The position numbers and the translations under genes are program-made. Shown here piece by piece: positions 1 through 64,000 of a DNA stretch of 64,000 nucleotides. This DNA is from Pseudomonadota bacterium. GTDB taxonomy: Bacteria > Pseudomonadota > Alphaproteobacteria > Acetobacterales > Acetobacteraceae. How positions within the stretch are numbered: the stretch's first letter is position 1; every line of letters starts with the position of its first letter. The notes beneath the pieces are model-generated. The model was not told where the DNA came from. It was given only the letters and a program-made list of their open reading frames with translations, and did no database searches. The stretch is taken from the NCBI GenBank assembly GCA_021816925.1, contig JAKAWQ010000014.1, positions 1-64,000 on the forward strand, given 5' to 3'.

Positions 1-235
1 GTGCGGGAAGGAATGCGCGCTGCGGCGCGCGGGGCTCCTCGCGATGACGTTGTGCGGGAAGGAATGCGCGCTGCGGCGCGCGGGGCTCCTCGCGATGACG
101 TTGTGCGGGAAGGAATGCGCGCTGCGGGCCGCGGGGCTCCTCGCGATGACGTTGTGCGGGAAGGAATGCGCGCTGCGGCGGGTGGGGCTCCTCGCGATGA
201 CGTTGTGCGGGAAGGAATGCGCGCTGCGGGCCGCG
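1..235. repeat. 51-bp tandem repeat array, about 4.6 copies
   Basis: Units begin at 1, 52, 103, 154 and 205, each opening GTGCGGGAAGGAATGCGCGC and closing CTCGCGATGACGTT. Copies differ at a few bases in the middle (GCGGCGCGC, GCGGGCCGC or GCGGCGGGT), and the fifth is partial, running to the manC stop. The period is 17 codons, so long open frames appear in all copies, but these are a by-product of the periodicity. The array probably continues left of the window. Confidence 0.9.
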
Positions 236-239
236 GCGC

Positions 240-1748
240 TCAGGCGCGACCGTAATTGTCCTCGAGGCGGACGATATCGTCCTCGCCGAGATAGGCGCCC
301 GACTGCACCTCGATCAGGGTCATCGGAATGCGGCCCGGATTTTCCATCCGGTGCACTGCGCCGAGCGGGATTTCGATGCTCCCGTTCTCGCCGAGGAGCC
401 GCTTCTCTTCGCCCACGGTGACGAGCGCGCTGCCGCTGACGACCACCCAGTGCTCGGCGCGATGGAAGTGCTTTTGCAGGCTGAGGACGCCGCCGGGCTT
501 GACGACGATGCGCTTGACCTGGAAGCGCTCGCCGAGGAAGAGGCTTTCGTAGTACCCCCAGGGGCGAAAGACGCGGCGATGGCTGGTCGCTTCGGGGCGG
601 CCAGACGCGCGCAGGCGGTCCACCACGGCCTTCACGTGCTGTGCGCGGTCCCGGTTGAGGGCCAGGACGGCATCGTCCGTGACGACCACGACGGCATCCT
701 CGAGCCCGACCACGGCAGTGAGCCGCCCCTCGCTCCTCACATAGCAGTTGGCCGCCGATTCCAGCAGCACGTCGCCGAGCGCGACGTTGCCGGCGGCGTC
801 CTTCGCCTCGATCTGCCAGAGCGCGTCCCAGCTTCCGACGTCCGACCAGCCGAGGTTGGCGGGCACCACGGCGGCGCGGCGCGTGCGTTCGGCGAGGGCG
901 ACGTCGAGGCTGATGGAGGGGGAGGCGCGGAATGCCTCGGCGCCGAGGCGGATGAAATCGGGGTCGACGCGGCGCGTCTCGACCGCGCGGCGCACGGCGG
1001 CGAGCACGGCGGGGGCGTGCAGCGCCAGTTCCTCGAGAAGCGCGGCGGCGCTGAAGACGAACATCCCGGAGTTCCAGAGGTGCCGCCCCGAAGCGAAGAG
1101 GCGGGCGGCGGTTCCGGCGTCGGGCTTTTCGATGAAGCGTGCGATTCGATCCACGCCCGGCGCTTCGGGCAGCGCCGCGCCGGGCTCGATCCAGCCATAG
1201 CCGGTTTCGGCCGCGGTCGGGAAGATGCCGAACGTGACGATGAAGCCGGCGCGCGCCGCGGGCAGGGCGGCCGCGAGGGCTTGCCGAAGGGCTGGCGTAT
1301 CGGTGATCGCGGCGTCGGCGGCCATCATCCAGAGGATCGCGCGCGGATCTTTCTCCGCGACCAGCAGGGCCGCGGCGGTGATCGCGGGGGCGCTGTTGCG
1401 GCCTTCGGGCTCGAGCACGATCCCGGCACCCGCGATGCCGGCGCTCGCGATCTGCTCGGCGATCAGGAACCGGTGCGCCTCGTTGCAGACGATGAGCGGC
1501 GGGGCGAACCCGGGGCCCACCGCCCGGAGCGCCGTGTCCTGGATCAGCGAGTGTTGCGAAACGAGCGGCCAGAGCTGCTTCGGATAGCTCTCGCGCGAGA
1601 CGGGCCAGAGCCGCGTGCCGGCGCCGCCCGAAAGGATGGCGGGCACTATTCTGTCCTCGGCGGGTCTGTCCTCGGCGGGCGCGGCGGCGGGCGCGGCGGG
1701 CATCTCTTCGAGTCCTGGGGCAAGGAGGCGCATCGCGGGTCCTGACAT
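240..1748 (-). CDS. manC: Mannose-1-phosphate guanylyltransferase / mannose-6-phosphate isomerase (ManC/AlgA/CpsB type)
   Basis: This bifunctional cytoplasmic enzyme makes GDP-mannose for surface polysaccharides. The 502-aa product has the nucleotidyltransferase signature LSGGAGTRLWPVSRE at about residues 39-53, followed by YPKQLWPL. A C-terminal cupin of the type II isomerase contains RPWGYYESL, QKHFHRAEHW and the ending EDNYGR typical of the family. The start at 1748 is chosen because GGAGGAGAGAGG lies just upstream; longer frames extend to 2366 but cover the opposite-strand hydrolase. A 33-residue Ala/Pro-rich N-terminal extension precedes the catalytic domain. The stop abuts the tandem repeat array. 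The assignment is by family motifs and length, which match well. Confidence 0.93.
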   Translation of the reverse strand: MSGPAMRLLAPGLEEMPAAPAAAPAEDRPAEDRIVPAILSGGAGTRLWPVSRESYPKQLWPLVSQHSLIQDTALRAVGPGFAPPLIVCNEAHRFLIAEQIASAGIAGAGIVLEPEGRNSAPAITAAALLVAEKDPRAILWMMAADAAITDTPALRQALAAALPAARAGFIVTFGIFPTAAETGYGWIEPGAALPEAPGVDRIARFIEKPDAGTAARLFASGRHLWNSGMFVFSAAALLEELALHAPAVLAAVRRAVETRRVDPDFIRLGAEAFRASPSISLDVALAERTRRAAVVPANLGWSDVGSWDALWQIEAKDAAGNVALGDVLLESAANCYVRSEGRLTAVVGLEDAVVVVTDDAVLALNRDRAQHVKAVVDRLRASGRPEATSHRRVFRPWGYYESLFLGERFQVKRIVVKPGGVLSLQKHFHRAEHWVVVSGSALVTVGEEKRLLGENGSIEIPLGAVHRMENPGRIPMTLIEVQSGAYLGEDDIVRLEDNYGRA

Positions 1749-1950
1749 CCTCTCTCCTCCGGTGGCCCAATTATGACGCCGGGCCCTATCGGGGCAAAGG
1801 AATCCGGCCGCACGGGGCGGCTTGCCGGGCCGGCGCGGCCCTTCCATCATGCACGGCATCCCGACCCTGAATGGAGGCCCTCCCGATGCCGCCATCCGCC
1901 CGCGCCAATGATCCGGCGCCCGAACCTCGTGCCGCCCGGGCCGGCGCCGC

Positions 1951-2751
1951 ATGACGAAGCATCTGCTCGCGCAACTGACCTCGGCCGAGGCGCGCGAGCG
2001 CCTGGCGGCGCGGCCGGTCATTCTGCTGCCGCTCGGCAGCCACGAGGACCAGGGTCCGCACGCGCCGATGGGAGACTTCCTCTCCGCCGCGGCGATGGCC
2101 GAGCGGATCGCCGCGCGTGCCGGCGAGCGCGGCACCGATGCGCTCGTTGCCCCGGTGGTTCCCTTCGGGGTGGCCGAATATTTCGGACATGCGCCCGGCG
2201 GCATCGCGCTCTCGCCCGCCACGTTCCGCGCGCTCTTTTCGGAAGTTCTGGAGGCGCTGCTGCGCCACGGCCAGACGCGGCTCCTCATCATCAACGGGCA
2301 CGGCGGCAACGTGCCGGTGATCCACGAGGTGACGCTTGCCATCCGCCGCGCGCGCGGCCTTATCATCCCGAGCTTCTATCTCTGGCGCATCGGCTATGGC
2401 TTGCTGCCCGGCATTCTCGGGCCGGAAAAGGCGCGCGCGGCCAGCGGCCACGGCGCCGATCCGCTGACGAGCGTGGCGATGCATCTTTTCCCCGCGCTGA
2501 TGCGCCTCGACCTCGTACCCGCTCCTGCCGAGCCTCCGCCGATCATGGGGCTGGCGGTCAGCGGGCTCGGGACGGCGCGTTTCGAAGGGGCCGAGATCCA
2601 AATTCCGATCGAGTTCAACGAAGCCGCGCCGGGTGGCGCGCTCAACGCCGACGCACGGCTTTCCGCTGCCGCCACCGGCGCTCTGCTGGTCGAGCAGTTG
2701 ACCGAGCTCGGCGCACGCTTCGTTCTCCACTACGCGCAAGAGGCCGCGTGA
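1951..2751 (+). CDS. Creatininase-family amidohydrolase
   Basis: The 266-aa protein belongs to the creatininase (creatinine amidohydrolase) superfamily of metal-dependent amide hydrolases. Diagnostic segments are LPLGSHEDQGPHAPMGD (residues 26-42), NGHGGN (115-120) and SGHGADPLTS near residue 165. The usual family motif is E-Q-H-G-P-H; here it reads E-D-Q-G-P-H, so the first metal-binding histidine is replaced by Gln34. That may mark a subfamily with different chemistry. No clear ribosome-binding site precedes the ATG. The gene converges on the UDP-glucuronate decarboxylase gene 34 bp away and is not obviously part of the polysaccharide pathway. The substrate is unknown. Confidence 0.85.
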   Translation: MTKHLLAQLTSAEARERLAARPVILLPLGSHEDQGPHAPMGDFLSAAAMAERIAARAGERGTDALVAPVVPFGVAEYFGHAPGGIALSPATFRALFSEVLEALLRHGQTRLLIINGHGGNVPVIHEVTLAIRRARGLIIPSFYLWRIGYGLLPGILGPEKARAASGHGADPLTSVAMHLFPALMRLDLVPAPAEPPPIMGLAVSGLGTARFEGAEIQIPIEFNEAAPGGALNADARLSAAATGALLVEQLTELGARFVLHYAQEAA

Positions 2752-2785
2752 GGCTCCCGGTTTTCGGCGCCGGAGCGGCCGGCCT

Positions 2786-3790
<1,005 letters not shown>

Positions 3791-3870
3791 GCGGCCCCTA
3801 TCCGATCGCCGGCCGGACGGAATGTCCGGGATTCTCCGCTGCCACGTGGCAAAGAGAGGCGCGCAATGTC

Positions 3871-4359
3871 AAGCCCGGCTTCGCCAGGCAGGGAACTTCG
3901 GGAGCAGGACACGAGATCGTTCTGGTCCAGGACGCCGGCCTCGAATATGATCCGGCGGATTATCCGGCTCCGCTGCAACCGATTCTCGAGGGCGAGGCCG
4001 ATGCCGTCTTCGGCTCGCGCTTCCGGGGCGGCCGGCCGCACCGTGTGCTCCATTTCCGGCACCGCGCCGGCAACGGCCTCTTGACCCTCGTTTCCAACGT
4101 CTTTACCAACCTCGACCTGACGGATATGGAGGCCTGCTACAAGGTCTTCCGCCGCGAGATCATTCAGGCGATCGAGATCGAGGAGAACCGGTTCGGCTTC
4201 CGGCCGGAAATCACCGCCAAGGCGGCGAAGGCCGGTTGTTGCGTCTTCGAGGGCGGCATCTCCTATTACGGTCGAACCTACGAGCGGGGAAAGAAGATCG
4301 GATGGAAGGACGGGCTCTCGGCGCTCTGGTGTATCGTCAGATACAATCTCTTCCGGTAA
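3871..4359 (+). pseudogene. 5'-truncated GT2 (DPM1-like) glycosyltransferase remnant
   Basis: From about 3913 one continuous frame reads EIVLVQDAGLEYDPADYP, then GSRFRGGRPHRVLHF, then SNVFTNLDLTDMEACYKVFR, ending with WKDGLSALWCIVRYNLFR. These are the second half of a dolichol-phosphate-mannose-synthase-like family 2 glycosyltransferase. The first 80 or so residues (the nucleotide-binding N-terminus) are missing: only about 80 bp separate this homology from the UDP-glucuronate decarboxylase start, with no start codon or N-terminal motif. The first ATG in frame, at 4045, lies after the catalytic QDA segment. I read it as a deletion remnant. An alternative is that the shortened C-terminal part is still translated. 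Confidence 0.7.
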
Positions 4360-4760
4360 GCTTCTACACCTATTTCGTGGTCGGCGGGCTCGCCGCAATC
4401 GTCGATATCGGCGGTTTCATGCTGCTCACCGGGGCCTTCGGCATCCCCTGGTTCTGGGCCGCGCTTGCCAGCTTCGTGGTCTCCGCGGCGGTCAATTACC
4501 TGCTTTCGATCCGCTTCGTCTTTGAAAGCGGGGTCCGCTTCCGCCGCCATCACGAGATGGCGCTGGTGCTGCTGGTGAGCGTGATCGGGCTCGGTTTCAA
4601 TGAAGCGGCGCTCTGGCTGATGATTGCGGGCGTGGACCTCGGGCGCCTGCCTGCCAAGGTGATCGCGACCGGCGTCGTGTTCCTCTGGAACTACAGCGCA
4701 CGGCAGCGCTTCATTTTCCGCGCGGCGCGTGCGCGTGTCAGGCGGCGCGACGCTGCATGA
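4302..4760 (+). CDS. GtrA-family membrane protein (polyprenyl-phosphate sugar flippase type)
   Basis: The roughly 150-aa product has four hydrophobic segments: FVVGGLAAIVDIGGFMLL, FWAALASFVVSAAVNYLL, MALVLLVSVIGLGFNEAALW and KVIATGVVFLWNY. The YLLSIRFVF and RFIF patterns are typical of GtrA, which is thought to flip undecaprenyl-phosphate-linked sugars across the inner membrane. It overlaps the end of the truncated GT2 gene, a common pairing in which GT2 charges the lipid carrier and GtrA flips it. The start is uncertain: ATG 4302 follows GGGGAAAG, while GTG 4329 would give a shorter N-terminus closer to the usual family form. Confidence 0.8.
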   Translation: MEGRALGALVYRQIQSLPVSFYTYFVVGGLAAIVDIGGFMLLTGAFGIPWFWAALASFVVSAAVNYLLSIRFVFESGVRFRRHHEMALVLLVSVIGLGFNEAALWLMIAGVDLGRLPAKVIATGVVFLWNYSARQRFIFRAARARVRRRDAA

Positions 4761-4773
4761 GGCGGGAGAGAAG

Positions 4774-6459
4774 ATGTCGAGAACCGTTGCCCGCCTGATC
4801 GCCGAAAGCCTCGAAGCGCATGGCGTGGATCAGGTCTTCTGCGTGCCCGGCGAGAGCTATGTCGGCCTCACCACCGTGCTCGCCGAAGGCAACGCGATCC
4901 GTTTGATCGTCTGCCGTCACGAAAGCGGGGCCGGGTTCATGGCCGCGGCCGACGGCAGGCTCCGCCCGCGTGCCGGCGTTGCGATCGTCTCGCGCGGCCC
5001 CGGGCTTTCGAACGCGATGGTGGCGCTGCACTCGGCCTGGCACGACGCGACGCCGATGGTGATGCTGATCGGCCAGGTGGAGCGCGCCGAGGCCGGCCGC
5101 CAGGCGCTGCAGGAGCAGAACTACGCGCGCCTTCTCTCCGATATCACCAAATCGGTGATCGAGGTGAACGAGCCCGCGCAGGCATCCGAGGCGATCGCGC
5201 GCGCCTTTCATTTCGCCGAGAGCGGCACGCCGGGCCCGGTTGCGGTGGTGGTGCCGGAAGATCTCTTCGATGCCGAAACGGAGGCGCCGCTCGCGCGGCC
5301 GCGGCCGCAGGCGCTTGCGGCCCCGCGCGGGGAGGATCTCGACCGGCTCGCGGAGATGCTCGCGCGCGCGGTGCGCCCGCTTGTGCTGGTGGGTGGCGCG
5401 CTCGCCGCCGATTCGCTCACCGACGGCGCGGTTGCGACCGACCTTGTGCGGTTCGCCGAAAGCTGGATGCTGCCGATCTCTCCCACGCATCGCCGGCCGC
5501 AGCTATTCGACAGCCGGCATCCGAACCACGGCGGATACATGGGGATCCGCGTGCCGCCGCCGCTCTTGTCCGAGATGCAGAAGGCGGACCTGTTGGTGGC
5601 GCTCGGCGAGCGGCTGACCGACACGGTGAGCCAGGGCTACCGCTTCCCGCGCGCGCCGGATCCGCAATTGCCGCTTGTTCATGTCTGGCCGGATGCGAAC
5701 GAGATCGGCCGCGTATGGCGCCCGGATCTCGGTCTCGCCTGTTCGCCGCACGAGGTGATCAAGGCGCTCATTGCGCGTGGCGCGCCGCCCGGGGCGGAGG
5801 CGAGGCAGGGCTGGGTGGGGACGCTGCACGCGCTCTCGCTCGGCCTCATGGAGCCTTGCTGGGAACCGGCGCCGGACGGGCTCAACTTCGCGGCCGTGGT
5901 GTGTGCGGTGAACCGCCATCTTGCGCCCGACGCCGCGGTGACCTCGGACGCCGGCAATTTCGGCTCGTTCGTGCATCGCTATCTCGATTTCCGGCCGGGG
6001 CAGACCTTCCTTTCCTCGGTGGTCGGTGCCATGGGCTCGGGCGTGCCGATGGCGGTTGCCGCCGCGCTCCGCCATCCGGAGCGCCAGACGATTGCTTTCG
6101 TGGGCGACGGCGGGGCGCTGATGACCGGCAACGAGCTGGCCACCGCCCGCCAGTACGGCGCCAAGCCGATCGTCATCATCTCCGACAACGGCATGTACGG
6201 GACGATCGGCATGCATACGGCGATGCGCTACCCCGATCGCCCGTTCATCGAGGCGACGCGCCTGACCAACCCCGACTTCGCGGCCTGGGCGCGCGCCTTC
6301 GGCGCGGAGGGCATCACCATCCGGGAGGACGCCGAGGTCCGGCCTGCGATTGCGGAAGCCTTCGCCGTTCGATCTCGCCCCGTCGTCGTGCACTGCCTCA
6401 CCTCGGCGCTGCAGATGAGTGCCTGGCGGCGCTATGACCGCGGTCCCTCTCTTCCATGA
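4774..6459 (+). CDS. Thiamine-diphosphate-dependent enzyme, acetolactate synthase-like large subunit
   Basis: The 561-aa protein has the three-domain layout of the acetolactate synthase / benzoylformate decarboxylase family. The N-terminal PYR domain has the cofactor-activating Glu27 in FCVPGESY, a middle domain begins near residue 195, and the C-terminal PP domain has GDGGALMTGNELATAR and SDNGMYGT, the Mg/ThDP motif (GDG to DN). ATG 4774 is preceded by GGCGGGAGAGAAG. No small regulatory subunit gene is adjacent and the gene stands apart from ilv genes, so a role in branched-chain amino-acid synthesis is not supported. It may act on another 2-oxo acid. It is the last chromosomal gene before the phage cluster. 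Confidence 0.85.
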   Translation: MSRTVARLIAESLEAHGVDQVFCVPGESYVGLTTVLAEGNAIRLIVCRHESGAGFMAAADGRLRPRAGVAIVSRGPGLSNAMVALHSAWHDATPMVMLIGQVERAEAGRQALQEQNYARLLSDITKSVIEVNEPAQASEAIARAFHFAESGTPGPVAVVVPEDLFDAETEAPLARPRPQALAAPRGEDLDRLAEMLARAVRPLVLVGGALAADSLTDGAVATDLVRFAESWMLPISPTHRRPQLFDSRHPNHGGYMGIRVPPPLLSEMQKADLLVALGERLTDTVSQGYRFPRAPDPQLPLVHVWPDANEIGRVWRPDLGLACSPHEVIKALIARGAPPGAEARQGWVGTLHALSLGLMEPCWEPAPDGLNFAAVVCAVNRHLAPDAAVTSDAGNFGSFVHRYLDFRPGQTFLSSVVGAMGSGVPMAVAAALRHPERQTIAFVGDGGALMTGNELATARQYGAKPIVIISDNGMYGTIGMHTAMRYPDRPFIEATRLTNPDFAAWARAFGAEGITIREDAEVRPAIAEAFAVRSRPVVVHCLTSALQMSAWRRYDRGPSLP

Positions 6460-6892
6460 CCCAACCTGAAGGGTGGTGCGCTGATTTTGGGGTCGGGGCT
6501 GGGGGAGCCGTTGATTTGCTTTGAGCGGCGGTGAAGTGGTCCAAGTGTGTCGTGGTGAATACTTCTTCCTGTGGCGGCGATCATGCGTGACGGATCGAGT
6601 CCGTGCCGGCTGCTCATTCGGGATGTTCGTCCGCGAGAAGCATAGCAACGGCCTGGCCTTGCATCACCTTTACCGAGGCGCAATGCTCCGGGGGTCAATG
6701 CTCCGGGACGCCGTAGCCGAATCAAATGGCGGGCCACTCTCGACTTGACCAAATGGCACAGTTTCGGGCAGTAATGATGCTATTGTCGAAGTCGTATGCG
6801 CCGGGGACAAAGCCTCGCAGATTGGCGTTGCGAGCAATCTTCGGGCGCGTCGTTACGTGGACCCGAGTCGCGATATCGAGGTGATTTGCGGC
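6460..6892. other. Gene-free junction between host gene and phage cluster
   Basis: These 433 bp contain no coding frame that I can support on either strand. Base composition is more mixed than in the flanking genes. There is a short tandem duplication around 6678-6711 (AATGCTCCGGG twice). I found no tRNA and no sequence shared with the right-hand junction (39478-39770) long enough to be an attachment site. Confidence 0.5.
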
Positions 6893-7366
6893 ATGGGTAT
6901 TCATAAGGCGGAGCGGGAACGATTCCTGAAGCTTCTGGCCACAACGGGCAGCGTTTCTCTGGCGGCCGAGCGCGCCGGCATTTCGAGGAGCCGTTTTTAT
7001 CATTGGCGTGAACGCGATACGCACTTTGCTGCCGCGTGGCGCGAGGCGATTGAAATCGCGACTGATGCACTCGAGGCAGAAGCACGGCGCCGGGCCATCG
7101 AAGGAGTTGAGACAACCGTCGTTTATGGCGGACGGATGGTCCGGGACGATTCCGGGAAGCCGCTGACCGTCCGCCGATATTCCGATAGCCTTCTCGCCCT
7201 TCTATTGCGGGCGCATCGTCCCGAGAAGTACCGCGAGAGGTTGCCTCACGGCTCCGGCGATCCAGAAGGGAGCGGAGCACGCTTCACATTCCGGATCAGC
7301 GAAAGATCTCCGGCGCAGGAAGTTAAGGCTGGCGGGAGTGCGGACAGTCGAGACGATCGATTATGA
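6893..7366 (+). CDS. Phage terminase small subunit-like HTH protein
   Basis: The 157-aa protein starts at an ATG preceded by GAGGTGATTTGCGGC, a good ribosome-binding site. Residues about 10-45 form a helix-turn-helix (LLATTGSVSLAAERAGISRS, then RFYHWRERD), the DNA-recognition fold expected of small terminases. A helical central region (AWREAIEIATDALEAEARRR) would support oligomerisation, and LLRAHRPEKYRER near the C-terminus is a motif of this protein type. It overlaps the large terminase gene by 29 nt, consistent with the small/large subunit pairing. Identification rests on the HTH, size and position. Confidence 0.8.
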   Translation: MGIHKAERERFLKLLATTGSVSLAAERAGISRSRFYHWRERDTHFAAAWREAIEIATDALEAEARRRAIEGVETTVVYGGRMVRDDSGKPLTVRRYSDSLLALLLRAHRPEKYRERLPHGSGDPEGSGARFTFRISERSPAQEVKAGGSADSRDDRL

Positions 7367-8783
7367 GAGGCCGTGGTTATATCAACGGCAGCGTGAGGCC
7401 ATCTTCCACGCCGAGCGGTACGGGCTGATCGAGGCTTCGACCAAATCGGGCAAGACGTGGGGCTGCATCGTGTGGCTCCTGGAGCAGGCTATGGGAGGCC
7501 GGCGGGGTACCGCCTACTGGTGGATCGCGCCCTCCTACCAGCAGGCGGAGATCGCGTTCCGGCGGCTGAAGGGCAAGCTGCCGCGCAGGCTGTGCCAGCC
7601 CAACGAGGCGAGGCTCACCATCGCGCTCGGCAACGGCGCGGTGGTCTGGTTCAAGTCGGGCGAGCGGCCGGACGGGCTCTACGGCGAGGACGTTCACGCC
7701 GCCGTGATCGACGAGGCGAGCCGGCTGCGCGAGGAAGCGTGGCACGCGGTGCGGACGACGCTGACGGCGACCCAGGGGCCGGTCAGGATCATCGGCAACG
7801 TCAAGGGCCGGCGGAACTGGTTCTATGCCTTGGCGCGGCGGGCCGAGGCGGGCGAGCCCGGCATGCGGTATGCCAAGCTGATCGCGGCGGATGCGATCGC
7901 GGCGGGGGTGCTCGATGCGGCCGAGGTCGAGGACGCCAGGCGGGCGCTCCCGGAGGCGGTGTTCCGCGAGCTCTATCTGGCCGAGCCATCCGATGATGGC
8001 GGCAACCCGTTCGGGCTGGCGGCGATTGCCGAGTGCGTGACGGACGGAGTCAGTGGCACGCCGCCGGCGTGCTGGGGCTGGGACCTGGCGAAATCGCAGG
8101 ACTGGACGGTCGGCGTGGCGCTCGACCTCGAGGGCCGCGTGTGCCGCTTCGAGCGCTGGCAGGCGCCGTGGCAAGAGACGATCGAGGGCGTGCGGGCGGC
8201 GACCGGCGATGCGCCGGCGCTGGTGGATGCGACGGGGGTCGGTGACCCGGTGGTCGAGGCTCTGCAGCGCGGCGGGGGCGGCAATTTCGAGGGCTTCAAG
8301 TTCACGGCGCAGTCGAAGCAGCAACTGATGGAGGGCCTCGCGGTCGCGATCCAGCGGCAGGAGGTGCGGTTTCCGGAGGGTATGATCCGGGTCGAGCTCG
8401 AGCAGTTCGAGTACGAATATTCGAGGACCGGCGTGCGTTATGCGGCGCCGGAGGGCGCGCACGACGATTGCGTGTGCGCGCTGGCTCTCGCCTGGCGCAA
8501 GGCAGCCGAGGTGCAGCCTGGCGCGGGCGTGCTCGGATGGATGATGCAGCAGTTGGCTGGGCAGCAGAAGCAGCAAGTGCCGGACCCGCTGCCGTGGCGG
8601 ACTGCCCGTCTGGGGCGCCGTGACGATCCGGTGCCGGCGAGCGGTGTGGAGACGGACATCTACGCCGAGGCGAGGCGCAAGCTCGGGCTCAATCCCGAGC
8701 ATGTGTGTGTGCGCTGCGGCGGCAGGATAGGAGCGAGCAGAGTGACCGACGGCGTGCAGAGCTGGCATCCGGAGTGCCGATGA
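7338..8783 (+). CDS. Phage terminase large subunit (ATPase/nuclease)
   Basis: This is the packaging motor. The 481-aa product has a Walker A variant ASTKSGKT (residues 33-40), a Walker B-like AAVIDEAS about 100 residues later, and GNVKGRRNWFY as coupling motif. The RNase H-like nuclease domain shows WGWDLAKSQDWTV, LVDATGVGDPVVE and HDDCVCALALA with its acidic residues. The GTG start at 7338 follows GGCGGGA. After the nuclease there is a roughly 70-residue tail ending in a C-x2-C...H-x2-C cluster (CVRCGGRI to WHPEC), a probable zinc-binding module not needed in most terminases. Confidence 0.92.
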   Translation: MRTVETIDYERPWLYQRQREAIFHAERYGLIEASTKSGKTWGCIVWLLEQAMGGRRGTAYWWIAPSYQQAEIAFRRLKGKLPRRLCQPNEARLTIALGNGAVVWFKSGERPDGLYGEDVHAAVIDEASRLREEAWHAVRTTLTATQGPVRIIGNVKGRRNWFYALARRAEAGEPGMRYAKLIAADAIAAGVLDAAEVEDARRALPEAVFRELYLAEPSDDGGNPFGLAAIAECVTDGVSGTPPACWGWDLAKSQDWTVGVALDLEGRVCRFERWQAPWQETIEGVRAATGDAPALVDATGVGDPVVEALQRGGGGNFEGFKFTAQSKQQLMEGLAVAIQRQEVRFPEGMIRVELEQFEYEYSRTGVRYAAPEGAHDDCVCALALAWRKAAEVQPGAGVLGWMMQQLAGQQKQQVPDPLPWRTARLGRRDDPVPASGVETDIYAEARRKLGLNPEHVCVRCGGRIGASRVTDGVQSWHPECR

Positions 8784-8808
8784 GCGGCGGGCGCGAGGAG
8801 CGAACAGA

Positions 8809-10455
8809 GTGAGCGACGTGGCGGGCCGCGGCCCGGGATCCTGGTGGCTCCGCAAGGCGCCGAAGCTCATGCCCGGCGCGCGCTCGCGCGCGATGGGGCC
8901 GGGCGAACGGCCGCTCATGCCGCGCGGCACCGGCCAGCCTCCTATGGGGCCTTCCTACTATGGGCCGCCGACGAATACCGCGGCGGGCGGACCGAGCGGG
9001 GCGCCGAACCGCAACCCGGTCGAGCCGATCGACCCCTACGGGTGGAACACCGGGCTCGAATCGCAATACCGCGAGACGCGGCCCGATACGCCGCCCGGCG
9101 TGATCCGCGATGTGGATATCGGCACCAACTTCTTCTCGCCGTTCCAGCCGATCCTTCCCTTCGCGCCGCTCACCGGCAACTACGCCAGGGAGTGGGATTA
9201 TCCGGTCGGGGTCAACCTCGACTACCAGCCGAAGCGCTTCGCGCTGATGAGCCAGCTCCGGCTGATGAGCCAGAGCTGGGGCCTGCTGCGCTCGGTGATC
9301 GAGACGCGGAAGGACCAGCTGCTCACCGTGCCGTGGGAGATCCAGGCCAAGAGCGGCGGCGGCGCCGGCGGCGCGGCGGCGAAGCGCGTCAAGGAGTTCC
9401 TGCAGAGACCGGACAAGAAGCGGCGCTTCACGCAATGGGCGCGGCTGCTGCTCGAAGATCTCTTCGTCATCGACGCGCCGGCGATCTATGTCTGGCGCAA
9501 CGAAGGCGGCAAGGGAATCGAGGGCGTGCACGCGCTCGAGGTGGTGGACGGCGCCACGATCCTGCCGCTGGTCGATGACGCCGGGCGCATCCCGGACTGG
9601 CCGAGCCCGGCCTATCAGCAGATCATCAAGGGGCTGCCGTCGATCAACCTGACCGAGCGGGAACTTCTCTACCGGCCGATGCGGCCGCGGCCGGAGCTGC
9701 CGCTCTACGGCTACTCGCCGGTCGAGCAACTGTATCTGGAGGTGACGGAGGGCATCCGGCGCACGCTCTACCAGGTGAATTTCTGGACCGAGGGCTCGAT
9801 GCCAGAGCTCGTCATCACGGTGCCGGACCCGTGGACGCCGCAGCAGATCGCGATGTTCCAGGCGGGCTTCGATGCGATGACGGGCGGCAACGCGGCGCTC
9901 AAGAGCCGGGTCAGGTTCGTGCCGGGCGGGATGAAGCCCTTCGACATCAAGAACGCCAACGGAGAGGCGCTGAAGAGCGACTACGACGAATGGCTGGCGC
10001 GGCTGGTCTGCTACACGTTCTCGGTGAGCCCGCAGCCGTTCGTGAAGGAGATGAACCGCGCCACCGCCCAGGTGAGCGTCGAGGTGGCCGAGGAAGAGGG
10101 CACGCTCGCGCTGCAAACGTGGTTCAAGGACGAGGTGATGGACCCGCTGATCCAGGACGTGCTCGGCGCGGAGGATCTGGAGTTCGTGTGGCAGCCGAAG
10201 ATCGATGTCGATCCGCTGCAACAGGCGCAGGTGGCGGAGATCTACCTCAAGGCGGGCGTGCGCTCGATCAACGAGGTGCGCGAGGAGATCGGAGAGGAGC
10301 GCGTGGCGGACGGCGATGCGCTGCTGATCTATACGGCGAAGGGCGCGGTCGCGCTCGAGGACGTGCTCAGGGCGCCGGAGGCCGACACCAGCGCAAAGCC
10401 TGCTGCGAGCGAAGCGCGGCAGAAAGAGCCGGAGCATGCAGAAGCGCAAGCCTAA
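8809..10455 (+). CDS. Phage portal protein
   Basis: The 548-aa protein forms the dodecameric DNA-entry ring at one capsid vertex. GTG 8809 is preceded by GAGGAG at good spacing. After a Gly/Pro-rich N-terminal arm of about 110 residues, the portal core includes RLMSQSWGLLRSVIETRKDQ, LPLYGYSPVEQLYLEV and FSVSPQPFVKEMNRATAQ, the segments by which this portal family is recognised. The position between terminase and the protease/capsid genes is standard. The last 20 nt overlap the next small gene. Confidence 0.9.
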   Translation: MSDVAGRGPGSWWLRKAPKLMPGARSRAMGPGERPLMPRGTGQPPMGPSYYGPPTNTAAGGPSGAPNRNPVEPIDPYGWNTGLESQYRETRPDTPPGVIRDVDIGTNFFSPFQPILPFAPLTGNYAREWDYPVGVNLDYQPKRFALMSQLRLMSQSWGLLRSVIETRKDQLLTVPWEIQAKSGGGAGGAAAKRVKEFLQRPDKKRRFTQWARLLLEDLFVIDAPAIYVWRNEGGKGIEGVHALEVVDGATILPLVDDAGRIPDWPSPAYQQIIKGLPSINLTERELLYRPMRPRPELPLYGYSPVEQLYLEVTEGIRRTLYQVNFWTEGSMPELVITVPDPWTPQQIAMFQAGFDAMTGGNAALKSRVRFVPGGMKPFDIKNANGEALKSDYDEWLARLVCYTFSVSPQPFVKEMNRATAQVSVEVAEEEGTLALQTWFKDEVMDPLIQDVLGAEDLEFVWQPKIDVDPLQQAQVAEIYLKAGVRSINEVREEIGEERVADGDALLIYTAKGAVALEDVLRAPEADTSAKPAASEARQKEPEHAEAQA

Positions 10456-10705
10456 GGCGCCGGAGCCCGGCGGCGCGGACATCACGCCGCGCATATGCCG
10501 CCACGTGCATTGCGACGGCGTCAGGCTCTGCCTCCGCTACACGATGAGCGACGGGACGTACGTGGGCGAGATCGACATGGCGGCGTGCGGCGGCCCGGCA
10601 ACGTGGCAGATGCTCGCCTACGATCTCTTGCAGGTGACGAGCGCGGCGGCGCAGGGCGAAAGATGGCCGGAGCCAGGCGCGGAGCCGGTGATGCGCACGA
10701 ACTGA
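10436..10705 (+). CDS. Small phage protein of unknown function
   Basis: The 89-aa product is basic at the N-terminus and contains HVHCDGVRLCLRYTMSDGTY, a compact beta-rich segment with two cysteines. It overlaps the portal gene by 20 nt and ends 9 nt before the protease gene, so it is translationally embedded in the head operon. I recognise no family. Its location suggests a head-assembly accessory role. Confidence 0.65.
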   Translation: MQKRKPKAPEPGGADITPRICRHVHCDGVRLCLRYTMSDGTYVGEIDMAACGGPATWQMLAYDLLQVTSAAAQGERWPEPGAEPVMRTN

Positions 10706-10714
10706 GGACAGCCC

Positions 10715-12694
10715 ATGGACCAGGTGGGATTTTATCTGCCGATCGCGAAGGTCGATCGGGAGAAGCGGATGGTGTTCGGCTACGCATCGACGCCGACGCG
10801 CGATCTCGACGGCGAGGTGATCGAGCTCGAGGCGATCAAGGCGGCGCTGCCGGGATACATGGAATGGCGCAACGTCCGCGAGATGCACCAGCCGAGCGCG
10901 GTCGGCGTGACGAAAGAGGCGAACATCGACGAGAAGGGCCTCTACATCGGCGCCAAGATCGTCGATGACGAGGCGTGGAAGAAGGTCATCGAGGATGTCT
11001 ACAAGGGCTTCTCGATCGGCGGCGATGTCACGGATCGCAAAGGCTCGACCATCACCGGCCTCGATCTCATCGAGATCAGCCTCGTGGACAGGCCGGCAAA
11101 TCCCGATTGCAAGATCGATATGAAGAAGGCGGCCGGCGTCCCGGCGCGTTCCATTGGAGATGAGACGATGGCGGAACCGATCCTGAGCTCGGCGATCGAG
11201 CACGGCATTTCGCTCGCGCCGGAGGAAGTGGGCCTCTTCGGGCGGCTTCTGGCGAAGCTGGCCCGGAGGGCCACTGCGAGGCCCGAAGGGCCGTGGCAGT
11301 CCGGGGCGGACGGTCTCGCCAAGGGCGGCGACGAGCCGGGCGACGGCAAGAAGCCCTACGGCGATGTGGAATACGCCGATCCAGGCTACCAGGAGGACGG
11401 CAAGAAGCGCTATCCGATCGATACCGAAGCGCACATCCGCGCCGCCTGGAGCTACATCCACCAGAAGAAGAACGCCGACGAATACACGGCCGAGCAGCTG
11501 GCGGCGATCAAGCGGCGGATCGTCGCGGCCTGGAAGAAGAAGATCGACGAAAAGGGGCCGCCCGAACAGAAATCCGCGCACGGGGACGACACGGGCGACG
11601 ATCCGTTCGCGAGCAATCTGGTCGATGCGGGCGGAGGGCCGGAGGCGGCGCACGACGGGCTGAGCCTCCCAGCGAAATGCGATGCGGCGATCGTCAAAAC
11701 GATGATCGACGTGAAGGCGCTCTCGGAGGCGTTCGACCTGATCCGCAATGCACAGCGCGGGCGCAGGCAGGAAGGCATCACCGAGGAGGACGGCGGCGAC
11801 CGTTCCATGAGCGAGAAGCTCGGGAGCGTCGCCCGCGAGCTGGCGAGCGTGATCCGCCAGATTGTCGAGCACGAGGGGAGCGAGGCGGAGACGATGAGCG
11901 ACTTCGCCGATGTCATTTCAGGAGTGGGAAAGATGGCAGACGTTGGTCTGACGAAGCGGGCGGCCGACGGCCGCCATCACGAGCATATCAGGAAGGCGGC
12001 GCACCACATCGTCGAGGCGCACAAGGCGTGCGGCGCGGCGATGGAGTGCATGGCGCGCGCGCGCCGCAAGGACGGCGAATTCAAGCGCGCCGATGGCACG
12101 ATCATCAAGGCGGCCGATCATTTCGCCCGCGCGATGGAGCACATGGAGAAGGCGCACGAGCACCACGTGCTGGCGCACCATCACCTGCGCCAGGCGGTCG
12201 GCCACAAGGGCGAGCCGCACGAGCAGCCGGGCGATGCCGAGCCTCCGATCTACAAGCCGGAGGAAGGGCTGGAGCCGCTGACCCAGCGCGAGATGACCGA
12301 GGGCGAAGTGCCGGAGTACGAGGTGGACGAGCCCTACCAGCACGGTCCGGTCGGGCACCCCGAGCGCTCGGGGATGAAGGCGGTGCAGGCCGAGCTTCAG
12401 AAGAAGGCCGAGGAGGCCGCGTATCTGCGCGGCAAGGTCGAGGCGCTGGAGAAGATGCCGGCCAGTCCGAAGGCGCGGCTCTTCGCGGTGCCGCGCGGCT
12501 CTCTGGCGGTCGGCGAGGCGGAGGAGACGAGCGCGACCGAGAAGCTCCTCAAGGGCGTCGATCTCGACGCGGCGACGCCCGGCGGGCGGCAGGCGGCGGC
12601 CGGCCGGCTGATCGGCAACATGATCGCCAATTCCGCAACCTTCGCGCGGCCGGTCCTGACGGACCCGAGCTTCCGCGGCGGCGCGGCGCGGTAA
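10715..12694 (+). CDS. Prohead protease (XkdF/S78-like) fused to DUF6582-like and scaffold-like regions
   Basis: The N-terminal 135 residues match phage prohead proteases: FGYASTPTRDLDGEVIE, then MHQPSAVG with candidate catalytic His58, then YKGFSIGGDV with candidate Ser100, and LIEISLVDRPAN. Around residues 213-282 lies a DUF6582-like block (YADPGYQEDGKKRYPI and AAWSYIHQKKNADEY). The C-terminal half is Lys/Glu/Ala/His-rich and mostly helical, as expected of an internal scaffold that the protease would remove. At 659 aa it is far longer than a stand-alone protease, so I infer a protease-scaffold fusion. It lies directly upstream of the capsid gene. The catalytic residues are inferred by pattern. 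Confidence 0.82.
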   Translation: MDQVGFYLPIAKVDREKRMVFGYASTPTRDLDGEVIELEAIKAALPGYMEWRNVREMHQPSAVGVTKEANIDEKGLYIGAKIVDDEAWKKVIEDVYKGFSIGGDVTDRKGSTITGLDLIEISLVDRPANPDCKIDMKKAAGVPARSIGDETMAEPILSSAIEHGISLAPEEVGLFGRLLAKLARRATARPEGPWQSGADGLAKGGDEPGDGKKPYGDVEYADPGYQEDGKKRYPIDTEAHIRAAWSYIHQKKNADEYTAEQLAAIKRRIVAAWKKKIDEKGPPEQKSAHGDDTGDDPFASNLVDAGGGPEAAHDGLSLPAKCDAAIVKTMIDVKALSEAFDLIRNAQRGRRQEGITEEDGGDRSMSEKLGSVARELASVIRQIVEHEGSEAETMSDFADVISGVGKMADVGLTKRAADGRHHEHIRKAAHHIVEAHKACGAAMECMARARRKDGEFKRADGTIIKAADHFARAMEHMEKAHEHHVLAHHHLRQAVGHKGEPHEQPGDAEPPIYKPEEGLEPLTQREMTEGEVPEYEVDEPYQHGPVGHPERSGMKAVQAELQKKAEEAAYLRGKVEALEKMPASPKARLFAVPRGSLAVGEAEETSATEKLLKGVDLDAATPGGRQAAAGRLIGNMIANSATFARPVLTDPSFRGGAAR

Positions 12695-12722
12695 GCGGCA
12701 GCGATTTGAGAGGATATTCCAG

Positions 12723-14324
12723 ATGATCAACAACGAGATTGTTGCAGCGCTGCTGCAAAACGACAGCTTCATCAAGGGCCTGGGCGGGAAGCTCGGCACG
12801 ATTTCCAAGGCCGACACCATCAGCCAGGCCACTGGCCTCCTCTGGTATGACCTTCGGCCGGTGGTGCAGCTCCTGTATCCGTTCAAGGAGTTGATCCCCG
12901 AGATCAGCCGCCTGCCGCGCGTTTCCGCCGATGGCGGCAACGCCTATCACTGGAAGCGCATCACCTCGATCAACACGAGCCAGATCGCGCTTGGGGTGAG
13001 CGAAGGCAATCGCGGCGGCCGGATCGCACTCGCCGAACAGGACCAGACCGCGACCTACAAGACGCTCGGGCTGGAATCGAGCGTGACGTTCGAGGCGCGG
13101 CTGGGTGCCGAGAACCTGACGCCGGACGCGCTCGGCAACGCCGTGCAGTCCACGCTCAGGAGCGTGATGATCGGCGAGGAGCAGGCGCTCATTCTCGGCA
13201 ATGCCGGGACGGCGCTCGGCACCACGCCGACGCCGACGCTCTCCGCGGGCGGCACGGGCGGCACGTGGGCGGCGGGCACGGCTTACGTGATGGCGGTTGC
13301 GCTCTCCGGCTTCGGCTGGCTGAACACGACGCCGTGGAACAACGTCGCATTGACGGGCGGCGTGCCGGGGCAGATCAGCAAGAGCAACGCCGACGGCTCG
13401 ACCGACACCTTCGGCGGCGGGTCGGCAGGGCCGAGCGCCGAGGCGAGCGTGACGACGACGGCGGGCGAGAACGTGACCGCGACGGTGGCGGCGGTTCCGG
13501 GTGCGATCGCCTATGCGTGGTTCGCGGCGGCGACGACCGGGGCCGAGACCTATGTCGGCACCACGTTCTCGAACCAGGCGGTGATCACCGGGCCGGGAGC
13601 GGCGACCGCGCAGCCGGTGACGAGCCTCAAGGTGGGGGGCGTCTACAAGGACAACAGCGTCAACCTGCTGCTGCCCGACGGCGTGCTCTCCCAGGTCTTC
13701 GGCAACGTGTTCGGCGGCGCGCCCGGCACGGCGATGAGCACCAATCCGGTGCTCGCCAACGGGGTGAGCCTGAGCACCGGCGGATCGCTGGTCTATACCG
13801 CCCCGGCCGGCAACACCGGGCTCACGATCAACGGCACCAACATCAACGAATTCGATGCGGTGCTGCGGGCGGCCTACGACCAGTACAAGCTCGGCTTCGA
13901 CCGCATCCTGATGTCCGCTGCCGACATCCAGAACTTCATGGGCACGATGCTCGGGCAGAACGCGGCGGCGGCCTTCCGTATCTTCTTCGATGCGGACGCG
14001 GAGACCGGGCGGATCGTCGCCGGCCGGCGCGTGACGAGCTACCTCAACAAGTGGTTCGGCAACACGCTCGACATCGAGGTGCATCCGTTCCTGCCGCCGG
14101 GAACGGTGCTGTTCTGGTCTGACCGCACGCCCTACGAGCTTTCGGGCGTGCCGAACCTGCTCGAAGCGCATGTGCGGCAGGACTACTACCAGATCCAGTG
14201 GCCGTTCCAGACCAGGCGGTATGAATACGGCGTCTACTGCGACGAGGTGTTCTCCTGCTACTTCACGCCGGCGTTCGCGGCGATCACCAACCTGAACGGG
14301 CCGGGCGGCAATCTGAGTATCTGA
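12723..14324 (+). CDS. Major capsid protein with an inserted Ig-like region
   Basis: The 533-aa product follows the protease gene after 28 bp. Early segments (SRLPRVSADGGNAYHWKRI, VTFEARLGAENLTPDALG, MIGEEQALILGN) and late ones (AAYDQYKLGFDRILMS, EVHPFLPPGTVLFWSDR, PFQTRRYEYGVYCDEVF) are those of an HK97-like capsid subunit. Residues about 170-306 form a Gly/Thr/Ala-rich insertion, including VTTTAGENVTATVAAVPGA and YAWFAAATTGAETYVGTTFS, that resembles the Ig-like or carbohydrate-binding modules often inserted in virion proteins. The HK97 assignment is by order and these motifs; the insertion is directly visible from its composition. Confidence 0.87.
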   Translation: MINNEIVAALLQNDSFIKGLGGKLGTISKADTISQATGLLWYDLRPVVQLLYPFKELIPEISRLPRVSADGGNAYHWKRITSINTSQIALGVSEGNRGGRIALAEQDQTATYKTLGLESSVTFEARLGAENLTPDALGNAVQSTLRSVMIGEEQALILGNAGTALGTTPTPTLSAGGTGGTWAAGTAYVMAVALSGFGWLNTTPWNNVALTGGVPGQISKSNADGSTDTFGGGSAGPSAEASVTTTAGENVTATVAAVPGAIAYAWFAAATTGAETYVGTTFSNQAVITGPGAATAQPVTSLKVGGVYKDNSVNLLLPDGVLSQVFGNVFGGAPGTAMSTNPVLANGVSLSTGGSLVYTAPAGNTGLTINGTNINEFDAVLRAAYDQYKLGFDRILMSAADIQNFMGTMLGQNAAAAFRIFFDADAETGRIVAGRRVTSYLNKWFGNTLDIEVHPFLPPGTVLFWSDRTPYELSGVPNLLEAHVRQDYYQIQWPFQTRRYEYGVYCDEVFSCYFTPAFAAITNLNGPGGNLSI

Positions 14325-14332
14325 GGGGTGTG

Positions 14333-14662
14333 ATGGCAGAGAAGAGCAACCTGGGCGAAATGGTGGCGAGCGGCAAGATCGTGGCTGCCACCCATGAGAG
14401 CGTGCCGGAGGGTGTGCGGGTCGAGGCGCCGGCGGGCGTGGCGAGCGTGTCGGTTGCCGGGCAGAACTTCACGGCGCGCGATGGCGCTTTCCGGGTGCCG
14501 GCGCATTTCGGGGGGGCGCTCCGGGAGCATTTCGCGGGCCTGGCGAGGCACGCGGAGGGCGTGGCGGCGAGACTCGCGCGAGAGAGTGTCGCGGCGGCGA
14601 AGGGCGACGTGCGCGAGGCGATGAAGCTGTTGCAGGGCGAGATGGACAAGCTCGGCATCTGA
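14333..14662 (+). CDS. Small phage head-region protein, unknown function
   Basis: The 109-aa protein starts at ATG 14333 just after GAGGGGTGTG (GTG 14330 is also possible). The N-terminal half is beta-like (VASVSVAGQNFTARDGAFRV) and the C-terminal half helical and Ala-rich. The position directly after the capsid gene is where head decoration or stabilisation proteins occur. I do not recognise a family. Confidence 0.65.
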   Translation: MAEKSNLGEMVASGKIVAATHESVPEGVRVEAPAGVASVSVAGQNFTARDGAFRVPAHFGGALREHFAGLARHAEGVAARLARESVAAAKGDVREAMKLLQGEMDKLGI

Positions 14663-14689
14663 GCAACCTGTGGCGAGCGGAGCGTGGCC

Positions 14690-14872
14690 ATGCTGGTGCG
14701 GCTGCCCGCAGAGACGCCGTTCGTGAGGGTCGGCAGCCTTGTGGTCTATCCCGATCGGTGGGGCGTGGTCATGGTGCCGGACGAGGTGGGAGCGGCGCTG
14801 ATCGCCAGCGGCAACGGGTTCGAGCCGGCGACAGAGCGGCTCCCGCCCGGGCCGGTGCAGCCGGCCGGATGA
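14690..14872 (+). CDS. Very small phage protein, unknown function
   Basis: This 60-aa frame lies between two structural genes and contains VRVGSLVVYPDRWGVVMVPD, a short beta-rich stretch. ATG 14690 has GGAG 9 nt upstream, and GTG 14684 is the alternative start. Only 10 bp separate its stop from the next gene. The tight packing is the main argument that it is coding. Confidence 0.5.
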   Translation: MLVRLPAETPFVRVGSLVVYPDRWGVVMVPDEVGAALIASGNGFEPATERLPPGPVQPAG

Positions 14873-14882
14873 TGAGGCGGTG

Positions 14883-15737
14883 ATGGCAAATCCCAGGGAC
14901 CTCGCGAGCCTCGCCGATTGCAAGGCGTTCATCGTTCCGGCGCTTTCCGCGACCACGGCATCCGACGCGGTGCTGGGGGCGTTGATCTCCGGGGTGTCGC
15001 GCTCGATCGAGGCCTATCTCGGGCGCGAGCTCATGGCGCAAGAGTGGGCCGAGATGCGCAACGGCTCGGGGCAGGACCGGATTGCGCTCAAGCACTTCCC
15101 GGTGTTCGGGGTGACGAGCGTCACGATCGAAACGAACGCCATACCGGCGGCCGGCAATCCGCCGACGCAAAGCTGGGGCGGCTACACCTTTGATGACCGC
15201 TTTGTCTATATATCGCCTGGTTTCATTGGTTTTCCGAGGTATTTCCGGCGCGGCGTGCAGAACGTGCAGGTGGTCTATTCGGCGGGCTACATCACGCCGG
15301 GGATGATCGCGGTGGCCGGGCTGCCCGGATGGGCGGCGAGTACGCTCTACGCGGCGAATGCAGAGATCGTGGCCGTGCCGCCCGGCACGGCGCAGGGATA
15401 CGTCTTCACGACCGCGGGCGGCGGCACGAGCGGGGCAGCGGCTCCGGCGTGGCCGGCGCAGCTCGGCGCGAGTGTGGCGGACGGCAGCGTGACCTGGCAG
15501 GTGACGGCCGGGGCGGTGGCGCTCTTTCCGGGCGCGCAACTCTTGCCGGACGGCATCAGGATCGCGTGCATGCAGCAGGTAGCGCTTCTGTTCAAGAACC
15601 GGACGCGGGTCGGCGATACGGGAACCGGCGAAGGACCGCAGCGGGTGAACTACATGGTGAAGCAGCCGATGCATCCGACCACGCTGGCGATGTTGCAGCC
15701 TTACGTGGACTGGGCGTTCCCGGGGGATGTGTACTGA
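14883..15737 (+). CDS. Phage head-tail connector-like protein with carbohydrate-binding-like insert
   Basis: The 284-aa product begins with LASLADCKAFIVPAL and SRSIEAYLGREL, the pattern of gp6-like head-tail connectors. It continues with HFPVFGVTSVTIE and ends with an IRIACMQQVALLFKNRTRVG helix. Residues about 149-211 insert a module of the form WAASTLYAANAEIV...TTAGGGTSG...PAW...VADGSVTWQV, seen as a decoration module in many phage structural proteins. The same type of module recurs in a tail protein at 37698-38606. The role would be joining portal to tail. Confidence 0.75.
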   Translation: MANPRDLASLADCKAFIVPALSATTASDAVLGALISGVSRSIEAYLGRELMAQEWAEMRNGSGQDRIALKHFPVFGVTSVTIETNAIPAAGNPPTQSWGGYTFDDRFVYISPGFIGFPRYFRRGVQNVQVVYSAGYITPGMIAVAGLPGWAASTLYAANAEIVAVPPGTAQGYVFTTAGGGTSGAAAPAWPAQLGASVADGSVTWQVTAGAVALFPGAQLLPDGIRIACMQQVALLFKNRTRVGDTGTGEGPQRVNYMVKQPMHPTTLAMLQPYVDWAFPGDVY

Positions 15738-15947
15738 GCCGGGTGGCCGGCTCACTTGCGGGCCTTCCCCGCCCGTGCTTACCTGTTCCTTAATGAAGCC
15801 GTGCTTGCGTGGCCTGAGAGAGATGAACCTGTTGCCGACCTTTGGGGTGCCTTTTGGGGTGGGCTCGCCGCTCCGGTCGGTCTGTTCGCCCCGCCCCGGT
15901 CTTACATGGCCTCTGCAGGCCGGGTTCAGTTGCATCAGGGGTAGCGG
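15738..15947. other. 210-bp gap in front of the inserted gene pair
   Basis: This gap is longer than almost all others in the cluster and contains T-rich stretches (for example CCTTTTGGGGTGG around 15850) unlike the flanking genes. It has no supported coding frame. It probably carries the promoter of the following two-gene cassette, but I see no convincing -35/-10 pair. Confidence 0.4.
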
Positions 15948-16202
15948 ATGAACGAAGCTCAGCAACAGGAAGTGGACCGGAACTACGACGCATTTCGCAA
16001 ACTGCTTCCCACCATCCTTCCGAAATACCAGGGCAAATACGCGCTGATGAAGGACGGCAAGGTGCTTGGGTATTTTTCCAGCGCGGAGGACGCGCGGGTT
16101 TCCGCCGTTGCCTTCATCAAGGACGGGCTTTTTTCGATCCAGCAGGTGACTGACATTGGTATAGACCTCGGCTTTTTTACGCATGCCGTGCCTGTCGGTT
16201 AG
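15948..16202 (+). CDS. Small protein paired with the retropepsin-like gene, unknown function
   Basis: The 84-aa product contains KLLPTILPKYQGKYALMKDG and LGYFSSAEDARVSAVAFIKD, a compact alpha/beta pattern resembling DUF5678-type small proteins. Its stop overlaps the start of the aspartyl-protease-like gene by 20 nt, so the two are almost certainly co-translated. Codon use is visibly less GC-rich than in the adjoining head genes (lysine AAA, TTT, GGT). It is probably an accessory cassette rather than a virion component. No function can be assigned. Confidence 0.7.
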   Translation: MNEAQQQEVDRNYDAFRKLLPTILPKYQGKYALMKDGKVLGYFSSAEDARVSAVAFIKDGLFSIQQVTDIGIDLGFFTHAVPVG

Positions 16203-16650
16203 CTTTGTCCCGGCCGTCGGGCCTCTGCTGCAGCTTGCCATTTTGCCGCCGGGTTTTGAGCCGCCTGCCCCATCGAATCCGGTCGGGCAACCGGGGTCTC
16301 CAGTGAGCTTGAAGCGATACATGGCCCTGCTCGACATGGGCGCTTCCTGCACATGCATTTCGGCGAAGGTGATCAGTGACTGCAGTTTGACGCCGGTCGG
16401 CAAGCAACCGGTGGGAGGCGTTCACGGTCATCAGCCGACCAACCTGTATCAGTTTCGGGTCGGCGTCGTGTTTTCACAGGCACCATTGCCGAGTGGCATC
16501 GTGAGCGCCAGCATTGTTGCATTCCCCGTCACGGGGGCGGAGTTCGTTCCGCCAACGCCGGGGATCTTTGACGTCTTGTTGGGACGCGATGTGATCTGCA
16601 GAGGCTCTCTGGCTCTTTCGTTCGACGGGCACGCGATTCTTTGCGTTTGA
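16183..16650 (+). CDS. Retropepsin-like aspartyl protease family protein (Asp-Met-Gly motif)
   Basis: The 155-aa protein has the core of a retroviral-type aspartyl protease. A hydrophobic strand leads into ALLDMGASCTCIS (about residues 48-60), where active enzymes have D-T/S-G-A. It is followed by a flap-like GVHGHQPTNLYQF region and then DVLLGRDVICRGSLALSFDG, the conserved second strand with G-R-D. Met in place of Thr after the catalytic Asp is unusual and could impair activity. Together with its small overlapping partner it forms a cassette inserted between connector and tail-completion genes. The substrate and role in the phage are unknown. Confidence 0.72.
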   Translation: MPCLSVSFVPAVGPLLQLAILPPGFEPPAPSNPVGQPGSPVSLKRYMALLDMGASCTCISAKVISDCSLTPVGKQPVGGVHGHQPTNLYQFRVGVVFSQAPLPSGIVSASIVAFPVTGAEFVPPTPGIFDVLLGRDVICRGSLALSFDGHAILCV

Positions 16651-16764
16651 CCGGGCGGTGTAACCGGGGGTCCCGGTGCGCCGCTGAGTGACGCGCCGGA
16701 AAGGGTGTCGTCTGCTTCATTATAGCAGTGGGACTTCATCGCATGGCCCGTTTTGGTGAGCCGG

Positions 16765-17229
16765 ATGCCGCTCGGTCGTGAGGCCATCTACTCGGCCCTG
16801 TTTCAACAGATTTCCGCCCTTCTCCTTTCGCCGGCAGGACCATTTCAGTATGCGGGGCGGCGCCCTGTCTCGATCAGCACGCTTGGCGCGGAGCAGTATC
16901 CCGCCTTCGTGCTGGTCGAGAAGGGCGAGATCTACGACCGGAGCAGGCTCTTCGCGCCGGCGCGCGTGACGCTGCTCGCGGATCTTTTCATCTACTCGAT
17001 CCACGGCGACGTGCCGGACGAAAGCGATGTTGCGAACCTGAACGCGCTGGCCGATGCGGTCGAGGATGCCGTGCAGGCGGCGTGCGGCCCGACCGCACAG
17101 AACACGCTCGCGGGCCTCGTGCAGGAAGCATGGATCGAGGGACGGCAGATCGTGACGCCCGGCTCCTACGCGCAACGGCAGAGCGAGCAGGTGATGGGAT
17201 TGGCGGTCGTGCTGCCGCATAGCCGCTAG
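16765..17229 (+). CDS. Putative tail completion / neck protein
   Basis: The 154-aa protein contains REAIYSALFQQISALLLS, then PAFVLVEKGEIYDRSRLFAP and ADLFIYSIHGDVPDESDVAN, ending with an EGRQIVTPGSYAQRQSEQV segment. The length, alpha/beta pattern and position between connector and gp37-like genes fit the small tail-terminator class. ATG 16765 follows GGTGAGCCGG; GTG 16756 is an alternative. The family assignment is by position and pattern only. Confidence 0.65.
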   Translation: MPLGREAIYSALFQQISALLLSPAGPFQYAGRRPVSISTLGAEQYPAFVLVEKGEIYDRSRLFAPARVTLLADLFIYSIHGDVPDESDVANLNALADAVEDAVQAACGPTAQNTLAGLVQEAWIEGRQIVTPGSYAQRQSEQVMGLAVVLPHSR

Positions 17230-17300
17230 GAGCGAACAGGGTGAGCGACGATGCGCCGCGAGGGCTGGAAAGCCCGTGGCGGCCCACGGTGGCCTGAGAG

Positions 17301-18170
17301 ATGAGCGGCACTATCTACGGCACCGGCCCGGTGTGGCTCGACCCGACCGCCTGGGCCGGGCGAACCTACACGCCGGCGCTTGGCGAGGATGTCGGCACGA
17401 TCCAGGCGGCGATCGCCGCGCAGCTGGCGAGCTACTTCTCGGGCGCCGGGCTGGCGATTCCGGTCTATGTGTTCCCGGACTTCGATCTCGATACGTGGTG
17501 GGCATCGGCGGCCATCGCGTTCGTGCTCGTATCGTATCAGGGCACGCGCTTCGGCAAGCCGATGACGACCGACGCCATGGTGCAGGAGCGGCTGCTCACG
17601 TTCGAGGTGCACGTGGAGGCAAGGCAGACGGCCTGGGCGCTGAACGGCGCGGGCAGCGTCTATGCGCTCGTCGATGCGATCGAGGCGGCGCTGACCGGGT
17701 TCCGGCCGCCGGCGTGCCGGAACGCCTACTTCTCGGAAGAGCGGTTCAGCGAACAGGACCCGGAAGGCCGCGTCTGGCTCTATGACATGCGGCTCGAGGT
17801 GCCGACGCTGAAGCTCAAGACCGCGCCCGCCTATGCGCTGGCGAATCTGGTCAAGGGGCAGATGTATGCCGCGGCTCTGGCAGTGGCGAACGGCCAGCAG
17901 GTCGCAGCGGGGAGCTACACGTTCGCGAACGGCACGCTGACGCTGCCCGGGGGGCTTCCGGTGGTGGTGGGCGCGGTGAGCTCGGGCAACGGGCTCGTGC
18001 TCTACCAGGAGTTCGTGGACTGGACCTGCGACGGGACGACCGGAGTGGTGACGGCGGTTGCGGGCGGCGGCATCGGGGCAGCCGATACGGTGATGATCGC
18101 CTGGGCGCCGGCGGATACAGTGACGGCGGTTTACCCGGGCGGCGGCGCGCCGACAGAACCGACGAATTGA
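17301..18170 (+). CDS. Mu gp37-like tail protein with C-terminal extension
   Basis: Of 289 residues, the first 190 or so match the gp37 family of Mu-like phages: IQAAIAAQLASYFSGAGLAI, VYVFPDFDLDTWWAS, then AFVLVSYQGTRFGKP, ERLLTFEVHVEAR and a final strand EVPTLKLK. The last 95 residues form a Gly/Val/Ala-rich beta extension (QQVAAGSYTFANGTLTLPGG and later) that looks like an added surface domain. The gene is immediately upstream of the sheath gene, as in Mu-like tails. Confidence 0.75.
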   Translation: MSGTIYGTGPVWLDPTAWAGRTYTPALGEDVGTIQAAIAAQLASYFSGAGLAIPVYVFPDFDLDTWWASAAIAFVLVSYQGTRFGKPMTTDAMVQERLLTFEVHVEARQTAWALNGAGSVYALVDAIEAALTGFRPPACRNAYFSEERFSEQDPEGRVWLYDMRLEVPTLKLKTAPAYALANLVKGQMYAAALAVANGQQVAAGSYTFANGTLTLPGGLPVVVGAVSSGNGLVLYQEFVDWTCDGTTGVVTAVAGGGIGAADTVMIAWAPADTVTAVYPGGGAPTEPTN

Positions 18171-18226
18171 TCTCGAACGGAAGCGATTTGAGGCGGGCTG
18201 CGGCAGCGTAGCCCGAGGAGAAAAAC

Positions 18227-19804
18227 ATGCCTGCGAATTTTCTGCACGGAATCGAGGTTACCGAGGTCACGACCGGCCCGGTGCCGGTGACGGTGGTCAA
18301 CTCAGCGGTGATCGGGCTCGTGGGCTCGGCGCCGCAGTGGGCCGCGGCCTCCGGCGCGCCGGTGCCGCCCAATCCGGACACGCCGACCTTGAGCGGCTCG
18401 ACACTCGCGGACTCGCAGTTCGGCCCGCTGGTGCGCGGCTACACCATCCCGAGGGCGCTCAACGCGATCCGCGCGCAGGGCTCCGGCCAGGTGATCGTGG
18501 TCAACGTGTTCAATCCGGCGGTGCATCAGACCGTGGTCGCGGCGACGGCGTTCAGCATGCCGGCCTCCGGAACGCAGGTGGTGAACCTGAAGCAGATGGG
18601 GCTGATCGGGCCGGGGCTGCCGAACTCGGGGACGCTCGCGAGCACCGTGGTGGTGCAGAACTCGGGCAAGACCACGACCTACATCGAGAACACCGACTAC
18701 ACGGTCGATTACGTCAACGGGTTCGTCTATGCGAAGACCGGCGGCGCGATCACGCTGGGCGAGGCTCTCAGCATCGCCTACACCTATGCCGACCCGAGCA
18801 AGGTCATGGATGCCGACATCGTGGGCGCGGTGACCGGCGGCGTCTATACCGGGATGCAGGCCTTCCTCACCACGTTCCAGAGCATGGGCTTCTTCCCGAA
18901 GCTCCTGATCGCGCCCGGCTATTCGCAGGATGAGACCACGGCCTCGGCGCTCACCACGCTGGCAACGACGATCCGGGCCATGGCGTTCATCGACAGCCCG
19001 CCGGCGACGAGCGTGGCGAGCGCGATCAGCAATCGCGGCACCGCCGGCAACTCGTTCGACACTTCGAGCTACCGGGCGATCCTCTGCTTCCCGCAGGAGA
19101 TGTGGTTCGATCCGAGCATCGTGCCGACCGGGAACACGCTCAACAACCAGGGGATCGTCATCAACCAGCTCTACAACGCCAATGCCGATGCGCCCTATTC
19201 GCAGTGGGTGGCCGGCGTGACGGCGGCGCAGGATATCGCCAACGGCTACTGGTTCAGCCCGAGCAACGTGCAGGTGCAGGGCATCGTCGGGCCGGACATC
19301 CCGATGTATTCGAGCGCGTTCGATCCGTCGAGCGACACCAACAACCTGAACGCGGCCGGCATCCTGACGGTCTTCAACGGCTTCGGAACCGGGCTCCGGG
19401 TGTGGGGCAACACCTCGGCGGCCTATCCGAGCTTCACCGATCCGGCGACCTTCATTCCGATCCGGCGCACGATGGACGTGGTCGAGCAGAGCGTGCAGCT
19501 CGCCATGATGCAGTTCCTCGACCAGCCGATCACCAACGGGCTGATCAACTCGATCCTGGCGACGGTGAACGGGTTCCTCCGGACGCTGGTGCAGCGCGGC
19601 GCGCTGATCGGCGGCGTGTGCACCTACAACCCGGCGGAGAACACGGCCGTGCAGCTCGCGGCCGGGCAGCTCACCTTCGACATCAGCCTGATGCCGCCGC
19701 CGCCGGCGCAGACGATCAACTTCAACGTCTATGTCAACATCGCGCTCCTGAACACGCTGGGTCCGGTGAGCGCCGCGCAGACGCAGCCCACGGGAGCGCA
19801 GTAA
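18227..19804 (+). CDS. Contractile tail sheath protein
   Basis: The 525-aa protein opens with FLHGIEVTEVTTGPVPVTVV and contains the sheath core: GVYTGMQAFLTTFQSMGFFP, KLLIAPGYSQDE and SNVQVQGIVGPDIPMY. The C-terminal region has IPIRRTMDVVEQSVQLAM, then YNPAENTAVQLAAGQLTFDI and TINFNVYVN, the hallmarks of Mu/P2 tail sheaths. It has a strong ribosome-binding site (GAGGAGAAAAAC before ATG). It is larger than P2 sheath (about 395 aa) owing to an inserted middle domain. It defines the particle as contractile-tailed. Confidence 0.95.
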   Translation: MPANFLHGIEVTEVTTGPVPVTVVNSAVIGLVGSAPQWAAASGAPVPPNPDTPTLSGSTLADSQFGPLVRGYTIPRALNAIRAQGSGQVIVVNVFNPAVHQTVVAATAFSMPASGTQVVNLKQMGLIGPGLPNSGTLASTVVVQNSGKTTTYIENTDYTVDYVNGFVYAKTGGAITLGEALSIAYTYADPSKVMDADIVGAVTGGVYTGMQAFLTTFQSMGFFPKLLIAPGYSQDETTASALTTLATTIRAMAFIDSPPATSVASAISNRGTAGNSFDTSSYRAILCFPQEMWFDPSIVPTGNTLNNQGIVINQLYNANADAPYSQWVAGVTAAQDIANGYWFSPSNVQVQGIVGPDIPMYSSAFDPSSDTNNLNAAGILTVFNGFGTGLRVWGNTSAAYPSFTDPATFIPIRRTMDVVEQSVQLAMMQFLDQPITNGLINSILATVNGFLRTLVQRGALIGGVCTYNPAENTAVQLAAGQLTFDISLMPPPPAQTINFNVYVNIALLNTLGPVSAAQTQPTGAQ

Positions 19805-19805
19805 C

Positions 19806-20327
19806 ATGGCATCGCTGGTGATCAATTCGCTGTGGAATTGCAACGTATATCTCGACGGCACGAGCCTCCTGGGCCGCGCCGAGGAGTTCGAGGTGCCGCA
19901 GCCGAAGCGGCTGATGCAGCTCTACAAGGGCCTCGGGATGGTGAGCCGGATCGATATCCCGGTCGGGTGGGACAAGGTCGAGGCCAGCATCACGTGGGCG
20001 AGCTTCGATTCCGGCACGATCGGATCGCTGGTCAGCTCGACGGCCATGCAGCAGTTCGCCGCGATGGGCGATCTGCAGGTGCTCTCGGCGGCCGGGGAAA
20101 CGAGCGAGCTTCCGATCGTCTACAACGTGACCTGGCTCACCGTCGATCCCGGCCCGGTGCCGTTCAAGGCGCAGGAGAACATCAGCTTCAAGACGACGAT
20201 CCAGGTCTATCACATCGATCTCACGGTGGCGGGGACGCAGATCTATCTCTTCGATGCGTTCTCGAACCAGTTCATCGTGAACGGGATCGACCAGCTCGCG
20301 CAATACCGGGCGAATATCGGCGGCTGA
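19806..20327 (+). CDS. Major tail tube protein (P2 FII type)
   Basis: The 173-aa protein follows the sheath gene by 1 bp. It begins with VINSLWNCNVYLDGTSLLGRA and has VPQPKRLMQLYKGLGM. It ends in a domain with NVTWLTVDPGPVPFKAQ and IQVYHIDLTVAGTQIYLFDA. This is the P2 FII-like tube signature and length. It polymerises inside the sheath. Confidence 0.93.
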   Translation: MASLVINSLWNCNVYLDGTSLLGRAEEFEVPQPKRLMQLYKGLGMVSRIDIPVGWDKVEASITWASFDSGTIGSLVSSTAMQQFAAMGDLQVLSAAGETSELPIVYNVTWLTVDPGPVPFKAQENISFKTTIQVYHIDLTVAGTQIYLFDAFSNQFIVNGIDQLAQYRANIGG

Positions 20328-20347
20328 TTGCGAGCGGAGCGCGGCAA

Positions 20348-20698
20348 ATGAGCGAGGCGAACCGGGACCTGCTGCGCACCTTCATGCGCGACTTCGTGCC
20401 GTGGCTGGCCGTGATCCTGATCGCGATGGGCTGGGTGTGGAGCGATTCGGCCGCCATGGCGACCATCACCACGACGCAGGCGGACCACGAGCGGCGGCTG
20501 ACCGCGGCGGAGATGGCGTTCAGCGATCAGGCGCAGGAGCTTTCCGACATCAAGGCGCAGATTTCCGCGCTCTCGGTGCAGATTGCCGATCTCCGGCGGC
20601 TGATCATGGCGGCGGGGCACCCCAGCGCGTTTACCGCGCTGGGGACCCCGGCGCCGGCGATGGCGCCGAGCGTGCCATCCGCCGGGAGCGGACCGTAG
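20348..20698 (+). CDS. Single-pass membrane protein with coiled coil, phage tail region
   Basis: The 116-aa product has one transmembrane segment (WLAVILIAMGWVWS, residues about 18-33). A helical stretch of about 50 residues follows (DHERRLTAAEMAFSDQAQEL and DIKAQISALSVQIADLRRL), which would form a coiled coil, and then an Ala/Pro/Ser tail. It sits directly after the tube gene, where Mu and P2 have tail chaperone genes, but no such similarity is evident. It could be a holin-associated or membrane-anchored assembly factor. Confidence 0.7.
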   Translation: MSEANRDLLRTFMRDFVPWLAVILIAMGWVWSDSAAMATITTTQADHERRLTAAEMAFSDQAQELSDIKAQISALSVQIADLRRLIMAAGHPSAFTALGTPAPAMAPSVPSAGSGP

Positions 20699-20704
20699 GT
20701 AGCC

Positions 20705-21610
20705 ATGGCGGTCTATCCGGCAAAGGTCATCGACCGCGTCTGGGAACAGGATACGCTCACCGGCACGGGGGCTCTGTCCCTCGGCGGCAGCGCGGCGGCC
20801 GGAGGATATCTGACCTTCGCCCAGGCTCTCAGCGCCGGCGATCTCGCGAGCGGGCAGAACGTTCGTTATTGCATTCGCGACACGGTGACGTTCGTCTGGG
20901 AAACCGGGCTCGGGGCATTCACTTCCGGCACGCCGAACACGCTCTCGCGCACGATCGTGTTCCAGAGCACCAATGCCAATGCCCTGGTGAGCTTCGCCGG
21001 CAATCTCTGCGATGTGTTCATCACCAACGGCGCCCAGCGCGACAACCAGGGCATGATGCCGTTCGTCGCAGGCAATTACTACGGAACCCCAGGCACCAAT
21101 GCGCCGGCGGCGAACGCCTACACGGATATCATCTTCGCGACGCCCTTGCGCTGGCGCGGGCCGGCCGCTCCGGTCAGCCTCTCGATCTACTGCTCGACGG
21201 CGCCCACGAGCGCGGTGGCCTACGAGCTCGGCATCTACGACGGGACGCTTGGGGTGCCGGGCGCGCTGCTCTGGGATGCCGGGAGCATCAGCGTGTCAGC
21301 GGTCGGGATGCAGACGCTATCGCCCGCCTCGCCGCCCGTGATCGACGTGCCGAATGTGTATCTGGCGTGCGGAGTGCCGGGGGCAATCAACGGCATCCAG
21401 CTCTGGGCTGTCGGCACCGGCTACAACGGCGCGGAGCAATTGCTTCTCGAGAGCCAGGGATTGGCCGTCGCTCCTGCGACATCCAGCAACCCTGTCGGAT
21501 ACTACGGCACGGGAACCTACACCGGCGGCGCGCTCCCGGCGACGTTCCCGTCGCCTTCCATGGTGGGAGGCCAGGGACAGCATTCGATCCGCGTTTTCGT
21601 CGGGTTCTGA
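20705..21610 (+). CDS. Phage tail/minor structural protein, probable receptor-binding region
   Basis: The first 110 residues of this 301-aa protein (VIDRVWEQDTLTGTGALSL, FVWETGLGAFTSGTPNTLSR, then LVSFAGNLCDVFITN) are a recurrent phage module that describes virion surface proteins. The remaining 190 residues form a beta-sandwich-like domain (PLRWRGPAAPVSLSIYC, AYELGIYDGTLGVPGALL) ending SIRVFVGF. It starts a block of five tail-surface genes. The exact role is inferred. Confidence 0.65.
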   Translation: MAVYPAKVIDRVWEQDTLTGTGALSLGGSAAAGGYLTFAQALSAGDLASGQNVRYCIRDTVTFVWETGLGAFTSGTPNTLSRTIVFQSTNANALVSFAGNLCDVFITNGAQRDNQGMMPFVAGNYYGTPGTNAPAANAYTDIIFATPLRWRGPAAPVSLSIYCSTAPTSAVAYELGIYDGTLGVPGALLWDAGSISVSAVGMQTLSPASPPVIDVPNVYLACGVPGAINGIQLWAVGTGYNGAEQLLLESQGLAVAPATSSNPVGYYGTGTYTGGALPATFPSPSMVGGQGQHSIRVFVGF

Positions 21611-21631
21611 GCGCGAACGGTTCGCTGCCAG

Positions 21632-22483
21632 ATGACGGCCTTCGCACCAACCTCCGGACTGCCGGTTGCGGGGCAGCCAACGGCGGCCGGGCCAACGACC
21701 GCCAATGCCAGTGCGCGCGGCCTCGGAGCAGCGGTGGCGCGGGCAACATTGGGCGGGAGCGTTTCGGGGAGAGCGCAAGGCAGTAGCGCCGCGGTGGCGC
21801 GGCTGGCGATGGGCGGCCTCACCCCGGCGGCGCTTGACGGCGCCGGCGGGGGCACCGCCGCGGTGCGGCTCGCGGGCCATGTGAATGCGAGGACAAACGC
21901 GCACGGCAGCGCGGCCGGGCAGCTGGCAGGCACGACGGGGGCGCTCATTACGGCGGTCCTGCGCGGCCTGGGTGGTGGCGCCGGGCGGCTGGCGATGGCG
22001 AGCGCGGGCACGATATCGGCGCGGGCCAAGGGCGCCGGCAGGGCCACAGCACGGCTCGGAGGTGCCGTCTCATCGGCGGCGCGCTCGGCAGCGGGCGCCA
22101 CTGGCCGGCTTGCCGGCACGACCGGGGCGCTGGTGACCGCAGCGATGCGGGCGATCGGAACCGCGGTCGGGCGGTTCGCGATGGCCGGATCCGTCTCGAG
22201 CCCGGCGCGGGGGCAAGGCGCGGCGCGGGGACGTGCTGCGCTCTCCGGGGGCGCCTCGGCGGCTGCGAGGTCGCTGGGGGCGGCAAGCGGGCGGATGCTC
22301 GGGTCAACGGGCGCGCTCGTGCTCGGGTATTTGCGGGCGATCGCTGCGGCGTGGGGCCGGCTGACGGGCGGTGCTACGCCGCTCGGGTTCGATGCGCGCT
22401 TCTGGATGCAGCCCCCGGCAGAGGGGATGACGATGACGGGGCTCTCGGCCGCCTCCGGCGGCATGACGATGACGGGGTACTGA
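21632..22483 (+). CDS. Ala/Gly-rich protein with 62-residue internal repeats
   Basis: Of the 283 residues, most are Ala, Gly, Arg, Thr and Ser. A repeat starting G-x-LAGTTGAL begins at 21917 and again at 22103 (exact 62-codon period), with a partial third copy at 22289 (GRMLGSTGALVLG). The first 95 residues hold shorter, more degenerate GAAVARLAMGG-like units. The last 20 residues (EGMTMTGLSAAS and a second GMTMTGY) form a different short duplication. The stop overlaps the next start (TGATG). There is no known family; a fibrous or adhesive virion component is plausible. Confidence 0.65.
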   Translation: MTAFAPTSGLPVAGQPTAAGPTTANASARGLGAAVARATLGGSVSGRAQGSSAAVARLAMGGLTPAALDGAGGGTAAVRLAGHVNARTNAHGSAAGQLAGTTGALITAVLRGLGGGAGRLAMASAGTISARAKGAGRATARLGGAVSSAARSAAGATGRLAGTTGALVTAAMRAIGTAVGRFAMAGSVSSPARGQGAARGRAALSGGASAAARSLGAASGRMLGSTGALVLGYLRAIAAAWGRLTGGATPLGFDARFWMQPPAEGMTMTGLSAASGGMTMTGY

Positions 22484-22869
22484 TGGTCCAGTCGGCGACG
22501 GCGCTCCGCTCTCTCACCTCGCCGGCGGAAACCGGCGTCGTGACGGCGGATTTCGGCCGCATGCTGGCGGCCGGGGTGACGATCACGAGCGTGAACACGG
22601 TGGCGATCGGGGTCTTCCCGAACCTCTACTTTCCGGGTCAGGACGCGGCCGCGGCGAGCCGCTTGCTCGGCGCGGCGCAGATCGTGGCGAGCCCGAGCAC
22701 CGGGGCGGCCAGCGCGGCGATCGCGCAGAGGGTCGGCACATTCCTGCCGGCCGTGCGCTACGCGATCCAGATCATCGGCAATGCGAGCGACGGGTCCGTT
22801 CCGGAGCTCTGGCAATACTGGACGGCAGATTATCCCGGCATGCCGGGTGGCGCCGGACCGTCCGGCTGA
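22483..22869 (+). CDS. Small tail-region protein, unknown function
   Basis: The 128-aa product starts at ATG 22483, which overlaps the preceding stop codon. It has LRSLTSPAETGVVTADFGRM, VAIGVFPNLYFPGQDAAAAS and a second half VRYAIQIIGNASDGSVPELW. Weak beta periodicity suggests a virion component. It is co-translated with the repeat protein. I do not recognise a family. Confidence 0.65.
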   Translation: MVQSATALRSLTSPAETGVVTADFGRMLAAGVTITSVNTVAIGVFPNLYFPGQDAAAASRLLGAAQIVASPSTGAASAAIAQRVGTFLPAVRYAIQIIGNASDGSVPELWQYWTADYPGMPGGAGPSG

Positions 22870-22881
22870 TGGGGCAATGAC

Positions 22882-23739
22882 ATGGCAAAGACAGGATTTC
22901 TCGCACGCGACCTCCTGAACTGGAGCGCGGGCATGGTGGCGATGCCGGCGCTCGGCGGCCGGTTCATCGGTCTTTTCACCACCGCGCCGACGGATGCCGA
23001 TACCGGCAGCGTCGAGGTGAGCGGCGGGGCGTATGCGCGCGCGCAAGTGGCCGGGCAGCTTGCGACGAGCGCGGCGACGTCGAACAGCGCTACCCTGACC
23101 TTCTCCGCGGTGCCGGCCTGGATCAAGGCCGGCATGACGGTGCTCGATCTGACGACGCCGGCGGACATCGGCGCGGGAGTGACTGTTGCAAGCACGACAG
23201 GCACGACCGTCACGCTGAGCGCCAGCGTTACGGTCGGCCTCGGCGACAACATCACCTTCTCGACCTTCCCGGCGGCGACGAGCGAGGGGCCGGCAAGCGT
23301 CGTCTCCGGCTCGATCATTTCTTTCCCCCAGGCAACGGCAAGCTGGGGCACCGTGGTTGCGTGGGGGCTTTTCGACGCGGCGACCGCGGGCGATCTGCTC
23401 TACTGGGACTGGATCGGCAACGACCCGTGGTTCCCCTTCGACGGCACCCTGGCGTCGCCCGGCGTGCTGACCGCCTACGGCATCACGGCGGGATCGGTCC
23501 CGGCGCTGGCGAACGGCGCGAGCGTGGTGCTCACGGGACGCTTCGGCGGCACGCTGCCGACCGGGCTCAGTCCGGAGACGGTCTATACGGTCGCCCTGCT
23601 CTCGGCCGACACGTTCAATGTCGGCGTCAACACGACGGCGACCGGCGCCGGACTGGTGCGGCAGCTCACCGAGCAGCCGATCGCGATCAACGTGACGTTC
23701 TCGATTCCGAGCGGCGACCTGGCGATCTACGAGAGCTGA
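22882..23739 (+). CDS. Phage tail fibre-like protein with domain insertion
   Basis: This 285-aa protein carries, in two halves, the fold pattern of small phage fibre proteins: GRFIGLFTTAPTDADTG, VEVSGGAYARAQVAG and ATASWGTVVAWGLFDAATAG with LLYWDWIG. Between them (about residues 60-125) lies a Thr/Val-rich segment, PADIGAGVTVASTTGTTVTL, which looks like an inserted repeat strand. A C-terminal extension has GRFGGTLPTGLSPETVYTVA. It is likely surface-exposed and part of host recognition. Confidence 0.72.
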   Translation: MAKTGFLARDLLNWSAGMVAMPALGGRFIGLFTTAPTDADTGSVEVSGGAYARAQVAGQLATSAATSNSATLTFSAVPAWIKAGMTVLDLTTPADIGAGVTVASTTGTTVTLSASVTVGLGDNITFSTFPAATSEGPASVVSGSIISFPQATASWGTVVAWGLFDAATAGDLLYWDWIGNDPWFPFDGTLASPGVLTAYGITAGSVPALANGASVVLTGRFGGTLPTGLSPETVYTVALLSADTFNVGVNTTATGAGLVRQLTEQPIAINVTFSIPSGDLAIYES

Positions 23740-23753
23740 GAGGATTTCAACCG

Positions 23754-24092
23754 ATGCGCACCATGCTTGCGGCCGCGCTGGCGGTCGCACTGCTGATCCC
23801 GGCTGAAGGACTTGGGGCGCGGGCGCCGGTGCAGAGCCTGCCGCGAGGCGAAGCCGCGGCGGTGATGCCTCGAGCGCAGGCGACGGCGCAGTGCGGACCG
23901 CTCGGCGTGGTGCTCGGCGTGCTCAAGGCGCGCTTCGGCGAGCGGCTGCTCTGGTGGGGCGACGGGCCGGACGGCGTGACCATGATGGTGACGGAACGGC
24001 CGGACACGCGGACGTGGACGCTCCTGGCGGTGCATGACGGCGAGGCGTGCATGATGGGATCGGGCGGCTCGGCGAGAGCGCAAGGGTCATAA
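23754..24092 (+). CDS. Exported small protein of the lysis/membrane block
   Basis: The 112-aa product begins with a clear signal peptide (RTMLAAALAVALLIPAEGLG, residues 2-21). It continues with a Cys-containing domain: CGPLGVVLGVLKARFGERLL and a TMMVTERPDTRTWTLLAVHD strand. The spacing of Cys and the periplasmic address suggest a secreted factor. The ribosome-binding site is GAGAGGA. It lies 5 bp upstream of the ExbB-like gene and may belong to that cassette. Confidence 0.65.
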   Translation: MRTMLAAALAVALLIPAEGLGARAPVQSLPRGEAAAVMPRAQATAQCGPLGVVLGVLKARFGERLLWWGDGPDGVTMMVTERPDTRTWTLLAVHDGEACMMGSGGSARAQGS

Positions 24093-24097
24093 GGTCG

Positions 24098-24502
24098 ATG
24101 GCCGTCTTCCGCCCCCGCTTCGTCGTCATCAATGTCATGGTGGCGGCGGTTGGGATTGCGGCGTGGCGGGCCGGATTATTCGCTGCGGTGCCGGCGCTCG
24201 GCGGTAAGGAAGCCGCGATGCTGGCGGGGCTTTCTCTTTATGCGCTGGTCGGCTTCGGGGCGGCGTGGCGCGGGCGCTGGGAGACGGCGAGGCATATTGC
24301 GAACGGCGTGCCGATGTGGGCGCTCGGGTGCACCGGGCTCGGCATGCTGCTCGCGGTGAACGGGCTGCACGCGCTGACGCCGGCGGCGATGGCGGTGGTG
24401 TTCCGCGACATGGCATTCGCGATCGCGCCGAATATCGCCGGCGTTCTGCTGATGGCGTGGCTGCGCGAGGCGATCTGGTGGTGCGGTGGCGAGGAGGTCT
24501 GA
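24098..24502 (+). CDS. Multi-pass membrane protein resembling ExbB/TolQ/MotA channel subunits
   Basis: The 134-aa protein has four hydrophobic stretches at about residues 8-28, 40-58, 72-92 and 103-123. The third (WALGCTGLGMLLAVNGL) and fourth (IAPNIAGVLLMAWLREAIWW) resemble, loosely, the GLLGTVxGF and LxxTLVGxxxxLWL transmembrane helices of ExbB/TolQ/MotA stators. It is truncated relative to those families, lacking the cytoplasmic loop. The next gene has an ExbD/MotB-like anchor and overlaps by 17 nt, which strengthens the reading. Phage membrane protein is certain; channel function is inference. Confidence 0.6.
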   Translation: MAVFRPRFVVINVMVAAVGIAAWRAGLFAAVPALGGKEAAMLAGLSLYALVGFGAAWRGRWETARHIANGVPMWALGCTGLGMLLAVNGLHALTPAAMAVVFRDMAFAIAPNIAGVLLMAWLREAIWWCGGEEV

Positions 24503-25064
24503 GTCACCAGGTTTCGCCTGGGCTTTCCGTGATCTGCTGATCGCTTTGCTCGTGGTCTTCATGGCGCTTGCGGCGCTGGCGCTGGTGGCGGCTACCAAGG
24601 CAGAGAAGGCCGGCGTCACGCAGGGCGATCTCGTTTTCACGCTCTCGTGGCTGAGCGCGCCGAAGGCCGATGTCGATCTCTGGGTGAAGGCGCCGGGCGA
24701 CGCGCCGGTCGGCTTCTCGCACATGAGCGATGCGCACTGCAACCTGCTCAGGGACGATCTCGGGAGCACGCTCGACCCCCAGAGCACGGCTCAGGAGATG
24801 GTGGTCTGCCGCGGGCTGCCGAGCGGGGAGTGGATCGTCGATGCGATGCTCTACCAGGCGCACGGCGCGGCGCTCCCGGTGAAGGTTACGGCCACGGCGA
24901 TGCGGCTCGGCGCCGGCGGCGTCACGACGTTCCTGGAGCAGAGTGGACTGTTGCGACACCGGGGAGAGCAACTGACGATGTTCCGCTTCCGGTTCGCGCG
25001 CGGGCATTTCCTGCCGGGCAGCGTGAACCGTCTGCCGATGAAGCTCTACGGGATGCAGCCGTGA
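24486..25064 (+). CDS. ExbD/TolR/MotB-like membrane-anchored protein with DUF2135-like periplasmic domain
   Basis: The 192-aa product has a short cytoplasmic N-terminus and one transmembrane helix, FRDLLIALLVVFMALAAL, with Asp16 at its cytoplasmic end. That is the arrangement of the proton-accepting Asp in ExbD, TolR and MotB. The periplasmic part contains DVDLWVKAPGDAPVGF and LPSGEWIVDAMLYQAHG, which match the beta-sandwich pattern of DUF2135-type domains, not the peptidoglycan-binding OmpA domain of MotB. GTG 24486 overlaps the preceding gene by 17 nt; the stop overlaps the next GTG. Together they form a co-translated trio just upstream of the lysis genes. Confidence 0.6.
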   Translation: MARRSESPGFAWAFRDLLIALLVVFMALAALALVAATKAEKAGVTQGDLVFTLSWLSAPKADVDLWVKAPGDAPVGFSHMSDAHCNLLRDDLGSTLDPQSTAQEMVVCRGLPSGEWIVDAMLYQAHGAALPVKVTATAMRLGAGGVTTFLEQSGLLRHRGEQLTMFRFRFARGHFLPGSVNRLPMKLYGMQP

Positions 25065-25519
25065 TCGCGGCGCTGTTCGCGGCCGCGGCGCTCATGACCG
25101 GCGCTGCCTCACTGTTTGCGGCGAGACCGTGGCTCAAGGCCGGCGCCTATTGCGCGCTGGTTGTCGCGATGGGTGTGACGTGGTGGGCGAGCCTGGGGCG
25201 GCCGCGGCCGATCCTTCCGCTGCTCGGCATTCCGGCCGGCACGGTGGCGGCGTTTTCGCTCGACGAGCCGCGGGCGATCTACGTGTGGCTCATGCCGCCG
25301 GGAGCGCGGGTGCCGGTTGCGCTCGCGCTGCCATGGAACGAGCGGGACGCGGCGGCGCTGCACCGCGCGATGCGGGCATCCCAGAGGCTCGGGACGCGCG
25401 TGAAGATGCACGGCGGCCAGCGGCCGGCAGGGGCGTCCGGCACGCCGATGCTCCGACGCGATGGACCGGTGTTCTATCCGGCGCCGAACCCGCCGCTGCC
25501 GCCGAAGCAGAGGCCATAG
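25061..25519 (+). CDS. Two-pass membrane protein, third member of the ExbB/ExbD-like trio
   Basis: Translation likely begins at GTG 25061 (GTGA overlap). The 152-aa product has two helices (ALFAAAALMTGAASLFA, then AYCALVVAMGVTWWASLG). A cytoplasmic or periplasmic domain follows: AAFSLDEPRAIYVWLMPPGA, then RVPVALALPWNERDAAALHR, and a Pro-rich tail. I recognise no family. The translational coupling suggests it works with the two upstream membrane proteins. Confidence 0.6.
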   Translation: MIAALFAAAALMTGAASLFAARPWLKAGAYCALVVAMGVTWWASLGRPRPILPLLGIPAGTVAAFSLDEPRAIYVWLMPPGARVPVALALPWNERDAAALHRAMRASQRLGTRVKMHGGQRPAGASGTPMLRRDGPVFYPAPNPPLPPKQRP

Positions 25520-25526
25520 CGCAGCA

Positions 25527-25709
25527 GTGACAAGGATCGGGGTTTTCGAGGCCGTCGCCGAGGGCGGCGGTGTCAGATGCGGCGTGATGGGCGAGAACGA
25601 GGACGAGTGGCTTGCCGCGACGGATGTGCTGCCGATCGCGGAGGCGCGGCGCGTGGCGGCAAAATTGCAACGGGCAATTCACGAGGCGGAGGCCGAGGAA
25701 GGGCAGTGA
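25527..25709 (+). CDS. Very small phage protein, unknown function
   Basis: A 60-aa frame starts at GTG 25527 and ends 1 bp before the next gene. It contains an ENEDEWLAATDVLPIAEARR helix-forming stretch. The ribosome-binding site is poor. It is supported mainly by close packing and a matching reading direction. Confidence 0.4.
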   Translation: MTRIGVFEAVAEGGGVRCGVMGENEDEWLAATDVLPIAEARRVAAKLQRAIHEAEAEEGQ

Positions 25710-25710
25710 G

Positions 25711-25962
25711 ATGGGCGCCGAGGTTATCGCGCATCCGATGGCGGCTGGCCGCGCGCCGAACCCGCGCACGGTGCGGGCGCGCTGGCTCGCCGCCCTCGAG
25801 GCGGTGCGCGCCGACGGCGGGGTGAAGGGGCTGCTCATCTACGAGACGCCGGACGGATCTGTCGGGATCACGCCGACAAGTGACGTATCGGCGGCGCACA
25901 CGCACGGGCTGCTGATCGCGGCGATCGCGAAGTTTACCGAGGATGCGGACGACGAGGCATGA
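25711..25962 (+). CDS. Small phage protein, unknown function
   Basis: The 83-aa product has VRARWLAALEAVRADGGVKG and LLIYETPDGSVGITPTSDVS, a single alpha/beta unit. ATG 25711 immediately follows a TGAG, and the stop overlaps the endolysin start by 4 nt. No family was recognised. Confidence 0.6.
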   Translation: MGAEVIAHPMAAGRAPNPRTVRARWLAALEAVRADGGVKGLLIYETPDGSVGITPTSDVSAAHTHGLLIAAIAKFTEDADDEA

Positions 25963-26507
25963 GCGCGGATGGTCCGCGGCCAACGGCCGCGTTTGCTGCG
26001 GCGGTTGCGTGGATCCTGAACTGGGAAGGCGGCTACCAGGATGATCCGGGCGATCCCGGGAACTGGAGCGGCGGCGCGGTCGGGGCCGGCAAGCTGCTCG
26101 GGACGAAGTACGGGATCTCGGCGGCTTCCTATCCGACGATGGATATCGCGAACCTGACCGAGGCCGAGGCGCGGCTGATCTACGCGCGCGATTACTGGAC
26201 GCCGGTCGAGGGAGATGCCCTTCCGCCGGCGCTGGCGATGGTCGTGTTCGACGGGGCGGTGAACTCGGGCGTCGCGCAGTCGGCGGTGTGGCTTCAGGTG
26301 GTGGTGGGCGCGGCGACGGACGGGGTGATCGGGCCGGAGACGCTGGCGGCGGTGCAGGCGTGGCCCAACGGCGCAACGGATCTGTGCGCCGAGGTGCTGG
26401 CGCAGCGGGTGGCGGCGAACGGGATGGACCCGGATTTCGGAGTGTTCGGCCTGGGGTGGGCGCGGCGCACGGCCGCGCTTGCGTTCCAGGCGGCGACAAT
26501 GTTGTGA
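25959..26507 (+). CDS. Endolysin, glycoside hydrolase family 108 (N-acetylmuramidase)
   Basis: The 182-aa enzyme cleaves peptidoglycan at lysis. The N-terminal GH108 motif is WILNWEGGYQDDPGDPGNWS with catalytic Glu23, followed by GTKYGISAASYP and ARLIYARDYWTPV. The C-terminal third has a peptidoglycan-binding pattern, ATDGVIGPETLAAVQAW. No signal peptide or membrane anchor is visible, so it depends on the holin encoded 11 bp downstream for release. Confidence 0.92.
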   Translation: MSADGPRPTAAFAAAVAWILNWEGGYQDDPGDPGNWSGGAVGAGKLLGTKYGISAASYPTMDIANLTEAEARLIYARDYWTPVEGDALPPALAMVVFDGAVNSGVAQSAVWLQVVVGAATDGVIGPETLAAVQAWPNGATDLCAEVLAQRVAANGMDPDFGVFGLGWARRTAALAFQAATML

Positions 26508-26518
26508 GGTAGGAACCA

Positions 26519-26824
26519 ATGCAGACAACTCTCTCGACTGCCACGGCCTCCGGGGCGGTATCGCTCGCGGCGATCGTGGTGCTGGAGTGGATCCTCGGCT
26601 TCTGGCACGTCTCGATGCCTGCCGATGTGGCGACGGCGGCGGCAACGCTTCTGACCGCCGGCGTGCATTATCTCGTCGCGGTCAACGTGCTTCCGGCAGC
26701 AGCAGCCGCCGGAGGGTCCGGTGCCGCCGGAGGGTCCGGTGCCGCCGGACGGTCCGGTGCCGCTCAGCCTGCCCCCCTGCCTCCGGCGGAGCCGAAGCCG
26801 CGAGCCGAAGGCGTGGCGGCGTGA
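26519..26824 (+). CDS. Phage holin-like membrane protein
   Basis: The 101-aa protein has two helical hydrophobic segments: AVSLAAIVVLEWILGFW (about residues 13-30) and TAAATLLTAGVHYLVAVNVL (40-59). A flexible Gly/Ser/Ala/Pro tail with three GAA-GGS-type repeats follows. The position directly after the endolysin gene and the size are typical of holins. The tail repeats stem from short DNA duplications (GGAGGGTCCGGTGCC type). Confidence 0.8.
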   Translation: MQTTLSTATASGAVSLAAIVVLEWILGFWHVSMPADVATAAATLLTAGVHYLVAVNVLPAAAAAGGSGAAGGSGAAGRSGAAQPAPLPPAEPKPRAEGVAA

Positions 26825-26864
26825 CTACGCCTGGAGCCGAAGCCGCGAGCCGAAGGTGTGGCGG
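26788..26864. repeat. 32-bp direct repeat at holin 3' end
   Basis: GGAGCCGAAGCCGCGAGCCG begins at 26788 and again at 26833; the 32-nt copies differ at a single base (GAAGGC versus GAAGGT). The second copy lies in the holin-lipoprotein gap, so the segment looks like a recent tandem duplication of the holin gene end. Confidence 0.85.
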
Positions 26865-26877
26865 ACGGGGTAGCGGG

Positions 26878-27378
26878 ATGCGCAACGCGCTCTTCGCGGG
26901 TGTCGCCAGCCTGGCGCTTCTGGCAGGCTGCACCTCGGGGCCGAACGGCTCCGTGGTAACGCTTGCCTCAGCGCAGGCGGAGGCGCAGGCGATTCTCGTG
27001 GCGCTCGAGGCGGGCGCGACCGTCTACACGACGGCGAGCACGACGACGCCGGGCGAGGCGGCGGCGGTCGAGAACGTGCTGGCGATCGCGAAGGAAAGCG
27101 TGGCGACGTTCGAGGCGGCGAACCCGACCGAGACGCCGGCCGAGCTTGCCGAAACGGTGAGCCAGGACATCGAGGCGGTGCTCGCGGTGATGCCGATCGA
27201 CCCGGCGACGAAGACGGCGATCGACGCCGGCATGGCGGTGATCGACGCGCTGGTGGCCGGGCTCTCGGCCGCGCCAGTGCCGCCGGTCCCGACGCCTATG
27301 CTGACGCTCGCACCCCACGTACTGCCGGCGCCGCCGGTGCCGATTCCGGTGCCGCATCGGCTGCCTCCGAGGGCGTGA
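26878..27378 (+). CDS. Phage lipoprotein, possible outer-membrane spanin-type
   Basis: The 166-aa product has a lipoprotein signal peptide with the lipobox LLAGC (residues about 13-17). A helical Ala/Glu/Thr-rich domain follows, then an extended Pro/Val-rich C-terminus (PVPPVPTPMLTLAPHV and later). Placement next to endolysin and holin suggests an outer-membrane spanin, though it is larger than typical Rz1 and no inner-membrane partner is adjacent. Another possibility is a superinfection-exclusion lipoprotein. Confidence 0.7.
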   Translation: MRNALFAGVASLALLAGCTSGPNGSVVTLASAQAEAQAILVALEAGATVYTTASTTTPGEAAAVENVLAIAKESVATFEAANPTETPAELAETVSQDIEAVLAVMPIDPATKTAIDAGMAVIDALVAGLSAAPVPPVPTPMLTLAPHVLPAPPVPIPVPHRLPPRA

Positions 27379-27411
27379 TGCGCAAATGGCTGATCCGAGG
27401 AGTGGCGTGAC

Positions 27412-27723
27412 ATGAGTGATGGGTTGCGGGTCGAGGTGCCGGACGCGCCTCAGCCGGCGGACGAGCGCGAGTTCGAGCTGCCGAGCGGCCGCAAGGGCGT
27501 GATGCGGCGGGCCAAAGGGAAGGACGTTCGGCTTGCCATGATGGCGGTCGGGCAGCCGTTCGATTCCGGCAAGTATCTCTTCGCGATGATCGCCCGGCGG
27601 ACGAAGATCGACGGCAAGCAGCTTGCGCTTGAGCAGATCGACGAGATGGACGAGGAGGATGTCGAGCGGCTGATGGAGGAGGTGCAGAAAGGGCGCCCTT
27701 CTCGGGAGACGGCCGACTCGTGA
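27412..27723 (+). CDS. Phage tail assembly chaperone (Mu gp41 / gpG type)
   Basis: The 103-aa protein has REFELPSGRKGVMRRAKGKD, then SGKYLFAMIARRTKIDGKQL and an acidic C-terminal helix (DEMDEEDVERLMEEV). This is the pattern of tail assembly chaperones that precede the tape measure gene. Many such genes make a second product by translational frameshifting into an overlapping frame; the downstream frame from 27720 fits this but is broken. GAGGAG precedes the ATG. Confidence 0.8.
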   Translation: MSDGLRVEVPDAPQPADEREFELPSGRKGVMRRAKGKDVRLAMMAVGQPFDSGKYLFAMIARRTKIDGKQLALEQIDEMDEEDVERLMEEVQKGRPSRETADS

Positions 27724-27851
27724 GCCCGGCAGAGCTGGGCGAGATGATCCAGGCCGGGTTCGCGCCGCGCGAGCTGGACGAGATGGACCTCGGCGAGATC
27801 ACGAGCTGGCGAGCCGTGATGGAAGCCTACGCGGATAGGGGGTCAGTTTGA
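27720..27851 (+). pseudogene. 5' part of the tail-chaperone frameshift partner (gpT-like), interrupted
   Basis: The frame in the -1 register relative to the chaperone gene reads SPAELGEMIQAGFAPRELDE, then MDLGEITSWRAVMEAYADRG and stops at 27849-27851. The natural end (AEAVEGAGKRR) is found at 29185-29215 after the inserted cassette. It can be reached by frameshifting or from GTG 27720, which overlaps the chaperone stop. No standard X-XXY-YYZ slippery heptamer is evident; the in-frame AAA-GGG at 27688-27693 is the nearest candidate. Confidence 0.7.
27763..27835. repeat. 73-bp direct repeat, left copy
   Basis: This copy starts CGCCGCGCGAGCTGGACG and ends GCCTACGCGGA. It matches 29112-29184 with 5 mismatches in 73 bp. 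It lies within the tail-chaperone partner gene and marks the left edge of the inserted cassette. Confidence 0.85.
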
Positions 27852-27898
27852 ACTCTATTCGGTCTCCATAGGACGAGTTTCCTTCTCATAGGATTTCG

Positions 27899-28177
27899 TC
27901 ACGCCCAATCGGGTGGCGACAATCCCAGGTCAAGTTTGGGGCCAAGATGACGCCCGAACGCGGTCGCAAGGCGGCTCTCCCAACCCCCATTCCCGTACTT
28001 GAAGGTGTACATTCGTATGCGCATGCGTTGCAACATAGTTACAGAGATTGCGCCGGTGCTCTGATCGCAGGCGTCTTGAAGTCCCACAAGGAGGCTATGC
28101 CAACCTCCATCCTGTCGGGTATCAGGGTCCTGACCGAACAGCGCTTCCATTTCCGGCGCATTCAAAGTGAAGTTCAT
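27899..28177 (-). CDS. Hypothetical protein in the inserted cassette
   Basis: The 92-aa product (start ATG 28177 with GGGGTG upstream; ATG 28198 is possible) reads NFTLNAPEMEALFGQDPDTR and later FKYGNGGWESRLATAFGRHL. It is not a frame shadow: amino-acid composition is normal and codon use is AT-richer than the phage genes. It diverges from the methyltransferase gene across an 88-bp gap. No family was recognised. It could be a regulator or companion of the methyltransferase. Confidence 0.5.
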   Translation of the reverse strand: MNFTLNAPEMEALFGQDPDTRQDGGWHSLLVGLQDACDQSTGAISVTMLQRMRIRMYTFKYGNGGWESRLATAFGRHLGPKLDLGLSPPDWA

Positions 28178-28265
28178 AGAACACCCCGTCTGTCTCATTA
28201 TTAGGACTTGTACTTTTCCCGCATAGATTCCATCTTCCCCACCGCTTGAAACCTAGGAGGACGCC

Positions 28266-29018
28266 ATGCAGTGGAGGGATCGTATCAACAATTACGTGCG
28301 GGAAACAGGATTTCCGAAGTGCCTGTTCATCGGCGCAGATGGACGAGTGGTCGGGACATGGATCATGGGCAACGATTATAGGGTACAATCCGCCTACTAC
28401 GGCGGCTATCCGGCCGGCTATTTGCGCCGCATCCGCGCCTTGTTCCCGGACAAGCGGCATACGCTGCACCTGTTTTCCGGCCAGGTCGATCTCACAGCAT
28501 TCCCCGGTGATACGGTGGACATCAACGCCAGGTTCAAGCCGACTTATGTAGACGATGCGCAAACGCTAGCGCGTGTGCCGCTGGAAACCTACGACCTCGT
28601 GCTGGCCGATCCACCCTACAGCGTCGAGGATGCTGAGCGTTACCAGACAGCCATGGTGAAGCGGAACACCGTGATGAGCGCGCTGCGGCGGTTGTCAATC
28701 GGTGCCCATGTGGTGTGGCTGGATCAGGTGTTGCCGATGTACCGGAAGGATGCGTTTGACCAAGAGGCGGTCATAGGAATGGTGAAGTCCACCAACCATC
28801 GGTTTCGAGTCGTGACGATATTCAGACGTCGGGATGCGGCCGTATCCCACAATGTTGCAGCTGCCGCAAAGCGCCGTGAAGCAAGTCATCAAATGGAAGC
28901 TGCGGAGCAACTCTGCTGCGCCTCCCATTCCTCCAACACGCGCACCATGTCGGCCAGTTCCCAGAGCTTCGTCGTGACACCGGTCGCCATCGCTGGGGTG
29001 CAACGGAGCGTCCGGTGA
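28266..29018 (+). CDS. Phage-type DNA methyltransferase with chimeric C-terminus
   Basis: The 250-aa product starts at an ATG with a strong ribosome-binding site (TAGGAGGACGCC). It carries the amino-methyltransferase catalytic motif IV in LVLADPPYSVEDAERY (DPPY), preceded by an S-adenosylmethionine-region TLHLFSGQVDL. After residue about 208 (position 28889) the frame runs antisense through the IS1 fragment, so the last 42 residues (from about SHQMEAAEQLCC on) are not native. The catalytic domain is complete or nearly so. A role in protecting phage DNA from restriction is plausible. Confidence 0.75.
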   Translation: MQWRDRINNYVRETGFPKCLFIGADGRVVGTWIMGNDYRVQSAYYGGYPAGYLRRIRALFPDKRHTLHLFSGQVDLTAFPGDTVDINARFKPTYVDDAQTLARVPLETYDLVLADPPYSVEDAERYQTAMVKRNTVMSALRRLSIGAHVVWLDQVLPMYRKDAFDQEAVIGMVKSTNHRFRVVTIFRRRDAAVSHNVAAAAKRREASHQMEAAEQLCCASHSSNTRTMSASSQSFVVTPVAIAGVQRSVR

Positions 29019-29119
29019 ATGCGGACGAAATTGTAGTGCATGGTGTGGATCGCGACCGAATGCGCGTGGTTCTCGACCTTCTTTGAGAAAGCATTCGTCA
29101 GCCGTGTGAAACGCCGCGC
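28889..29119 (-). pseudogene. 3' fragment of an IS1-family transposase gene
   Basis: On the minus strand a frame reads RRFTRLTNAFSKKVENHAHS, continues HYNFVRIHRTLRCTPAMATG and ends EEWEAQQSCSAASI with a stop at 28889-28891. This is the C-terminal quarter of IS1-family transposases common in alphaproteobacteria. The upstream part, including the DDE core, is gone: the frame breaks at the junction with the right 73-bp repeat, where a few bases (CGCCGCGC) are shared. Confidence 0.85.
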
Positions 29120-29184
29120 GATCTCGACGAGATGGACCTCGGCGAGATCACAAGTTGGCGAGCCGTGATGGGAGCCTACGCGGA
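29112..29184. repeat. 73-bp direct repeat, right copy
   Basis: This is the second copy of the tail-chaperone partner segment, opening CGCCGCGCGATCTCGACG. It is 68/73 identical to 27763-27835. It leads into the true 3' end of that gene. Confidence 0.85.
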
Positions 29185-29215
29185 AGCCGTTGAAGGCGCT
29201 GGCAAACGGCGCTGA
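29117..29215 (+). pseudogene. 3' remnant of the tail-chaperone partner gene
   Basis: In frame with the original reading, the segment encodes RDLDEMDLGEITSWRAVMGA then YAEAVEGAGKRR and a stop at 29213-29215. It has no start signal of its own. Joining it to 27720-27835 would restore a gpT-like C-terminus of about 50 residues. Confidence 0.75.
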
Positions 29216-29234
29216 GCGGCGCTAATCTGGATGC

Positions 29235-29498
29235 ATGCGGGTCATCGTTATCACCATAATTCGGACAATCATTACTTGGCTGATGCTGGCGGTAGCGGTC
29301 GGGGGGAACTACCTGCCTGCGTGGCTCGGCGCTCTCGTGGCCATCGGGGCGCCGGTCGTCATCTATATGCGGGCGACGAATGCGGCGCGGCACCGCGAGG
29401 CCAGGGAGGACGAGCGCCTGGCGCTGGCGATCGCTGAGGGCGTGCGGAGAGCATCGCAGTCCGTCCCTCCACAGGATTTGTCACCGCCAAACAGATAG
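29235..29498 (+). CDS. Small two-pass membrane protein
   Basis: The 87-aa product has two hydrophobic segments (IVITIIRTIITWLMLAVAV and WLGALVAIGAPVVIYMRA). A charged Arg/Glu-rich C-terminal helix follows. Size and topology resemble small phage membrane proteins. It lies between the tail-chaperone remnant and a tail-completion gene. A holin-like or assembly role is possible. Confidence 0.6.
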   Translation: MRVIVITIIRTIITWLMLAVAVGGNYLPAWLGALVAIGAPVVIYMRATNAARHREAREDERLALAIAEGVRRASQSVPPQDLSPPNR

Positions 29499-29529
29499 CG
29501 CCGGCTCTGCCGGCTGACGGAAAATAGAA

Positions 29530-29976
29530 ATGCTGAGGATCACCATGACGGGTGCGCCCGAACTGCGGGCAGCGCTCCGGCGCGGCGCGTCCGCGCTGCG
29601 GCGCGAGGCACTCCTGGGCGCGATCAAGGAGATCGCGGTCCGGGCGACGCTGCAGGCCCGGTGGTCGATCGGCCGCGAGAATGCCTGGTGGGCGCCACTG
29701 GCGCGCCGCACGGTCCAGGAGAAACGCCGTCTCGGCTACACCGGGCACGTCTCGGCCACCGATCCTCTGCTGCGCACGGGCAGGATGCGCACTTCGATAC
29801 GGGCCGGGGCGGTCGGCCTGACGGCGTTCGTGTTCTCGCGCGATGACGTGGCGCTCTGGCAGGATCAGGGCACGCGCACGATACCGGCGCGGCATTTCCT
29901 GCTGCCGGCCATGGAGACGGCAGTCGAGGCAGGGATCCCGGTGATCCGGATCGCGTGGGACAGCGTGTGGGAGTGA
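29530..29976 (+). CDS. Phage virion morphogenesis / tail completion protein (Mu gpG, P2 gpS family)
   Basis: The 148-aa protein contains NAWWAPLARRTVQEKRRLGY, TDPLLRTGRMRTSIRAGA, WQDQGTRTIPARHFLLP, the W-PL-T-K-LG, T-PL-TG and IPAR-FL pattern of the virion morphogenesis family. It is expected to complete the tail at the head-proximal end. It precedes the tape measure gene by 3 bp. Confidence 0.85.
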   Translation: MLRITMTGAPELRAALRRGASALRREALLGAIKEIAVRATLQARWSIGRENAWWAPLARRTVQEKRRLGYTGHVSATDPLLRTGRMRTSIRAGAVGLTAFVFSRDDVALWQDQGTRTIPARHFLLPAMETAVEAGIPVIRIAWDSVWE

Positions 29977-29979
29977 GCG

Positions 29980-32142
29980 ATGGTCTCCGCCTATCGTGAC
30001 ATCGGCGGCATCGCTGCGTCGTTCTCTGTCGTCGATGAGTTTTCCGGGCCGCTCCAGCTTGCCGCCGATCAGATCGGCGAGGTGCAGAAGGCGATCGCCG
30101 GCGCGGCGACATCGGCCGCGACCTGGGCGAGCGCCATGGCGCGCGTCGGGGCGTCGATGGACGCGGTCGGGCCGGGGATGGTGGCTCTGGCCGACGGGCT
30201 CAAGAAGGCCATGCCGGCGATGCAGGGCGGCATGGCCGACGTTGCGTATTCCGCCGCCGCGCTGGACGGGAGCGTTGGGGCAGTCGCCGTATCGCTGCGT
30301 GACATGGGAGCGGCGGGCGCTGGCCTCTCGGCGCCGTTCACCAAAGCGGCGGTGGCCGCCGGGCGGCTCGATGCAGCGCTGACCTCCGCCGACGACCGCA
30401 TGACGGTGCTGGCCGACAAGAGCGCGGCGGTCGCGGCGTCGAGCAAGGAAGCGGCGACGGCGACACGGCTGATCGGAAGAGGGGCCGGCGGGGTCGGCGC
30501 AGCAGCCGGCGGCGGTGGAGGTGGCGGAAAAGGAGGAGGAATATTCGGAGCCGTCAAGAAGGGCGGCGAGCCCGCGCGAAAATTCTTCCACGTGCCGGGA
30601 ATGGCTGCTCTCGGCGGCATGTTCGTCGGCTACGAGGCGGTCAAGTCGGCGCTCAAGACCGACTATTCCGTGCGCGCGGCGGCGCTGCTCTACGACCCGA
30701 CGGCACGCCACGATCCGAAGCAACTTGCTCATGACGTGCGGTTTTTGCGTGAGCTATCGTTTCGGACCGCGCAGGGAACAATCTACACGGCGCAAGAAAC
30801 CGCAGCGGCGTACGGAACGATCGCCAATATCCTGCGCACCGCCCCGAAATTCCAGGGCAAGCACAAGTTCCCGGATTTCGCATCCGTCGCGCCGATTCTG
30901 CTGCGCGCGTCGGAAGTCGCGAGCATGCAGAGCCTTGGCAGTCTTTCCGAGAGCGCCAAGGCAATGGTGATGTATGCGCATCTCACCGGCGCATACACGC
31001 CGGCGGCGACGGTCAGGCGCACCAATCAGATGCTGGCGATGGCCGAAGTCACGGGCATGAAGATGCCTGCCCTTGAGCGCGTCATGAGTTACGGCTTGCC
31101 GATCATCCGGGCGCTCGGCGGCAGCATGTCACAGGGCGCGCTTTTGACCGCGTTCCTTGCCCAGGCCGGTCTCGGCCGGCGCGCCGGATATGCGGTCGGC
31201 CAGATGGCCAGCGGATTGCTGCAAACCGGTGGTCCGCTCACCGCGGCGCTGGAGCAGCAATACAATTCGGCTCAGAAGGCGCTCGGCAAACATTTCATTC
31301 CGGTAACGAAAGCCAAGATGAATGCGCACGTCCTCGCGCTGCACAATCTCGGCCTGCTGGACTCGTCCGGGCGCCTCACGGTGCTGGGGCCTGGTGGGAG
31401 GCTTTCGATCCACAAGGAGATTGCGGCGCTCATCGCGGCGTCTGGTCGCATGAGCAAGCAGGCACTCGCGTCGGCGCTGCACGCCGCGTTTGGAATCCGT
31501 GGTGAGCGCGGCGCAGCTCTCGTCGCGATGCTGGGCCATCTCTACGCCAGCTTCGGAAAGGCGGTCTCGACCACGCCGGGGGCGGCACGGCAGCAGGCGC
31601 TGTTCGCTAAGACTCCGCTGCAGCAATTCGAGCAGGTGTGGGCTCGTTTGCAGGACATCGGAAACATCATGGCAACCACGGTGCTGCCCGATTTCCTTGC
31701 AATCACGAATATGCTGCTGCGGTTGACGAACATGATCGATACGCTCTTCCGCCGGCATCCGTATCTGGCGAATGCACTGTTCCAGGGCGCGTTGGGTGCC
31801 GCTGTCGCCGGTCCGGTCGGTGCCGTGACTGGCGTCACGTCGGCGCTTTTGACGCCGCATAAAATTCGGCGTCCACATCTCGACACGCTAGCCCCCTGGG
31901 TGCGGAATCTGCTCGGAATGGGGCCGAGCAAAACGGAGGTGCATGTCACGGCGCCGCTGAACGTCACGGTCGAGGGATCGATGCTCGGCGATTATGCGAG
32001 CCTCAGCATGTTCCTGAGCGATTGGTGGCACAAGCACTCGGCTGAGGTGGGCGCGAGCGTAGCGCACCAGATCAAGGCGACGCAGACGCACCACAAGCGC
32101 GCGACGTTCCTTGATCCGGCGTACGGCTTTCTGCCGCCGTGA
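29980..32142 (+). CDS. Tail tape measure protein
   Basis: The 720-aa protein has an N-terminal helical domain beginning AYRDIGGIAASFSVVDEFSG, a Gly-rich hinge near residue 175 (GGVGAAAGGGGGGGK), and a core with GTIANILRTAPKFQGKHKFP and FLAQAGLGRRAGYAVGQMAS. It continues with a hydrophobic stretch LANALFQGALGAAVAGPVGA near residue 605. This architecture and position define tape measures, which set tail length. At about 0.15 nm per residue (a known rule of thumb) it predicts a tail near 100 nm. Confidence 0.88.
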   Translation: MVSAYRDIGGIAASFSVVDEFSGPLQLAADQIGEVQKAIAGAATSAATWASAMARVGASMDAVGPGMVALADGLKKAMPAMQGGMADVAYSAAALDGSVGAVAVSLRDMGAAGAGLSAPFTKAAVAAGRLDAALTSADDRMTVLADKSAAVAASSKEAATATRLIGRGAGGVGAAAGGGGGGGKGGGIFGAVKKGGEPARKFFHVPGMAALGGMFVGYEAVKSALKTDYSVRAAALLYDPTARHDPKQLAHDVRFLRELSFRTAQGTIYTAQETAAAYGTIANILRTAPKFQGKHKFPDFASVAPILLRASEVASMQSLGSLSESAKAMVMYAHLTGAYTPAATVRRTNQMLAMAEVTGMKMPALERVMSYGLPIIRALGGSMSQGALLTAFLAQAGLGRRAGYAVGQMASGLLQTGGPLTAALEQQYNSAQKALGKHFIPVTKAKMNAHVLALHNLGLLDSSGRLTVLGPGGRLSIHKEIAALIAASGRMSKQALASALHAAFGIRGERGAALVAMLGHLYASFGKAVSTTPGAARQQALFAKTPLQQFEQVWARLQDIGNIMATTVLPDFLAITNMLLRLTNMIDTLFRRHPYLANALFQGALGAAVAGPVGAVTGVTSALLTPHKIRRPHLDTLAPWVRNLLGMGPSKTEVHVTAPLNVTVEGSMLGDYASLSMFLSDWWHKHSAEVGASVAHQIKATQTHHKRATFLDPAYGFLPP

Positions 32143-32158
32143 GCGGGGCGGTCCGCTG

Positions 32159-32374
32159 CTACGGTTTCCAGGGCAGCGGAACGTAGCGATAGGAGGGCGT
32201 CCGAGCCGCTGATTGGGGCATCGGGCATGCGCTGCCGTAGCTTGGTGTCCAGGGCGGCAGGCTAGAAGGCAAGCATGGCAGACGGGAGGCGGTAATAGGG
32301 CTTGAGGCGATTGGCGCTGCACAGCCGCCGAGGGCGGCGGTGAGGAACAGAAGCATCGGCAGGGGCTTTTTCAT
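32159..32374 (-). CDS. Antisense small lipoprotein (candidate moron)
   Basis: This is one of two supported minus-strand coding genes in the phage cluster; the other is the cassette hypothetical at 27899-28177. The 71-aa product starts KKPLPMLLFLTAALGGC, a lipoprotein signal peptide with lipobox LGGC at residues about 15-18. A Pro/Ser-rich mature part follows (PITASRLPCLPSSLPPWTPS). A perfect TATAAT lies 8 nt upstream of the ATG, so the mRNA would be nearly leaderless. It fills a 289-bp gap between tape measure and U genes in an otherwise tightly packed operon. This fits an independently expressed lysogenic-conversion gene such as a superinfection-exclusion lipoprotein. The mature part has no recognised domain. 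Confidence 0.55.
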   Translation of the reverse strand: MKKPLPMLLFLTAALGGCAAPIASSPITASRLPCLPSSLPPWTPSYGSACPMPQSAARTPSYRYVPLPWKP

Positions 32375-32382
32375 GCGTCTCG

Positions 32383-32388
32383 ATTATA
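32383..32388 (-). promoter_or_regulatory. -10 box (TATAAT) for the antisense lipoprotein gene
   Basis: On the minus strand the sequence reads TATAAT followed by CGAGACGC and the ATG. A -35 hexamer at 17 nt spacing is not obvious; TTGTGA lies at 21 nt. In a GC-rich genome an exact consensus -10 immediately ahead of a signal-peptide gene is unlikely to be chance. Confidence 0.5.
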
Positions 32389-32431
32389 CCGATCTCGACA
32401 ATCGAGCGATCACAAGCGCGTGTGAAGCGCC

Positions 32432-33109
32432 ATGAGCGGGGCGATCGCGGTCGTCGATGCGGCGCTCGGCGCTGTCGCATCGGCGGTTGGCAACAGCACG
32501 GTCGCCGGCGCGCTCGGGTTCGGCGATTTCGCCGCGCTCGGCAGCGTCTCGTTCATGCTGCTCGGCTCGCCCGAGACGCTGGTGCGCGACCGCAAGAGCG
32601 TATTCGCGAAGCTGCCCGTGATCGGTGCGCCGCCGGTTCTGCAATGGATCTACGACGATCTCGAGCAGATCACGATGGGCATCCGGCTGCACAACTGGTG
32701 GTGCGATCCGGACAGCGCGGTGGCGCTCCTCGACAGCGTGCGCGTCTCGCATCAGCCGCAGCCGCTCGTGATGGGGACAGGCATCCCGCTCGCCGGGCTG
32801 CTCGGCGGCGGCGAGGCGAGTCCGGTCGCCGGGCAGTATGTGGTGACTGAGCTCTCGGTGACCGACCTCTGGCGCTACGCGGGCGTGGCGCAGCACATCG
32901 ATTGCAAGCTCGTGCTGAGCCAGTGGCAGCCGGCGCTGCCTCCCGGGGCGCCGAGCATGCAGCCGCCGGGGCCGACGCCTGGGATCATAGGGGCGCCGGC
33001 GGGGCTGACCGCGATCTACGCGGCCGGCGCGACGCTCGGGCTGCCGCTGCCGAGCCTTGGGTTCTCGACGGTGGCGCTCTCGGCGATCGCGCGGGCGGGC
33101 GCGCCATGA
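32432..33109 (+). CDS. Phage tail protein U (P2 gpU family) with C-terminal extension
   Basis: The first 170 residues of the 225-aa protein show the gpU pattern: SFMLLGSPETLVRDRKS, APPVLQWIYDDLEQITMGIR, CDPDSAVALLDSVRV and VAGQYVVTELSVTDLWRYAG. P2 gpU is about 160 aa; here a Pro/Gly-rich extension of about 50 residues is added. It is followed by the X gene with a 4-nt overlap, as in P2-like tails. Confidence 0.85.
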   Translation: MSGAIAVVDAALGAVASAVGNSTVAGALGFGDFAALGSVSFMLLGSPETLVRDRKSVFAKLPVIGAPPVLQWIYDDLEQITMGIRLHNWWCDPDSAVALLDSVRVSHQPQPLVMGTGIPLAGLLGGGEASPVAGQYVVTELSVTDLWRYAGVAQHIDCKLVLSQWQPALPPGAPSMQPPGPTPGIIGAPAGLTAIYAAGATLGLPLPSLGFSTVALSAIARAGAP

Positions 33110-33396
33110 GTGGATCGGTGATGACGCCGGCCGAGTTCGCGGCTGCCTATAATCTCACAGCTGTCGCGGGGGCGCCTCCGGTTGCGCCCTCGGCGGTGCA
33201 ATACGTGACGGGGCCTGCCGACCGGTGGGATATCGTGGCGTGGCGCATCTACGGCGATCCGACGCAGGTGAGCACGGTGATCATGAACAATCCGACGGTG
33301 GCGATCTCGCCGGTGCTGCCGCAGGGGATCACGCTCTATTGCCCGCTGATCGCACCGCCGGCGCCGCCGGCGAACTCGACGCCGTGGAGCCCGTGA
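33106..33396 (+). CDS. Phage tail protein X (LysM-like)
   Basis: The 96-aa protein overlaps the U gene stop by 4 nt (ATGA). The segment DRWDIVAWRIYGDPTQVSTV, then MNNPTVAISPVLPQGITLYC matches gpX, a LysM-like tail component. A Pro-rich C-terminus follows. The tail-order U-X-D is conserved. Confidence 0.85.
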   Translation: MSGSVMTPAEFAAAYNLTAVAGAPPVAPSAVQYVTGPADRWDIVAWRIYGDPTQVSTVIMNNPTVAISPVLPQGITLYCPLIAPPAPPANSTPWSP

Positions 33397-33397
33397 G

Positions 33398-34564
33398 ATG
33401 AGCGGCACCCTGCCGCTGCCGCCGGCGCTGCCGCTGCCTCTGCCACCGACGCCGCCCGCGGGAGGAGCCGCCTCGGCCGCCACGGCCCCCTGGCAGCCCC
33501 CCGTGGGCGCGACCACGAGCCTCGCCGTGCCGCAATGGCAGGTGGTCTACAACGGCACCGACATCTCCGGCGACATCCTGCCGATGGTGACGCAGGTCTC
33601 ATACCAGGAGAACGTCGGCGGCCTGACCGCCACCATGGCGGTCAACGTCGAGGACACGCTCTATCGGTTCCAGCGGTCGAGCTACCCGCAGCAGGGCGAC
33701 ACGATCCAGCTCTCGATCGGCTACGCGGGCGCCGCGCTCGTTCCGTGCGGGAGCTTCGATATCGACAGCTTCGAGGTGGCCGGGCCGCCGGATACCTTCA
33801 CGATGCACGGCATCCAGGCCGGGATCAGAAACGGGCTCAGGACGCGGCGCAACATCGCCTACGAGAACATGACCGTGCCGGAGATCGCGCAGGCGGTCGC
33901 GGCAAGGGACGGCATGACGGCAGTGATCACGCCGACCAGCCCGAACGTCGTCTACAAGCGCGTGACCCAGCACATGGAGACCGATCTCTACTTCCTGCAC
34001 CGGCTGGCGAACCTGCACAATTACGAGTTCACGATCCGCGGCAATCAGCTCGTGTTCTACGGACGGGCGACACTCGAGAGTCAAGCGCCGGCGGATACAA
34101 TCGCGCGAGCGCAGGTGATCAGGTTTGCCTTCTCGAACCAGTCGCTCGCGCACCTCTCTTATGCAAGCGCGCTGGTGACTTATCAGAACCCGAGTGCAAA
34201 GGCTCTCCAGAGCGGGAAGGCCACGAATCCCGCCGCCGCCTCGACCGACCAGTTGCGGCTCGCGCACCGGCTCGAGCAGAACCAGCAAGGCGCGCTCCGG
34301 GCGCAATCCGCGCTCTGGGAGGCGAACATGGAGCAGGCGACGGCGACGCTCACGATGCCGGGGACGATGCTCTACCGCGCCGGCAACACGGTGAACGTCA
34401 AGGGTTTTGGGGTGTGGGATACGATCAAGTATCTGGTCAAGAGCGCGCGGCACGAATTGGCGCCCACCGGCTACGCGACATACCTGAGCCTCAGGAACGT
34501 GGTGGCGGGCTCGGCGGCAAGCGAGAAGGTGGCGCTGCCTCTGCAGAAGGTGCAAGCGCCCTGA
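33398..34564 (+). CDS. Late control / baseplate hub protein D (P2 gpD family)
   Basis: The 388-aa protein has a Pro-rich N-terminal arm, then WQVVYNGTDISGDILPMVTQ, SYQENVGGLTATMAVNVED, and HGIQAGIRNGLRTRRNIAYE. The last third includes MPGTMLYRAGNTVNVKGFGV. These belong to the gpD/gp27-like tube-hub family that connects tail tube and spike. It lies directly upstream of the spike gene. Confidence 0.9.
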   Translation: MSGTLPLPPALPLPLPPTPPAGGAASAATAPWQPPVGATTSLAVPQWQVVYNGTDISGDILPMVTQVSYQENVGGLTATMAVNVEDTLYRFQRSSYPQQGDTIQLSIGYAGAALVPCGSFDIDSFEVAGPPDTFTMHGIQAGIRNGLRTRRNIAYENMTVPEIAQAVAARDGMTAVITPTSPNVVYKRVTQHMETDLYFLHRLANLHNYEFTIRGNQLVFYGRATLESQAPADTIARAQVIRFAFSNQSLAHLSYASALVTYQNPSAKALQSGKATNPAAASTDQLRLAHRLEQNQQGALRAQSALWEANMEQATATLTMPGTMLYRAGNTVNVKGFGVWDTIKYLVKSARHELAPTGYATYLSLRNVVAGSAASEKVALPLQKVQAP

Positions 34565-34617
34565 AAGGGCGCGCAGCATTGCGAGCGAAGCAGGAAGCAA
34601 TCCGGGACGGAGGGATA

Positions 34618-35274
34618 ATGCTGACCGATGCCGATGCCCGCGGCGCCTACTCGCGGCAGTATGTTCCGCCGTTCCGGGTTGGGATCGTGACCGCGCAGCA
34701 GATTTCGCCATTTCCGGCGGCGCGGGTGCAGTTCCCGGACCGGGACAACATCGTGACGTACTGGCTGCCGATCTGCCTGCCGAAGGTGCAGGACGACAAG
34801 TTCTTCTGGATGCCGGACGTGGGCGAGCAGGTGCTCGTGCTGATGGACGAGCACGACGAGAACGGGGCGGTGGTGGGATCGCTCGGCTCGACCGTCGATA
34901 CGGCGCCGGGCTGGGCGACGGCGAACACGTTCGGCGTGCAGTTCAGCGACGGCACCGTTGTACGATACGACCGGGCGGCGCACGCGCTGACGGCGGCGCT
35001 CGGGTCGGGCGGCAGCGCCACCATCTCGACGCCGCTCGGCAACCAGGTGGTGCTCGACAACGCCGGCAACGTCGGCCTGACGGCCGGCCCGGGTGGCAAG
35101 GTGACGTTCAGCAACGGCTCTGCACCGAACGATGCACTGGCGCTCGTGAGCAAGCTGGTGGCGGCCTTCAACGCACATATCCACCCCGATCCGCAGGGCG
35201 GAGATACCGGCGTTCCGACCGTGCAGTGGACGGCGAGCACGGTCGAGTCGATAACAACCGCAGTCACGGACTGA
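34618..35274 (+). CDS. Baseplate spike protein V (P2 gpV family)
   Basis: The 218-aa protein starts at an ATG preceded by GGACGGAGGGATA. It has an OB-fold region (VGIVTAQQISPFPAARVQFP) and WMPDVGEQVLVLMDEHDENG, then a repetitive beta-helix (FSDGTVVRYDRAAHALTAAL). The tip contains AFNAHIHPDPQGGDTGVP with the H-I-H apex motif that binds a metal ion in P2 gpV. It would be the membrane-puncturing tip. Confidence 0.9.
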   Translation: MLTDADARGAYSRQYVPPFRVGIVTAQQISPFPAARVQFPDRDNIVTYWLPICLPKVQDDKFFWMPDVGEQVLVLMDEHDENGAVVGSLGSTVDTAPGWATANTFGVQFSDGTVVRYDRAAHALTAALGSGGSATISTPLGNQVVLDNAGNVGLTAGPGGKVTFSNGSAPNDALALVSKLVAAFNAHIHPDPQGGDTGVPTVQWTASTVESITTAVTD

Positions 35275-35277
35275 GAG

Positions 35278-35739
35278 ATGTCCGGAACCGGACCGTCCGG
35301 CGGCTCGGCTGTTACTCTTGCGCAAATTACCAGCGCCGACTGGAGCCTGATGCTCGACCGCACGGCTGGGGGCGCCCCTGGCAGCGGGATCGGGCAGGTG
35401 GTGCAGAGCCTCGCCGACGTGGGGCAGTGCATCGCGATCATCCTCGGCACGATGCCGGGCGAGGACCCGTGGCGCCCTACGTTCGGATGTGACCTGACGC
35501 AGTTCATCGACCGGCCTCTGCCGGCGGCGATGCCGGCGATCGTGGCGGCGGTGGCGACGGCAATCGAGACGTGGGAGCCGAGAGTGAAGGTGCTGAAGGT
35601 GACGGCGGTCGCGGGCGGCGCGGCGGCCCCCGCGACGCTCACGGTGAGCGTGACCTGGCAGATTGACCTCGGGACGAACGCGCCGCCATCGGGGACGATC
35701 GGCGCGCTCAGCCCGCAGACGACGGTGGTGACGCTATGA
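35278..35739 (+). CDS. Baseplate wedge protein W (gp25-like)
   Basis: The 153-aa product carries the gp25-like core: QSLADVGQCIAIILGTMPGE then DPWRPTFGCDLTQFIDRP and ALETWEPR-type helix (ATAIETWEPRVKVLKVTA). It overlaps the J gene by 4 nt. It anchors sheath to baseplate in contractile tails. Confidence 0.88.
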   Translation: MSGTGPSGGSAVTLAQITSADWSLMLDRTAGGAPGSGIGQVVQSLADVGQCIAIILGTMPGEDPWRPTFGCDLTQFIDRPLPAAMPAIVAAVATAIETWEPRVKVLKVTAVAGGAAAPATLTVSVTWQIDLGTNAPPSGTIGALSPQTTVVTL

Positions 35740-36947
35740 GCAACTCGATCACGAGCCTGCCGCCGCCGGTCTTCCTGAACGATGCGGACGGGCTCGATCC
35801 GAACCTGATCCTCGCCGACATGATCGCGGCCTTCCAGAACGCGAGCGGGCGCACGCTCTATCCCGCCCAGGTCGAGCGGCTGCTGATCAACCTCTACGCC
35901 TACCGCGAGGCGCTGGTCCGGAACGCGATCCAGTACACCGGCCAGCAGAACCTGCTCGCGTATGCGACCTACCCGATGATCGACTATCTCGGGCAGCTCC
36001 TCGGCGTGACCCGGCTGGCGAGCGTGGCGGCCACGTGCACCATCCAGTTCACCATGACGGGCGCGCTCACGGTGCCGCTCACGATCGATGCCGGCACGCA
36101 AGTCGGCACCAGCGACGGCAACTTCCTCTTTGCGACGAATGCTGCCTTGGTGATCCAGACCGGCGCGACGAGCGGCAGCGTGGCGGCCACCTGCACGACG
36201 ACGGGGAGCGCCGCCAACGGCTATCTCGCCGGGCAGGTGGACGTGCTGATCGGCGCCAATGCACTCATCGCGAGCGTCGCCAACACGACGGCGACGGCCG
36301 GAGGATCTGACACCGAGAGCGACGATCATCTCCGGACGCGGATCCAGGCGGCGCCGAACCAGTTCTCGACCGCGGGCCCGAGCGGCTCCTACAACTACTG
36401 GACGCTCACCGCGGATGCGACGATCGCGGCGGCGGACATCTATTCGCCGGCGCCCGGCCAGGTTGCGGTCTATGTGCTCACGGGGCCGATCACGGTGCAG
36501 CCGGCGGCGAGCCCGAACAGCGCCGGCATCCCGAGCGCGGGGGTGATCGCCGAAGTGGTGGCGGTCCTGAACGGCGCCACGGTGCGGCCGCTCACGGACA
36601 CGGTAAGCGTCGCTGCCGTGACCGAGGTGGATTACACCGTGACCGCAACGGTGACGATGTATGCCAACGCCCCGAGCACGGCGGAGGCGGCCGCCTACAC
36701 TGCCGCGCAGCAGCTCGCGCTCAACCTTGCGAATGGGGTGCGCACGGATCTCGTGCCGTCGCAGTGGGTCGCGGCGCTCTCCGTCGCCGGCGTCTACGAG
36801 GTCACGCTGACACTGGCCGCGAGCATCGGCGGCACGCCTCTGACGCCTCTCGGCGACGGGCGGTTCGTCCTGCAGCCGGGCCAGTGGGCGAACTGCACGG
36901 CGATCACGCTGACATATCAGACTTCGCTCGAGGAGGAGCCGCTGTGA
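35736..36947 (+). CDS. Baseplate J protein
   Basis: The 403-aa protein is a J-family wedge subunit: LPPPVFLNDADGLDPNLILA, YPAQVERLLINLYAYREALV, NLLAYATYPMIDYLGQLLGV, and later GGSDTESDDHLRTRIQAAP and GPSGSYNYWTLTADATIAAA. It is bracketed by W and I genes with 4-nt overlaps, the standard arrangement. Confidence 0.92.
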   Translation: MSNSITSLPPPVFLNDADGLDPNLILADMIAAFQNASGRTLYPAQVERLLINLYAYREALVRNAIQYTGQQNLLAYATYPMIDYLGQLLGVTRLASVAATCTIQFTMTGALTVPLTIDAGTQVGTSDGNFLFATNAALVIQTGATSGSVAATCTTTGSAANGYLAGQVDVLIGANALIASVANTTATAGGSDTESDDHLRTRIQAAPNQFSTAGPSGSYNYWTLTADATIAAADIYSPAPGQVAVYVLTGPITVQPAASPNSAGIPSAGVIAEVVAVLNGATVRPLTDTVSVAAVTEVDYTVTATVTMYANAPSTAEAAAYTAAQQLALNLANGVRTDLVPSQWVAALSVAGVYEVTLTLAASIGGTPLTPLGDGRFVLQPGQWANCTAITLTYQTSLEEEPL

Positions 36948-37693
36948 GCGGCACCATCGGCTCCAGCCTGACGGCGCCGGGCTCGATCAACGATGCGCGG
37001 ACCAAGGCACACCTTGCGATCGGGCAGAGGCTCGGCACGATCGACCTCACGCCGCTCCTGATCTACACGGTGACGAGTGCGCCCGCCTCGGCGCTCCCGT
37101 TCCTCGCGTGGCAGTTCGACGTTTCCTCGCCGTTCTATTCGCTTCTGGCGAGCGGCGCGGCGCAGCAGACGCTGATCGAGAACGCGATCCAGCTGCATCG
37201 CTACAACGGCACGCTCTACGCCGTCACGACGATCATGGCGACGCTCGGATTCCCGGATGTCACGGTGGAGGAGGGCCAAGCGAGCTGGGGCGGCGCGACG
37301 TGGCCGGCCAACGAGGGGTGGGCGGTCTTTCGCGTCTATGCGAACGATGTGACGATGCCGGTCAGCGCCATGACGGAGGCGCTGGCGGTGGCGGCGATCA
37401 ACTTCTTCAAGCCCGAGCGCTCCTGGCTCGATTCTCTCTGGTTCGCCGCCGCACCGCTCGCCGATGCGGTGACGGTGAGCGACTTCATCGTGATCGTCGC
37501 TGAGGGCCAGATCGCGGAAGCGCCGCTCGAAGTGACCGATTACGTGAGCGTGACGGGCTGGACGCTCGCCGACACCAAGACCATCGCGCCGCTCTACAGC
37601 GCGCATTTCTATCATGCCGGGATCCTGGATGGGCCGCCGCAGCCGGCGGTAGCGGATTCCGGTCTTGTCATCAATGGAGTTCCAACGGAGTGA
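36944..37693 (+). CDS. Phage tail protein I
   Basis: GTG 36944 overlaps the J stop and follows GAGGAGGAGCC. The 249-aa protein contains LIENAIQLHRYNGTLYAVTT, then LGFPDVTVEEGQASWGGATW and INFFKPERSWLDSLWFA, the gpI family pattern (the region that connects baseplate to fibres). The C-terminal 70 residues are a variable extension. Confidence 0.85.
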   Translation: MSGTIGSSLTAPGSINDARTKAHLAIGQRLGTIDLTPLLIYTVTSAPASALPFLAWQFDVSSPFYSLLASGAAQQTLIENAIQLHRYNGTLYAVTTIMATLGFPDVTVEEGQASWGGATWPANEGWAVFRVYANDVTMPVSAMTEALAVAAINFFKPERSWLDSLWFAAAPLADAVTVSDFIVIVAEGQIAEAPLEVTDYVSVTGWTLADTKTIAPLYSAHFYHAGILDGPPQPAVADSGLVINGVPTE

Positions 37694-37697
37694 CAAC

Positions 37698-38606
37698 ATG
37701 AGAAGGTGGCAGAGGACCGTCCGCTGGGAGCGCACCGTGCGCCGGGAGCGGACCGTCCGCCCGACCGGCCGTATCCGCCTCTGGCGGGTGGCAGCGGACC
37801 ATCCGCACGGCGAGCGTTTCTGGGAGGGCGACAATCTGGTGGTGAATGCCGGGCTGCCGGCGTTCGCCGAGCAGGCGGGCGGCAACAACAGCTACCAGGT
37901 GGCCGCCGTCGGGTTCGGCAGCGGATCGACCGCCGTTACCGTCAACGACACCGACCTGACCGGGCCGGAGAAGTACTACAACGCGGTCGGGACGGCGACG
38001 TTCCCGAGCGGCGGGACGGTGCAGCTCGCGTTCGCGATCCAGGCTGCGGACTATGCCGCCTATGGCCTGACGATCCAGGAGATCGGGCTCTTCAGCAATC
38101 CGCCGACCGCGGTCACGCTGCCGGCAGTCGCCGGGTTCAGCTATCCGGCCTGGGCGGCGAGCAGCGCGCAGCCGGTCGGCAATCTGGTGAAGAGCGCGGC
38201 GGGCAATCCGTTCCGCTCGACGACGCCGCCGGCGTGGCCGGCGAGCACGAGCGAAGCGGTCGGTCATCTGATCATCGATTCCAACGGCAATCTACAGAAA
38301 TGCACGACGGCGGGCACGACGGGCTCGGCGCATCCTGCCTGGGCGACGACGGTCAACAGCACGACGGCCGACAATACCGTGACGTGGACCTGCGAGGCGC
38401 TCTCCGGCTACACGCCGACGACCGGTGCGAGCGTGCCGAGCTGGGTGACGACCGCAATCGGCGCCTTCACGTACGACAACACGGTTGCGTGGACCTGGCT
38501 CGCCGGCCTCGCGCTGCCGACGCCGATGATCGCGCACGCGGTGGTGCCGAGCTTCGCGTTCACCGGCTCTGCGTCCTATTCCGGCACGTGGTCGCTCACA
38601 TTCTGA
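37698..38606 (+). CDS. Tail fibre-like protein with Arg-rich repeat N-terminus and binding modules
   Basis: The 302-aa product has an N-terminus of three ERTVR-type repeats (RRWQRTVRWERTVRRERTVR), then a domain FWEGDNLVVNAGLPAFAEQA and GLTIQEIGLFSNPPTAVTLP typical of phage tail surface proteins. The C-terminal half contains modules of the form GNLQKCTTAGTTGSAHPAW...TVTWTC (about residue 195-235). These are similar to the insert in the connector protein at 14883-15737. It probably binds cell-surface glycans. Confidence 0.72.
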   Translation: MRRWQRTVRWERTVRRERTVRPTGRIRLWRVAADHPHGERFWEGDNLVVNAGLPAFAEQAGGNNSYQVAAVGFGSGSTAVTVNDTDLTGPEKYYNAVGTATFPSGGTVQLAFAIQAADYAAYGLTIQEIGLFSNPPTAVTLPAVAGFSYPAWAASSAQPVGNLVKSAAGNPFRSTTPPAWPASTSEAVGHLIIDSNGNLQKCTTAGTTGSAHPAWATTVNSTTADNTVTWTCEALSGYTPTTGASVPSWVTTAIGAFTYDNTVAWTWLAGLALPTPMIAHAVVPSFAFTGSASYSGTWSLTF

Positions 38607-38616
38607 GGGCTGAACG

Positions 38617-39477
38617 ATGGCAAACCTGATCGACTCGCCGTCCTACACGGTGAACGGGGTCTACCAGATCGCGCAGACCGACAAGGTGGAGGGCGCGGCC
38701 ACGGGGGCGAGCTTCGGCGGCATCGGCGTCTCGAACGAGCCGCACCAGAATCTCGCGAACCGGACGGCATTTCTCTACGGGCGGCAGAACACGAACATCG
38801 GGAACATCACGACGCTGCAAGGGCAGGTCAGTGCGCTTCTGGGCCTCGTTGGCCTGCACGGGTTCCAGGCCATCACGAGCGTCGGAACGCAGTACTGGAC
38901 GGCCCCGACATACACGGATGTCGCGACCTATCTGGCGCTTTTCATCATTACGGGCGGCGGCGGGGGAGGCTCCAACAGCGCCGGCACGACCCCGGGCGCC
39001 GAGTATGCGAGCGGCGCGGGCGGTGGCGCGGGTGCCACGATCATCGGGACGCTGCAAGTCACGGGCGGTGAGACATATTCGATGACCATCGGCGCCGGGG
39101 GAGGTTCCCAGAGCAATGGTGCCAGCACCATTCTTTATGCGCCAAACGGGAATACTCTCGCCGAGGCGGCGCCGGGTGGCGGCGCGGCATTTCAAAGTGC
39201 AACGACCAGCGCAGGGGTGGGCACACTCGCCGGTTCGGCCCTCTATGCGCCGTTCTCCGGTTTCATTCTTCCGAACGGCCAGGGCGGGGACGGGCAGAGC
39301 GGCGCGTTCAGCGGCGTCGGCGGCCAGGGCTGCGCATCGTTCTGGGGAGCCGGAATGCGTTCATTTGCGACGGTTGCGGTGTCTCCCGGGGCCTATGGCA
39401 GCGGCGGCGGGGGCTCGTACGCCGGCGTTGGGAACGGCGGCAGCGGGCAGGGCGGCGCCGCATTCATTCTCTGGTAG
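38617..39477 (+). CDS. Tail fibre with polyglycine-rich tip
   Basis: The N-terminal 75 residues of the 286-aa protein (IDSPSYTVNGVYQIAQTDKV, EPHQNLANRTAFLYGRQNTN) form a fibre attachment domain, followed by a short coiled region (GNITTLQGQVSALLGLVG). The C-terminal 190 residues contain a beta-strand core and clusters of Gly (GGGGGGSN, GGGAGATI, GGGGSYAGVGNGGSGQGG). This resembles polyglycine receptor-binding tips in T2-type adhesins. It is the last gene of the phage cluster. Confidence 0.78.
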   Translation: MANLIDSPSYTVNGVYQIAQTDKVEGAATGASFGGIGVSNEPHQNLANRTAFLYGRQNTNIGNITTLQGQVSALLGLVGLHGFQAITSVGTQYWTAPTYTDVATYLALFIITGGGGGGSNSAGTTPGAEYASGAGGGAGATIIGTLQVTGGETYSMTIGAGGGSQSNGASTILYAPNGNTLAEAAPGGGAAFQSATTSAGVGTLAGSALYAPFSGFILPNGQGGDGQSGAFSGVGGQGCASFWGAGMRSFATVAVSPGAYGSGGGGSYAGVGNGGSGQGGAAFILW

Positions 39478-39567
39478 GCAGCGGCCCCTTTCTCTCGTCT
39501 CTCATACCAAGCGGCGATGAGGCTGACCCATGTTTTCGCGGGCCAACGCGGCGGAGGACGGCCGGGC

Positions 39568-39591
39568 CCCCATTGCGCTCGCGCAATGGGG
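39568..39591. terminator. Perfect hairpin downstream of the fibre gene
   Basis: CCCCATTGCG, loop CTCG, CGCAATGGGG: a 10-bp perfect stem with a 4-nt loop 91 bp after the last phage gene. There is no T-tract, so termination would not be classical rho-independent; it may instead be a REP-like element. A second imperfect hairpin follows at 39615-39644. Confidence 0.5.
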
Positions 39592-39614
39592 ACCCGGTGC
39601 GGCGGGCGGCATGG

Positions 39615-39644
39615 ATTGCTGCGGCGGCGTTGCCGCCTCGCAAT
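39615..39644. repeat. REP-like palindromic element
   Basis: ATTGCTGCGGCGGC...GCCGCCTCGCAAT folds on itself with matching ATTGC/GCAAT ends and GCGGC/GCCGC inner stems. The right end plus the following bases (CTCGCAATGACGG) resembles the tail of the 51-bp units at the window start (CTCGCGATGACG). It may therefore be a member of a dispersed repeat family. Confidence 0.5.
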
Positions 39645-39770
39645 GACGGGGTTGGGGGTGGGCGCGGCGCACGATGGCGAGAGGTGAGGGAGGTCGCCGC
39701 GAGGGTGAAGGGCCGGTCGCATCGACGGCTGGTATAAATCCCACGCCAAAGCCGCTGCCGGCCGGTTTGC

Positions 39771-40604
39771 CTACGCCGCGGGAAACAGCGTCTTCGGCGA
39801 GGGTTCCGTGCGCGTGTAGTCGATCGCGCAGTAGGGCCCGCCCTGGTAGCGCTCCTCGACCGGGTTGCCGCTCACGTTCCCCTGCTGCCCGGGGATGAAA
39901 GGATCGGCTGAATCCTCGGGTGCCCAGCCGATCACGGCACGGCCGTCCCGACCCCAGAAGCCGCGCGCATTGTTCGAAGCCCCCCAGATCACCAGAGTGC
40001 CCACCGCCGGCGCGAGCGTTGCCTGCATCACGAGGCGAACGAGGTCCGCATAGGAAAGCCAGATCGCGAGCGTGCGCGCGTTGTTGACCTTGGGGCGGCA
40101 GCCGCCGATCCTGAGATTGACGTTCTCCACGCCGTGCTTGTCCCAGTAGAGGCGGCCCAGCAGCTCGCCATAGGCCTTCGAGACGCCGTAATAGCCGTCC
40201 GGGCGAAACTGGCAGTCGTGGTCGAGCCGCTCGCTCCGCTCATGGAAGCCGATCGCGTGGTTGGAGGAGGCGAACACCACGCGCGCGCGTTCCCGGCGCG
40301 CCGCCTCGTACACGTGGTAAAGGCCCTGGATGTTCGGCCCGAGCACCTCCGCGAACGGCCGCTCGACCGACACCCCGCCGAAATGCAGGATGGTGCCGCA
40401 GTTCTCGGCGAGGCGGAGGATCGCCATCCCGTCGGCGAGATCTGCCCGGGTGAAGCCCGCACCCGCCGGCAGCGGATCCGGGAAGGGTCGGATGTCGGTG
40501 AGCCGGAGCGGCCAGCCTGCGGCCCCGAGTTCTTTGGCGAGCACGCGCCCGAGCGCGCCCGAGGCGCCGGTGAGCAGAACGGGCCTCGCCGGAATTTCAT
40601 CCAT
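39771..40604 (-). CDS. udh: Uronate dehydrogenase-like NAD-dependent SDR
   Basis: The 277-aa protein is an extended SDR with LLTGASGALGRVL (residues 10-22), the active-site Tyr139 and Lys143 in YYGVSK, and FASSNHAIGFHERSERLDHD. It also has RPDGYYGVSKAYGELLGRLY and WLSYADLVRLVMQATLAP, segments matching bacterial uronate dehydrogenases that oxidise galacturonate or glucuronate to lactones. It diverges from the amidase gene. The substrate is inferred from family pattern, not proven. Confidence 0.8.
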   Translation of the reverse strand: MDEIPARPVLLTGASGALGRVLAKELGAAGWPLRLTDIRPFPDPLPAGAGFTRADLADGMAILRLAENCGTILHFGGVSVERPFAEVLGPNIQGLYHVYEAARRERARVVFASSNHAIGFHERSERLDHDCQFRPDGYYGVSKAYGELLGRLYWDKHGVENVNLRIGGCRPKVNNARTLAIWLSYADLVRLVMQATLAPAVGTLVIWGASNNARGFWGRDGRAVIGWAPEDSADPFIPGQQGNVSGNPVEERYQGGPYCAIDYTRTEPSPKTLFPAA

Positions 40605-40727
40605 CCTCGTCTCCTCTTTCTCCTCGCAGGTTCCCCGGCCCGCGCGCAGCGGTCAACCGGCGCTCCCGCGCCGTCGCTGCCAGCGCATGCACTTGCTCCG
40701 CGTAACGCGGCGCGGCAACCTCTCTCG

Positions 40728-42077
40728 ATGCGCACGCTTCCGGCAACCGCCGCCCAAATCGATGCGGGGACCCTCTCCTCTGCCGCGCTCGTCGAGGAGT
40801 GCCTGGCGCGCATCGCCGATCCCGAGGGCGAGGGGGCGCGCGCCTTTCGCGCCGTGCACGCGGCGGCGGCGCGTGCCATGGCCGAGGCGATCGACCGGCT
40901 GCGCCGCGCCGGCCGCGCGCCCGGCCCGTTTGCCGGAATTCCGGTCAGCCTCAAGGATCTTTTCGATATCGCGGGCGAACCGACGCCGGCCGGCTCGCGC
41001 GTGCTCGCCGGCGCTCCGCCCGCCGCCCGCAACGCGCCCGTCGTAGCCCGCCTGATCGCTGCCGGCATGATCCCGATCGGGCGGACCAACATGACGGAGT
41101 TCGCGTTTTCCGGGCTCGGCATCAACCCGCATTTCGGCACGCCCCGTTCGCCCTGGGATCGCGAGGCGGACGGTCGCGGAGGCCGGATTCCCGGCGGCAG
41201 CTCGTCCGGGGCTGCGGTTTCGGTTGCCGAGGGGATGGCGCTGGCGGCGCTCGGCACCGACACGGGCGGCTCGTGCCGCATTCCGGCCGCCTTTTGCGGC
41301 GTGGCGGGCTTCAAGCCGACGGCCCGGCGGGTGCCGATCACGGGCGTGCTGCCGCTCGCGCCGAGCCTCGACTCGGTCGGGCCCCTTGCCCCGGACCTTG
41401 CTTCGGCCGCCATCGTCGATGCGATCATCGCCGGCGAGGAGCCTTGCCTCCCGGTGCCGGCGTCGCTCGGGGGGCTTCGCCTCGCGATTCCCGCTCCTTT
41501 CGCGCTCGAAGGGATGGACGAGACCGTTGCCGCCGCCTTCGCCGCGGCCTCAGCCCGGCTTTCCGCCGCCGGGGTGCGGATCGAGGAGCGGCCCTTTGCG
41601 CCGCTTGCGCGTCTCCCACGCCTCAGCGAGCTTGGCGGCATTGCTGCGGCCGAGGCCTATGCCTGGCACCGGGGGCTGCTCGCCGAGCGGGGGGCTAACT
41701 ACGATCCCAGGGTGCGCCGGCGGATCGAGCAGGGCGCGCGGCAGGGCGCCGCGGACTATATTGCGCTACTCGAGGAGCGGGCCCGGCTGATCGGCGACAT
41801 GAACGCCGCCAGTGCGGGGATCGACGCTCTCCTGATGCCCACGGTCGTGATCGTGCCGCCGCGCCTGGCCGAACTCGAGGAGGAGGCCGAGTACAACCGG
41901 ATCAATCTCCTGGTGCTGCGCAACACCATGCTGGTCAATCTGCTGGATCGCTGTGCCGTGAGCCTGCCGCTTTCCCGCGCGGGCGAGCCGCCGGTCGGGC
42001 TGATGCTGGTCGGCGAGACGATGGGCGATGCGCGACTTTTCGCGATCGCTTCGGCGGTGGAGGCGGCGCTCGGCTGA
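40728..42077 (+). CDS. Amidase-signature family hydrolase
   Basis: The 449-aa protein has the Ser-Ser-Lys triad of the amidase signature family: Lys76 in PVSLKDLFDIAG, the serine cluster PGGSSSGAAV (Ser158-160), and nucleophile Ser182 in TDTGGSCRIPAAFCGVAGFK. The overall length fits the family. No gatC or gatB is adjacent, so it is unlikely to be the tRNA amidotransferase subunit. The substrate is unknown. There is no obvious ribosome-binding site. Confidence 0.88.
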   Translation: MRTLPATAAQIDAGTLSSAALVEECLARIADPEGEGARAFRAVHAAAARAMAEAIDRLRRAGRAPGPFAGIPVSLKDLFDIAGEPTPAGSRVLAGAPPAARNAPVVARLIAAGMIPIGRTNMTEFAFSGLGINPHFGTPRSPWDREADGRGGRIPGGSSSGAAVSVAEGMALAALGTDTGGSCRIPAAFCGVAGFKPTARRVPITGVLPLAPSLDSVGPLAPDLASAAIVDAIIAGEEPCLPVPASLGGLRLAIPAPFALEGMDETVAAAFAAASARLSAAGVRIEERPFAPLARLPRLSELGGIAAAEAYAWHRGLLAERGANYDPRVRRRIEQGARQGAADYIALLEERARLIGDMNAASAGIDALLMPTVVIVPPRLAELEEEAEYNRINLLVLRNTMLVNLLDRCAVSLPLSRAGEPPVGLMLVGETMGDARLFAIASAVEAALG

Positions 42078-42133
42078 AGGGGGCGGGACAGAAGGGGGCG
42101 GGACACTGGCGCGGCGGCTCCGCCTCCTCCAGA

Positions 42134-42832
42134 ATGGCGGCGATGTCGCGCCGCAGCCTGCAGGTCTCGCCCGAGCTGATGCTGAGGGCCTATCGGGCCG
42201 GGCTCTTTCCCATGGCCGAGACGCGGCGCGGCGAGCGGCTCTACTGGCTCGATCCAGAGTTCCGCGGCGTGCTGCCGCTCGGCCGGTTCCATTTGCCGCG
42301 CCGTCTGGCGCGAACGGTCCTCAAGGGCCCCTTCAGGGTGACCGCGGACCGCAATTTCCCGGCTGTCATCGGGGCCTGCGCGCGGCGGCGGCCGGGACGC
42401 GAGGACACCTGGATCAACGCCGAGGTCGAGTCGCTCTTCAACGAGCTGGCGCGACGCGGGCACGCGCACTCGGTCGAGTGCTGGGAGGAGGGCGAGCTGG
42501 TCGGCGGGCTTTACGGGGTGGCGCTCGGCGGCGCGTTCTTCGGCGAGAGCATGTTCAGCGTGCGGCCCGATGCCTCGAAAGTGGCGCTGGTGCACCTCGT
42601 GGCGCGGCTCAGGCTGGGCGGGTTCCGCCTCCTCGACACCCAGTTCGTGACCAGCCATCTCGCGCAGTTCGGCGCGATCGAGATCCCCCGCGAAGCCTAC
42701 CGGGCCGAGCTCGTGGTGGCCGTGGAGGTCCCGGCGTACTGGCTCGCGGCTCCCGAGGCGGGCCGGCTTGCCGCCGAGATCCGGGCGCTTGCGGCGGCCC
42801 GCGGCCATGCGGCGGCGCCGCAGACGTCTTGA
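42134..42832 (+). CDS. aat: Leucyl/phenylalanyl-tRNA-protein transferase
   Basis: The 232-aa enzyme of the N-degron pathway attaches Leu or Phe to N-terminal Arg or Lys of proteins marked for ClpAP degradation. Family motifs: LMLRAYRAGLFPMAE, DTWINAEVESLFNELARRGH, GGLYGVALGGAFFGESMF, and LDTQFVTSHLAQFGAIEIPR. The second ATG at 42143 is an alternative start. Confidence 0.93.
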   Translation: MAAMSRRSLQVSPELMLRAYRAGLFPMAETRRGERLYWLDPEFRGVLPLGRFHLPRRLARTVLKGPFRVTADRNFPAVIGACARRRPGREDTWINAEVESLFNELARRGHAHSVECWEEGELVGGLYGVALGGAFFGESMFSVRPDASKVALVHLVARLRLGGFRLLDTQFVTSHLAQFGAIEIPREAYRAELVVAVEVPAYWLAAPEAGRLAAEIRALAAARGHAAAPQTS

Positions 42833-42881
42833 CCTGCGGCGCCCGACGTTCCAGCTTCGGTCTCTGCTCAAGGAGAGTCCG

Positions 42882-43568
42882 ATGCGGACAAGCCTGATTT
42901 CCGGCCTCGGTGCGCTGGCGCTCGTGCTCGGCGCCGCCTCTGCCGGCGCCGCCGGTCAGCCGCCGCTCACCCCTACCCGCGATGTCTCCGTCACCTACCA
43001 GGCGCAGGATCCGCAAGGCACGGTTCACGTGGTGCACATGTCTTTCGACGCCACCGGCCAGCGCCTGCGTATCGACGTGATCGGCCAGCCGGGCTTCCTG
43101 GTGATCGACCGCAAGGCCAAGCGCTTCATCGAGGTGAACGCGGCGGCGCACGCCTACGTGGAGGCGCCGCTGCCGCCTTCGATGGGGAACCTGATGTTCC
43201 GCAGCCCCAACATGCACCTCACCCGCAAGGGGACGGCGAGGGTGGCCGGGCTCTCGTGCACCGTCTGGGCGCTCTCGGCGGCACCGGGAAGTCCGGGCGG
43301 GGAGGCCTGCATTACAGGTGACGGCGTGGTGTTGAGCGGCCAGCCCGCCAACGGGGCCAATTCCAAGGCCGGAATCAAGGCGACCAAGGTGGTTTACGGG
43401 CCACAGCCGGCCGCGCTGTTCGTCCCGCCTCCCGGCTTCCAGCGCATCCGGCCCGGCCTGCCGCCTGGAGCCCCGGGTGCACCGGGAGCGCCGCCCGGCG
43501 GGCCCGCTCTGCCACCCGGGCCGCCAGGGGCTGCACCACCGGCAACGCCGGCTCCCGCGAAGCCGTGA
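42882..43568 (+). CDS. Exported protein with collagen-like Gly/Pro-rich C-terminus
   Basis: The 228-aa product has a signal peptide (SLISGLGALALVLGAASAGA). It is followed by a beta-rich domain of about 165 residues (DVSVTYQAQDPQGTVHVVHM, then QRLRIDVIGQPGFLVIDRKA, and ATKVVYGPQPAALFVPPPGF). It resembles DUF4412-like periplasmic domains. The last 40 residues are G-x-P repeats (PPGAPGAPGAPPGGP and PPGPPGAAPP). GGAGAG precedes the ATG. It may bind ligand in the periplasm; function is unknown. Confidence 0.7.
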   Translation: MRTSLISGLGALALVLGAASAGAAGQPPLTPTRDVSVTYQAQDPQGTVHVVHMSFDATGQRLRIDVIGQPGFLVIDRKAKRFIEVNAAAHAYVEAPLPPSMGNLMFRSPNMHLTRKGTARVAGLSCTVWALSAAPGSPGGEACITGDGVVLSGQPANGANSKAGIKATKVVYGPQPAALFVPPPGFQRIRPGLPPGAPGAPGAPPGGPALPPGPPGAAPPATPAPAKP

Positions 43569-43617
43569 GCGAGCCGGCTGAGGCCCGAAGCAGGGCCGTG
43601 CGCCGCCCCATGAGCAG

Positions 43618-44487
43618 GTGAGGAAGAGCGTCGCACCCTGGCGGGACCGCAGCGGCCGCTTCTCGCCGCTCAAGGCCGCCGTATTCACGCTGCTGCCACT
43701 GCCGGCCCTGCTCCCGGCAGCGCTTTGGGTCAGCGGAAATCTCGCGGGTCACCCCTCGCAGACGATCCTGCTGCTGACCGGCTTCTGGTCCGACCGGCTG
43801 CTCGTGTTGACCCTCGCCGTGACGCCGCTTTCCGCGCTCTTCGGCTTGCCGCGGCTCGTGCTGGTGCGGCGGATGCTGGGCCTCGCTGCCGGCGCCTACG
43901 CGCTCGCCCACCTCGGCGTCTATGCTTTCCAGCAGGGGTTTGCCTGGAGCTTCATCGTCGTCCAGATGGTGAGCCACGTCGTGCTGACGATCGGGCTCGT
44001 CTCGATCCTCGGCATGGCGGCGCTGGCCATGACATCGACCGACGGATGGGTCCGCCGGCTTGGCCGCGCCTGGAGGCGGCTCCATCTTCTGGTCCATCCG
44101 GCGACCGTGCTCGCCCTTCTGCATACCTTCATGGAGGCGCCGACCTCGGTCAGCCGCGCCACGACCTTCAGCGGCTTCTATCTCTGGCTGGTCGGCTGGC
44201 GGCTCCTGCCGCGCGGGGCGCGGCGCCACCCGCTTGCCCTCTTGCTGCTCGCACTGGCGGCGGCGGCCCTGACGGCGGGGCTTGAGGCCGGGTGGTATGC
44301 GCTGGCCACCGGCATCCCGGCCGGACGCGTGTTCGCGGCGAACTTTTCCCTGATTGCCGGGCTTCGCCCGGCGCATTGGGTGGGGCTCGGCGGGCTCGCC
44401 GTCGCCGCCCTGATGACGATCCGCCGGCTGATGACCCGCGCTGCCGGTTCGGCTATGAGCGTTCCGGCACGAGAGACATCGCGGTGA
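43618..44487 (+). CDS. msrQ: MsrQ-like heme-binding membrane subunit (YedZ family)
   Basis: The 289-aa protein has six or so transmembrane helices with the ferric-reductase-like core: [56 protein letters not shown], and [20 protein letters not shown]. Conserved His residues in the second and third of these are the expected haem ligands. MsrQ supplies electrons to MsrP, a periplasmic methionine sulfoxide reductase; no msrP gene is adjacent. The C-terminal extension (two further helices) is longer than in E. coli. The GTG start lies 49 bp after the previous gene, and the stop overlaps trpB. Confidence 0.82.
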
Positions 44488-45719
44488 ACGAGGGTCCCCG
44501 AACCGGCCCGGCGGGCAGCAACAGCCTGCGCAACGGCCCCGACGCGCGCGGACGTTTCGGCGGCTTCGGCGGCCGCTTCGTTGCCGAAACGCTGATGCCG
44601 CTCGTGCTCGATCTCGAGCGCGCGTACGAGGAGGCGCGGCACGATCCGGTCTTCCGCTTCGAGATGGATTACCACCTCAAGCATTACGTGGGCCGGCCGA
44701 GCCCGCTCTGGCACGCCGCGCGGCTTTCCCGTGCGCTCGGCGGCGCGCGCGTCTATTTCAAGCGCGACGAGCTCAACCACACCGGGGCGCACAAGATCAA
44801 CAACTGCGTCGGCCAGATCCTGCTCGCCCGCCGCATGGGCAAGACGCGGATCATCGCCGAGACGGGTGCCGGCCAGCACGGTGTTGCCGCCGCAACGGTG
44901 TCGGCGCTCTTCGGTCTGCCGTGCACGGTTTACATGGGCACGACCGACGTCGAACGGCAGAAGCCGAACGTGTTCCGGATGAAGCTGCTCGGTGCCGAGG
45001 TCTCTCCGGTCAGCGCCGGCGCCGGCACGCTCAAGGATGCGATGAACGAGGCGCTGCGCGACTGGGTCGCGAACGTGCGTGACACCTACTACCTCATCGG
45101 CACGGTGGCCGGGCCGCATCCCTATCCGATGATGGTGCGCGACTTCCAGAGCGTGATCGGCGAGGAGGCCAAGGCGCAGATCCGCGAGGCGGAGGGCCGG
45201 CTGCCGGACGTCGCGGTTGCCTGCATCGGCGGCGGGTCGAACGCGATGGGGCTCTTTCATCCTTTCCTCGATGATCCAGAGGTGCGCCTGATCGGCGTCG
45301 AAGCGGCCGGCAAGGGGCTCGACACGGGGCGCAATGCCGCGAGCCTTTCGCGCGGCCGGCCCGGCGTGCTGCACGGCAACCGCACCTATCTTCTCCAGGA
45401 CGACGAGGGCCAGATCATCGAGGCGCATTCGATTTCGGCCGGGCTCGACTATCCGGGTGTCGGGCCCGAGCATTCCTGGCTGCACGACCTCAATCGCGTC
45501 GAGTACGTCGCCGCGACCGACGAGGAGGCGCTCGCGGCCTTCCAGCTCTGCACGCGGACGGAGGGCATCATCCCTGCGCTCGAGCCCGCGCACGCGCTGG
45601 CGCATGTCGCGAAGATCGCGCCGGCGATGGCGGCGGATAAGATCATCCTGATGAATCTCTGCGGCCGCGGCGACAAGGACATCTTCACCGTGGCCGAGCA
45701 TCTCGGGGTCACGTTGTGA
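44484..45719 (+). CDS. trpB: Tryptophan synthase beta subunit
   Basis: This 411-aa PLP enzyme converts indole and serine to tryptophan. PLP Lys104 is in [10 protein letters not shown]; other family motifs are [30 protein letters not shown] and [18 protein letters not shown] 44484 overlaps the preceding stop, and the trpB stop overlaps the trpA start. trpF, which often precedes trpB in alphaproteobacteria, is absent here. Confidence 0.97.
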
Positions 45720-46546
45720 GTCGCATTGCCCAGCGCTTCGCTTCGCTCCGGCGCGCCGGGCGGGGCGCGCTCATTCCCTTCCTCGAGGCATTCGATCCGG
45801 ACGCCGCGACCAGTGCCATGCTTTTTCGCGGCCTGCCGGCGGCCGGCGCCGACCTGATCGAGATCGGCGTTCCCTTCACGGATCCGATGGCGGACGGGCC
45901 GATCATCCAGGCCGCCGGCCGTCGCGCGCTGCGTGCCGGGGCGACGCTCCGCGGCACGCTCGGCATGGTGCGCGATTTCCGCGCTGCGGACCGCGACACG
46001 CCCGTGATCCTGATGGGCTATCTCAATCCGATCCTCTCCTACGGCCCCGAGCCCTTCGCCCGTGATGCTGCCGCCGCGGGCGTGGACGGGCTGATCGTGG
46101 TCGACCTGCCGGCCGAGGAATCCGATCTCCTCGTTCCGCATGCGAACGCGAACGGTCTCGACATCATCCGCCTCGTCGCACCCACCACCGACGATGCGCG
46201 TCTGCCCAAGGTGCTTCAAGGCAGCTCGGGATTCGTCTATTACGTCAGCATCACCGGGATCACCGGCACGCGGAGCGCGAGCCTCTCGGAGCTTGCCGCG
46301 AACGTGCCGCGCATCCGCCGCCTGACCGATCTCCCGATCGCCGTCGGGTTCGGGGTGAAGACACCCGCGCAGGCGGCAGAGGTGGTTTCGGTTGCCGACG
46401 CGGCCGTGGTTGCCTCCTCGCTGATCGCAACCCTTGCCGCCGCGCTCGATGCGGGGGGGCGCCCCCTGCCCGGTCTGGTGGCGCGCGTGCTGGCGGACGT
46501 TCGGGCGCTGGCCGAGGGCGTGCGCGGCGCCCGTCGCGCGGCATGA
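45716..46546 (+). CDS. trpA: Tryptophan synthase alpha subunit
   Basis: The 276-aa TIM barrel cleaves indole-glycerol phosphate. Catalytic Glu49 and Asp60 lie in [17 protein letters not shown] and are conserved. The beta-1 loop reads [11 protein letters not shown] where most homologues have a PFVTAGDPD-type sequence, an unusual change near the active site. GTG 45716 overlaps the trpB stop by 4 nt. Confidence 0.96.
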
Positions 46547-47400
46547 GCTGGCTTTCGCAGTATGTGCGGCCGAAGATCCGCACGTTGCTCGGCCGGCGCG
46601 AGGTGCCGGAGAATCTCTGGCACCAGTGTCCGTCCTGCCAGCAGATGATCTTTCATCGTGATCTCGAGAAGAACCTGAAGGTGTGCCCGCATTGCGGGCA
46701 CCATCTGCGCGCCAGCGCCTCGGAGAGGCTCGGCTGGACGTTCGATCCCGGCAGCTATGCGACGATCGAGTTGCCGAAGGTCGCCGCCGATCCGTTGCGC
46801 TTCCGGGATACCAAGCGCTACGCGGAACGGCTGCGCGAGGCGCGCGAGAAGACCGGGCTCGAGGATGCGTTGCAGGTGGCGCACGGCACCGTCGGCGGGC
46901 ACCGGGCGGTGATCGCGGCCATGGAATTCGCGTTCCTCGGCGGTTCGATGGGTGCAGCGGTCGGCGAGGGGATCATCGCCGCGGCCCGGCTCGCGGTGCT
47001 GCAGCAAGCGGCGCTGATCGTGTTCACCGCCTCGGGCGGGGCGCGCATGCAGGAGGGTGCGATCAGCCTGATGCAGATGCCGCGCACGGTGCTCGCCGTC
47101 GGCCTCGTGAAGGAGGCGGGGCTTCCCTTCATCGTCGTGCTGACGGACCCGACGACGGGAGGCGTGACCGCGAGCTTCGCCATGCTGGGCGACATCGCGA
47201 TCGCCGAGCCGGGCGCGCTGATCGGCTTCGCCGGGCCGCGGGTGATCGAGCAGACCGTGCGCGAGAAGCTGCCGGAGGGATTCCAGCGCGCCGAATATCT
47301 CTTCGAGCACGGCATCGTCGATCGGGTGGTGCCGCGCGGTGAGCTTGCCGCGACGCTCGCGCGTGTGATCGGTCTCTTGACGGTGAAGGAGGTGGCGTGA
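46543..47400 (+). CDS. accD: Acetyl-CoA carboxylase carboxyltransferase subunit beta
   Basis: The 285-aa protein has the N-terminal zinc ribbon (Cys29, Cys32, Cys48, Cys51 in CPSC...CPHC) and the crotonase-like carboxyltransferase domain with FTASGGARMQEGAISLMQM and IGFAGPRVIEQT. It forms the carboxyltransferase with AccA, making malonyl-CoA for fatty acid synthesis. It overlaps trpA and folC by 4 nt each. Confidence 0.97.
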   Translation: MSWLSQYVRPKIRTLLGRREVPENLWHQCPSCQQMIFHRDLEKNLKVCPHCGHHLRASASERLGWTFDPGSYATIELPKVAADPLRFRDTKRYAERLREAREKTGLEDALQVAHGTVGGHRAVIAAMEFAFLGGSMGAAVGEGIIAAARLAVLQQAALIVFTASGGARMQEGAISLMQMPRTVLAVGLVKEAGLPFIVVLTDPTTGGVTASFAMLGDIAIAEPGALIGFAGPRVIEQTVREKLPEGFQRAEYLFEHGIVDRVVPRGELAATLARVIGLLTVKEVA

Positions 47401-48683
47401 GCGAGGTCGCCGGCGCGGCGCGGGCCGAAGGCGTGATCGCGCGGCTGCACGCGCTTCACCCGCGGCTGATCGATCTGAGCCTCGGCCGGCTCGAAGGGCT
47501 GCTCGCCCGGCTCGGCCATCCCGAGCGGCGGCTGCCGCCCGTCATCCACGTGGCGGGCACGAACGGCAAGGGCAGTACCTCTGCCTTCCTCCGCGCGATC
47601 GCGGAGGCGGCGCGCCGGCGGGTGCATGTCTTTACCTCGCCGCATCTGGTGCGCTTCAACGAGCGGATCCGCATCGCCGGGCAGCTCGTCACCGACCTCG
47701 AGCTTGCCGAGACGCTCGAGCATCTCGAGCGGATCAACGCGGGCGATCCGATCACCGTCTTCGAGATGATCACCGCGGCGGCCTTTTTCCTCTTTTCCGC
47801 CTACCCCGCCGATCTCGCGGTGCTGGAGGTGGGGCTCGGCGGCCGGTTTGATGCGACGAACGTCATTCCGCCGCCGGCGGCCGCGGCCATCACCTCGATC
47901 TCGCTCGACCACCAGGAGTTCCTCGGCGACACGCTCCGTGCGATCGCCTTCGAGAAGGCAGGCATCATCAAGCCGCGTGTGCCGGTGGCAACGGGTGCGC
48001 AAGCGCCCGAGGCGCTGGCGGTGATTGCTGCGGCGGCCACCGCGCGGAACGCACCCCTGCTGGCTCGCGGCGAGGCCTGGGATCTCGTTCCGGAGGGCGA
48101 GCGATTCCTTTACCGCGACGCCCGGGGCTCGCTCGATCTTCCTCTGCCCGCGCTGCCCGGCCCGCACCAGCTCGACAATGCCGGGATCGCGCTTGCCGCT
48201 CTCGGCGCCTCCGGCCTCGACATTCCCGAGCCGGCGTACGCGGCCGGGCTCCGCGCGGTCGAATGGCCGGCCCGCCTGCAGCGCCTGACCGGCCAGCTCG
48301 CGGCGCGGCTGCCGGCGGGCTTCCCGCTCTGGCTCGACGGCGGGCACAATCCGGGCGCGGGCGCGGCGCTGGCTCTGCACCTCGCCGGCTGGAACGACCA
48401 GCCGCTCTATCTCGTCGTCGGCATGAAGAGCGGCAAGGACATCGGCGGCTTTCTTGCGCCCCTCTTGCCTTTGGCCGACTCGGTCTATGCGGTGGCGGAA
48501 GCCGGCCAGCATCTGGCGGCGCCGCTGGCAGAAATCATCGCCGCCTCCGGCGGCCGGGCGATCCCGGGGCCGACGGTGGCCTCGGCGCTGGCGGCGATCG
48601 GCCGCGAGGCTCCGCCGGGCCGCGTTCTCATCTGCGGCAGCCTCTATCTCGCCGGCGAGGTGCTGAAGCAGGATTCCGGCTGA
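47397..48683 (+). CDS. folC: Bifunctional folylpolyglutamate synthase / dihydrofolate synthase
   Basis: The 428-aa Mur-ligase-type ATPase has the P-loop HVAGTNGKGSTSAFLRAI, FTSPHLVRFNERIRIAG and VLEVGLGGRFDATNVI. A C-terminal LWLDGGHNPGAG segment completes the family signature. It adds glutamate to dihydropteroate or folates. It is the last gene of the trpBA-accD-folC operon and converges on the DUF3604 gene 16 bp away. Confidence 0.95.
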   Translation: MSEVAGAARAEGVIARLHALHPRLIDLSLGRLEGLLARLGHPERRLPPVIHVAGTNGKGSTSAFLRAIAEAARRRVHVFTSPHLVRFNERIRIAGQLVTDLELAETLEHLERINAGDPITVFEMITAAAFFLFSAYPADLAVLEVGLGGRFDATNVIPPPAAAAITSISLDHQEFLGDTLRAIAFEKAGIIKPRVPVATGAQAPEALAVIAAAATARNAPLLARGEAWDLVPEGERFLYRDARGSLDLPLPALPGPHQLDNAGIALAALGASGLDIPEPAYAAGLRAVEWPARLQRLTGQLAARLPAGFPLWLDGGHNPGAGAALALHLAGWNDQPLYLVVGMKSGKDIGGFLAPLLPLADSVYAVAEAGQHLAAPLAEIIAASGGRAIPGPTVASALAAIGREAPPGRVLICGSLYLAGEVLKQDSG

Positions 48684-48699
48684 TCCCGGCGGCCTCAAT

Positions 48700-50949
48700 T
48701 TATGCCTCTTCGAACGAGGGTGGGGCGATCAGATAGATCGGGCTCGACCAAGCCTGGTGCCCGTCTTCCTGGGTCAGTCGGACATAGACCGGCAGATCGG
48801 CCGGGCCGGTGAAGCGGGCCTTGTGGGTGAGGGCGAGGCGGTACGCGGAGGATCGCTCGGGCAGGCGATAGAGCCGGATCCGTCGTCCGAGACCGCCGGC
48901 ATCGAGCACGATGTCTTCGAGCCCGATCGCCCGAACGCGGAACGTGCCTCGCGCAACGGTGGTCTCGACCGCGATCGTTCCGCTATCGGATGCAAGCCAG
49001 AGATCGATCCCGGCGCGGTTTCCGGTGGTGACGGAGCGGAAGCGAACCTCCTCGCCCGGCGCCGTGATTTCCAAAGGGTGCTCGGGGTTCAGGAAGTTCA
49101 CCGCCTCGGCGCGGGTGAAACGTGTGCCGGCGAGCCGCACGACCCCTTCCCACGGCACCTCGCGGCCGCGACCGCGGTATTCGGCCCCTTCCCAGAGCAC
49201 GCGCACGCGCCGGCCGAGATGCCCGGCGTCGAATGGCCGTTCGGTCAGCACGCGCTCCTTGCCGTGGAAGACATCGATCCGCTCGATCGGTGCCGAACCG
49301 ATCGCCTCGACGCGAAGCGTCATCGGCACCGCGCCCGGTGCAACGATGTCGCCCATCAGCGCCGCCTTCCGCGGCGCGCTGCGCGCCGGTCCGAGTGCGG
49401 GATCGTCTTCGAAGATCGGAACCGGTTCGGCAAAATGCCCCTCGACGGAAAGAAAAAGCCGGGTGCCCGTGGTGCCGTAATGGCGGCGCCGGCGCAGCGC
49501 CGCGAAGAGGGCCGCGCGCGTCAATTCCGGCATCAGGTAACAGGTGAGGCCGCCGATCGCACCGAAATGCGAAGCACCCGGCCGCGTCGCCCCCGGGCGG
49601 CCCTTGTGGTCGTCGCTATGGCAGACGATTCCCACCCGATAGCCGCAGTCGAAGGCGTCGTGCAGCAGCCACTCGAACGTGCCCCAGGTCGAATGCACCT
49701 CCACGGCGCGTTCAAGCCGCCCGTCATGGGCCATGCGCACATCGGCGTACCGCCCGCCGACATGCGCGATCACCACCGCGTCCTCTCCCTCGAGCGCCTG
49801 AAAAAGATCGGTGGCGGTGAAACAGTCGGGCGCGCCGGGGGCATCGGCGAGCAGGATGCGCGAGGAGTGGCGGATCGGCCGCCCTTCCTCACGGAAGAAG
49901 ACGTTGCGGTCCCCGCCCATTCCGGTGTTGCCGGACCATTCGTAACCCGGAACCGTGAGGAAGCGCCCCGGCTCGTGGAACCGCTCGGTCAGCCGGTTCA
50001 GCTCCGCCCAGAAGGTGTCGCTGATCTGGAAATCGTTGCCCTGGTGGCCCACCATGTCGATGAAGGCGGCGTCGCGCGCGTAGCGGAAATAGGCCTCCGC
50101 CGTTCCTGCTCCGATCGTTTCGCCGCTCTGCCCGTGCAGGTCGGCCCAGAAATGCCGAAGCGGCGTCTCTTGCGACACCCGCATCGGGTTCGTGCGTCCC
50201 ACCTCCGAGCCGTGCCCGTCTTCGAGCGTGATCGTGAGTTCGCCCGCCTCGGGCGCGGAGAGCCCCTCGATCACCGTGCGGCCCTGGCGCGGCATCACCC
50301 GCTCCGGCAGGCCGGCGACGGGGCGGGAAGCGCGGATGACGAGCGGGCCCTCGGCGAGCGGCGTCGGGTTGCCCCAGCGGTCCTCCGCGACGATCGCCAG
50401 GCGGAAGGGCTGGCCGGTCGCAACGAGTGTCGGCAGGATCGCGCGCCAGCCGCTCGCCGGGCCGGCGATCAGGCTCGGTGCCGGCGAGGGCAGCTCGCAG
50501 AATTCGTAGGTGGCAAAGGGATCGACGCTCACCTTGAGCGGGAAGCCTGCCTCGCAATTCGTTTGCAGGCGGAAGCCGGGCGAACCGCCGCTCCGCTCGC
50601 CTAAGCCCACCGTGATGCGATCGCCCGCGCGCAGGAAGCCGCGCACGACGCGGATGAAGATCGTGTTGGCGTAGGGGCGGATATTGGCGAGCGTGAAGCG
50701 CGCCTCCAGGACCGCGCCATTGCTGGCCGCGACCGTGACGTAGTTCGGCGCGGCGGGACGATCGAATTGCGGCCTGGCCATGTCCGAGGTCGTGCGCCAG
50801 GAGATCTTGAGGTGCCCGGTATCATCGATGCCGAAGCGCCCGGCCGTATAGACGAGGGTGAGCGAGGCGTGGGAACCCGCTTCGAACGGTCCGGCCGGGG
50901 TGAGTGCGACCGCGCCCATCTCGGCGGCCCGGTAGGTCGTGAAGGGCAT
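48700..50949 (-). CDS. DUF3604 family protein
   Basis: The 749-aa protein lacks a signal peptide. After an N-terminal beta-sandwich region it has the metal-dependent PHP-like core of DUF3604: FWADLHGQSGETIGAGTAEA, FIDMVGHQGNDFQISDTFW, VPGYEWSGNTGMGGDRNVFF, EVHSTWGTFEWLLHDAFD and CHSDDHKGRPGATRPGASHF. The many His and Asp residues suggest a hydrolase. Its start overlaps the TRAP permease stop (ATGA), so it is translated with the transporter. The family has no firmly assigned activity known to me. Confidence 0.85.
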   Translation of the reverse strand: MPFTTYRAAEMGAVALTPAGPFEAGSHASLTLVYTAGRFGIDDTGHLKISWRTTSDMARPQFDRPAAPNYVTVAASNGAVLEARFTLANIRPYANTIFIRVVRGFLRAGDRITVGLGERSGGSPGFRLQTNCEAGFPLKVSVDPFATYEFCELPSPAPSLIAGPASGWRAILPTLVATGQPFRLAIVAEDRWGNPTPLAEGPLVIRASRPVAGLPERVMPRQGRTVIEGLSAPEAGELTITLEDGHGSEVGRTNPMRVSQETPLRHFWADLHGQSGETIGAGTAEAYFRYARDAAFIDMVGHQGNDFQISDTFWAELNRLTERFHEPGRFLTVPGYEWSGNTGMGGDRNVFFREEGRPIRHSSRILLADAPGAPDCFTATDLFQALEGEDAVVIAHVGGRYADVRMAHDGRLERAVEVHSTWGTFEWLLHDAFDCGYRVGIVCHSDDHKGRPGATRPGASHFGAIGGLTCYLMPELTRAALFAALRRRRHYGTTGTRLFLSVEGHFAEPVPIFEDDPALGPARSAPRKAALMGDIVAPGAVPMTLRVEAIGSAPIERIDVFHGKERVLTERPFDAGHLGRRVRVLWEGAEYRGRGREVPWEGVVRLAGTRFTRAEAVNFLNPEHPLEITAPGEEVRFRSVTTGNRAGIDLWLASDSGTIAVETTVARGTFRVRAIGLEDIVLDAGGLGRRIRLYRLPERSSAYRLALTHKARFTGPADLPVYVRLTQEDGHQAWSSPIYLIAPPSFEEA

Positions 50950-52247
50950 CAGTGGAATCCCATGTGGCTCGGCAGGAAGAGCGTGAGGCTCGGAAAGAAG
51001 TAAAGGAGGTAGACCATTGCGAGTTCGATCGCGATGAAGGGAAGGATGCTGACCATCATGCGGGTGAGCGGGATACCGGAAACCGATGAAACGGTGACGA
51101 GATTGAGCCCTGCCGGAGGATGGATCTGGGCCATCTCCTGGTTGACGGCGACCATCACGCCGAACTGCACCGGATCGATGCCGATCGCCTTGGCGATCGG
51201 GAAGAAGATCGGGATGGTGAGGATGGTGAGCGCGCCCGATTCGAGGAAGGTTCCCATGACGAGATCGGCCAGCACGATGCCGCTGAACACGAGAAGCGGC
51301 CCGCCCGGAATGTGCCCGACCGCGGCCGCCAGCGTCTGCGGCACTTGCAGGAGGGCGCTGTAGCGGGCGAACACCGAGCCGGTTCCGAAGATCAGCAGCA
51401 GCATCGAGGAGGTGAGTGCCGCGGCGCGTGCCGCGCGCCAGATCTTCACGAGCGTGAGCCGCCGGCGCACCAAGCCGAGCAGCAGCAGATAGAGGGCGGC
51501 GACGGCGCCGGTTTCGGTCGGCGTGACGAGGCCGAAATAGATCGAGCCGATGATGAAGACCGGGAGGACGACCACCGGCAGCGCGCGCCTGAGTGCCGCG
51601 CCGCGCTCGGTCCAGGAATAGCTGCGCCCGGGGGCGCTCGCGCGCGGCCCCAGCATCACATAGACGGAGAATCCGATCATCAGCAGGATGCCGGGGACGA
51701 CGGTCGCCATGAACAGGCTGCCGATCGAGGTTTGCGTGATCACGCCGTAGATGATGAGCGGGATCGAAGGCGGCAGCAGGATGCCGAGCGTTCCCCCGCC
51801 GGCGACGAGCGCACCGCGGAGCTTCTCCGAATATCCCTCGCGCGCCAGCGCCGGCAGTGCGATCAGTCCGACCGTCACCGCCGTGACCGGGCTCGAGCCG
51901 GTGATTCCGGCGAAGATCGCGCAGGTCAGCACCACGGCGACGCCGAGCCCGTTGCGCATCGAGCCCACCCAGACCTTGCCGAACTCGAACAGTTCGTCGC
52001 CGACCTCCGATTGCTGGACCAGCATCGCCGCCAACACGAAGAGCGGGATCGTGACCAGCTCGAAGGTGTTCAGGCTCTGCCAGAGAAACGAGGTGAAATC
52101 GACCATCGCCTGGGAAAGGCCGAACACCAGCGCAAGCCCGGCGAGGGACGCCAGTCCGATCGAAATGAAGATCGGCACGCCGATTCCCATCATCGCGAAC
52201 ATCAGGGCGGTAATCAGGAAAATCTCGGACTCAGTGCCGAACGGCAT
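50949..52247 (-). CDS. TRAP transporter large permease (DctM/SiaM type)
   Basis: The 432-aa protein has about 12 hydrophobic helices and the DctM signature GGGTLGILLPPSIPLIIYG and FAGITGSSPVTAVTVGLIAL. It forms the sodium-coupled channel of the tripartite transporter. It overlaps the small permease gene by 17 nt. Confidence 0.95.
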   Translation of the reverse strand: MPFGTESEIFLITALMFAMMGIGVPIFISIGLASLAGLALVFGLSQAMVDFTSFLWQSLNTFELVTIPLFVLAAMLVQQSEVGDELFEFGKVWVGSMRNGLGVAVVLTCAIFAGITGSSPVTAVTVGLIALPALAREGYSEKLRGALVAGGGTLGILLPPSIPLIIYGVITQTSIGSLFMATVVPGILLMIGFSVYVMLGPRASAPGRSYSWTERGAALRRALPVVVLPVFIIGSIYFGLVTPTETGAVAALYLLLLGLVRRRLTLVKIWRAARAAALTSSMLLLIFGTGSVFARYSALLQVPQTLAAAVGHIPGGPLLVFSGIVLADLVMGTFLESGALTILTIPIFFPIAKAIGIDPVQFGVMVAVNQEMAQIHPPAGLNLVTVSSVSGIPLTRMMVSILPFIAIELAMVYLLYFFPSLTLFLPSHMGFH

Positions 52248-52782
52248 CGTGCAGCCTCGCGATCCTGGGGTCGAGGAGATGGGCGAGGCCCTGCAGGCCG
52301 ATCACCAGCCCGCCGATCGGGAAGGCCAGTTGCGGCCAGAACTGCGGCACCGCGAGCAGCGTGTCCGAGGTGAGGCCCTGGGTATAGCTGCTCCAGGCCT
52401 GGTTCGAGCCGGCCAGCAGCAGAAGGGCGCCGAAGGCGAGTTCGCAGCATCCGGATACGCGCCCGAGTGTCCGCGCGAGGCCGGGGAACCTGTCGGGGAG
52501 CAGCATCACCCGGAAATGATGCCCCGTCTTCAGGGCGAAGCCGCTCGCCGCGAACACGATCATGATGATCGCGTAACCGCTGGTCTCGAATACCCAGGTG
52601 GGCGGGTCGCGGAGCTGATCCATCACCACCTCGAAGGCCACCGGCAGCGGCAGCAAGAGGGCGAGCGCGGCGGCGAAGAGGGCCAGTGCGCGCGCCAGGG
52701 CGGAGAGGAATGCGGCGGCCCGCTCGTTGGCGGGCCCTTTTGTTATGCCGTCGTCGTGATTGGCCGCCTCACTGGCTGGCAC
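52231..52782 (-). CDS. TRAP transporter small permease (DctQ type)
   Basis: The 183-aa protein has four helices, including ALALFAAALALLLPLPVAFE, YAIIMIVFAASGFALKTGHH, FGALLLLAGSNQ and AFPIGGLVIGLQGLAHLL. This topology and the gene order (P-Q-M) define the small permease. It overlaps the substrate-binding protein gene by 14 nt. Confidence 0.9.
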   Translation of the reverse strand: MPASEAANHDDGITKGPANERAAAFLSALARALALFAAALALLLPLPVAFEVVMDQLRDPPTWVFETSGYAIIMIVFAASGFALKTGHHFRVMLLPDRFPGLARTLGRVSGCCELAFGALLLLAGSNQAWSSYTQGLTSDTLLAVPQFWPQLAFPIGGLVIGLQGLAHLLDPRIARLHDAVRH

Positions 52783-53806
52783 GGAGCGCCTCCGCCACCA
52801 GCGCCGGCGGATATTTCTTCTGCTCGGCCTTGGAGAGCGGGGCGAGGGCGGCGGCGAAAGCCTGATAGGCGGGCGTTCCGGGCTCGATCACCGTCACCGT
52901 CATCCCATGCTGTTGCATGGCAATGAGATCGCTCTTGAAGGAGGCGATGATCGCCTTGTTGGCGATGGTGCCCGCCTTGGCGCCGGCGGTGATCACCGCC
53001 TGCTGCAGCGGCTTGGGGAGCTCCCTGAGCGCGTGCGCGTTCATGACGTAGATCGTCACGCCGACGCTGAAGAGGCCGTTCGGGTCGAGCAGGTATTTGG
53101 CGACCTCGTATTCGCGCAGCCCGATCTCGCCCTGGATGCCGCCGATCGCCGCCGAGACCGTGCCCCGCTGCAACGCCGGATAGACGTCGCTCACGGAGAT
53201 CGTGGAGGGGGCGCCGCCGAGGGCCTGGATGATTTGCGTCGAAAGCCGGTCATAGGCGCGAACCGTCCGGCCCTTGAAGGCGGCCGGCGATGTCATCGGC
53301 ACGTGCGAGACCACCATCGGCGGACCGTTGTCGAGCAGCGCCAGCAGCAGCATCCCGTGCTTGCGGAGTGCCGCGTCCAGCGCCTTGAAGAGCGGCGTGC
53401 CGGGACCCACCGCCTGCTCGAAGCGGTTCTCCGGCGGGCGGAAGAAGATGGTGTTCATCACCGCTGCCGGCGGAGCGATCGAGGTGAAGCTGCCGATCGT
53501 GCCGAGCGAGATGTCGGTGACGCGGGTCTCGACCGATTGCGGGACCACCTGCTCCTTCACCAGCGATCCGGCGGGAAAGTGCTGCACGGTGATCGCGCCG
53601 TGGCTTTCCTGGGCGAGCAGCTTCGTGAATGCGGGCACGAAGGCGGAGACCTGCGGCGCGGCCGGCGATCCCCAGGTCGCGAGCCGGAGCGTGTAGTGGG
53701 CCGCGAGCGCCGGCGCGCAGGGGATCAGGAAAAGGATGGCAAGTGCCAGCAGGTTTGCGCCGATCCGGCCAGGCGCGGACGGCCGCCGCGTTTCATCCAA
53801 TTGCAT
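52769..53806 (-). CDS. TRAP transporter substrate-binding protein (DctP type)
   Basis: The 345-aa protein has an N-terminal signal peptide (LLALAILFLIPCAPALAA) and the DctP fold: LATWGSPAAPQVSAFVPAFT, FPAGSLVKEQVVPQSVETRV, TSPAAFKGRTVRAYDRLSTQ, then YPALQRGTVSAAIGG. The periplasmic receptor probably binds a carboxylate, as most TRAP receptors do; the candidate Arg lies in the GRTVRAYD segment. It lies 75 bp after the sulfatase gene. Confidence 0.93.
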   Translation of the reverse strand: MQLDETRRPSAPGRIGANLLALAILFLIPCAPALAAHYTLRLATWGSPAAPQVSAFVPAFTKLLAQESHGAITVQHFPAGSLVKEQVVPQSVETRVTDISLGTIGSFTSIAPPAAVMNTIFFRPPENRFEQAVGPGTPLFKALDAALRKHGMLLLALLDNGPPMVVSHVPMTSPAAFKGRTVRAYDRLSTQIIQALGGAPSTISVSDVYPALQRGTVSAAIGGIQGEIGLREYEVAKYLLDPNGLFSVGVTIYVMNAHALRELPKPLQQAVITAGAKAGTIANKAIIASFKSDLIAMQQHGMTVTVIEPGTPAYQAFAAALAPLSKAEQKKYPPALVAEALRASQ

Positions 53807-53881
53807 GTTCTCTCCTCCCTCGAAGATGGGCTTCTCTCTATTGGTATCGCACTGCGTTCCCGACGTCCCTGCCGCGTGGGC

Positions 53882-55417
53882 TCAAGCCATGCCGACCGGT
53901 TCCGGCGGGTCAGGCATCACGTCGTTCGGGCGGCTCTCGATCATGTCCGTGAGTTCCCGCCGGACAGCGCTTACCCCTTCGTCATCGAAGAGATTGTCCA
54001 TCTCGAAAGGATCGTTGACGAGATCATAGAGTTCGCCGGCGCCGGAGCCGAGTTCCAGGGTGAGCTTGTGCCGTCGTGTGCGCACCGTGCGCAGCCTGAG
54101 CGCGACCCCGCAACGCGAAGGATGCAGGTCCCACTCGTTGTAGGCGAAATCGCGCCCCGCTCCTGGCTTCTGCTCGATCAAGGGCCGGAGGCTCCGGCTG
54201 TGCAGCGCCGAATTGGGTGAGATACCCGCGTAGTCGTAGAAAGTGGCCGCCAGATCGAGGGTGGAGACGGGATCCCCCACAACCGCGCCGGGGGGGATGC
54301 CGGGGCCGCGGAGGATGCAGCCGACCCTGAGCAGGCCTTCGTACATCATTGGTCCCTTGAGGATGATACCATGGTCGCCGAGCCAGTCTCCGTGGTCGGT
54401 GGTGTAGATCACGATCGTGTTGCCGGAGAGGCCGAGCTCGTCGAGCGCGATCAGGATCCGCCCCACATTGTGGTCGATCAGCGAGATCATGCCATAGTAG
54501 TTCGCGATCAGGTGGCGGAGCTGCTCGTCGGTCTGGCGCGGCGTGCGCGAATAGCGCTCACGGAAGCCGCGGAGGTCCGGGTTGGCGAGCTCGGGCGTCG
54601 ATTCGAGGCTCGCCTTGTGCCACCACGGGCGGCGCTCGAGGTCGAGCGCGCGATGCGCGGGCAGATCGACATCCTCCGGCGAATGCAGCCGGCTCCAGGG
54701 CTCCGGTGCATCGAAAGGATGGTGGGGATCCGGGAAGGAGGCCCAGAGGATGAAGGGCCGCTCCCGGTAGTGCCTGAGAAAGGCGATCGTGCGGTCGCCG
54801 GTCCAGGTGGAGTTGTGCCAGGCGGGCGGCAGCGCCGAATGCCAGGTCTGCGCCGCACCCACGTCGGGGGGCAGGTGCGTTCCGTAGAGCGTGTTCTTCC
54901 GATCGCCCTCCCCGTCGGCATAGTACCAGCGTTCATAATGCTGCCCGGAGGGCGGCTTCTGGGGCAGATGGATGTTGTGCCCGCCCACCATCAGCTCGAC
55001 ATGGTTGAAACCCATGTAGGGTCCGAACCAGTCCGGGCCGTAGAGGTGGGTGCTCGCACGATTCTCGGGCTTGCCGGTCGGCTTGAAGGTATGGAAGGTC
55101 GAGAAGTGCGCCTTGCCGATGAAGCCGGTCTGGTAGCCCGCCTTGGCGAACTGCCCGGCGAAACCGGCGGCGCCGACAACATCGTCGAGGTCGATTCCGT
55201 TGTCCCGGACGCCATGCGTGCGCGGCAGGAGGCCGGTCAGCATGCTGGCGCGCGAGGGCTGGCAGACGACGTTGGGCGTGATGCACGCGGCGAAGCGGGT
55301 ACCGTGCCGCGCCAGGCGGTCGAGATGCGGCGTTTTGATCTTCCGCCCTTCGAAGCCGTAGCAATCGCCGCGCTGCTGGTCGGAGGTGATCATCAGGATA
55401 TTGGGCCCATCCGGCAT
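53882..55417 (-). CDS. Sulfatase (formylglycine-dependent, Cys type)
   Basis: The 511-aa protein has metal ligands at DQQRGD (Asp13), the formylglycine motif CQPSR (Cys52 converted by a maturase) in PNVVCQPSRASMLTG, FIGKAHFSTFH and TTDHGDWLGDHG. There is no signal peptide, so it would act in the cytoplasm on an imported substrate. ATG 55417 is preceded by GAGGAGAACGC. It heads the transport operon, suggesting that an imported sulfate ester (or phosphonate-like substrate) is cleaved. No sulfatase-modifying enzyme is encoded here. Confidence 0.93.
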   Translation of the reverse strand: MPDGPNILMITSDQQRGDCYGFEGRKIKTPHLDRLARHGTRFAACITPNVVCQPSRASMLTGLLPRTHGVRDNGIDLDDVVGAAGFAGQFAKAGYQTGFIGKAHFSTFHTFKPTGKPENRASTHLYGPDWFGPYMGFNHVELMVGGHNIHLPQKPPSGQHYERWYYADGEGDRKNTLYGTHLPPDVGAAQTWHSALPPAWHNSTWTGDRTIAFLRHYRERPFILWASFPDPHHPFDAPEPWSRLHSPEDVDLPAHRALDLERRPWWHKASLESTPELANPDLRGFRERYSRTPRQTDEQLRHLIANYYGMISLIDHNVGRILIALDELGLSGNTIVIYTTDHGDWLGDHGIILKGPMMYEGLLRVGCILRGPGIPPGAVVGDPVSTLDLAATFYDYAGISPNSALHSRSLRPLIEQKPGAGRDFAYNEWDLHPSRCGVALRLRTVRTRRHKLTLELGSGAGELYDLVNDPFEMDNLFDDEGVSAVRRELTDMIESRPNDVMPDPPEPVGMA

Positions 55418-55780
55418 CGCGTTCTCCTCTGTCCGCGGCGGCGCGGCGCGCGGTCCCGCGAGCGGGCGGCACATCACCATTTTCGAAGGGCTCGAACAAT
55501 CCTCTGGCCGGGCCATACCCGATAACCTCCGGGCATTGGTTGCCGCTCTCTTCCGGCGGCCCGGTGGCGCGCCGCGCTGGGCGCGATATCATGATGTTAT
55601 CGGCCGTGACTCGGTCGGGGGATTGTTCGCCCCGGGCTTCAGGGCTAGCCTTTTTGTTTGGTGACGAATGGGGCGGCACGTCCCGAGATGTCGGTCCTCG
55701 GGTCGGAGCGCAGAGGTGCTCCGGGGCCGGACCGAATGGGAGGATACGATCATGGTCTCACGCCGTAGGGGCGATGGCCC
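55418..55780. other. Intergenic region upstream of the sulfatase gene
   Basis: This 363-bp gap has no supported gene. It contains GATATCATGATGTTATC at 55585-55601, an imperfect palindrome (GATA...TATC with central ATCATGAT) that could be an operator. Its distance of about 168 bp from the sulfatase start leaves room for a promoter, but I see no clear -35/-10 pair. Confidence 0.4.
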
Positions 55781-56689
55781 TCACGCGAAAACTCTTCGCC
55801 GCCGCGCCGTCACGCCCGCGATCCGCTCCAGCGGCTTGATCACCGCCGACTGATGCTCCTCGGCCAGCCCCTCCCCCGATCCCATGCGGTGCAGCATGTG
55901 CGCCGCCTCGCCGAGCAGCACCGGCACGCCGAGCTCGATACCCATCTGCACTGCAAGCCTGAGGTCCTTTTCGGCGAGCGCCAGCCTGAATTGCGGTTCG
56001 AACATCCCGTTCAGCACGTTGTCGATGGTCAGATGGAGATGCCGGTGGTCGGCTGCGGTGGATTTCATCACCTCGACCAGCACCGGGAGCTCCACCCCCG
56101 CCTTTGCGGCAAGCACCAGCGCCTCGGCGTCCAGCGCGCAGATCGCACAGGAAACGAGATTGTTGACGAGCTTCGCCGCCGCCCCGCTGCCTGCCGGGCC
56201 GCAATGGAAGATGTCAGTGCCGATTGCCGCCAGCACGTCCCGTACCTCGGCCAGCACGGCCGCATCGCCGCCCACCATCAGGGTAAGCTCGCCCTTTGCC
56301 GCCGCGGCCGGCCCCTTGCCGACCGGACAGTCGAGCATTCGCGCCCTCTTTTCCGCCACCGCCGCATGCATGCGCCGCGAGGTCATTGGATCGATTGTGG
56401 AAAGGTCGATATAGATGCCGCCCGGCCGGATGCCGTGGATCAGCCCTTCCACGCCGAGCACCGCCTCCTCCACCGAGGCCGGGGTCGGCAGGCTCGACAG
56501 CACGATTTCGGACGCAGCGGCGACTTCGCGCGGCGATCGCCTTGCCATCGCACCGGCTGCAACCGCAGCCTGCATCCGCTGCGTGACCGGGTCATAAGCG
56601 CTGAGCGGAAATCCCGCGCGAAGCAGTCTCTGCGCCATTCCGCCGCCCATGTTGCCGAGACCGAGAAAACCCAACGCGGGCTTTGCCAT
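55781..56689 (-). CDS. NAD(P)-dependent beta-hydroxyacid dehydrogenase (3-hydroxyisobutyrate dehydrogenase family)
   Basis: The 302-aa protein (start ATG 56689, the first with a GGGGAGGA site; longer reading to 56797 is unlikely) begins KPALGFLGLGNMGGGMAQRL. It then has LDCPVGKGPAAAAKGELTLM, where most members have DAPVSGG, and the catalytic Lys173 in GAAAKLVNNLVSC. It oxidises a beta-hydroxy acid with NAD(P). It diverges from the LysR gene and forms part of the minus-strand arm with the sulfatase, though separated by 363 bp. Confidence 0.85.
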   Translation of the reverse strand: MAKPALGFLGLGNMGGGMAQRLLRAGFPLSAYDPVTQRMQAAVAAGAMARRSPREVAAASEIVLSSLPTPASVEEAVLGVEGLIHGIRPGGIYIDLSTIDPMTSRRMHAAVAEKRARMLDCPVGKGPAAAAKGELTLMVGGDAAVLAEVRDVLAAIGTDIFHCGPAGSGAAAKLVNNLVSCAICALDAEALVLAAKAGVELPVLVEVMKSTAADHRHLHLTIDNVLNGMFEPQFRLALAEKDLRLAVQMGIELGVPVLLGEAAHMLHRMGSGEGLAEEHQSAVIKPLERIAGVTARRRRVFA

Positions 56690-56746
56690 TCCTCCCCGCC
56701 CCATCCCGCGCGGCAGAGGAGTCCAGCCGCCGTTGCCAAGTCTATC

Positions 56747-56769
56747 GCTTCCCGCGCAACGCGGGAAGC
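56747..56769. promoter_or_regulatory. Perfect palindrome between divergent dehydrogenase and LysR genes
   Basis: GCTTCCCGCG, spacer CAA, CGCGGGAAGC: 10-bp perfect inverted arms. It lies 58 bp from the minus-strand ATG and 80 bp from the LysR ATG, the place where a LysR-type regulator would bind. It is followed by a CATATAAG stretch that could be a -10. It does not obey the T-N11-A consensus, so the regulator is not certain. Confidence 0.5.
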
Positions 56770-56848
56770 CATATAAGGAGCGGGACGAGATAACCAAACG
56801 CTATCCCTCAACCCCGCCTGCGAGGCCGGACTTAGCACCCCGCTTTCC

Positions 56849-57745
56849 ATGGACCTCCGCCATCTCCAGCATTTCCTGGTTGCCGCCCGGCATGGCAGTC
56901 TGCGCCGCAGCGCCGAGGCGGCCGGCATCTCGCAGCCGGCGCTGACCAAGAGCATCCACCGCCTGGAGGCCTCACTCGAGGTGCCGCTATTCGAGCGCTC
57001 TTCGCGCGGCATCCGCCTGACCGAATTCGGCGAGGCGCTCGTGCTGCACGCGCGCGCCCTCGACGTGGAGTTCCGGCTCGCGCGGGAAGCGATTCAAGGC
57101 ATGCGCTCGACCGCCCGCGGCGTGATCAAGGTGGGCGCCGGGCCGAGCATGAGCGTCTCGCTGCTGCCGGTGCTGACCGAACGACTGCTTGGTCAGAGCG
57201 AGGACGTGCGCATCGAGGCCTATCCCGGTCTGAACGACACGTTGCTCGCTGCACTCGAGGCCGGCACGATCGATTTCGCGATCACGTCGCTCGCGGCGGG
57301 ATCGAGCGTGCCGAGCACGATCGCGCAAGAGAGGCTGTTCACCGACCGGGTGGTGGTGGCGGGGCGGGAACAGCATCCGCTTGCCGGGCGCGATGTCGAG
57401 GCGAAAGAGCTTCTGGCCTACCGCTGGCTCTTGCCGGACCGGAACGTGCTGACCCGCCTTTATCTCGACGAGTTCTTCCTCCGCCGCGACCTTCCGCTGC
57501 CGACGATCTGGGCCGAGACGAACTCGATCCACTACATCCTCGAGACGGTCGGCCGCACCGATCTCCTGAGCTACGTCCCCTTGCTGCTGCTCGCGGGCAA
57601 GCCGCTCACGACGATCAGGGCGAGCGGGCCGGTCTGGCGGCGCAGCGTCGGTATCAGCTATTGGCGCCGCCGCACGATGACGCCGGCCAGCCTGCTATTC
57701 CTGAAAGTGCTGCGCGAGGTTGCGCGCGAGCTGCACGGCGGATGA
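56849..57745 (+). CDS. LysR-type transcriptional regulator
   Basis: The 298-aa protein has the N-terminal winged HTH (LRHLQHFLVAARHGSLRRSA, AGISQPALTKSIHRLEASL, PLFERSSRGIRLTEFG). The effector domain starts at about residue 92 and includes VLTERLLGQSEDVRIEAYPG. It likely controls the divergent dehydrogenase gene and the downstream AcnX genes. The stop overlaps the next start (ATGA). Confidence 0.93.
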   Translation: MDLRHLQHFLVAARHGSLRRSAEAAGISQPALTKSIHRLEASLEVPLFERSSRGIRLTEFGEALVLHARALDVEFRLAREAIQGMRSTARGVIKVGAGPSMSVSLLPVLTERLLGQSEDVRIEAYPGLNDTLLAALEAGTIDFAITSLAAGSSVPSTIAQERLFTDRVVVAGREQHPLAGRDVEAKELLAYRWLLPDRNVLTRLYLDEFFLRRDLPLPTIWAETNSIHYILETVGRTDLLSYVPLLLLAGKPLTTIRASGPVWRRSVGISYWRRRTMTPASLLFLKVLREVARELHGG

Positions 57746-59010
57746 AAGCACGGAGACCGGAGGAGATGACGCTCGCACTCGATGAGGAGGCGGAAGCGAT
57801 GCGGGCCGGCCGGTTCGGGCCGGCGCGGCAGTGGGCGATCGCACATCAGCTTGAAGTCGGCGGCTATCTCGGCGCCGCGGACCTCGTGCCGGTCTCGCAG
57901 GCGCACATCATGGCCGATACGGAATCGCTCGGGGCCTCGGGCGTCGGCTGGCTCGAAGGGCTGGCGGCGCTTCCCGAGACCGAGCGGCGTGTGCGCATCC
58001 CGACCATGACCGATCCGCGCGGCACGGATTTTTCGCAGGCGGCGCGCCTCGGTCAGCAGGAGTGGATGCTCGCGCTGGAGCGTCGCGTCGTCGCCGCCTT
58101 CGAGGCGCTCGGCGTGCTGATGACCGACACCTGCGTCACCTACCAGACGATCATGCCGCCGGTGGCGGGCGAGCACGTGGCGTACGGGGATACCGGCGTC
58201 GTCATCTATTGCAACAGCGTGCTCGGCGCGCGCTCGAACTTCGAGGGTGGTCCTTCGGCGCTCGCCGCGGCGCTCACCGGGCGAACGCCCCGCTACGGCT
58301 ATCATCTGGAGGCGGCGCGGCGCGGCGCGTTCGTGGTCCGGCTTGCGGTTACGCCGGCGAGGCTCGACGAATGGGGTGCGCTCGGGGCCATCATCGGCCG
58401 GCTCGCCGGGGATTACTGGCGCGTTCCCGTGATCGTCGGGCACGAGCGCGTGCCGGGCTCGGATGCGCTCAAGCACTTCGGCGCGGCGATGGCGAGCTAC
58501 GGCTCGGTGCCGCTCTTTCACATGGTGGGCGTGACCCCGGAGGCGCCGACGCTCGCCCAGGTGATCGATCCCGCCACCCCCGCGCTCGCCACCATCGGCG
58601 AGGCGGATCTCGGCCGCTTCCGCTCGGGTTATGACGGGAGGGGTGAGGCGGTCGATGTCGTCGTCTTCTCCGCCCCGCAGCTCAGCCTGATCGAGATGCA
58701 GGCGCTGGCGGGGCTTTTGGCGGGCCGGCGCACCAGCGTGCCGCTGCTTGCGGTGACGAGTCCGCAGGTGAAGCCCGACGCCGATCGCATGGGCATGACG
58801 GCCAAGATCGAGGACGCCGGCGGCACCGTGCTTTCGGGCATGTGCTTCTACCAGAGCTACGCGCGCGAGCTTGCCGCCGCCAACGGCTGGCGGGTCCTGG
58901 CCACCAACTCGGCCAAGCTCGCCAACATCATCGGCGGCTACGGCTATCGGCCGGTGCTGCTGTCGCTGGAAGCGTGCGTCGAGGCGGCCTGCTCAGGGAG
59001 GATCGCATGA
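57742..59010 (+). CDS. Aconitase X catalytic (large) subunit
   Basis: The 422-aa protein is AcnX-type (DUF521): early helix TLALDEEAEAMRAGRFGPARQ, SQAHIMADTESLGASGVGWL, CVTYQTIMPPVAGEHVAYGD, SVLGARSNFEGGPSALAAAL and TNSAKLANIIGGYGYRPVLL. In bacteria AcnX proteins include cis-3-hydroxyproline dehydratases, while archaeal ones are mevalonate-5-phosphate dehydratases. The start could also be ATG 57766. The partner small subunit is encoded immediately downstream (4-nt overlap). The substrate here is unknown. Confidence 0.85.
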   Translation: MKARRPEEMTLALDEEAEAMRAGRFGPARQWAIAHQLEVGGYLGAADLVPVSQAHIMADTESLGASGVGWLEGLAALPETERRVRIPTMTDPRGTDFSQAARLGQQEWMLALERRVVAAFEALGVLMTDTCVTYQTIMPPVAGEHVAYGDTGVVIYCNSVLGARSNFEGGPSALAAALTGRTPRYGYHLEAARRGAFVVRLAVTPARLDEWGALGAIIGRLAGDYWRVPVIVGHERVPGSDALKHFGAAMASYGSVPLFHMVGVTPEAPTLAQVIDPATPALATIGEADLGRFRSGYDGRGEAVDVVVFSAPQLSLIEMQALAGLLAGRRTSVPLLAVTSPQVKPDADRMGMTAKIEDAGGTVLSGMCFYQSYARELAAANGWRVLATNSAKLANIIGGYGYRPVLLSLEACVEAACSGRIA

Positions 59011-59414
59011 AGGAGTTCCGCGCCGCGTCGGCGTTGGGAGAGCGGGTGAGCGGCCGGGCACTCGTGGCGGCCGACAATTTCTCCGCCCGTTACGATCTCG
59101 ATCGGATCAGCGGCATTTTCTCGCGCGCGGAGCACAAGCTTGCGGGCCGTTCCTATGTCGGCCTTGTGCTGGTGTTGAACACGGTCAAGGGGGGTGTCGC
59201 CAGTGCCTGGATGCTGCGCGAGATGAAGTCGCGCGGCGTCGTGCCGGCGGCCTTCGCGTTCAACCGGGTGAACCCGATCATGGTGCAGGGAGCGGCGTTC
59301 GCCGGGATCACCATGATGTCGGGCTTCGACGTCGACATCACGGTCGCGATCCCGGACGGCGCGCAGGTCGCGCTCGAGCCCGACGCCACGCCGCCGGTGC
59401 TCTGCCTCTTCTGA
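59007..59414 (+). CDS. Aconitase X swivel (small) subunit
   Basis: The 135-aa protein (DUF126 type) has ERVSGRALVAADNFSARYDL, SYVGLVLVLNTVKGGVASAW and GITMMSGFDVDITVAIPDGA. It forms the lid domain of the two-subunit AcnX enzyme. It is translationally coupled to the large subunit. Confidence 0.85.
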   Translation: MKEFRAASALGERVSGRALVAADNFSARYDLDRISGIFSRAEHKLAGRSYVGLVLVLNTVKGGVASAWMLREMKSRGVVPAAFAFNRVNPIMVQGAAFAGITMMSGFDVDITVAIPDGAQVALEPDATPPVLCLF

Positions 59415-59467
59415 CCGCGCGTCACGCAAGGCTGGCGCGCTGGGCCGCCGCGGTCCATCCTGGCGCG

Positions 59468-59815
59468 ATGATCCGTTCACCGTCGTTGCCGGCACGCCGT
59501 GGGGTGCACGTTGGGTTGGCCGTGCTCGGAGTGGCCGGTCTCGTTGCCGGATGTGCCGGGCCTCCCGAGACGGCCCAGCAGCGGGCGGCGTACGCGGCCT
59601 GCCGAAGGGAGGCGGAACAGCAATTTGCGATCCAGGACCGGGCGAGCCTCTATCAGCCGGACAACAGCCTGACCCCTTATGCCGGAGGGAGCCCCGCGCT
59701 TGCCACGACCACGACGCTGGCCAACCGCTTTGCCTACCGGCAGATGCTTGATGCCTGCCTGCGCGGAGCGACCGGTCCTGCCCCGGTGGCACCGGCGCCT
59801 GCGCCTCAGCGTTGA
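59468..59815 (+). CDS. Small lipoprotein
   Basis: The 115-aa product has a lipoprotein signal with lipobox LVAGC (VLGVAGLVAGC). The mature part contains AAYAACRREAEQQFAIQDRA and ALATTTTLANRFAYRQMLDA. There is no recognised domain. It has no strong ribosome-binding site and no functional link to the neighbours. Confidence 0.65.
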   Translation: MIRSPSLPARRGVHVGLAVLGVAGLVAGCAGPPETAQQRAAYAACRREAEQQFAIQDRASLYQPDNSLTPYAGGSPALATTTTLANRFAYRQMLDACLRGATGPAPVAPAPAPQR

Positions 59816-59977
59816 CCCGGCGGGCCGCCCCGCGCGCTTGCCAGGGCCACCTGGATGGCGGCTCGGGCTGCCTTCGGACATGCGGAGGGCGCTCGAAGGC
59901 GAGGGCGCGGCGGCTTGCCCGGAGCCGGTCTGGGCCTTAGAAGGCGCGGACAATGTTGGACACGACGGGGCGCCTCG

Positions 59978-60328
59978 ATGTCGAAAATCAATCGCACAGG
60001 CGGCGGTAAGATCCTCTCAAAAGCCGTTGACTACCATGGGTTCGTGTTTCTCGCGGGCACCACCGCGAGCGATCTCTCCAAGGACATCAAGGGGCAAACC
60101 AGAGAGGTTTTGGACGAAATCGACCGCCTTCTGGAAGCAAACGGCACCGATAAGACCCGTCTTTTGCAGGCGCAGATCTGGGTCAAGGACATCCGTGACC
60201 GCGACGCCATGAACGAAATCTGGACCGCCTGGCTGCCTACCGGCGGCGCGCCCGTGCGCGCCTGCGTGCAGGCCAACATGGCTGACTCCCGCCACTTGGT
60301 GGAGATCATGGTCACCGCCTGCAAGTGA
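59978..60328 (+). CDS. RidA-family (YjgF/YER057c/UK114) protein
   Basis: The 116-aa trimeric-barrel protein has HGFVFLAGTTASDLSKDIKG, TREVLDEIDRLLEANGTDKT and GAPVRACVQANMADSRHLVE with the conserved Arg of the ligand pocket. RidA proteins hydrolyse reactive enamine/imine intermediates. Codon use is less GC-rich than the neighbours. It stands alone. Confidence 0.85.
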   Translation: MSKINRTGGGKILSKAVDYHGFVFLAGTTASDLSKDIKGQTREVLDEIDRLLEANGTDKTRLLQAQIWVKDIRDRDAMNEIWTAWLPTGGAPVRACVQANMADSRHLVEIMVTACK

Positions 60329-60371
60329 CCTCACGGTCGGTTACATCGGATTTCAGTCACAAAAACGACGC

Positions 60372-60380
60372 TTATCCACA
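60372..60380 (+). promoter_or_regulatory. Perfect DnaA box
   Basis: TTATCCACA matches the DnaA consensus exactly. It is the only one I found in this intergenic region, so it is not an origin; a titration or regulatory site is possible. Confidence 0.4.
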
Positions 60381-60454
60381 ACCGAGGATAGCAAAGTTGT
60401 GGGCGAGGCGCGGATTCCGGAACGTTGTGATTTGCGCGCCACGCATCCCTGAGA

Positions 60455-60477
60455 TTACGAAACCGAAGGATTCGTAA
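60455..60477. promoter_or_regulatory. Inverted repeat ahead of the CHAP gene
   Basis: TTACGAA, 9-bp spacer ACCGAAGGA, TTCGTAA: perfect 7-bp arms 14 bp upstream of the ATG, overlapping the likely leader. It may be an operator or an RNA hairpin. Confidence 0.5.
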
Positions 60478-60491
60478 CGGGGGAGAGAGGA

Positions 60492-61202
60492 ATGGCCCGG
60501 CGGGAAGGCTACCGGAACAATCACCTCCTCGCTACGCTCCTCGCGCTTCCCCTCCTTCTCGCCGTCTGTCCGGCGGCACTTGCCGCGCCGGGTGCTCTGC
60601 CCGGGCCAACGCCCCGGCCGCCTTCCGGACTGCAATGGGTTCGCTATTATTTCATCTCCTGCGTGCCCTATGCGATCGAGCGCAGCGGCATTTTCCTCCC
60701 CGGCAACGCCTGGCAATGGTGGGGGAACGCGGCCGGGCGCTATGCGCGCGGGCACAGGCCGGCGTACGGTGCGGTGCTCGTCTTCCGCTCGATTCCCCGG
60801 ATGCCGCTCGGCCACGTCGCGGTGGTGAGCCGGCTGGTCAACGCCCGCGAGATCCTGGTGGACCAGGCGAACTGGATGCCGGCGGGGCAGATCCGGCTGA
60901 ATGTGCCGGTTGTGGACGTCTCGGCCGATAACAACTGGTCGGAGGTCAGGGTCGGGATCGGCGGGGGTCATTTCGGCACCGAGTATCCTGCCTACGGCTT
61001 CATCTACCGCACGCAGCCGGGCGAAATCCCGACCGAGCTTGCGCGCAGCCTGCCGCTGCCGCCGATGAGCCCGGCGGACCTCAGCCTGGCGGCGATGAGC
61101 GGGGCAGGGGTTGAGGTGGCGGAAGTGCCGCAGTTCTCGCCGGGCTCGGCCCTGGTTTCGGGCCAGATCCGGCTGGACGCGCCGGACCACCGGCTGCGCT
61201 GA
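60492..61202 (+). CDS. Secreted CHAP-domain amidase/peptidase
   Basis: The 236-aa protein has a signal peptide (LLATLLALPLLLAVCPAALA). Its CHAP core has Cys57 in SCVPYAIERSGIFLPGNAWQ, WWGNAAGRYARGHRPAYGAV and His108 in LGHVAVVSRLV. The family usually has D-H-A-N-W; here it reads VDQANW, so one residue near the active site is changed. GGGGGAGAGAGGA precedes the ATG. It probably remodels peptidoglycan. Confidence 0.82.
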   Translation: MARREGYRNNHLLATLLALPLLLAVCPAALAAPGALPGPTPRPPSGLQWVRYYFISCVPYAIERSGIFLPGNAWQWWGNAAGRYARGHRPAYGAVLVFRSIPRMPLGHVAVVSRLVNAREILVDQANWMPAGQIRLNVPVVDVSADNNWSEVRVGIGGGHFGTEYPAYGFIYRTQPGEIPTELARSLPLPPMSPADLSLAAMSGAGVEVAEVPQFSPGSALVSGQIRLDAPDHRLR

Positions 61203-61280
61203 GGCCCCCGCGCGGGGCCTTGCGCCGGCGCGCGGCGGGGTGAAGGAATCCGCGCCGGTGACAGGCGTGGACGAAGTGCA

Positions 61281-62840
61281 ATGGCCAAGGCGAGGGCGCC
61301 GGCGAATGGGAGGCGCAGCCCGGCGCGGCTGGCCGCGCTGATCGAGGAGCGCGAGGCACGCCTTCGCTCGATCCTCGAATCGGCTCCCGACGCGATCGTG
61401 ACGATCGACGAGCGCGGGATCATCCAGTCCTTCAGCCAGGCGGCGCAGAGGCTGTTCGGCTATGCGGCCGGGGAGGTGATCGGACGCAACGTCTCGGTGC
61501 TGATGCCCGAGCCGTGGCGGGGCGAGCACGACGCGTACATCGCCCGGTACCTTGCGACCGGCGAGCGGCACATCATCGGGATCGGGCGGGAGGTCACGGC
61601 CCTCAGCAAGGACGGCGCGGTGTTCCCGATCGAGCTTGCGGTGGGCGAGGCGAGGGCGGGGGGGACGCGCATCTTCACCGGCTTCGTGCGCGACCTCCGG
61701 GCGCGGCGGCGGATGGAAGAGGAGCTATTGCAGGCGCAGAAGATGGAGGCGGTCGGGCAGCTCGCGGGGGGGATGGCGCACGACTTCAACAATCTGCTCA
61801 CGGTGATCTCGGGCAATCTCGAGATGCTGGAGCCACACCTCAGGGAGGCCGAGAGCCGCGAGTTGCTCGGCGAGGCGGCGGAGGCGGCCAGAGCCGCCGC
61901 GGAGCTTTCCGGGCGGCTCCTGGCGTTCAGCCGCAAAGAGCCGCTCGACCCGAGGCCGGTCGGCCTCAATCGGCTGTTGCAGGGGCTTGCAGATCTGCTG
62001 CGGCGGACGCTCGGCGGGACGATCGAGGTCGAACTCAGGCTGGCGGAAGGGCCGTTGATGGCGATCACCGATCCGGGGCAGGCGGAGAATGCGATCCTCA
62101 ATCTGGCGATCAATTCCCGCGACGCGATGCCCGAGGGCGGTCGGCTCACGGTCGAGACCGGGCGCGAAGTGACCGTGCCGGAGCGTGGCGAGGCGCCGCG
62201 GCGGTTGGTGACGCTGCGAGTGAGCGACACGGGCCTCGGCATGAGCGAGGAGGTCCGGCGGCGGGCGTTCGAACCCTTCTTCACCACCAAAGGGCCGGGC
62301 AAGGGGACCGGGCTCGGGCTCAGCATGGTGTACGGGTTCGTGCGGCAGTCGGGAGGGGAGGTGGAGATCGAGAGCGCGCCAGGGCAAGGGACGAGCGTGC
62401 TGATCCGGCTGCCCGAGGCGGCGGCGGCGGCGGAAGCGGGCGTGCCGGGCGCGGCAACGGGCCCGAGCGGGCGGCAACGGGTACTGGTGGTGGAGGACGA
62501 TGCGCGGGTGCGGCGGGTTTCGGCGCGGCGGATCGCAGCACTCGGGCATGCGGTGATCGAGGCGGCGAGCGGGCCCGAGGCGCTTTCGGTGATCGAGGGC
62601 GGGGCGGGCATCGATCTTCTTTTCACTGACATCGTGATGGCGGGCGGGATGAGCGGGATCGCGTTGGCCGAGGCGGCGCGGCGGCACCGGCCCGGGCTCA
62701 AGATCCTGTTCACGTCGGGTCACGCGGAGCCCGAGGAGGTGGTGGAGGCGAGGGGCGCGAGCGGCGCGGGATGGCTCGCCAAGCCGTACGGCATCGCCGC
62801 GCTCGAGGCGGCGATCGAGGCGCTGATGGCGCGGCCGTAA
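61281..62840 (+). CDS. Hybrid sensor kinase with FixL-type haem-PAS domain and receiver
   Basis: The 519-aa protein has a PAS domain (about residues 22-138), a HisKA domain with phospho-His167 in GGMAHDFNNLLTV, an HATPase domain (NLAINSRDAMPEGG, then GTGLGLSMVYGF), and a C-terminal receiver (RVLVVEDDARV, phospho-Asp in LLFTDIVM). The PAS region reads GEHDAYIARY and HIIGIGREVTALSKDGAVFP: aligned by eye to FixL, His83 corresponds to the proximal haem ligand His200 of Bradyrhizobium FixL, and Arg89 and Arg103 to its Arg206 and Arg220. It is thus a predicted haem oxygen sensor with a fused receiver. No transmembrane segment is present. It is followed 12 bp later by PPK2. Confidence 0.88.
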   Translation: MAKARAPANGRRSPARLAALIEEREARLRSILESAPDAIVTIDERGIIQSFSQAAQRLFGYAAGEVIGRNVSVLMPEPWRGEHDAYIARYLATGERHIIGIGREVTALSKDGAVFPIELAVGEARAGGTRIFTGFVRDLRARRRMEEELLQAQKMEAVGQLAGGMAHDFNNLLTVISGNLEMLEPHLREAESRELLGEAAEAARAAAELSGRLLAFSRKEPLDPRPVGLNRLLQGLADLLRRTLGGTIEVELRLAEGPLMAITDPGQAENAILNLAINSRDAMPEGGRLTVETGREVTVPERGEAPRRLVTLRVSDTGLGMSEEVRRRAFEPFFTTKGPGKGTGLGLSMVYGFVRQSGGEVEIESAPGQGTSVLIRLPEAAAAAEAGVPGAATGPSGRQRVLVVEDDARVRRVSARRIAALGHAVIEAASGPEALSVIEGGAGIDLLFTDIVMAGGMSGIALAEAARRHRPGLKILFTSGHAEPEEVVEARGASGAGWLAKPYGIAALEAAIEALMARP

Positions 62841-62852
62841 GGGAGCGGGCGG

Positions 62853-63698
62853 ATGGATTTCCGGGAGAAGCTCGGTGTCGCGGCGGGGGCCAAGGGGAGG
62901 CTCGAGGCGATCGACCCCGCCTTCAAGGGCCGGCACGAGACGGCCGAGGCGGCACGGGCCGAGACCGAGCAGTACCGAGAGCGCCTGACCAGGCTGCAGT
63001 CGCTCCTCTATGCGGAGGGAAGGCGCGGGGTGCTGATCGTGCTGCAAGGGATGGACGCCGGGGGCAAGGACGGGACGATCGGGCACGTGTTCGGCGCCCT
63101 CAATCCGCGCGGCGCGCGTGTCGCTTCGTTCAAGGCGCCGACGGCGGGGGAGCTTGCGCACGATTTCCTCTGGCGGGTGCACCCGCAAGTGCCGGCCAAG
63201 GGAGAGATCGTGATCTTCAACCGCTCGCACTACGAGGACGTGCTGGTGCCGCGGGTCCACAAGACGATCGAGAAGGCGGCGTGGGAGGCACGGCTTGGGC
63301 AGGTCCGGGCGTTCGAGGCGCTTTTGACGGAGAGCGGCACGACGGTGCTCAAGTTCTTCCTGCATATCAGCAAGGAGGAGCAGCTCGCGCGCTTCGCCGA
63401 GCGGCTCGAGGATCCGGCGCGGAACTGGAAGATCAGCGAGGCCGACTACGCCGAGCGGGCACTCTGGAAGAGCTACCAGGCGACCTACGAGGAGGTGCTG
63501 GCGGGGACCAGCACGGAGGCGGCGCCCTGGTTCGTCATCCCGGCAAACCACAAGTGGTTCCGCAACCTCGCGGTTTCGGCGATCGTCGTGCACACGCTGG
63601 AGGCGCTCGGGATGCGCTATCCGCCGCCCGGGGTCGATCTCGCGCGGATCCGCCGCGAGTACCACGCGGCCGAGAAGGCAGCCCGGCAGGGCGGGTAG
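62853..63698 (+). CDS. ppk2: Polyphosphate kinase 2 (PPK2)
   Basis: The 281-aa P-loop kinase transfers phosphate between polyphosphate and nucleoside phosphates. It has Walker A LQGMDAGGKDG (about residues 64-74), the lid region GARVASFKAPTAGELAHDF, the Walker B motif VIFNRSHYEDVLVPRVH and WKISEADYAERALWKSYQ. The length fits the single-domain PPK2 class. It is likely transcribed with the upstream kinase gene. Confidence 0.92.
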   Translation: MDFREKLGVAAGAKGRLEAIDPAFKGRHETAEAARAETEQYRERLTRLQSLLYAEGRRGVLIVLQGMDAGGKDGTIGHVFGALNPRGARVASFKAPTAGELAHDFLWRVHPQVPAKGEIVIFNRSHYEDVLVPRVHKTIEKAAWEARLGQVRAFEALLTESGTTVLKFFLHISKEEQLARFAERLEDPARNWKISEADYAERALWKSYQATYEEVLAGTSTEAAPWFVIPANHKWFRNLAVSAIVVHTLEALGMRYPPPGVDLARIRREYHAAEKAARQGG

Positions 63699-63756
63699 AG
63701 CGGGTCGGGTATGCCGTGATTTCGGCTCTTCATTTGACCGAGCAAATTCGCGCGCT

Positions 63757-63779
63757 CCGGGATCGCTTCGCGATCCCGG
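63757..63779. terminator. Perfect hairpin downstream of ppk2
   Basis: CCGGGATCGC, loop TTC, GCGATCCCGG: 10-bp perfect arms, 58 bp after the ppk2 stop. Without a T-tract it may be a processing or REP-like element rather than a classical terminator. Confidence 0.55.
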
Positions 63780-63877
63780 TCACGCGAGATCCTGTCCAGC
63801 GTCCCGATTCCGAGGTTCCTTGTCATGACAAATCGCCGGAATCGGAACACTCGCCCTTGGTTTTCAGCGTTCTCTTT

Positions 63878-64000
63878 ATCCCCTCCGTTCGCTGCGCAGG
63901 GCCGCGAACTGCGGGGGCAGGACGCGTCCTTCTTTTCAGTGGCCTGCTGATCCCCTCCGTTCGCTGCGCAGGGCCGCGAACTTCGGGGGCAGGACGCGTC
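63878..64000. repeat. 72-bp-period direct repeat
   Basis: ATCCCCTCCGTTCGCTGCGC begins at 63878 and 63950; the 51-nt copies differ at one base (GAACTGCGG versus GAACTTCGG), and both end GGGGGCAGGACGCGTC. TTTTCAG precedes each. The array probably continues past the window. Confidence 0.8.

Follow-up and report, generated by a model that had tools for sequence, protein, structure and literature searches.

Within the 64,000-nt stretch of DNA analysed here (the window), two open reading frames on the forward strand form a compact cassette: gene A (15948-16202), encoding an 84-aa partner protein related to DUF5678, and gene B (16183-16650), encoding a 155-aa retropepsin-like protein of clan AA, each open at these coordinates and the two sharing 20 nt (16183-16202). 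A 210-nt leader (15738-15947) separates the stop codon of the upstream gene, at 15737, from the start of A, and a 114-nt trailer (16651-16764) extends from B to the next likely start codon. The whole insert of leader, A, B and trailer (15738-16764, forward strand) is delimited by the stop of a head-tail adaptor gene (14880-15737) and by the likely true start of the next structural gene, an ATG at 16765 chosen by comparison with relatives, in seven close members of which the flanking genes abut. GC content falls to 0.586-0.612 in the 500-nt windows starting at 15750, 16000 and 16250, compared with 0.63-0.78 in insert-free windows between 10000 and 24000, so that the composition of the insert is unlike that of its flanks. 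The overlapping two-gene cassette, GC dip and 210-bp leader described in a sequence-only reading of this DNA were thus all borne out by checks of reading frames, GC and spacing. A scan of the leader for sigma-70-like promoters, with other promoter types outside its scope, was negative, and no second copy of the leader was found in the genome. Similarly, a terminator scan found none in the trailer, its one terminator-like site for the pair lying inside B and scoring below the shuffle mean. Both genes are single-copy in the 4.3-Mb assembly. The upstream neighbour is the adaptor gene (phrog_442, E 9.7e-22) and the downstream neighbour a phrog_8150 gene, with a tail sheath gene further on, which identifies the surrounding element as a contractile-tail phage or prophage.

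Insertion at the adaptor/phrog_8150 junction

Phage relatives were gathered from IMG/VR, where the capsid protein as query gave 54 loci and the adaptor gave 2, on contigs that the capsid search had also recovered. Where the window carries approximately 1 kb of DNA, the junction is empty in seven close relatives, namely the viral contigs of L040/L043, L045, L046, L085 and L089, together with L097 and L098, two genomes from the window's own genus; these seven empty sites are not seven independent lineages, as the viral contigs derive from few metagenomes and L045 and L046 share one junction. The adaptor stop overlaps the next start in L040 (on the contig shared with L043), L045, L046 and L085, as it does in L097 and L098, and the two are separated by a 3-bp spacer in L089. 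Across these five viral contigs the adaptor is 72-77% identical to that of the window and the phrog_8150-like gene 81-86% identical. An eighth close relative, L041 (on a contig shared with L042), has another insert, of 2.9 kb, in this position, and the junction may therefore be a hot spot for cargo. Within that other insert lies a 970-aa reading frame (L041:5720-8632), and at least six of nine more distant relatives have an extra reading frame of about 150-180 aa at the junction, which reads by eye as a tail-completion gene.

Absence from close relatives that are otherwise collinear is expected of moron or cargo genes, and seven empty sites with one alternative insert place A and B in this class: they are well supported as moron-like cargo and are not core structural genes of the phage. 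The structural-operon role that their position had implied in the earlier reading does not hold, since the insertion is missing from the seven close relatives. Profiles of A and B also gave no match in 59 related loci (L040-L099, leaving aside the window's own L096), many of which are too short to span the junction. An 11-bp imperfect direct repeat brackets the insert, with its left copy (TGAGCCGGGTG) at 15735-15745 and its right copy (TGAGCCGGATG), 1022 nt downstream and identical at 10 of 11 positions, at 16757-16767, both on the forward strand. When 2000 pairs of equally long stretches were drawn at random, 71 gave as good a match, although a match spaced by exactly 1022 nt was seen at only 1 of about 13980 positions; the repeat is weak evidence.

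The retropepsin fold of B and its active-site triplet

A model of B built from 74 sequences (pLDDT 91.9, pTM 0.84) places the protein confidently among the retropepsins. Foldseek ranked the Rickettsia APRc, FIV, RSV and DDI1 proteases at the top, the best 22 matches all being retropepsins, and the best of them, APRc (RC1339) of Rickettsia conorii (5c9b, 5c9f), has the same fold as B (VIA against 5c9f: Z 12.2, rmsd 2.0 over 114 residues). APRc differs from the window's B in its sequence, at 10-11% identity, and in that the window carries D-M-G. The best PDB match of the B family profile is the retropepsin domain of DDI1 (3s8i, E 7.9e-8), which is eukaryotic and lies within a larger, ubiquitin-linked protein, and for which we know of no A-type partner. 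Fold and family profile therefore agree with the earlier suggestion that B is retropepsin-like, and the structural match by which that suggestion was to be checked was found. Taken alone, the window's B reaches E 0.0012 and 19.9 bits against Pfam Asp_protease_2, below the 24.3 cut-off, and 17 of 18 scanned family members match this model at E 0.01. At the same threshold, TIGR03698 and TIGR02281, the NCBIfam models of clan AA aspartic proteases, recognise 35 and 31, respectively, of the 74 B proteins, whereas the window's B matched no NCBIfam model.

The second signature of the clan, two hydrophobic residues and glycine near the C-terminus, is intact as Leu-Leu-Gly-Arg-Asp (16576-16590), and LLGRDV aligns with the family. 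The first, D-T/S-G-A, retains Asp, Gly and Ala, with Met in the place of Thr/Ser, which lowers any claim of catalysis. The triplet Asp51-Met52-Gly53 (codons GAC ATG GGC, 16333-16341) had been read correctly from the sequence, and Met proved not to be fixed in the family: 103 of 107 distinct B rows cover the site, of which 100 read D-T-G and one each reads D-M-G (the window), D-I-G (L134) and D-T-R (L018), noting that one of the two genome-scan patterns accepted only T or M here, so that other variants are under-sampled. As ATG is one transition away from the Thr codon ACG and the substitution comes from a single assembled contig, a sequencing error is conceivable. In PMC7212762, T26A HIV-1 protease is quoted as virtually monomeric with residual activity only, and the corresponding Ser-to-Ala change abolishes dimerisation of the PEG10 protease. 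By analogy with T26A, Met instead of Thr should weaken dimerisation of B. The branch leading to the window's B is short (0.42, compared with 0.63 for L114 and 0.63 for L112), and nothing besides Met points to decay. The D-I-G copy (L134:5736-6381), in a Novosphingobium MAG, occupies a chromosomal position common to the D-T-G copies of L124 and L137, from which it differs by dN 0.17 and 0.19, respectively, compared with 0.19 between those two (dS saturated). L134 has a second pair, reading D-T-G, at 9584-10271.

Further variation was observed elsewhere in the family. A SEC-C-like C-terminus (CPCGSGxxxxxC) is present in 7 of 102 B proteins (L129, L138, L145, L149, L165, L167 and L172), a motif linked to SecA. 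In L155 (6001-8059) B lies in two pieces about 1.6 kb apart, and the reading frame at 8115 of that locus clusters with transposase-like reading frames of L113 and L162.

Pairing, co-inheritance and distribution of A and B

Searches of 299 genomes of the same bacterial family with A and B as separate queries converged on the same loci in G145, G229 and G054 besides the window, with two weak matches to B alone in G153; B is thus found in 5 of the 299 (the window's own genome included, and one with weak partial matches only). The adjoining pair in three more genomes, together with the confident fold of B, shows that the cassette is real and beyond chance. A five-row alignment of B recovered 92 relatives from a collection of 84,980 species, of which 80 were kept, and 4 from IMG/VR. 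A lies directly upstream of B in 76 of the 80 genome loci and all 4 viral loci (profile search of six-frame reading frames), a count obtained with an A profile iterated on these same loci. As a control, an un-iterated four-sequence profile found A in 63/80 and 4/4, with no other match among 10,661 reading frames; neither profile gave a match among reversed reading frames, and the sole extra match of the iterated one is a second A copy in L131. In two loci without A (L139 and L156) B begins some 200 nt inside the edge of the available DNA, and in L119 and L135 A was not detected at the profile sensitivity used. At least 3 of the 80 loci (L101, L105 and L108) duplicate query loci, and the scan was seeded with already paired B proteins, which favours paired matches.

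The A side gives a more varied picture. In 385 genomes of the class, A was found in 19 (the window's own included) at 28 places, with B downstream in 20 (broken or fragmentary in L020 and L030) and absent in 8, one of which (L022) retains a remnant of B by eye; at 6 further A places B was beside 2 and absent at 4. Two of the places without B are the N-terminal part of ParA-like reading frames, and A may accordingly have wider functions. In these two (L021:646-1734 and L023:1261-1830, both on the reverse strand) the A domain forms the N-terminus and the ParA-like reading frame has a KGGAGKTT motif. Among A variants, those of one genus (L187-L190) end in a LALNW..CCG tail with no adjoining B, and perhaps have another partner.

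Where A and B occur together, they have diverged together. Over 88 loci with a single pair, the distances of the two genes are correlated (r 0.547), a value reached in none of 2000 permutations, which indicates shared inheritance and not contact, and the same two loci are nearest to the window for both genes (L114, A 60% and B 54%; L112, A 57% and B 54%). The genes overlap in 65 of 112 pairs, mostly by 26, 20 or 14 nt, with gaps of 0-30 nt in 23 others and of 31-250 nt in 24, counts that depend on the start codons chosen and include some pairs twice through repeated loci. Of 38 A and 44 B close pairs for which dN/dS was computed, 25 of each were listed; among the listed pairs with usable dS, the others being saturated, 24 of 25 (12 A and 13 B) gave 0.04-0.35, indicating purifying selection, and the remaining one, between tandem A copies, gave 1.16. 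No natural A-B fusion was found among the scanned loci (80 genome and 4 viral). The pair thus does travel together between phages and bacteria, as the earlier reading had proposed to check, and its existence as a conserved, co-inherited module is well supported. Five tandem A-B pairs were observed on a single contig (G546:C98:247-4836; L025, L031 and L037-L039).

The single-chain model of A comprises a helix, a beta hairpin, a second helix and a strand (pLDDT 81), followed by a flexible C-terminal tail (residues 72-84, 16161-16199, including DLGFFTHA) in which pLDDT falls below 50. At E 0.01, 20 of 82 A proteins are recognised by Pfam DUF5678 (PF18929), the best of them at 1.1e-7, and the window's A scores E 0.072 and 13.4 bits, below the gathering cut-off of 23.2; by sequence A is related to DUF5678 and not a member under the cut-off rule. 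A DUF5678 search of the window's own genome gave no match, as did 14 control genomes, making it uninformative, and nothing usable for A was found in the PDB by profile (best E 0.17) or by fold (best E 1.3). A loose tail motif, LG followed by two mostly aromatic residues and S/T, occurs in 39 of 59 overlapping A proteins, compared with 1 of 39 spaced ones and 1 of 10 lacking B (L022, with its remnant). It is missing from the ParA-fused L021 and L023 and from the lone L027 and L029, and a different motif ends 13 of the 39 spaced proteins, so that the tail varies between subtypes. That the tail is conserved yet disordered alone suggests that it binds something, with B the obvious candidate, and the model thus suggests the tail as the likeliest contact with B. 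The overlapping start of B may account for part of this conservation.

The titles of pair-bearing genomes span Alphaproteobacteria, Planctomycetota, Nitrospinota, Treponema, Bacteroidetes, Clostridia and others, many of them MAGs for which single taxon assignments may be wrong. Within this range presence is patchy. A four-row A profile matched only G000 and G054 among 395 genomes of the order. Single-sequence searches with B gave no relative in IMG/VR or in plasmids and one doubtful match in phages (a Streptomyces phage, E 0.5), and those with A gave nothing in phages or plasmids; relatives emerged from whole genomes and from alignment-based searches. The 760 called neighbours at 81 loci include no family seen at more than 4 of them; the commonest among the 143 nearest neighbours is a phage tape-measure protein (5, not mapped to single loci). 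Reading frames that cluster with one another and are read as tape-measure genes occur no more than about 1 kb from the pair in four loci of Clostridia (L131, L139, L159 and L161), upstream of it in three and downstream in L139, and L182 and L184 are presumably phage contigs, judging by their neighbours. Many homologues reside in bacterial contigs without phage neighbours. By Pfam matches, the pair adjoins a gene for Rho in sphingomonads (rho-like), lies near one for methionine synthase in Nitrospinota (metH) and adjoins one for SecA in one Bacilli genome (secA), with other neighbours that we take to be mnmE-like, trigger-factor-like and prfB-like, respectively. In sphingomonads and Nitrospinota the pair seems to be a stable part of the chromosome, an arrangement as compatible with a cellular role as with cargo. 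A clear housekeeping function outside phages, which the sequence-only reading had named as evidence against its view, did not emerge from these bacterial homologues with their mixed neighbours and patchy presence.

Proposed mechanism, competing explanations and known systems

With some reservation, we regard it as probable that A and B are horizontally acquired cargo of a contractile-tail phage or prophage, consisting of a protease (B) and its dedicated partner (A), a mechanism that we infer from the pairing, the overlap, the co-divergence and the modelled tail of A. B, a small retropepsin, would act as a homodimer, and A would most likely be its regulator, whether as inhibitor, chaperone or substrate-presenting subunit. 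Encoded just upstream and usually overlapping, A would be made together with B through translational coupling, and its flexible C-terminal tail would contact B. The module would probably process or remove a protein of the host or of a competitor phage, to the benefit of the lysogen. In the window's copy, the 'fireman's grip' contact would be lost through the change from Thr to Met beside the catalytic Asp and the dimer would be weaker, with activity expected to be low or dependent on the partner. A bolder proposal, which we put forward tentatively and hold to be doubtful, is that A and B represent an undescribed, phylum-crossing two-component proteolytic system, in which a dedicated small protein would control a retropepsin through its flexible tail and which would serve phages and hosts either in conflict or in protein quality control. 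In some copies, that of the window included, a hydrophobic residue would replace the dimer-locking Thr, the partner having taken over the task of stabilising the dimer.

Several features of the pair are shared with modules of conflict. A small upstream gene overlapping a larger one, the patchy presence of A in the class, lone A genes, the tandem array of five pairs and the occurrence in viral contigs and near phage genes would all suit a toxin-antitoxin-like or abortive-infection module, in which A restrains a harmful protease B until infection by another phage removes or cleaves A and frees B. Furthermore, at E 0.01, 50 of 74 B proteins are picked up by PDC-M08B, a PADLOC profile for a candidate phage defence system. 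However, these matches are weak (best 1.1e-8), are consistent with a common retropepsin domain and do not extend to the window's B, while none of 82 A proteins matches a PDC-M08 model, the sole PADLOC matches for A being weak ones to DrmC and PDC-M01B; neither protein of the window matched any PADLOC model at E 0.01. PADLOC found single restriction or defence genes among the 143 nearest neighbours, with no defence family in more than 2, and chromosomal positions are common within two clades, leaving this explanation unlikely. We likewise see little prospect for an accessory pair with a stable bacterial role in protein processing, for example protein quality control, that the phage has taken up without benefit. 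The SEC-C-like zinc motif of a few B proteins, the rho-like, metH and secA neighbours and the DDI1 proteases as best PDB profile matches are consistent with such a role, but patchiness, with B in so few genomes of the family, argues against it, as does the lack of any neighbouring family shared by more than 4 of the 81 loci.

The unusual triplet raises the question of whether Met has cost B its activity in this phage, so that the pair works by binding only or is being lost. Met is unique among the 103 readable B proteins, and loss of the Thr/Ser contact is reported to be severe in the HIV-1 and PEG10 proteases (PMC7212762). Against decay, both reading frames, the overlap, the tail of A and the LLGRD signature are intact, the branch of the window's B is not long, and the D-I-G copy of L134 is as close to the D-T-G copies of L124 and L137 as those two are mutually; we consider a pseudo-enzyme rather improbable. 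Least convincing, and in our judgement very improbable, is a maturation protease or structural component of the phage encoded in its head-tail region: the pair does sit inside the structural operon, and tape-measure families are the commonest among nearest neighbours, and genes read as such lie close to it in the four Clostridia loci, but it is missing from the seven close relatives in an otherwise collinear region, the 59 capsid- or adaptor-related loci (often too short for the junction) yielded no match to its profiles, and numerous homologues come from bacterial contigs in which phage neighbours are absent. The reading frame at 10715-12694, upstream of the capsid gene, has what we take to be a prohead protease-like N-terminus, which also counts against a maturation role for B.

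The pair can be set beside other bacterial retropepsins, few of which have been studied so far. In PMC11957791 and PMC12239564, RimB and RloA of Pseudomonas are retropepsin-like proteases with operon partners, RloA being secreted. The partner is either an ATP-grasp enzyme, joined in some species by an EAL phosphodiesterase, or an ATP-grasp protein together with an inactive transglutaminase membrane protein, and the 84-aa A is unlike any of those described there. No description of the A-B pair was found in open-licence PMC papers, judged mostly by title and abstract; the same literature yielded no mention of PDC-M08 and, in the portions covered, an unrelated mention only of DUF5678. That a small partner gene has been kept next to one retropepsin family across many phyla suggests that control is exerted in a common way; no published test of this was found in the portions of that literature covered. 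The D-M-G and D-I-G copies are natural tests of the Thr contact credited with keeping retroviral protease dimers together, and the phage location indicates that the pair moves as cargo, making its ecological benefit testable. Similar models from several phages, a crAss-like one among them, are present in BFVD, and retropepsins in phages are thus already known as such. In a search of 115 genomes of the class, PDC-M08B matched two long reading frames in the same genome.

What the first reader, a model, noticed from the sequence alone, without database searches (positions are those of the whole stretch)
24098..25519. ExbB/ExbD (MotA/MotB)-like membrane pair plus a third membrane protein in the phage lysis region
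The second protein has a TM helix with an Asp at its cytoplasmic end (FRDLLIALLVVFMALAAL) as in ExbD, TolR and MotB, and a periplasmic DUF2135-like domain; the first has TM helices resembling ExbB/TolQ/MotA. Start/stop overlaps couple all three. A phage-encoded proton-channel-like complex beside endolysin and holin could act in lysis timing, envelope energisation or exclusion of other phages. The family resemblance is weak and read by eye.
Basis: partly seen in the sequence, partly recalled or inferred. Interest (0 to 1): 0.62.

Follow-up and report, generated by a model that had tools for sequence, protein, structure and literature searches.

The report
Phage-borne stator-like membrane gene trio
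A prophage carries three coupled genes that look like a stripped-down relative of the bacterial ion-driven membrane motors (the ExbB-ExbD, MotA-MotB and Zorya kind), and the same unnamed trio turns up in hundreds of virus sequences and in many bacterial chromosomes, where I found no description of it.

Summary
In detail: three overlapping genes (A 24098-24502, B 24486-25064, C 25061-25519) lie just upstream of the endolysin and holin of a contractile-tail prophage. The stator reading is largely right at family level. A is a divergent member of a family whose relatives exceed the Pfam MotA_ExbB cut-off; the AlphaFold model of the window's own A has ExbB, TolQ, ZorA and MotA chains as its 16 best PDB matches. 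B has one membrane helix with an Asp invariant in 84 of 84 viral homologues, and a periplasmic beta-sandwich related to DUF2135 and shaped like TerD, not an ExbD or MotB domain. C is a membrane protein that nearly always accompanies A and B. The trio is not a lysis oddity: one scan gave 371 viral relatives, and it is also a chromosomal cassette in Alpha- and Gammaproteobacteria and Myxococcota, often beside a PQQ-dependent dehydrogenase. I call it an undescribed tripartite branch of the ion-driven stator superfamily, shared by phages and cells. Ion flow, 5:2 assembly and the job are inferred, not shown. It is near lysis genes in two temperate phage groups but not in T4-like Rhizobium phages, so a lysis role is possible, not established.

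The parts
24098..24502 (+). Gene A: 134-aa protein with four predicted helices (4-24, 36-57, 61-89, 95-129), MotA/TolQ/ExbB/ZorA-like wheel subunit with almost no cytoplasmic domain
   Evidence: AF2 model pLDDT 86; top 16 PDB matches are ExbB, TolQ, ZorA, MotA, Z 9.2-10.8; relatives exceed the PF01618 cut-off; family HMM made without the window group hits it at E 0.001 as the only hit in the window
24486..25064 (+). Gene B: 192-aa protein, one membrane helix (8-41) with Asp16, then a periplasmic beta-sandwich (47-180)
   Evidence: AF2 model pLDDT 90.8; Asp invariant in 84 of 84 viral homologues; weak ZorB and MotB_plug hits on residues 6-41; sandwich matches TerD Z 10.6 and TerD-like 2qng Z 9.2, DUF2135 by hhalign; family HMM made without the window group E 9e-37
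24531..24533 (+). Codon of Asp16 of B, the candidate ion-binding residue near the cytoplasmic end of the helix
   Evidence: sequence and alignments
25061..25519 (+). Gene C: 152-aa protein, hydrophobic N-terminus, then a conserved domain (IYVWL...P...LPW) and a proline-rich C-terminus
   Evidence: C family alignments; family HMMs made without the window group hit it at E 4e-13 to 3e-22; follows B in nearly all loci
23754..24092 (+). Upstream gene for a small secreted protein (X) with two Cys, similar by eye to the gene upstream of A in L015; 16-3-type phages have a secreted trypsin-like protease there
   Evidence: sequence and neighbours; that it belongs to the module is inferred
25959..26507 (+). 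Neighbouring endolysin (glycosyl hydrolase 108); context, not part of the trio
   Evidence: PF05838 E 2.1e-22
26519..26824 (+). Neighbouring holin-like gene; context, not part of the trio
   Evidence: PHROG 9284 holin E 4.3e-4

Best explanation
A, B and C encode an inner-membrane complex of the ion-driven stator superfamily, a reduced tripartite branch of it. A (probably five copies) forms the wheel around the membrane helices of B (probably two copies). Asp16 of B binds and releases a proton or sodium ion as it flows in, and the resulting movement is passed to B's periplasmic DUF2135/TerD-like, probably Ca2+-binding, domain and to C, which act on the cell envelope. Phages carry a short form with hardly any cytoplasmic domain in A; many proteobacteria carry an often longer chromosomal form. 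In the phage it most likely does energised envelope work during infection, such as keeping or remodelling the envelope up to and during release. Shown: sequence families, gene order, Asp conservation, predicted folds, selection. Inferred: stoichiometry, ion flow, movement, Ca2+ binding, the job.
For: Relatives of A exceed the PF01618 cut-off of 22.9 bits: chromosomal 42.3, 36 and 32.9, phage 30.2 and 23.0; 9 of 12 phage members hit it; phage A hits ZorA at E 7e-8. Fold of the window's own A: ExbB, TolQ, ZorA and MotA fill ranks 1-16. Two threonines of the pore helices are conserved at 92-99% in the family. B: invariant Asp in all 84 distinct viral sequences and in 79 of 79 readable named chromosomal loci, one helix with the Asp near its start, ZorB and MotB_plug as weak hits on that helix. 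B's sandwich resembles TerD and DUF2135, with invariant D62, D64, D90, D91 and E104. A-B-C order is kept across phages, Alpha- and Gammaproteobacteria and Myxococcota. Purifying selection.
Against: The window's A itself does not reach PF01618 and has Asn at a position that is Thr in over 90% of the family. No complex could be modelled. One chromosomal subgroup has Val where the Asp should be (7 of 64), so ion coupling may not be universal. Scores for B's helix alone are weak. Foldseek by itself ranked the stator matches with E above 1, and helical bundles match others easily. No experimental data were found.
Confidence: 0.66

Rival explanations
1. A lysis device: the complex is made late and uses the ion gradient, or collapses it through the Asp channel, to time lysis or break the outer envelope, taking the place of spanins.
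For: In the window type the trio lies just before endolysin, holin and a lipoprotein gene; in 16-3-type phages a non-homologous GH19-like endolysin (weak, short hits) lies 2.6-3.2 kb upstream of A; six marine loci have what looks by eye like a peptidase endolysin two or three genes before B.
Against: In Pootjesviridae and N3_19-type phages it lies among DNA-metabolism genes, in I1_18 about 70 kb from the GH19-like gene, and chromosomal forms have no lysis genes nearby.
Confidence: 0.25
2. An exclusion or anti-host device: the complex mixes with or competes against host TolQR, ExbBD, MotAB or Zorya, blocking entry of other phages or a defence system.
For: A and B resemble exactly those host parts; the trio is among DNA-metabolism genes of several lytic phages.
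Against: The same trio is a chromosomal cassette in cells; C and B's own periplasmic domain are conserved, which a simple decoy would not need.
Confidence: 0.2
3. A Zorya-like anti-phage defence cassette carried by the prophage.
For: Weak profile hits include ZorA and ZorB.
Against: No long ZorA tail (A is 134 aa), no OmpA-like domain in B, no ZorC, ZorD or ZorE recognised nearby; also present in lytic phages.
Confidence: 0.07
4. Membrane proteins whose likeness to stators is only that of helical bundles; a different function such as a scaffold or transporter.
For: The window's A alone has no significant family hit; helical models match widely.
Against: Relatives pass the curated cut-off and the best matches of the model are all stators down to rank 16.
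Confidence: 0.08

Closest known systems
ExbB-ExbD and TolQ-TolR (Ton and Tol motors)
   Same: A has the same fold class and the paired pore helices with conserved Thr; B has one helix with a key Asp; those systems too have a third membrane protein (TonB, TolA; here C).
   Different: A lacks the large cytoplasmic domain; B has a DUF2135/TerD-like sandwich instead of the ExbD/TolR domain; C has no detected likeness to TonB or TolA.
MotA-MotB flagellar stator
   Same: Four predicted helices in A as in MotA; B's only Pfam hit is MotB_plug (E 0.094, below cut-off).
   Different: No torque-generating cytoplasmic domain and no OmpA-like peptidoglycan-binding domain.
ZorA-ZorB of Zorya anti-phage defence
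   Same: ZorA and ZorB are among the profile and fold matches.
   Different: No ZorA tail, no ZorC, ZorD or ZorE; carried by the phages themselves.
DUF2135 and TerD domains
   Same: B's periplasmic domain shares the DxDL(W/H)V...G...E pattern of DUF2135 and the fold of TerD.
   Different: Here the domain is joined to a stator-type helix and goes with A and C; TerD is cytoplasmic (own knowledge).

Membership tests
MotA/TolQ/ExbB (PF01618) for A | relatives in the family to which A belongs reach the curated cut-off | tested here: met
   42.3, 36, 32.9 bits in chromosomal A, 30.2 and 23.0 in phage A; cut-off 22.9
MotA/TolQ/ExbB (PF01618) for A | the window's own A reaches the curated cut-off | tested here: not met
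   no PF01618 hit up to E 1; it joins the family through L015 (43-44% identity), gene order and an HMM hit at E 0.001, so the window protein is called a divergent relative, not a Pfam member
MotA/TolQ/ExbB (PF01618) for A | stator fold with paired pore helices | tested here: met
   ranks 1-16 are stator subunits, Z 9.2-10.8, 98-121 residues aligned; a predicted model, so not proof
MotA/TolQ/ExbB (PF01618) for A | pentamer around two B helices, ion conduction | not testable with these tools
   no complex prediction or assay available
ExbD/TolR (PF02472) for B | profile match and ExbD-type periplasmic domain | tested here: not met
   no PF02472 hit for any B scanned; periplasmic part is a beta-sandwich
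MotB / ZorB for B | N-terminal helix with conserved Asp | tested here: met
   84 of 84 viral, 56 of 64 chromosomal
MotB / ZorB for B | profile over cut-off and OmpA-like domain | tested here: not met
   MotB_plug 12.8 bits against 24; no OmpA-like domain in the model
Zorya | ZorA tail and accessory ZorC/D or ZorE | tested here: not met
   A ends after helix 4; neighbours are C, small ORFs, endolysin, holin
DUF2135 (PF09906) for B's domain | sequence relationship | tested here: inconclusive
   no hmmscan hit, but hhalign 91% probability, E 9e-7 in a single comparison
TerD (PF02342) for B's domain | fold and Ca2+ sites | tested here: inconclusive
   fold match Z 10.6, rmsd 5.3 over 140 residues; hhalign with four TerD sequences finds nothing; Ca2+ binding not testable

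The most novel reading that the evidence does not exclude
A previously undescribed class of ion-driven envelope motor, defined by a stator wheel, an axle with a Ca2+-binding sandwich and an obligate third membrane protein, is widespread in proteobacterial chromosomes and has been exchanged several times with tailed phages, which use a miniature version to power work on the host envelope during infection.
Probability: 0.45. Interest if true: 0.85.

Novelty: new variant of a known kind. Interest (0 to 1): 0.68.

Why it matters
Only a handful of kinds of ion-driven stator (Mot, Ton, Tol, Agl, Gld, Zor) are known. A further branch with its own axle domain and third subunit, common in marine and soil proteobacteria and in hundreds of phage sequences, would be a new power source for envelope work. 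It would also mean that phages bring their own motors into the cell. The phage form, with subunits of about 134 to 190 residues in the window, may be among the smallest natural stators and a convenient object for testing which parts are needed for ion-driven movement. Phage 16-3 of Sinorhizobium meliloti (genes p038, p040, p042) makes it testable in a laboratory strain.

Tried and rejected
Pfam, PHROGs, NCBIfam and PADLOC on the window's A and C gave nothing usable. tblastn of A against phages found nothing, while B found Rhizobium phages. hhalign of B with TerD gave no match, and a first DUF2135 alignment with wrong reading frames gave none; redone correctly it matched. A fused A-B translation by a four-letter codon was tried to model both chains together and dropped, because the word occurs elsewhere in frame. 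The reading as a lysis-only gene set was rejected because of the other settings. Zorya membership was rejected. Literature searches in the open library found no paper on a phage-encoded ExbBD/MotAB-like set or on this trio; subscription papers and preprints were not searchable. The GH108 search over other phage records rang nowhere, not even in controls, and is not used as evidence.

Full report
What is there. The window holds a contractile-tail prophage cassette: terminase, portal, prohead protease, sheath, tail and baseplate genes between about 7.3 and 39.5 kb. A GH108 endolysin and a holin-like gene follow. Against two viral contigs the three genes show purifying selection, strongest on A.

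The family. tblastn of B found relatives only in Rhizobium and Sinorhizobium phages, among them phage 16-3 p040. In the ones read, a gene upstream is an A and a gene downstream is a C, directly or after inserted small genes. Profile scans of viral contigs gave first 14, then 371 relatives (80 loci kept in the second). Among all viral loci fetched, A, B and C are found together in order in essentially all that are long enough. Several belong to T4-like phages (T4 portal in 5 of 18 records, many of them fragments).

A is a stator wheel subunit. Nine of twelve A members hit PF01618 (best 4.6e-6); phage members reach 30.2 and 23.0 bits against a cut-off of 22.9, chromosomal ones up to 42.3. A ZorA model gives E 7e-8 for a phage A. 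The window's A is divergent: it has no Pfam hit of its own and is found by an HMM made without its close kin only at E 0.001, though as the sole hit in the window; an HMM of phage sequences alone does not find it. Its AlphaFold model (pLDDT 86) speaks for the family: the sixteen best PDB matches by VIA-align are ExbB, TolQ, ZorA or MotA (Z 9.2 to 10.8), followed by more stators mixed with unrelated helical bundles. The Thr of helix 3 and of helix 4 are conserved in 92-99% of the family; the window keeps the first and has Asn for the second.

B is an axle with an unusual head. Its helix carries an Asp that is the same in all 84 distinct viral sequences, down to about 21% identity. Weak hits of the window's B are MotB_plug (E 0.094) and ZorB (E 0.012), both on the helix. 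The model (pLDDT 90.8) has a beta-sandwich whose best structural matches are TerD (Z 10.6, 140 residues, rmsd 5.3) and a TerD-like protein (Z 9.2, 129 residues, rmsd 3.6), well above the background of antibodies at Z 4-5. A profile comparison with three DUF2135 sequences gives 91% probability and E 9e-7. The invariant acidic residues D62, D64, D90, D91 and E104 seem by eye to lie where TerD has its calcium sites; Ca2+ binding is an inference. B is therefore not an ExbD or a MotB as a whole.

C is less clear. It has a hydrophobic N-terminus, a conserved domain with an invariant Pro, and in the window group a proline-rich end. HMMs made without the window group find the window's C at E 4e-13 to 3e-22. 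It has no known relative and its fold was not predicted.

Not only in phages. B relatives occur in 65 of 385 genomes sampled across the window's class, 56 of them at E below 1e-20, and in 24 of 398 across the phylum, some of these weak domain matches only. A, B and C are together there and the surroundings are often plainly chromosomal, for instance heme A synthase, homoserine kinase and ribonuclease H genes, or acpS and recO (gene names read by eye). A few of these loci may be prophages. Chromosomal A proteins are often longer, with a cytoplasmic stretch between helices 2 and 3. A scan of named genomes found at least 539 relatives; the best 80 come from PS1-clade and other Alphaproteobacteria, SAR86 and other Gammaproteobacteria, and Myxococcota, 79 with A-B-C in order. 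In 64 of these 80 a PQQ-dependent dehydrogenase lies tail to tail just downstream (two examples checked with Pfam). A tree of B needs seven switches between phage and chromosome, at least four of them forced by well supported branches, so exchange has happened more than once; its direction is not settled. One chromosomal subgroup has lost the Asp (7 of 64 Val).

How it may work. The parts match the ion-driven stator plan: a wheel, an axle helix with a titratable Asp, and a periplasmic output. That the whole works by ion flow is inference from the family. The job is open. Lysis genes are near in the window type and, with an unrelated endolysin, in the 16-3 type, and what looks by eye like a peptidase endolysin is near in six marine loci. 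But Rhizobium T4-like phages keep the trio among DNA-metabolism genes. Secreted or Clp-type proteases are within four genes in 28 of 103 viral loci. I hold energised envelope work during infection as most likely, with lysis and exclusion as narrower rivals.

What is known. Open literature searches found work on the Ton, Tol, Mot and Zorya motors (for instance PMC9389320, PMC12505986, PMC11890865), the second noting that assorted domains sit on the Exb/Tol scaffold, but no description of this trio or of phage-encoded stators. The verdict is a new variant of a known kind: a tripartite branch of the stator superfamily, shared by phages and cells.

Noticed in passing
L098 1460-2482 and eight other marine viral loci: Marine phage contigs encode an SbmA/BacA-family protein (PF05992 E 7e-75 for the one checked) within four genes of the A-B-C trio; the family is known from symbiosis and peptide uptake, in phages I know of no report.
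   Followed up: partly
L231-L310, for example L247 3702-5600, and L165 9860-12058: The chromosomal trio has a convergent PQQ-dependent quinohemoprotein dehydrogenase directly downstream in 64 of 80 named loci from several large bacterial groups; unexplained.
   Followed up: partly
L150, L152, L204, L205, L208, L212, L213 (chromosomal B): A subgroup of chromosomal B has Val in place of the membrane Asp and a Lys four residues further on (LFK), so it may be uncoupled or use another ion path.
   Followed up: partly
window 7338-39477: The element has head, tail, lysis and one DNA methyltransferase gene, but no integrase, repressor or replication gene was recognised; it may be a defective prophage or a transfer-agent-like element.
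   Followed up: partly
L004 3148-4047; also L008, L009, L011, L019, L020, L021, L023: A secreted trypsin-like protease sits just upstream of A in 16-3-type phages, where the window has a small secreted two-Cys protein.
   Followed up: partly
L091 628-1452 and seven other loci; L097 4199-4792 and 19 other loci: A ClpP-type protease, and a second membrane-anchored ClpP-like protein without a Pfam hit, flank the trio in marine phage contigs.
   Followed up: no
window 26821-27378: A lipoprotein-like gene (signal ending LLAGC) closes the lysis cassette and is conserved in L001 and L002; a candidate outer-membrane partner for lysis.
   Followed up: no
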